Source: Jimgerdemannia flammicorona (taxonomy: Eukaryota > Mucoromycota > Endogonomycetes > Endogonales > Endogonaceae). Taken from it: a stretch of 17,837 bases of DNA. Positions within the stretch are counted from its first letter, which is position 1, and the number at the start of each line of letters is the position of its first letter. The stretch is from contig RBNI01002669.1 in NCBI GenBank assembly GCA_003990745.1, positions 1 through 17,837 on the forward strand, written 5' to 3'. Of this stretch, positions 1-17,837 are shown piece after piece. A program made the position numbers and the translations under genes. The notes under the pieces are model-generated. The model was not told the DNA's origin. It made no database searches and saw only the letters and a list, made by a program, of their open reading frames with translations.

Positions 1-1863
1 AAAAAAAAACCAACTAGGTGGTCTTGTTCTCAGATTTTTCTAGTAAGCCATTCAGGCAGGGCATCAAATAAATGGTCTGCTCTTGTACCATTTCATGCTT
101 CATCATTGGCAATATATCCTAGGCCAACAGTGTTCAGGAGTGACTTGAGTTTTGTACAGAAGGTTTCAAATTCTTCCTTGCCATATATATCAAATTTGAG
201 GTTGCGGAGTTTTACTTGAGATTCAGCGATCATGGTTTCACTACAGTATTGAGCAATCATGAGTTGTTTGAGTCCAGGGGCTGCAGGATGGGCTCCATAT
301 CCTGGGATATTGTTTGCTGTATTCTGAGCAACTACTGTGGATCAGGTGTCCTATATGAGAAATTTTTCAGGAAGAGTTCACCACCATTCTTCAGCAGGTC
401 CTCAGAAAAATGTAACAACTCAGCAGACATAGGCTGTAGTGATAGCAAAGAGTTGTTCCAGAGTGTGGTCTTGATTGTTTGTCAGAAAGTAGTCAGCAAC
501 TCGCTCATTGGTCCATTGATTGGCTTCAAAGTTGGTATCAACTACACTAATAAAGCTTTGGACTTCTTGTGCAGTACCATTGAAGGTAGGTAGGCTCAGA
601 TTTTTGGTTGGTTGGGTCTGTTCAGCTAAGGTAGTAATGGTTGCTACCATTATTGCTACCTGGGCTATGAGGTCTAGAATCTATTGGTTTGCCATGTTGT
701 TTACTGGAGGTGATTAGATTACTGGTAGTAGTATTACTGGTACTACTTGAGGTACTAGTGCAGAGTGTGAGAGTGTTCTTTGGGTGTGTGTAAGTTGCTA
801 GAGTAATAGTTGTAGGTCTGGAGTAAGGGCTCGATAGATAGCTATCTGTTTCTGTATAGGTGTATTCTGTCCTAATAGAGGTGTGTCTTCTTCTGTGGTG
901 TATCCAGAATCAAATTCACTGAGATACTCCTCCTCCTCTTTGGTTTGGTCCCCATGTAATTGGGTTTGCTTGGCATTAAAGTAGACAGAATCAGTTGTAT
1001 ATCTGATTTCGAATAGACTTAATTCAAAGTCAAGTTCTGGTTCAGTATTAGTTTTGGGTTCAGGTAGAGCAGTAGCAGGGCCTACTTCTGGTTCAGAGTC
1101 AGATTGTTGATGAAGGGTTTCTCTTGCTTCTTCTTTAAGAATATGGCAGGCCTTACTATTCTGGAATCAGTAGTATAATATAGTCTTAGTTCTGGTATGA
1201 TGAAAGTCAGTAGAGTTAAGCCACTTGGCTACAGAGGCTTGGGCTTCATGAGGAACTAAGGCTAGAAAGACTGCTGCTGGTTGTCCTAGGTTGCTCGAAT
1301 TTGTGGAGCTGACAAAACTCTTGTTGAGAAGAGTAAAGAAGGCTTCTATAAGACCTTCTTCATCCTGACTTGCTGGGTGTAGTGCAAGGAGTTCGGTGAA
1401 TAGGAGTTCATCTATTTGCTGGTTTAATCAGAGTACTTCTTTCTTTGAATGAAGTTTGTCCCACTTGTTGTAGGTGTGGAGGTCAAATTGTCCTTGTATG
1501 TCAGGTTCAATTCTCTCCAGATTATCAGATGGTTCAGGATAAATTCCAATTCAGAGGTTGGGCTTTATACCAACTTGTAGGAATTCTCAGAGTGGTTTTG
1601 TAGCAGGGTGAGGAAGTGTCTTGAAGCAGAATTGGATTGTAAACTGCTGCTACCAAGTTGTAAGAGGGTTTCTTTTTAGGGTAACCATTACATAGTTCTG
1701 GAAGAGTTTCTGGAAATTTTGGATATTCTGGAAGACTGTTTTCCTATGGTCAAGATCAATTTCATATAGAGTATGTCCTCTATACTTATTGATTTTAAAA
1801 TCGGGTTGACATCTCAACTAAAGTCTTTTTTCGGACTAGTTCTGGATGTTCAGGATTTTCCAT
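1..1863 (-). pseudogene. Gag-type polyprotein of gypsy-2 with long N-terminal extension (decayed, partial)
   Basis: A minus-strand frame is readable from an ATG at 1863 (MENPEHPELVRKK) to the left window edge. It is interrupted by a probable indel near the TTTTAAAA at about 1795-1800 and by scattered stops. The capsid-like part begins near 695 (MANQ) or 650 (MVATITTLAE). It includes LPTFNGTAQEVQSF, a typical opening of fungal gypsy Gag proteins, then a Trp-containing stretch and EEFETFCTKLKSLL and LFDALPEWLTRKI. Before it lie about 390 codons without a recognised domain, rich in Glu/Asp near 890-1100 (TKEEEEYLSEFDSGYTTEED). The stops fall where Arg, Gln or Trp codons would fit. Gag would form the particle that packages element RNA. 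Whether the first 390 codons belong to the same protein or to a separate gene is open. Confidence 0.65.
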
Positions 1864-1916
1864 ATTTCAGGAAGTTCAAGAAACTAAGACCAGCTTAGTT
1901 GAATTGGTGTATTGCT

Positions 1917-1930
1917 GCAGACAATACCCA
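1917..1930 (-). other. candidate primer-binding site of gypsy-2
   Basis: The minus strand reads TGGGTATTGTCTGC, beginning with the TGG that pairs with the CCA end of a tRNA, between the presumed LTR end and the Gag start. The primer tRNA was not identified and the spacing from the presumed LTR end (14 nt) is long, so this is tentative. Confidence 0.3.
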
Positions 1931-2015
1931 ATTAGGAAATTTCGTGACAGGGTTAGGAGTGGGACCTAACAGGGAGCAGATTTACTTAAGAGTGATTTAT
2001 GGATTATTAAATAGG

Positions 2016-2021
2016 TTTATT
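2016..2021 (-). terminator. AATAAA poly(A) signal in gypsy-2 LTR
   Basis: AATAAA on the minus strand lies about 130 bases past the second TATA box, between the embedded frame and the Gag gene. This is the place expected for the R/U5 part of an LTR. Confidence 0.4.
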
Positions 2022-2148
2022 CACTATTCATAATATTGCTATACTAGGAGTAGTTGTATAAAGGGATATTGTGGGGAAGTGCTCAGGGGTTGTGTTCAGA
2101 TTGTTCTGGTCTGTTTAAGTCTGAGATTCTGAGGTCTGAGGGAGGGGG

Positions 2149-2156
2149 TATTTATA
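2149..2156 (-). promoter_or_regulatory. second TATA box of gypsy-2 LTR (Gag-side promoter)
   Basis: The minus strand reads GTATAAATACCCCCTCCC. The same GTATAAATACCC core occurs at the equivalent place in both gypsy-1 LTRs (6697 and 13942). It lies after the LTR frame and before Gag, so it could start a transcript that skips the LTR frame. Confidence 0.5.
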
Positions 2157-2224
2157 CTAGTGAGGGACTATCTGGACTATACTGAATATGGATATAGCAC
2201 TAAGTGCCTTGCTGAGTTAGAATA

Positions 2225-2265
2225 CAGTCATATAGTATAAGGCTAATCTAACTATACTATGACTG
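2225..2265 (-). repeat. inverted repeat just after the gypsy-2 LTR frame
   Basis: CAGTCATATAGTATA (2225-2239) pairs with TATACTATGACTG (2253-2265), with a two-base bulge and a 13-base loop. It begins about 18 bases beyond the stop of the LTR frame on the minus strand. It could be a transcript hairpin or a protein-binding palindrome. Gypsy-1 has short palindromes in tandem at the same place. Confidence 0.55.
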
Positions 2266-2282
2266 CTAAGCTATTTATAGGT

Positions 2283-3380
2283 TTAGATGCTGTCTGGATA
2301 GTCCTTGATGACATCACTATCAATGACATCATCTCTGATGAAGTAGTCATCTAGAAAGAGTGGTTCACAGATTACTTCTCCTTGTTCACTGAGGTAATAA
2401 TACATTGGGACTTCATCACCATCTCACAGGATTGTATCATCTGTTTCATATGCTGGATGAGATATTGGTGAGTGAAGGAGGAGTATATAGCCTTTACTTT
2501 CATTAGATTCACTGTCTGCATACCTTCTATAGGTTATAGCACTATGAGTCACAGGGTTGTAGTAAGCTGGTGGCTGTGGTTCATATCACTCATACTCAGG
2601 TAGTAGAGTTGTCAGTTCAATCTCGAGGATTGTTTGAAGGTATAGATTGTGTTCTCTGATCTCTTCATTATAATTAAAGTAATCAGAGATGAATATGGGT
2701 TGGTATTCATACCAGTGATCATTGTCCCAATAAGTCTTATATGCTGTTATGAACTGTTGTAAGTTCATCAGCAAGATTGGCAGTGTGATCAGGGTTGGTA
2801 GAGATCCTTGGCTTGAGGTCATGTCAGCATCAGAGAGATCATTGTCTTCTGCTTCATCTTCATCGAAGTGGATTATATTGTAGACATCCTTCATGGCATA
2901 TCCAACTTGAGGCATTTGCAGGATATGGTTATTCAGGTGTGGAAAGGTTCTGTCTGTAGTTTCAATGTACTCAAGGTACTTGTGGTTGAGTTCTTGTATC
3001 ATGTTGTTGATTTGGCCATAGGACAGAGTAGCAACCATTTCAACAATAGTAACTCAGAGGCAGGGAATAACAGTACTATACTTGTAGAAGAGTTCTCGAT
3101 GTTTGTGGGTGATGAGCTTCTCATGTTGAGACATCTGGGTAATGTCTATATCATGGTAGTATTCGACCATGTCTTCTAGGAGGCAGCCAATCTGGTAGTA
3201 GCTTGAGATTTGTCTGATTTGGTAGGTCTCATCGAGTATATTCAGGGTATTCCATCAGGCTTCCATGAAGTAGAGAGGTGCTAGGCTATGGATATTCATG
3301 AGGGGCAGAGGGGGTGTAGCTTAGTTGATAATGGCATTCCAAATATCAGCGCGGATGTGGTTGTAGATCTCAGTGGTCAT
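2283..3380 (-). pseudogene. LTR-embedded ORF of gypsy-2 (365 codons, five premature stops)
   Basis: The frame opens at ATG 3380 (MTTEIYNHIRADIW, A at -3) and stays in one frame for 366 codons to TAA at 2283-2285. It is broken by one TAA and four TGA codons, each explainable by a single transition from Gln, Arg or Trp. No known domain, signal peptide or membrane segment is evident. An acidic stretch (FDEDEAEDNDLSDAD) lies mid-protein, and the C-terminus contains FIRDDVIDSDVIKDYPDS. It is related to the gypsy-1 LTR protein: both have Y-x-I-G-x-L-L, then D-I-T-x-M followed at identical spacing by E, K, F and I-P-x-L, and later L-S and I-N, for 15 identities in 52 ungapped positions. The C-terminal DDVI..DVI..(F/Y) pattern is also shared. 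Function unknown. Confidence 0.75.
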
Positions 3381-3450
3381 ATTTGTGTATATTTGGAAGT
3401 TATAGTTGTTGTTTGTTTTGGTTCTCTGCTTTGATGCATCTCAGTGCTTG

Positions 3451-3458
3451 ATATATAT
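3451..3458 (-). promoter_or_regulatory. TATA box ahead of gypsy-2 LTR ORF
   Basis: The minus strand has GCATATATATCAAGC about 75 bases before the ATG at 3380. The corresponding TATAAAA in gypsy-1 lies about 85 bases before its LTR frame. A second AT-rich candidate (TATAAATA, 3641-3648) is farther out and may belong to the flank. Confidence 0.4.
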
Positions 3459-3654
3459 GCATTTGGTCCTGATTAGTAAGATTCTGTTTGTGTAAATCTT
3501 GTATTCCATGACTTTGTATTGACTTAGCTTTGTGTGCTATGACTTTGGTTTGACTCAGCTTTGTAATCATGCAAGTGATTTCCAGATTTGTTCAGAGGTT
3601 ACGTGTGATTTCAGTAGCTTGGAGATTGTATGCTTATAGATATTTATAGATGAC

Positions 3655-4824
3655 AAGTTGGTGAATTTAATGGTTAAACTGCTTATAGATATTAATCTTA
3701 TGCTAGTAGAGCTGACAGAACTAGTACTAGCAGTAGATTTGGTGGGATTTTTTGATCTAAAATTGTCATCCTTATCAGACTTTATAGATATAGAGAGACT
3801 GGTAGCTTGTGTAAAAAATAAATTACTGCTTTTATCAGTTTTAGTAGTATTTGTATTACTATATTTCTCCTGATAGTTTCCACTACTTCTACAATAGTTC
3901 TTTCCACTATTTCTATATTACTAATGCTGATTTCCATATTTATTTTTATTTTCTCAGTAATAACATTAGTATTTCCTATATCTATACTTACTATAGTATT
4001 TACAGTAGCTATTATACTTAGTTGATTAGCTATTATATTGTTGATTTTGAATTTGGGGTTATTGGCCTTATTGTTGATCATGCTTTTGACCTCATTTGGT
4101 ATTATGTCTGTGGAATCCATAGAATGTCCTTTCATCATCATTGTCTTTGGCACTATTTTCTTGATATATTTCCTTATTCATAAGACTTATTATTATATAG
4201 GTATAGTCTATAAGAGTGCTACTCTCATATATAGCTATGATAATAACATTATATATCCAGAAGTCCTCTTATGAGTACTATAACCTTATCTTTATTGCCA
4301 ATGCAATTTATAGATATACTGAGAGAATTTACTTGATTTACCAGATTGTCAATGTGACTGATATATTTATAGATACTCTTCTTGAGCTTTACTTAAAGAT
4401 TGAATAGCTGAGATTTCAGATAGAATCTATTTGATGTGGATGCTTACACATAATGATTGCATAGAGCTTCTCATGCTTCATTGGCCATATCTATATATAT
4501 TATAAGCTTTATTTGTGAGTTTGATAATATAAATATGATCTTACATAATCCTTAGTAATTATTTACAGGGTTGTAGTCTTGAATCTATACTTGTGACTTT
4601 ATATACTCTGCCAAGCCACATTTGTCAAGAAGATATAGAATGCTCAGATAGTATAATCTTTCCTATCAAAGATCAGAATGGACCTCTTGACTGTATTTAT
4701 ACTTATAATGAGATTGTTCTTATTGCTGAAATGCTTATAGTTGGCAGATCCATATTGCTTATATTACTAGATTGACTATCTACCATTTCTAGCATATATT
4801 GTATAGTATATATTTATAAGATAT

Positions 4825-4829
<5 letters not shown>
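3655..4829 (-). pseudogene. Ty1/copia-type Gag gene, decayed remnant
   Basis: On the minus strand a plausible start lies at 4795 (MLEMVDSQSSNISNMDLP). Near 4640-4680 is IFDRKDYTI followed by a TGA where copia Gag proteins have Trp in their F-x-G-x-N-Y-x-x-W motif. From 4488 a frame reads MANEA, a stop at the expected Trp, EALCNHYV, then NRFYLKSQLFNL and DKVIVLIRGL, the usual copia Gag core in order and spacing. A frameshift follows near 4245. At 3963-4004 a C-x2-C-x4-H-x4-C zinc knuckle is recognisable with the second Cys and the His both replaced by Tyr, single G-to-A and C-to-T changes. The rest of this copia element is not seen: gypsy-2 starts on one side, the T-run and LINE on the other. 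No pol motif was found here. Confidence 0.8.

Positions 4830-4860
<31 letters not shown>
4830..4860 (+). repeat. poly-T tract, 31 T
   Basis: An uninterrupted run of 31 T separates the copia Gag remnant from the LINE reverse-transcriptase sequence that starts at once to its right. It could be a microsatellite, or the poly-A tail of a minus-strand retroposed fragment seen from the other strand. Confidence 0.9.
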
Positions 4861-5387
4861 CTATATCTACTTAGTATTAAGATGACAACTCAATATATCA
4901 ATATATGACTTATGCTATTCTATCAGATTTATATTATTCATTAGTAATATATAAAATATATAACCTATATAACTTCAATAAAGTATCTCTCTTTTACTAC
5001 AGCAATGATTTTATATAATGAATATTATGGTATCTCATTCTTATTAGAGAGAGAGATTTCTTAGAGAGATCTACTGTCTCTTATTCTGTATACTTTATCA
5101 TTAGAGCTATTAATAAACAGGATTTGCTATAAGATATCAAAGCTTCCAGTCTTAGAAATTGTCTGGAAGGTTGGAGTCTTTATTGATAATATAGTAGTTA
5201 GACTTAGTTCTATTGATAATATTAGTGAGCTGAGGGCTACTATAGACTAATATAAGGAGTGCTCTGGGGTGAAGCTCAACTAGTATAAGTGTGAGATAAT
5301 GGTACTAAAGAATGATTTAATAGATAGAAATATTGTAGAAACTATTGTCTCTATAGAGAAGATATCTGGGTATATTTCTATTAGTAT
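4861..5387 (+). pseudogene. LINE reverse transcriptase, first part (interrupted by gypsy-1)
   Basis: One plus-strand frame (first base 4861, codon phase of 5041) reads through with a few stops. At 5017-5079 the residues line up without gaps to the non-LTR RT block N-G...F.L.RG(V/I)RQGDPLS: Asn, Phe, Leu, Arg, Asp, Leu and Ser are kept, while Gly, Pro and Gln positions are changed to Glu or Arg, Leu and a TAG (5062), all single C-to-T or G-to-A changes. Then come ILYTLSLELL, FIDN (5179-5190) at the position of the F/Y-A-D-D catalytic box, and SGVKLN (5263-5277), the conserved block that follows it. The enzyme would copy LINE RNA at the nicked target. Two catalytic-box residues have changed, so this copy is dead. 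The 5' end of the LINE is missing, apparently truncated at the T-run. Confidence 0.8.
5384..5387 (+). repeat. target-site duplication of gypsy-1, left copy (GTAT)
   Basis: GTAT lies directly before the left LTR (TGTAATGG) and recurs directly after the right LTR at 14179-14182. A fifth base (A) also matches if the LTR is taken to end one base earlier. Confidence 0.85.
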
Positions 5388-5542
5388 TGTAATGGTGACT
5401 CCAGAATGATGACATCAGCATAGGAGACAGCCTTTCCTCGCAAGCCACCAGATTGGAGCACAAGAAGATTATATGGCATATGAGATGGGCAATGATGACT
5501 AACTATGAGTCATTGTGACCACAGCACAAGCATCCTGAAGAA

Positions 5543-5549
5543 TATAAAA
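5543..5549 (+). promoter_or_regulatory. TATA box ahead of LTR ORF, 5' LTR
   Basis: TATAAAA lies 87 bases before the ATG at 5630 and is unchanged in the 3' LTR (12792-12798). The LTR frame start has a favourable AAACAAAATG context. Confidence 0.55.
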
Positions 5550-5629
5550 GAAGGATCAAGGAACTGCAGTAGTAGCAACCAATAAGAATCACCAATCCCA
5601 AAATAGCTCAAAGACTTACTACAAACAAA

Positions 5630-6488
5630 ATGCCTGCTGTCTGCCAAACCTCAAGGTCAAGGAACCACCAAGATACCTCAGTCAAAGAAAGGATGTTCCA
5701 AGACATCAGAAGAGCCATGAGGACCCACTTAAGAAGGACTCCTAGTATCTATCTAGGTACTGCAGACCCTTATCACTTCATTCTCTACTACCATGAAATA
5801 CGTAGAAATAAGGATCACCATTGCTACCAAATACCTCCAAATATGGCAGGAGTACAAAATAGGAAACCTCTTCTGCTGGAAGTTCCCACAGGCCAGCACC
5901 CAAGAGCTATAAGATACCACTCCCATGGATATATGCAAAATGAGGACAGCTAAGAAGATCCATCAGATCTTCAGGCATGCACCATGGTCGATCCCCAACT
6001 TGGAGTATGTTAGAGTCTTGGACTTCAGAGACCTGTCATCCTGCTGTATCAATGCACTAGAAGCCAGGGTGGCTACAGAAGCCCAGTCCACTATCACTCT
6101 CAACAGTGAAGAAGTAGAAGACTTCTGGCACCCCATCCTCCAGGACAACCCAGACCAATTCCTGCAAGGATTGATCTCAGTATTCCAAGGCCCAAGCATC
6201 TGGGTTAGATCTCCCCAAGACCTCACATTTGTCCCCTATTTTGTGGAAGAGAACCTCATAGACTGGAGAGCTCCAGACCTTGTTCCCGATTTTCCTGCCA
6301 CAGCCGAACGTGATGATGTCATTGGCGATGATGTCATCCCTCATGACTTCGACATACATGAGACATGCGATATACCTGAAGTACGTGAAATGCATGACCT
6401 GCATGACGAATTTGTGGATCTCATCTCCTTCAGTAATGATGATGATGATGATGAAGAAGCCCCCATGGTCCTGAACTTTCTGCTCTAA
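5630..6488 (+). pseudogene. LTR-embedded ORF, 5' LTR copy (frameshifted)
   Basis: Begins MPAVCQTSRSRNHQDT and ends EEAPMVLNFLL, as in the intact 3' copy at 12879-13733. A 4-bp insertion creating TACGTA at 5799-5804 shifts the frame, and a TAA at 5910 (CAA in the 3' copy) adds a stop. The second half then stays open from 5925 to 6488. Many codons differ from the 3' copy by replacement changes (for example Asp to Gly, Cys to Tyr, Gln to Trp), as expected for mutation without selection after insertion. See the 3' copy for motifs. Confidence 0.85.
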
Positions 6489-6496
6489 GTTCTTTG

Positions 6497-6636
6497 TTAC
6501 ACCAGATAATGCCAGCACCAGTATTCTCATATAACACTGGATAATGCCAGCACCGGTATTCTGAGGTGATACGAAATTATTCCAGCACTGGCATTTTGAT
6601 GTGATACCAAATAATACTAGCCCTGGAACTTGGTAG
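6497..6636 (+). repeat. four 35-bp tandem repeats after LTR ORF, 5' LTR
   Basis: Units start at 6497, 6532, 6567 and 6602, each of form (T)(A/G)A(C/T)AC...AATAATGCCAGCACCGGTATT. Each has a palindrome-like core near CCAGCACTGG; the last unit is the most diverged. They begin nine bases after the LTR frame stop (TAA 6486-6488). Confidence 0.85.
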
Positions 6637-6696
6637 TTTTAGTTATTGAAATTTATATTTAGCTTTATATCTTAGCAACCATTGAATTATATTTTG

Positions 6697-6729
6697 TATA
6701 AATACCCATCTTATTTCCTCTAAAATAAA
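6697..6729 (+). promoter_or_regulatory. second TATA box and AATAAA, 5' LTR
   Basis: TATAAATA at 6697-6704 is followed by AATAAA at 6724-6729. The TATA box would place a start site near 6725-6735, downstream of the LTR frame, giving a Gag-Pol transcript without it. AATAAA in the 3' LTR would end transcripts. If transcription instead starts from the first TATA box (5543), the LTR frame would lie at the front of the genomic RNA. Confidence 0.5.
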
Positions 6730-6927
6730 GTCAGTTCTGGTTTTACTTACACACACTTCCTTGCAAGCAATCTAAGAGATAACAAGATAGTTAAAGATAA
6801 GAAGTTTGAGGACTATAAGACCTTGGGAAGGCACTCCAATAAGAACTTGCTTATAACAACTTGAGTTAGTCTAAGAGATACACCTTGAAGAGAATCTGGC
6901 ATATTTGAAGGACTCAGCGACCACTAC

Positions 6928-8316
6928 ATGACAACTTGGTGTCCATTAGCTAGTGATTCAAGATGAATCCCTCACTTTCAAGCTGAAAAACAAACAACCC
7001 CCACAACAACTACCCTGACTACAAGAGTTACCCCTGCAAGAATTCAAGACAAGATGGAAATACACCCCCCTATATTCTATGGATATACTACTGAAGAGTC
7101 AATCCTGACCTTTATTGAAGACTTTGAACAATTCGCCACTATACGAGCCCTTGGTGTGGATGCTCAATTGGCCCTTCTACCAGTCAGCCTCAGAGGACCT
7201 GCTAGAGACAAGTTTAATGCAGCCACTATTGCTGGTGCTGATGCAGTCAAACTTGGCAATATGAAGGACTTCCTCAGAACAACATATTATACCGAAAAGA
7301 TCAAGCAAGCTCTCAAGGATTAACTCAATACTATCTGCCAGGGACTTAGTGAAGATTCCAACTCATTCTATACCTGAATCTGCCATCAGATTGTCTTGGC
7401 TGACTATGATGACTACCTCAAGGAACAAATAGCGGATTCAACCTTCCTCAAAGGAGTTCACCCCGAAATTGCTCTAGCAATCTGATCTACCCCAGCTGCA
7501 CTGACCCTTGATCAGAAAGTGGTCTTTGCACAGAGATATTGGACTGCCAGACACCCTGCTGAACACTCAATGGAGAAAATAACTGGCATCAAGATGGAGC
7601 CATCAAAGCCAACTAGTATCTTACCTGCTACAGTTGTGAACAGACAACCAACCACACCTACCCCCAAGACAGCCAAAGCTGACCCAGTGGAAGAACTTGC
7701 CAAGCAGTTTGCTAAGATGACTGCACACCTTGGTGATGTTGTTAGAGAAGTCCGAAGCACCAACAGGAGACCAGTGCAGAGATTTGCAGCTGCTACAGAA
7801 GAATGCAATAACATCACATGCTTCAGATATAGAGAAGAAGGCCACTATGCAAAGAATTACATGACTGAAATAAGACACAAAGCCCAACTAAGCAATGCTA
7901 GCAGAACCAGAGAACAAACCAATGCAGTAGTCATTGAGGAGATTGGTGACACTGATGATGAAGAATACTATGAGAAGCTCAAATTCTACCCTGCTACTGA
8001 AGGTACCAGAACCCAGTCCAAGCCCTATGACAAGAAGAGCAACAGCAAGCCAGTTGGAAGACCAAAGAAGACCCCAGCTGTCACCATTCAAAGCAAGACC
8101 CAACCCAAGGAGATTGATCAAGACATGGAGTTAGATGAAGCTGCCCACCAAATTATTGAAGGCACTACTCCAGTCTCAGGAGAAAGTGAAAGCAAGAAGG
8201 AACAGAAGCTGCACAAGACCAAGATCCACCAGTATGATATCTACAAGGATCTCAAGGAACAGAAGGTCAATGCCACTTTTGGATAACTAGCTGAAGTCCC
8301 TGCCTTCAGACAGCAG
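6928..8316 (+). pseudogene. gag: Gag (capsid/nucleocapsid) of gypsy-1, decayed
   Basis: Gag would assemble the particle. The start is uncertain: ATG 7054 opens the clean frame (MEIHPPIFYGYTTEES), but the same frame continues upstream through a TGA at 6964 to an ATG at 6928, inside the last bases of the LTR. The capsid part (about 7054-7560) has ILTFIEDFEQFATI and LPVSLRGPARDKF, typical of gypsy Gag. A zinc knuckle at 7819-7860 reads C-F-R-Y-R-E-E-G-H-Y-A-K-N-Y, where two of the three Cys have become Tyr by G-to-A. Stops at 7321 (TAA), 7375 and 7483 (TGA) and 8284 (TAA) interrupt it. A charged Lys/Glu-rich tail follows the knuckle and leads in frame to the protease. Confidence 0.85.
6937..6953 (+). 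other. primer-binding site of gypsy-1
   Basis: TGGTGTCCATTAGCTAG starts three bases after the LTR end (GACA-ACT-TGG). TGG pairs with the tRNA CCA end; the implied tRNA 3' end is ...GGACACCA. The primer tRNA was not identified, and it does not look like initiator-Met. Confidence 0.7.
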
Positions 8317-8820
8317 TTGAGAGTAGGACTTGCAACTACCACCAAGAATCAAGAGTACAAGATTGTAGAAGCTCACAATGCACAAGAAGAATCCGAGAAC
8401 TCAGGTAAAGAATCTGAAGACCAGCACAAGACATCAGCCTATACCCCCTGCCAGATCGAAGACTGTATCTTTGATGCCATCATTGATACTGGTGCTGGAG
8501 GATGCCTCATGAGCAAGAAGGCAATTGACTGCCTAGGTTGGGATATTGAAGAGTCCACCAAGATGGTCTATGTCACAGCAGATGGTATATGAGCTACCCC
8601 CCTTGGCAAAATCTGAGAAGTCCCCATCAAGATAGGAGGAGCTACCATCTCAGTAGATGTGATTGTTACAAGCGCCACCAATTATGACATCCTCATTGGC
8701 AACCAATGGCTTCACAAGGCCAGGGCCATCATTGACCTCAATGCCCAGAAGATGCAGATCAACTACAGAGGAAGAAAGGTATGAGTCTCTATCAATGTCC
8801 ACAAAGGAGTCCTACCAGAC
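8317..8820 (+). pseudogene. retropepsin-like aspartic protease of gypsy-1 pol
   Basis: The protease would cut the polyprotein. In the shared frame, IEDCIFDAIIDTGAGGCLMS carries the catalytic D-T-G-A (8485-8496) after a hydrophobic strand. Farther on, TNYDILIGNQWLHKARAIID is the conserved second half (usually I-L-G-x-x-W-L). TGA stops at 8590, 8614 and 8782 each fit a former CGA Arg codon. The upstream stop at 8284 means the ATG at 8317 is only the first one in the surviving segment, not a true start. Confidence 0.85.
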
Positions 8821-9141
8821 ATGGAGGAAGAAGATGAAGAAGATACAGAGGTCTTCATACACTCAGTGAACAAGAACAAGAGCAAGACACCCAAGCTCAC
8901 AGATGAGCAGTGGTACAACAAGATCATCGATGGCTATGCCCCTCAAGGAAGATGCCCCCATGGTACTAGGATATACTGCTCTGAACACCTGAATGACTGC
9001 TGGTCCTATATCAGTGAAGTCAGGAAAATCTGCCAACAGAAACATGAGCAAGAAGCCACTGAAGCAAAAAGGAAAGCTGAAGAAGATGACCAGCCCCCAG
9101 AGCTTTAAGCTGACAGTGACGATGAGGAGGAACAAGAATCA
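8821..9141 (+). pseudogene. linker between protease and dUTPase with Cys/His cluster
   Basis: Same frame as its neighbours. It opens with an acidic stretch (MEEEDEEDTEVF), has a Lys-rich part, then GRCPHGTRIYCSEHLNDCW, in which three Cys and two His lie within 17 residues, suggesting a small metal-binding fold. It closes with a Glu/Lys-rich helix (QEATEAKRKAEEDD) before a TAA at 9106. I do not recognise this segment as a named domain. The Cys and His codons have survived mutation here, unlike in the Gag knuckle. Confidence 0.55.
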
Positions 9142-9573
9142 GACATCACCCTCAAGGTCAAAAAGTTTTACCCCGAAGCCAAGATCCCAGAATACAAGAC
9201 TGAAGGAGCCATAGGAATGGACCTTGCCAGCATTCAAGATGCTACCCTTGAACCACAGACCACCACTCTACTTGGCACTGGAATTGGAGTCAAGCTACCA
9301 GAAAACCATATCAGAATTATCAAGACCAGGAGCAGTTTGGCCAAAAGCGAAATCTCAGTTGAAGGAGAAGTAATTGACCCTGATTATACTGGCAAGATCT
9401 TCCTCATAGTCAGAAATCACAACCACACCACTCCCTTCAAAGTCAAGAAGCATGACAGGATTGGCCAGATGCTGATCCACGAAATCAAGAAGCCCAAGAT
9501 CATTGAAGCCATCGAACTCATCTAGACCAAGAGAGGAGAACAAGGCTTTGGATCTACTAGAAGAGGAGCCTAT
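9142..9573 (+). pseudogene. dUTPase (trimeric type) domain within gypsy-1 pol
   Basis: dUTPase hydrolyses dUTP to dUMP and pyrophosphate, limiting uracil in newly made DNA. All five family motifs appear in order: A-I-G-M-D-L-A (9208-9228), T-R-S-S-L-A (9325-9342), V-I-D-P-D-Y-T-G-K with the catalytic Asp and the Tyr (9370-9396), D-R-I-G-Q-M-L (9454-9474), and R-G-E-Q-G-F-G-S-T (9532-9558), the C-terminal lid that closes over the substrate. Total length of about 140 residues is normal. A single TAG at 9523 separates motifs 4 and 5. The domain lies in frame between protease and RT, so in the ancestor it was part of the polyprotein. Similar placement is known in some retroviruses (between RT/RNase H and integrase in lentiviruses, at the protease in others) but is uncommon in fungal gypsy elements. 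Confidence 0.9.
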
Positions 9574-10668
9574 GCCGCCACCAAGATTACCAAACTTGAG
9601 CACAAGAAAGACAAGGACCAGAACAAGCACACATATACTATTAGAGAAAACTTTCCCCTGGAGGAACAACTTCTCAAGATCCTGCACCAGAATGAAGGAG
9701 TACTTACTACAGACTTTAGGAATATCTACAATCAAGAACCCAAGTACTACCATGAAGTTGACACCGGTGATACCAAGCCTATCTACCAGAAAGCCAGATC
9801 CATACCACCTGTCTACAGAGAGTGGCTGCGAGCAGAACTCAAGGAAATGGAAGAAGTCAGAATCATCAAGCAAGCTATCAGCCCCTGGGCCTCACCCATT
9901 GTCCAAGTCTCAAAGAAAGGAAGCAAGCCTGGAGAGTTTGTGCCAAGACTCTGCATTGACTACAGGAAGCTCAATGCCATCACCAAGAAGGATAGGCAGC
10001 CCTTGCTGAATATTCAAGAAATCCTTACCACTCTTGGAAGTGAAGCCAAATACTACACCACCTTGGATTTGTTCTCAGGCTTCCATCAGATCGGTCTCAC
10101 TCAAGATGCCAGTGAGAAATTAGCCTTTATCACACCTGATGCCACCTATATCTACCTGTGAATGCCATTTGGAATATGTAATGCCCCAGCAAGTTTCCAG
10201 TGAATGATGAACAGAGTCTTTGGCAATGAGATTGGAAAATGGCTCTTTGTCTATGTTGATGATGTGATCATCTTTAGCAATACTACACGGGAATATGTCA
10301 ATCACATACAGCTAGCCCTCAAGAAGCTCAAGAAGTATGGCCTCTACATTAAGCCCAAGAAATGCAAGTTTGCTGCTCAAGAAATTGCCTACCTAGGACA
10401 CCTCATCAACCAGACTGGAATTCACACAGACCCCATGAAGATTGAGACTGTTGCAGCCTACCCAAGACCCAGAACAACCACAGAAGTCCATGCCTTCCTT
10501 AGACTGGCCAGCTACTACAGAAGATTCATCAAAGGATACTCCAACATTGCAGCACCTATCTATGAGCTACTGAAGAAGGAGACCAAATTTGAATGGACTA
10601 AGGAGCACCAAGAAACCTTCAATAAACTCAAAACCAGGTTGACTCAAGTACCCATTCTCAGAAGACCA
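9574..10668 (+). pseudogene. reverse transcriptase of gypsy-1 pol
   Basis: Copies element RNA to DNA. The lead-in HEVDTGDTKPIYQKARSIPP and the fingers motif SPWASPIVQV are typical Ty3/gypsy. LCIDYRKLNAIT (about 9952-9987), TLDLFSGFHQIGL (first catalytic Asp), M-P-F-G-I-C-N-A-P-A-S-F-Q, and Y-V-D-D at 10252-10263 (catalytic pair) are all present and in order, followed by YLGHLI and the thumb. TGA stops at 10159 and 10201 stand directly before MPFG and directly after FQ, positions that are often Arg in relatives, fitting CGA-to-TGA. No frameshift occurs in this domain. Confidence 0.95.
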
Positions 10669-11049
10669 GACTGGAACCTAGAATTCATCCTGCAGACAGA
10701 TGCAAGTACTATAGGACTTGGAGCAGTCCTAGCTCAGAAGAAAGATGGACATGAATATGTCATCTCCTATACAAGCCAAGGTACCTGTGGAGCAGAACAG
10801 AACTATGAGTCATGCAAGCTTGAATGCTTAGCAGTAGTTTGGGCAGTAGACAAGTTCCACTACTACCTAGTTGGGAAACACTTCACCATTCAAACAGACC
10901 ATTCCACTCTTGCCTGGCTATTCCACACTTTGAACTCCAAAGGAATATATACCAGATGGATCTACAGGCTGCAAGAGTATGACTATACTGTCAAGCACCA
11001 CTCAGGAAAGACCAACACCAATGCTGATGCACTCTCAAGGACACCCTGA
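10669..11049 (+). pseudogene. RNase H of gypsy-1 pol
   Basis: Removes the RNA strand from RNA:DNA hybrids. Acidic residues are in place: Asp in LQTDAS (10699), Glu in KLECLA (10822), Asp in IQTDHSTL (10897) and Asp in NADALSR (11026). The usual Ser-Arg-Gly after the first strand reads TSQGT, an Arg-to-Gln change as expected from CG-to-CA. The frame ends at TGA 11047, and the integrase continues one base out of frame. Confidence 0.92.
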
Positions 11050-11050
11050 A

Positions 11051-12323
11051 ACACCCCCATCAAGACCATTCAATATGAATAAGGAGCTATACTATGGATT
11101 AATCAGCTACCTTGGGCAGCAGAAGATGCCCAACCACCTCGAACCCTGGACAATCACTATCATCAACTGGAATTGGAAACAGTTTGAATTAGACAACACT
11201 ACACTCAGAAAAGGAGGAAAGCTAGTAATATCCGAACACAAGAAGTATCAAGTAATGAAAGAAGTACATGAGCAAGGACACTTAAGAGGAACCAATACAT
11301 ATGACAAGGTAAGAAGAACTATGTGGTGGCCCAAGATAGAAGAAGATCTGCGCCAATTTGTCAAAGGGTGTGACAAGTGCCAAAAACAGAAACAAGATCA
11401 GTAAGACCAGACACCTGGGTTATTCAAGAATTGAGCCTATTCCCTTCCACCACATCGCAATGGATATCATTGGACCACTACCAGTAACACTATCAGGAAA
11501 CCACTATATTATAGTTATTGTAGACCTCTTCACCAAATGGATAAAGGCAGGAGCATTACAAGAAGCCAATGCCCTCTCTATAGCCGACTTCCTGCACCGA
11601 GAAATCATCTGCTGCTACAAGACACCAAAGCAAATCACCACAGACCGCAGCACAGAATTTGTCAATGGATTCCATGAGATAATGTATCAGAAATACAAGA
11701 TCCAGCACATCAAGACCACCATGTACCACCCTCAAGGAAATGGACAGACAGAAAGAACCAACAAGACTCTCAAGAACATCCTAGCGAAGATCTCAGAGAC
11801 ATATGAGAATTGGGATAACTATCTCCCAACCGCCCTCTCTGTCCTACGAGACATATGGTCACAGAGCACATATTTTACTCCAAGAGAGCTGCTCTTCAGA
11901 GAAGAAGATTCTGATGGAACCTCAGCCACAAATCTAGACCTAACTTGGAGATAGATTGATGCAGAAATCCAGAGACTACACCAAATCAGGAAGAAGGCTG
12001 AAGATTATATCACCAAGTCACAAGTACTGATAAGAAAGAATGCAGAAAAGAATCATAAGGCCCTAGAATCCATCTGAATTGGAGAAAAGGTTCTACTGTA
12101 TCAAAATATGGTAGAAGCCTCATGGTCACGAAAACTGGAGCCCAAATGGGAAGGACCCTTCTACGTGCAAGATATCAAGGGAACTATCTTCTGGCTTAGA
12201 AAAATCTTAGGGACTATACTGCCTACTACAGTACACAGGAACAGACTCAAGAAGTATTATGAACCTATACAAGAGAAGCAAAATGTGATGACCGCCTGTG
12301 AGGTTCTAGTCTGCGAATTGTAA
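11051..12323 (+). pseudogene. integrase of gypsy-1 pol (frameshifted)
   Basis: Inserts element DNA. The N-terminal zinc domain has His at 11267 and 11279 and Cys at 11369 and 11378 (H-x3-H, C-x2-C), in a frame one base off RNase H. Near 11380-11404 the frame shifts again. The core then shows Asp 11463 (AMDIIGP), Asp 11643 (TTDRSTEF) and Glu 11751 (GQTERTNK), giving D-x59-D-x35-E. Gly after the second Asp has become Ser. TAG at 11952 and TGA at 12075 interrupt the C-terminal part, which still has the GPF motif (KWEGPFYV, 12153-12161) and HRNRLKKYY. The frame ends at TAA 12321. No chromodomain follows. Confidence 0.92.
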
Positions 12324-12626
12324 CAGCATGTCCTGTGACCAGCAGGCTATCTATCTGGACCATTCTCTAAGGGATACGGCACTGGCAACTACTCATCCAT
12401 AAGACTTTCATAGTCAGAGGAGTTCAAACCATCAACTGATTGATCAAGATCAGAATCAGGCCCTTGCTCTATATGAAGGGAGTGACCTTTCACCATCATG
12501 CCAAAATACAAAGGGAAGATGCCAGCCCATAAACACCACTTTTCGACCCCTTACCAGAGGTTATGGGATCAGCAAATTTTTCAGGACTGGACCAATGAAT
12601 AAGGACACTCAGGAAGATCCTTATTC
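12324..12626 (+). other. 3' untranslated internal region of gypsy-1
   Basis: No secure gene. Two very short frames are visible: plus-strand 12498-12602 (34 codons, MPKYKGKMPAHKHH...) and minus-strand 12389-12496 (35 codons, MVKGHSLHIEQGPDSD... ending NSSDYESLMDE). Neither has a recognised domain and both may be chance. Confidence 0.5.
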
Positions 12627-12636
12627 AGGAGGAAGA
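12627..12636 (+). other. polypurine tract of gypsy-1
   Basis: AGGAGGAAGA, all purine, directly abuts the 3' LTR start (TGTAACAG). This is the primer for second-strand synthesis in LTR elements. Confidence 0.85.
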
Positions 12637-12791
12637 TGTAACAGTGATCCCAGAATGATGACATCAGCACAGGAGACAGCCTTTCCTTGCAAGCTACCAG
12701 ATCGGAGCACAAGAAGATTATACGGCATATGAGATGGGCAATGATGACCAACTGTGAGTCATTGTGACCACAGCACAAGCATCCTAAAGAA

Positions 12792-12798
12792 TATAAAA
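12792..12798 (+). promoter_or_regulatory. TATA box ahead of LTR ORF, 3' LTR
   Basis: TATAAAA lies 87 bases before the ATG at 12879. The box and the bases around it are identical in the 5' LTR, although flanking bases differ. Confidence 0.55.
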
Positions 12799-12878
12799 GA
12801 AGGATCAAGGAACTGCAGTAGCAGCAACCAACAAGAACCACCAATCCCAAAATAGCTCAAAGACTTACCACAAACAAA

Positions 12879-13733
12879 ATGCCTGCTGCCCACCAAACCT
12901 CAAGATCAAGGAACTACCAAGGTACCTCAGTCGAAGAAAGGATGTTCCAAGACATCAGAAGAGCCATGAGGACCCACTCAAGAAGGACTCCTAGTGTCTA
13001 CCTGGACACTGCAGACCCTTATGACTTCATTCTCTACTGCTGTGAAATGGAAATAAGGATCACTATTGCTACCAAATGCCTCCAAATGTGGCAGGAGTAT
13101 GAAATAGGAAACCTCCTCTGCCAGGAGTTCCCACAGGCTAGTACCCAAGAGCTACAAGATATCACTCCCATGGATATACGTGAAATGAGGACAGCTAAGA
13201 AGATCCATCAGATCTTCAGGCATATACCATGGTCAATTCCCAACTTGGAGTATGTTAGAGTCTCAGACTTCAGAGACCTATCATCCCACTATATCAATAC
13301 ACTAGAAGCCAGGGTGGCTACAGAAGCCCAGTCCACTATCACCCTCAATAGTGAAGAAGTAGAAGACTTCTGGTACCCTATTCTCCAGGACAACTCAGAC
13401 CAATTCCTGCAAGGATTGATCTCAGTATTCCAAGGCCCAAGCATCTGGGTTAGATCTCCCCAAGACCCCACATTTGTCCCCTATTTTGTGGAAGAGAACC
13501 TCATAGACTGGAGAGCTCCAGACCTTGTTCCTGATTTTCCTGCCACAGCTGAATGTGATGACATCATCGGTGATGATGTCATCCCTTGCGACTTTGATAT
13601 ATACAAGACGCATGACATACCTAAAGTATGTGAAATGCACGACCTGCATGATGAATTCATAGATCTCATCTCCTTTAGTGATGATGATGATGATGATGAA
13701 GAAGCCCCCATGGTCCTGAACTTTCTGCTTTAA
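12879..13733 (+). CDS. LTR-embedded ORF, intact 284-residue copy, unknown function
   Basis: The only long uninterrupted element gene in the window. It starts at ATG in AAACAAAATGCC and ends at TAA 13731. The N-terminus is basic and Ser/Thr/Arg-rich (SRSRNYQGTSVEERMFQDIRR). The middle has YEIGNLL, then DITPMDIREMRTAKKIHQIF and SIPNLEYVRV, which match the gypsy-2 LTR protein at the same spacing. VFQGPSIWVRSPQDPTFVPY follows. The C-terminus is strongly acidic, with CDDIIGDDVIPCDFD and, from a GAT repeat, DDDDDDEE, ending MVLNFLL. No signal peptide, membrane span or known enzyme motif is seen; a soluble protein with an acidic tail is likely. Its own TATA box suggests expression apart from Gag-Pol. 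Openness may partly be luck, since the 5' copy shows many replacement changes. It is not a recognised Gag, Env or transposase. Confidence 0.8.
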   Translation: MPAAHQTSRSRNYQGTSVEERMFQDIRRAMRTHSRRTPSVYLDTADPYDFILYCCEMEIRITIATKCLQMWQEYEIGNLLCQEFPQASTQELQDITPMDIREMRTAKKIHQIFRHIPWSIPNLEYVRVSDFRDLSSHYINTLEARVATEAQSTITLNSEEVEDFWYPILQDNSDQFLQGLISVFQGPSIWVRSPQDPTFVPYFVEENLIDWRAPDLVPDFPATAECDDIIGDDVIPCDFDIYKTHDIPKVCEMHDLHDEFIDLISFSDDDDDDEEAPMVLNFLL

Positions 13734-13741
13734 GTTCTTTG

Positions 13742-13881
13742 TTACACCAGATAATACCAGTACTGGTATTCTCATGTAACACTGGATAATACCAGTACTA
13801 GTATTCTGAGGTAACGCGAAATTGTTCCAGCACCAGCATTTTGATGTGATACCAAATAATACCAGCCCTGAAACTTGGTAG
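13742..13881 (+). repeat. four 35-bp tandem repeats after LTR ORF, 3' LTR
   Basis: Units start at 13742, 13777, 13812 and 13847. Same array as at 6497-6636. Here the core of the first unit is the perfect palindrome CCAGTACTGG. Differences from the 5' array are mainly GC-to-AT transitions (CCGG to CTAG). Confidence 0.85.
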
Positions 13882-13941
13882 TTTTAGTTATTGGAATTTA
13901 TATTTAGCTTTATATCTTTGCAATCATTGAATTATATTTTG

Positions 13942-13974
13942 TATAAATACCCATCTTATTTCCTCTGAAATAAA
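13942..13974 (+). promoter_or_regulatory. second TATA box and AATAAA, 3' LTR
   Basis: TATAAATA at 13942-13949 and AATAAA at 13969-13974, matching the 5' LTR. In this copy AATAAA is the likely end-of-transcript signal for Gag-Pol RNA. Confidence 0.5.
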
Positions 13975-14178
13975 GTCAGTTCTGGTTTTACTTATACACA
14001 CTTCCTTACAAGCAATCTAAGAGATAACAAGACAGTTAAAAATAAGAAGTTTGAGGACTATAAGACCTTGGGAAGGTACTCTAATAAGAACTTGCTTATA
14101 ATAACTTGAGTTAGTCTAAGAGATACACCTTGAAGAGAATCTGGCATATTTGAAGGACTCAGTGACCACTACATGACA

Positions 14179-14182
14179 GTAT
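14179..14182 (+). repeat. target-site duplication of gypsy-1, right copy (GTAT)
   Basis: Directly after the 3' LTR; matches 5384-5387. Confidence 0.85.
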
Positions 14183-15602
14183 ATAGATTAGTCTTGTCTA
14201 GAGCTTGATGAGAGAGAAAGGTAGTGAAATGGAGAGAGGCTCTTCAGAGTTAGAGAGGGTGCTATATTTCTCTTACCAGATAGGTGTCAATTCTTAATAT
14301 CTACTGATTGTCAAAGTTATAGTATCTGATATATTACTTGGACTTTCTAGCTTAGGTGGTAAAGAGGTTGTTAAAGATAACTAAGGACTGAATTTAGATC
14401 AGAAGGTAGAGCCAGATAAGTTGAGATATCTTAATAACTCTAGTGAATAGGAGATGTTTAGATCTAGGGAACTTTCTGAAGAGGATATATTATCTTAAAA
14501 CTGATAATTGAAGATAGCTATCAAGTTATAAGACAGAGAGTAGGTATTATTGATATAGAGGATCTAAGAGGTGAGGTTCTATTCTAGAGATTCTTTGGGA
14601 GATTTTTTTATTAATAATTAGACTGAGAAGTAGTAGGTACTTACAGTATAGAGAATTCTGATGAGAGGTGGTAGAGAGAGCTCACTATATTAATTTATAT
14701 TGACATGGTAATAAGAGAGAGGTCTAATAAAGATCTACAATATAGAGGTGGAACAGACTTCTATTGAGCAGTTCACCACTAGTAGATTTTAATATTAATA
14801 TTAGTATAGAGTATTAACAGGGGGTGAGACAGGATCTGTAACCTATAGGCTAGCAGTCAGTGGATATTAGTAAGATATAAGACTAGACTAGAGTCTAGTC
14901 TTAGAGTACTGAGATATGACAGTGGCTTCTTTTAAAGTTCCGAGTGATGTAATAATATATCTTAAGGAGAAATATCATATTGAACTCTTAATCAAAATAC
15001 TTAATAAAAGAAAAGAGTTTCAAGTATGAGGATAGTTATAATATAGGGCAGGAGAGGAAGATTATACAGATATCCAAACATTGGCTAAATGAGTATAAGA
15101 TACTTGATAACTTCTGGGTAATAGTTAGAGATCATCTAGAGGTAAGATAGTGAGATGATAGAGAGGAGAGAAGATGGGATAACTTGAGAGAGTAGTTGGT
15201 AGAGTATATTAGTAATGAGTGAATTACTATTGGGTAGATATTAGTAGTGAGAGTGAGATTGACTGAATACTGGCTATATGTATTTGAGAATAGAAGATAG
15301 ATAGTTTTGAGAAAAAGAATAGTAAGATGAAAGAGATTGATAGTGGACATTCTGTCAGGCTGGTAAAGGGGATGGGGCCTTTAAAGAGGTCACTGTTAAT
15401 ATTTAATAGAAGAGATATATGAGAGAAGTAATAGGTAGGTTAAGATAATTAACAATCTAGTTATTTTTAAGAGAATAGAGTAGAGAGAAGAGAGTGTATT
15501 GAAGTAGAGTAGAATGGGGTGAGGTTGGGTTAGAGCTATCAGTGTGATATGAGAACTATGTATTTATTATATATTAGTTAATAAAGAGGTCAAGTGCTTA
15601 TG

Positions 15603-15656
<54 letters not shown>
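14183..15656 (+). pseudogene. LINE, second part: RT C-terminal region to poly-A tail
   Basis: This continues the LINE cut by gypsy-1. In the plus frame of 14287 the residues SILNIY, a TGA, then LSKL, a TAG and Tyr (14308-14325) match the LSxLWY block that follows RT in non-LTR elements, with Trp codons turned into stops. NRRCLDLGNFLKR (14446-14484, same frame) fits the later P-x-x-x-G-G-L-x-L block. A frame change lies between the gypsy-1 junction and 14287. From about 14500 to 15600 the sequence is purine-rich and full of TAG/TGA; no further domain (such as RNase H) was secure. A run of 54 A ends it at 15603-15656, as expected for a LINE 3' tail. Stops are dense, so it is long dead. Confidence 0.75.
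15603..15656 (+). repeat. poly-A tract, 54 A (LINE tail)
   Basis: Uninterrupted A run ending the LINE. Its purity contrasts with the heavy mutation of the LINE body, although C-to-T and G-to-A mutation cannot change A or T bases. Confidence 0.9.
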
Positions 15657-15658
<2 letters not shown>

Positions 15659-16710
15659 CCCAGTGAAGCCTCTATCATATTATCTCAATCTAGAAGAATG
15701 GTTGAAAAAATACTCAAACCTGATACTGATAGCCCCAGTACTACTATAGACCTACTATCAAGAATATTAAGTTTATCAAAAATTACTATAAAAGATCTAG
15801 TAATATATAACTTTATTAAAACTACTAATCTACAGACTGATCACTAAGTTCATCTACCTTAGTAATATTATAAAAGAAATAACTATATATTATACTATTT
15901 CTGAGATAATAGTATCTTAATGAAGACTACTACTATTATACTATATAAGTAATAGAATGATATTGACAGATGAAAAAATAATAGTCCTAGCTAACCAAGT
16001 AGTTATACTTATTGAAGCTCTCTGCCTCAGCATTAAAACAAATAAACTTACAAAAGACCTCTAACTTATACTATTTAAAGACAAAGTAGATCAAGTAATA
16101 ATATTTATAGAATAAGTTGATACTAATTATTATACTAATAGATAGAATAATAATCAGAACCCAGATAGTATTCTCAATAATAATAAGTACTATGAGATTG
16201 AAGATCTCTATATAACTATAGACTCACAAGTAGAAAAAGTTACCATTCATTTTATAGATATAGCTGCTCAGTAGTGGCATAATCTTCTAGTATACTCTCT
16301 TATCTGAAAAACCTATATTGAAATTGATATAAGTAAAGAAGATAATGATCACTCTAACTATAAAGTCTACTCAGCTACTATAGGTCTAAAGAAGCTAATT
16401 ATCTAATAGTTCTATAGCTCTGCTCACATTACTAAAGCTCAAGAACCTTTGATTTTATAATAATGAAAAAGAAAACTTAGAAGTATTTATAATAAGATTA
16501 GAAATTCTCCTGAATACTATAAGAGCAGAATATAGCTAATAGAATAAATTATGAATAGAATCAGAGCAAAAAAAATATAAGAGCAAGAATGACTATATAA
16601 TTATCTATATAAGTAATAATACTTAGGATAAGCTATTATCAGAGTATATACTATATTAGTAGCTCAAAGACTAAAAGACAATATAAACAACAATAAAGGA
16701 GACAAGTGAT
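15657..16710 (+). pseudogene. Gag-like remnant, probably of a third gypsy-type element
   Basis: AT-rich, plus strand. A fragment MVEKILKPDTDSPSTTID starts at 15698. From about 15960 to 16410 one frame reads, with stops at likely Gln or Trp codons, IEALCLSIKTNKLTKDL, VDTNYY, then SQVEKVTIHFIDIAAQ, a stop and WHNLL, resembling the gypsy Gag pattern of a helix ending A-x-x-W. Further on come FYSSAHITKAQE and, in another frame, LEVFIIRLEILLNTI, like the later Gag helices. No zinc knuckle, protease or LTR was found, so the family call is an inference. It could be part of the target into which the LINE inserted. Confidence 0.4.
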
Positions 16711-17837
16711 GGTAATCTAAGAAGACGGCTCCTTTCTCCACTACCTTACTGGTCACAAGGTTTGGTAGGTGACCTTCCAAGTTCCCTTTTCCCTATTATT
16801 ACCCCCTCTACCTCGGGTTGGTTTGCTGTGCCTGTATGGGCATAGTGGGAGGAGGGCAATGGTGATGAGTTGCCCCTTTATCAGTGTCAGATTGGTGTCT
16901 TCTCCACTTTTTCGCGGTTTCTGGTGCCTCTGACTGCATCTGGGGTGTGCCCGTTTTGGTGCAGTGCTTTCTTCCTTTTGCCGTTGTCAACAAGGTGTCA
17001 TCTCTGGTATGTCACGGACTACGTAGGGTGTCAGCCAACCTTGGGCATCAAGTGCCAGTATAGGTTACCTGCAGGTTATTTGGTGCCTGTAGTGGGGCCC
17101 TCTGAGCTTTGGCGAGCTTCCCGGTGAGCACGGCACTGGCATAGGTGACTGCTTTTCGGGTGGAGTCAGGATGGGAGGGGAGATGGCCATCACAGATAGG
17201 AGGAAGGGCAATAACGGTGGACCAATAGGGTGCCAGGCTGGGGGTGGTCATCGGGGCTGGGGCAGGTACTGCTTCGGTGGGGCCTTTTGATTGGTGCAGT
17301 GTGGTTAGGTGGTAGGTGACACTCTTGGCTTCTTTTGGCAGGTAGCGGGGTGAGGCCCCAGTCATCAGAGGGGGTCGGGGGGCCCGAGGCTACCCATTTC
17401 AGGCATCTTGACTGTACTTAACTGGAACTGAGAGCTGATATGGCAATGTGATCGAGGCCTGCAGGCTTGAGTAGTGGGGTATTGGGGGTTTCCTCCCGCC
17501 TCACGTGTAAGTCCTTTACTCACCTCATCTGGGAGAACTAGGCCCTACCCACCGTGTTGTGCTTTGATGAGGGTTTTTTCTTTGTCTGTCATTCTCTTTG
17601 GGGTGGCAGGGGCTATTCTATTCGGCTCGGACATGGCCTTGTACATACGTTGGGTTCTCAGGCATGTGCTTTCAGTCATTGGCATATGGTTGGGTTCCCC
17701 TGGTGGTAGGGAGAGCATGGTGTGCAGAATGAGGTATGGGCCGACATAGGTCCTGCTGCGCCTGGTATGGTCGAGCTGCTGGACAATAGCTAGCCTAGGT
17801 TAATGTGGGGGCAGTGCTTGGTAGGGGGTGGGGGAGG
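16711..17837. other. GC-richer block with CpG, no secure gene
   Basis: Composition changes sharply near 16711: CpG dinucleotides reappear, and the AT-rich, stop-dense pattern ends. The longest minus-strand frame runs from ATG 17365 to TAG near 16808 and holds two TGA stops. It reads MTGASPRYLPKEAK, RKAVTYASAVLTGKLAKAQ and a basic stretch TAKKWRRHQSDTD. The Pro/Thr-rich, basic character and TYASAV-like opening recall ORF1 N-termini of some fungal LINEs, but this is weak. Other frames in the block look equally plausible, so no gene is called. Confidence 0.3.

Follow-up and report, generated by a model that had tools for sequence, protein, structure and literature searches.

In the fungus Jimgerdemannia flammicorona, two families of Ty3/gypsy retrotransposons carry protein frames within their long terminal repeats (LTRs), and both frames were selected as proteins in the past. 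This follows from codon-position patterns confined to the frames, from indels that keep the frame in the first family and are rare in the second, and from dN/dS values in the first family. The frames, ORF1 of gypsy-1 and ORF2 of gypsy-2, were studied starting from a 17,837-bp stretch of DNA (contig RBNI01002669.1, assembly GCA_003990745.1), hereafter the window, and from their copies elsewhere in the same genome. LTRs are usually regarded as non-coding and as holding control signals only. A gene inside an LTR has a known precedent in layout, the sag gene of mouse mammary tumour virus (MMTV); new here are the numerous open copies, the selection tests, the same layout with two TATA boxes in both LTRs and the block of tandem repeats.

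Two gypsy elements and the frames in their LTRs

Gypsy-1, a decayed element, spans positions 5388-14178 of the plus strand, with both LTRs in the window. Blastn self-comparison and inspection of termini placed the 5' LTR (TG...CA) at 5388-6933 and the 3' LTR at 12637-14178; the two measure 1.54 kb each and are 91.6% identical by blastn self-comparison. The word GTAT was seen by eye outside both LTR ends, at 5384-5387 and 14179-14182, and a candidate primer-binding site, ACTTGGTGTCC, is located on the plus strand directly after the 5' LTR. The decayed internal region (6934-12636, plus strand) consists of a gag-like part, recognised by position only, a weak protease match, and dUTPase, RT, RNase H and integrase pieces, the Pfam domains being arranged in the order dUTPase, RVT_1, RT_RNaseH, Integrase_H2C2 and rve. 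Paired TG...CA LTRs around RT, RNase H and integrase in Ty3 order place this element in Ty3/gypsy. Its dUTPase domain (9217-9525, plus strand; Pfam E 6.9e-17) is situated between protease and RT, and no chromodomain was recognised by eye in the 3' frames. The observed/expected CpG ratio is 0.13-0.20 across the parts of gypsy-1, a depletion that would fit old methylated repeats. It should be added that homopolymers flank the element (31 T at 4830-4860 and 54 A at 15603-15656), and that these runs account for the inverted repeats detected around it.

Gypsy-2, on the minus strand, extends into the window across its left end and is represented by one LTR (1659-3618, limits set by eye, 5' terminus missing or rearranged in the window) and by part of the gag side, a decayed 5' internal stretch (1-1658, minus strand) that is gag-side by position. 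In other genomic copies the LTR is about 2.06 kb long and is bounded by TGTAAG and CTTACA; its status as an LTR rests on same-contig, same-strand copies about 8.58 kb apart that have about 2.06 kb in common. An integrase SH3 domain (SH3_Tf2-1) and a Chromo domain were found directly 5' of the 3' LTR in one gypsy-2 copy (L059:1-880) and, together with the LTR pairs of other copies, form the basis for assigning gypsy-2 to Ty3/gypsy. The two elements differ in make, with a dUTPase in gypsy-1 and a chromodomain in gypsy-2.

As originally predicted, ORF1 (12879-13733, plus strand; 284 aa from ATG to stop), the LTR gene of gypsy-1, is wholly inside the 3' LTR, and its twin in the 5' LTR (5630-6488, plus strand) is frame-shifted, leaving the frame after about 56 codons. 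The description of ORF2 (2283-3380, minus strand) as a decayed 365-codon frame in the gypsy-2 LTR also held: it keeps one register and is interrupted by five premature stops. In other genomic copies ORF2 is intact, with exactly 365 open codons in four of those retrieved. That the frame lies entirely within the LTR and occurs in each LTR of a pair was seen directly for ORF1 and through paired copies for ORF2.

Further LTR-located homologues were looked for by protein searches of the genome from which the window comes (134.8 Mb in 7754 contigs), and LTR-type copies proved to be numerous, with at least 137 scored for the ORF1 family (138 match rows) and at least 150 for the ORF2 family (150 rows). 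The fungal nature of this genome is supported by 51 Zn_clus (Zn2Cys6) matches, a domain for which 14 control genomes gave no match; hydrophobins yielded no match here, nor did they in the controls, and a single KDZ piece was detected. By hand count, 58 of the 138 listed ORF1-family rows, two of which represent one split copy, are stop-free inside. Among the matches listed, same-strand copies of family 1 are 7246-7275 bp apart on four contigs, the window's included, and those of family 2 are 8462-8600 bp apart on six contigs. These spacings are the LTR-to-LTR distance; the remaining same-contig pairs of either family have other spacings. The search with protein P0004 returned near copies along with distant ORF1 subfamilies, the LTR DNA of which is 70-76% identical to that of the window. 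Furthermore, a protein database of 5.8 billion entries yielded relatives in metagenome assemblies (5, 1 and 2 matches) at 56-83% identity, and one at 97%, on contigs of 0.8-1.6 kb, too short to show an LTR context. By their sequences, these relatives suggest that LTR genes are not limited to one genome.

Selection acting on the LTR frames

The alignment of family 1 comprised 46 genomic loci and the two LTRs of the window, L077 having been dropped beforehand as rearranged. Indels and transversions were analysed in 45 loci, with L076 omitted as located at the same place as L069; the poorly aligned L070 and L079 were left out of the near, mid and far groups and kept in the indel count. Counted against the 3' LTR of the window, 28 of the 43 distinct indels within the ORF were multiples of three, as opposed to 1 of 24 in the LTR DNA before it and 5 of 47 in that after it. 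In the first 700 bases of ORF1, transversions had rates of.058,.010 and.065 at codon positions 1, 2 and 3, respectively (33 near copies, including the two of the window, compared with six distant ones in 198 pairs), and transversions in the LTR flanks had no codon-like period.

Rather than lying near 1, the pooled NG86 dN/dS between subfamilies, a comparison within family 1, was 0.19 (codon bootstrap 0.13-0.27). Since NG86 is biased by transition excess, out-of-frame and outside-ORF controls were used: shifted registers of ORF1 gave 0.68 and 1.17, and LTR DNA outside ORF1 gave 0.55-0.63 downstream and 0.31-0.80 upstream. One upstream register was as low as 0.31, and the dN/dS margin alone is therefore no proof of protein selection.

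Across 30 copies of family 2, shared-variant columns at codon positions 1, 2 and 3 numbered 73, 36 and 141 of 366 codons, with no such period outside the frame. Indels were more than 20-fold rarer in ORF2 than in its flanks (0.27 vs 6.9 and 5.75 per 100 bp); three distinct ones were found in ORF2, none of them a multiple of three (0/3). Ranking of the genome copies was by protein score, a choice that gives preference to conserved frames; the codon-position pattern is also present in family-1 copies chosen by DNA similarity and, in family 2, in codons outside the query stretch. Past selection for the protein, as originally proposed, is thus supported within the families, by codon periodicity, indels and dN/dS, and not by the cross-family alignment that had been invoked for it. 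We infer that the protein gene was kept by selection in transposing lineages and that individual copies decayed afterwards.

LTR layout and relationship of the two proteins

Both LTRs have in common a TATA-like box, the ORF, tandem repeats, a second TATA box and AATAAA, an arrangement absent from the original prediction. In gypsy-1 the first box (TATA-1, TATAAAAG, 12792-12799, plus strand), a candidate promoter of the LTR gene, is found 87 bp 5' of the ATG; TATAAAA occupies this place in 40 of the 44 aligned rows with letters there, and the box belongs to the 25 non-coding 12-mers best conserved between subfamilies. ORF1 is followed on the plus strand by tandem repeats with a 35-bp period (13734-13886), by TATA-2 (TATAAATACC, 13942-13951; TATAAA in 38/39 rows), a candidate promoter of the genomic RNA, and by AATAAA (13969-13974; 38/39 rows), a candidate poly(A) signal. 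In LTR numbering of family 1, TATAAAAG is at 156, the ATG at 243, the end of the stop at 1097, and, behind the 35-bp repeats, TATAAATACC at 1306 and AATAAA at 1333. The listed 25 best-conserved non-coding 12-mers do not include the TATA-2 stretch, and AT-rich DNA commonly contains words that resemble a TATA box.

On the minus strand of gypsy-2, TATA-1 (GCATATATA, 3452-3460; TATATA in 30/30 rows) precedes the ATG by about 72-80 bp (about 71 bp in copy L059), TATA-2 (TATAAATA, then CCCC) is located at 2149-2156 (TATAAA in 27/28 rows) and AATAAA at 2016-2021 (27/28 rows). The order in family-2 LTRs is TATATA box, 365-codon frame, a repeat with 63-bp lag, TATAAATACCC and AATAAA, and the word TATAAATACC at TATA-2 is common to both families. 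All aligned rows that have letters at the place in question, L076 among them, entered the signal counts; for the conservation windows L036 was omitted and gaps were counted as differences. Provided that the genomic RNA has its start behind TATA-2, the LTR gene appears to be situated in U3, with its own promoter-like box and a shared poly(A) signal.

The repeats were tested in rows with at least 100 letters in the stretch concerned. In gypsy-1, 28 of 31 near copies had enough letters, and each of these 28 scored above all of its 20 shuffles; the gypsy-2 repeats between ORF2 and TATA-2 were found in 29 of 30 copies; distant family-1 copies possess such repeats in four of six cases, with differing periods. 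Identity between near and distant copies of family 1 is 0.47 in the stretch after ORF1 and rises to 0.86 over the following 95 bases. It is as low (0.46) in the final 155 bases of ORF1, which encode the acidic tail, as in the repeats, so that the repeats are not alone in changing fast. Gypsy-2 also has a 31-bp-lag repeat 5' of TATA-1 in 29/29 copies (about 60-250 in the L059 register), which is partly missing in some copies. Palindromes in U3 are enriched in family 2 only (0.88 vs 0.12 per 100 bp); palindromic operators in family 1 were considered and rejected, the palindrome count there being equal to that of shuffles.

The LTR proteins are acidic overall, with a net charge of -20 to -47 in six sequences examined; the family-1 protein has a basic start, and ORF1 has an acidic tail. 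This Asp-rich tail is encoded by triplet runs (6436-6454 and 13679-13699), and its length differs between copies. AlphaFold2 reached a mean pLDDT of 36 for ORF1 with five relatives and of 46 for the N-terminal 128 residues of family 2, values too low for a fold search, which was for this reason not made; ORF1 is helix-rich in the very weak model obtained. The PDB searched by sequence contained no relative at E<=1, the Pfam scan of ORF1 gave one match only, below the cut-off, and scans of 10 and 17 family members gave nothing better than E 0.022; a relative of known function was found neither in Pfam nor in PDB searches. Pfam includes a superantigen model, and homology to the MMTV superantigen was not seen, as no superantigen family appeared in the scans of 10 and 17 members. 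No relative was found in IMG/VR, where records close to the window's genome may be left out.

Judging from their alignments, ORF1 and ORF2 are somewhat more likely than not to be homologous. Comparison of the two profiles with hhalign gave E 0.041 in a collinear alignment of residues 17-141 with 4-126; four of 200 column shuffles scored as well, and reversed profiles reached 20.6 and 19.2 vs 21.9. The best blastp match between the families (E 0.006) had a similar register and was equalled by 7 of 150 shuffles. Local profile alignment was equalled by 86 of 2000 shuffles (reversed 35.2 vs 37.2) and semiglobal alignment by 1862 of 2000, i.e. it was no better than shuffles; the circular-shift control (44/44 as good) is uninformative since the shift keeps the alignment. 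The DDVI..DVI pattern can be seen at the C-terminus of either protein. The shared block claimed in the original prediction was thus recovered in the same register by profile and pairwise alignments, but 2-5% of shuffles were as good and reversed profiles came close. Its profile score proved only marginally better than shuffled sequence (4/200 as good), and the further claim of one protein family is left with a similarity that is suggestive only, again with 2-5% of shuffles as good.

Alternatively, the two proteins may be unrelated and captured separately, their common layout being a convergence. We hold this to be the less probable case, though a substantial one: the marginal cross-family alignment, the nearly equal scores of reversed profiles and the different make of the elements (dUTPase vs chromodomain) all favour it, but profile and pairwise methods would then have found the same collinear register, the helices of the two very weak AlphaFold models would be at similar offsets (by eye), and TATAAATACC would recur at TATA-2 in both families, without common descent.

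Possible role of the LTR genes

Our best reading overall, a tentative one and close to an even call, is that the LTR gene encodes a regulator of the family to which its element belongs. U3 would hold a complete small gene, with a TATA-like box about 70-90 bp 5' of the ATG, an uninterrupted frame and a shared AATAAA downstream, and the upstream TATA box probably drives this gene. The genomic RNA would start at the second TATA box, 3' of the LTR gene; with its start behind the gene, each round of reverse transcription would therefore copy the gene into both LTRs, and solo LTRs would retain it. The LTR protein would act on the tandem repeats just 5' of the genomic promoter, in a host with strong CpG depletion of its elements. 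A regulator of the own family is the simplest reading because the gene is copied with every LTR and is located beside repeats next to the genomic promoter. The acidic product could, with somewhat more doubt, regulate its own family in trans, acting on the repeats most likely as an activator or as an anti-silencing factor. Less likely still is the fuller version suggested by the sequences, in which the LTR would be a self-contained cassette in U3 with a promoter, frame and terminator of its own, its product would recognise the adjacent repeats and keep the family transcribable in a methylating host, and solo LTRs would supply the product in trans to those full-length copies that survive. Ordinary enhancers, too, take the form of tandem repeats in U3, and the repeats found here may be no more than that.

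Foamy virus Bel1/Tas, which has an internal promoter, and Ty1 p22 are element-encoded trans regulators; neither takes the form of an LTR cassette in a fungal gypsy element. The VANDAL elements of Arabidopsis are not LTR elements. According to the available portions of the literature, on which all comparisons with cited work in this section draw, they resemble the gypsy LTRs in combining an element-encoded protein, VANC, with rapidly diverging non-coding tandem repeats, the VANC anti-silencing proteins binding non-coding regions that form such repeats (PMC10398659). Gypsy LTRs likewise possess rapidly diverging tandem repeats as candidate targets, a likeness of layout only; target binding of VANC was shown in Arabidopsis (PMC10398659), whereas the targets of the LTR proteins are candidates from layout.

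The LTR gene could instead be translated from spliced or full-length genomic RNA in the manner of MMTV sag, the ORF lying in U3 near the 3' end of that RNA and the product serving the particle, RNA export or target choice instead of transcription, which we consider unlikely. MMTV sag resembles the gypsy LTR genes in that a frame for an accessory protein is carried by an LTR of unusual length, about 1.3 kb (PMC3026287). MMTV differs in being a mouse retrovirus and in expressing sag from spliced RNAs that start in the 5' LTR or in env (PMC3026287); by analogy, sag is a precedent for a gene in the LTR, though with spliced expression. Its reading from spliced RNAs, with an acceptor just 5' of the frame in the 3' LTR (PMC3026287), lends weight to a genomic-RNA route, and so does the position of the ORF 5' of TATA-2, as RNA starting there would carry the ORF only in the 3' LTR. 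In both families, however, a conserved TATA-like box precedes the ORF at a promoter-like distance, which speaks against this route.

Ty1 p22 is gag-derived and interferes with particles. A similar product, perhaps also gag-derived, might limit transposition here, as its dose would rise with copy number because solo LTRs keep the gene; we regard this as improbable. The stretch P0006 of family 2 resembles a gag-side piece of gypsy-2 with a best E of 0.001, but this pairing was matched by 4 of 150 shuffles and the other three by 20, 52 and 35 of 150, and the gag origin of the LTR proteins was set aside as weak; moreover, selection for self-restraint at the element level requires special conditions. 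Finally, the frame is most improbably a by-product of LTR DNA or RNA constraint or of chance openness and never a protein gene, a reading with which the similar DNA identity of ORF and whole LTR to the window's copy would agree, but which the frame-confined codon-position patterns in two families and the frame-keeping indels of family 1 contradict.

Elements with dUTPase are known among fungal Ty3/gypsy elements, in Postia, Phanerochaete and Tuber (Tmt1), and PosPlaTy3-5 has its dUTPase between protease and RT, as in gypsy-1 (PMC2864245). A figure legend of the same paper names an additional ORF of unknown function, and its available portions contain no mention of a gene in the LTR of such elements (PMC2864245). 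The CpG depletion of gypsy-1, together with its dUTPase, recalls truffle elements (PMC2864245, PMC4165359). Rice Retrosat2 is alike in having very long LTRs (over 3.2 kb) and an extra ORF0 of unknown function, and differs in being a plant element (PMC3485330). Full-text literature searches, which leave subscription journals mostly uncovered, brought up no previous description of protein genes within fungal LTRs; as far as the available text goes, the terms 'LTR ORF' (PMC12037069) and 'non-LTR ORF' (PMC4016481) have another meaning and do not refer to LTR-borne genes.

LTRs are masked or mislabelled in TE libraries and in gene annotation. A selected protein gene in the LTRs of two gypsy families, present in many copies of one fungal genome, would, if true, make solo LTRs potential genes. 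If the cassette reading is true, its presence in two gypsy lineages would point to a modular, exchangeable LTR gene. The LTR genes would furthermore offer a testable route to the persistence of elements against DNA methylation in fungi.
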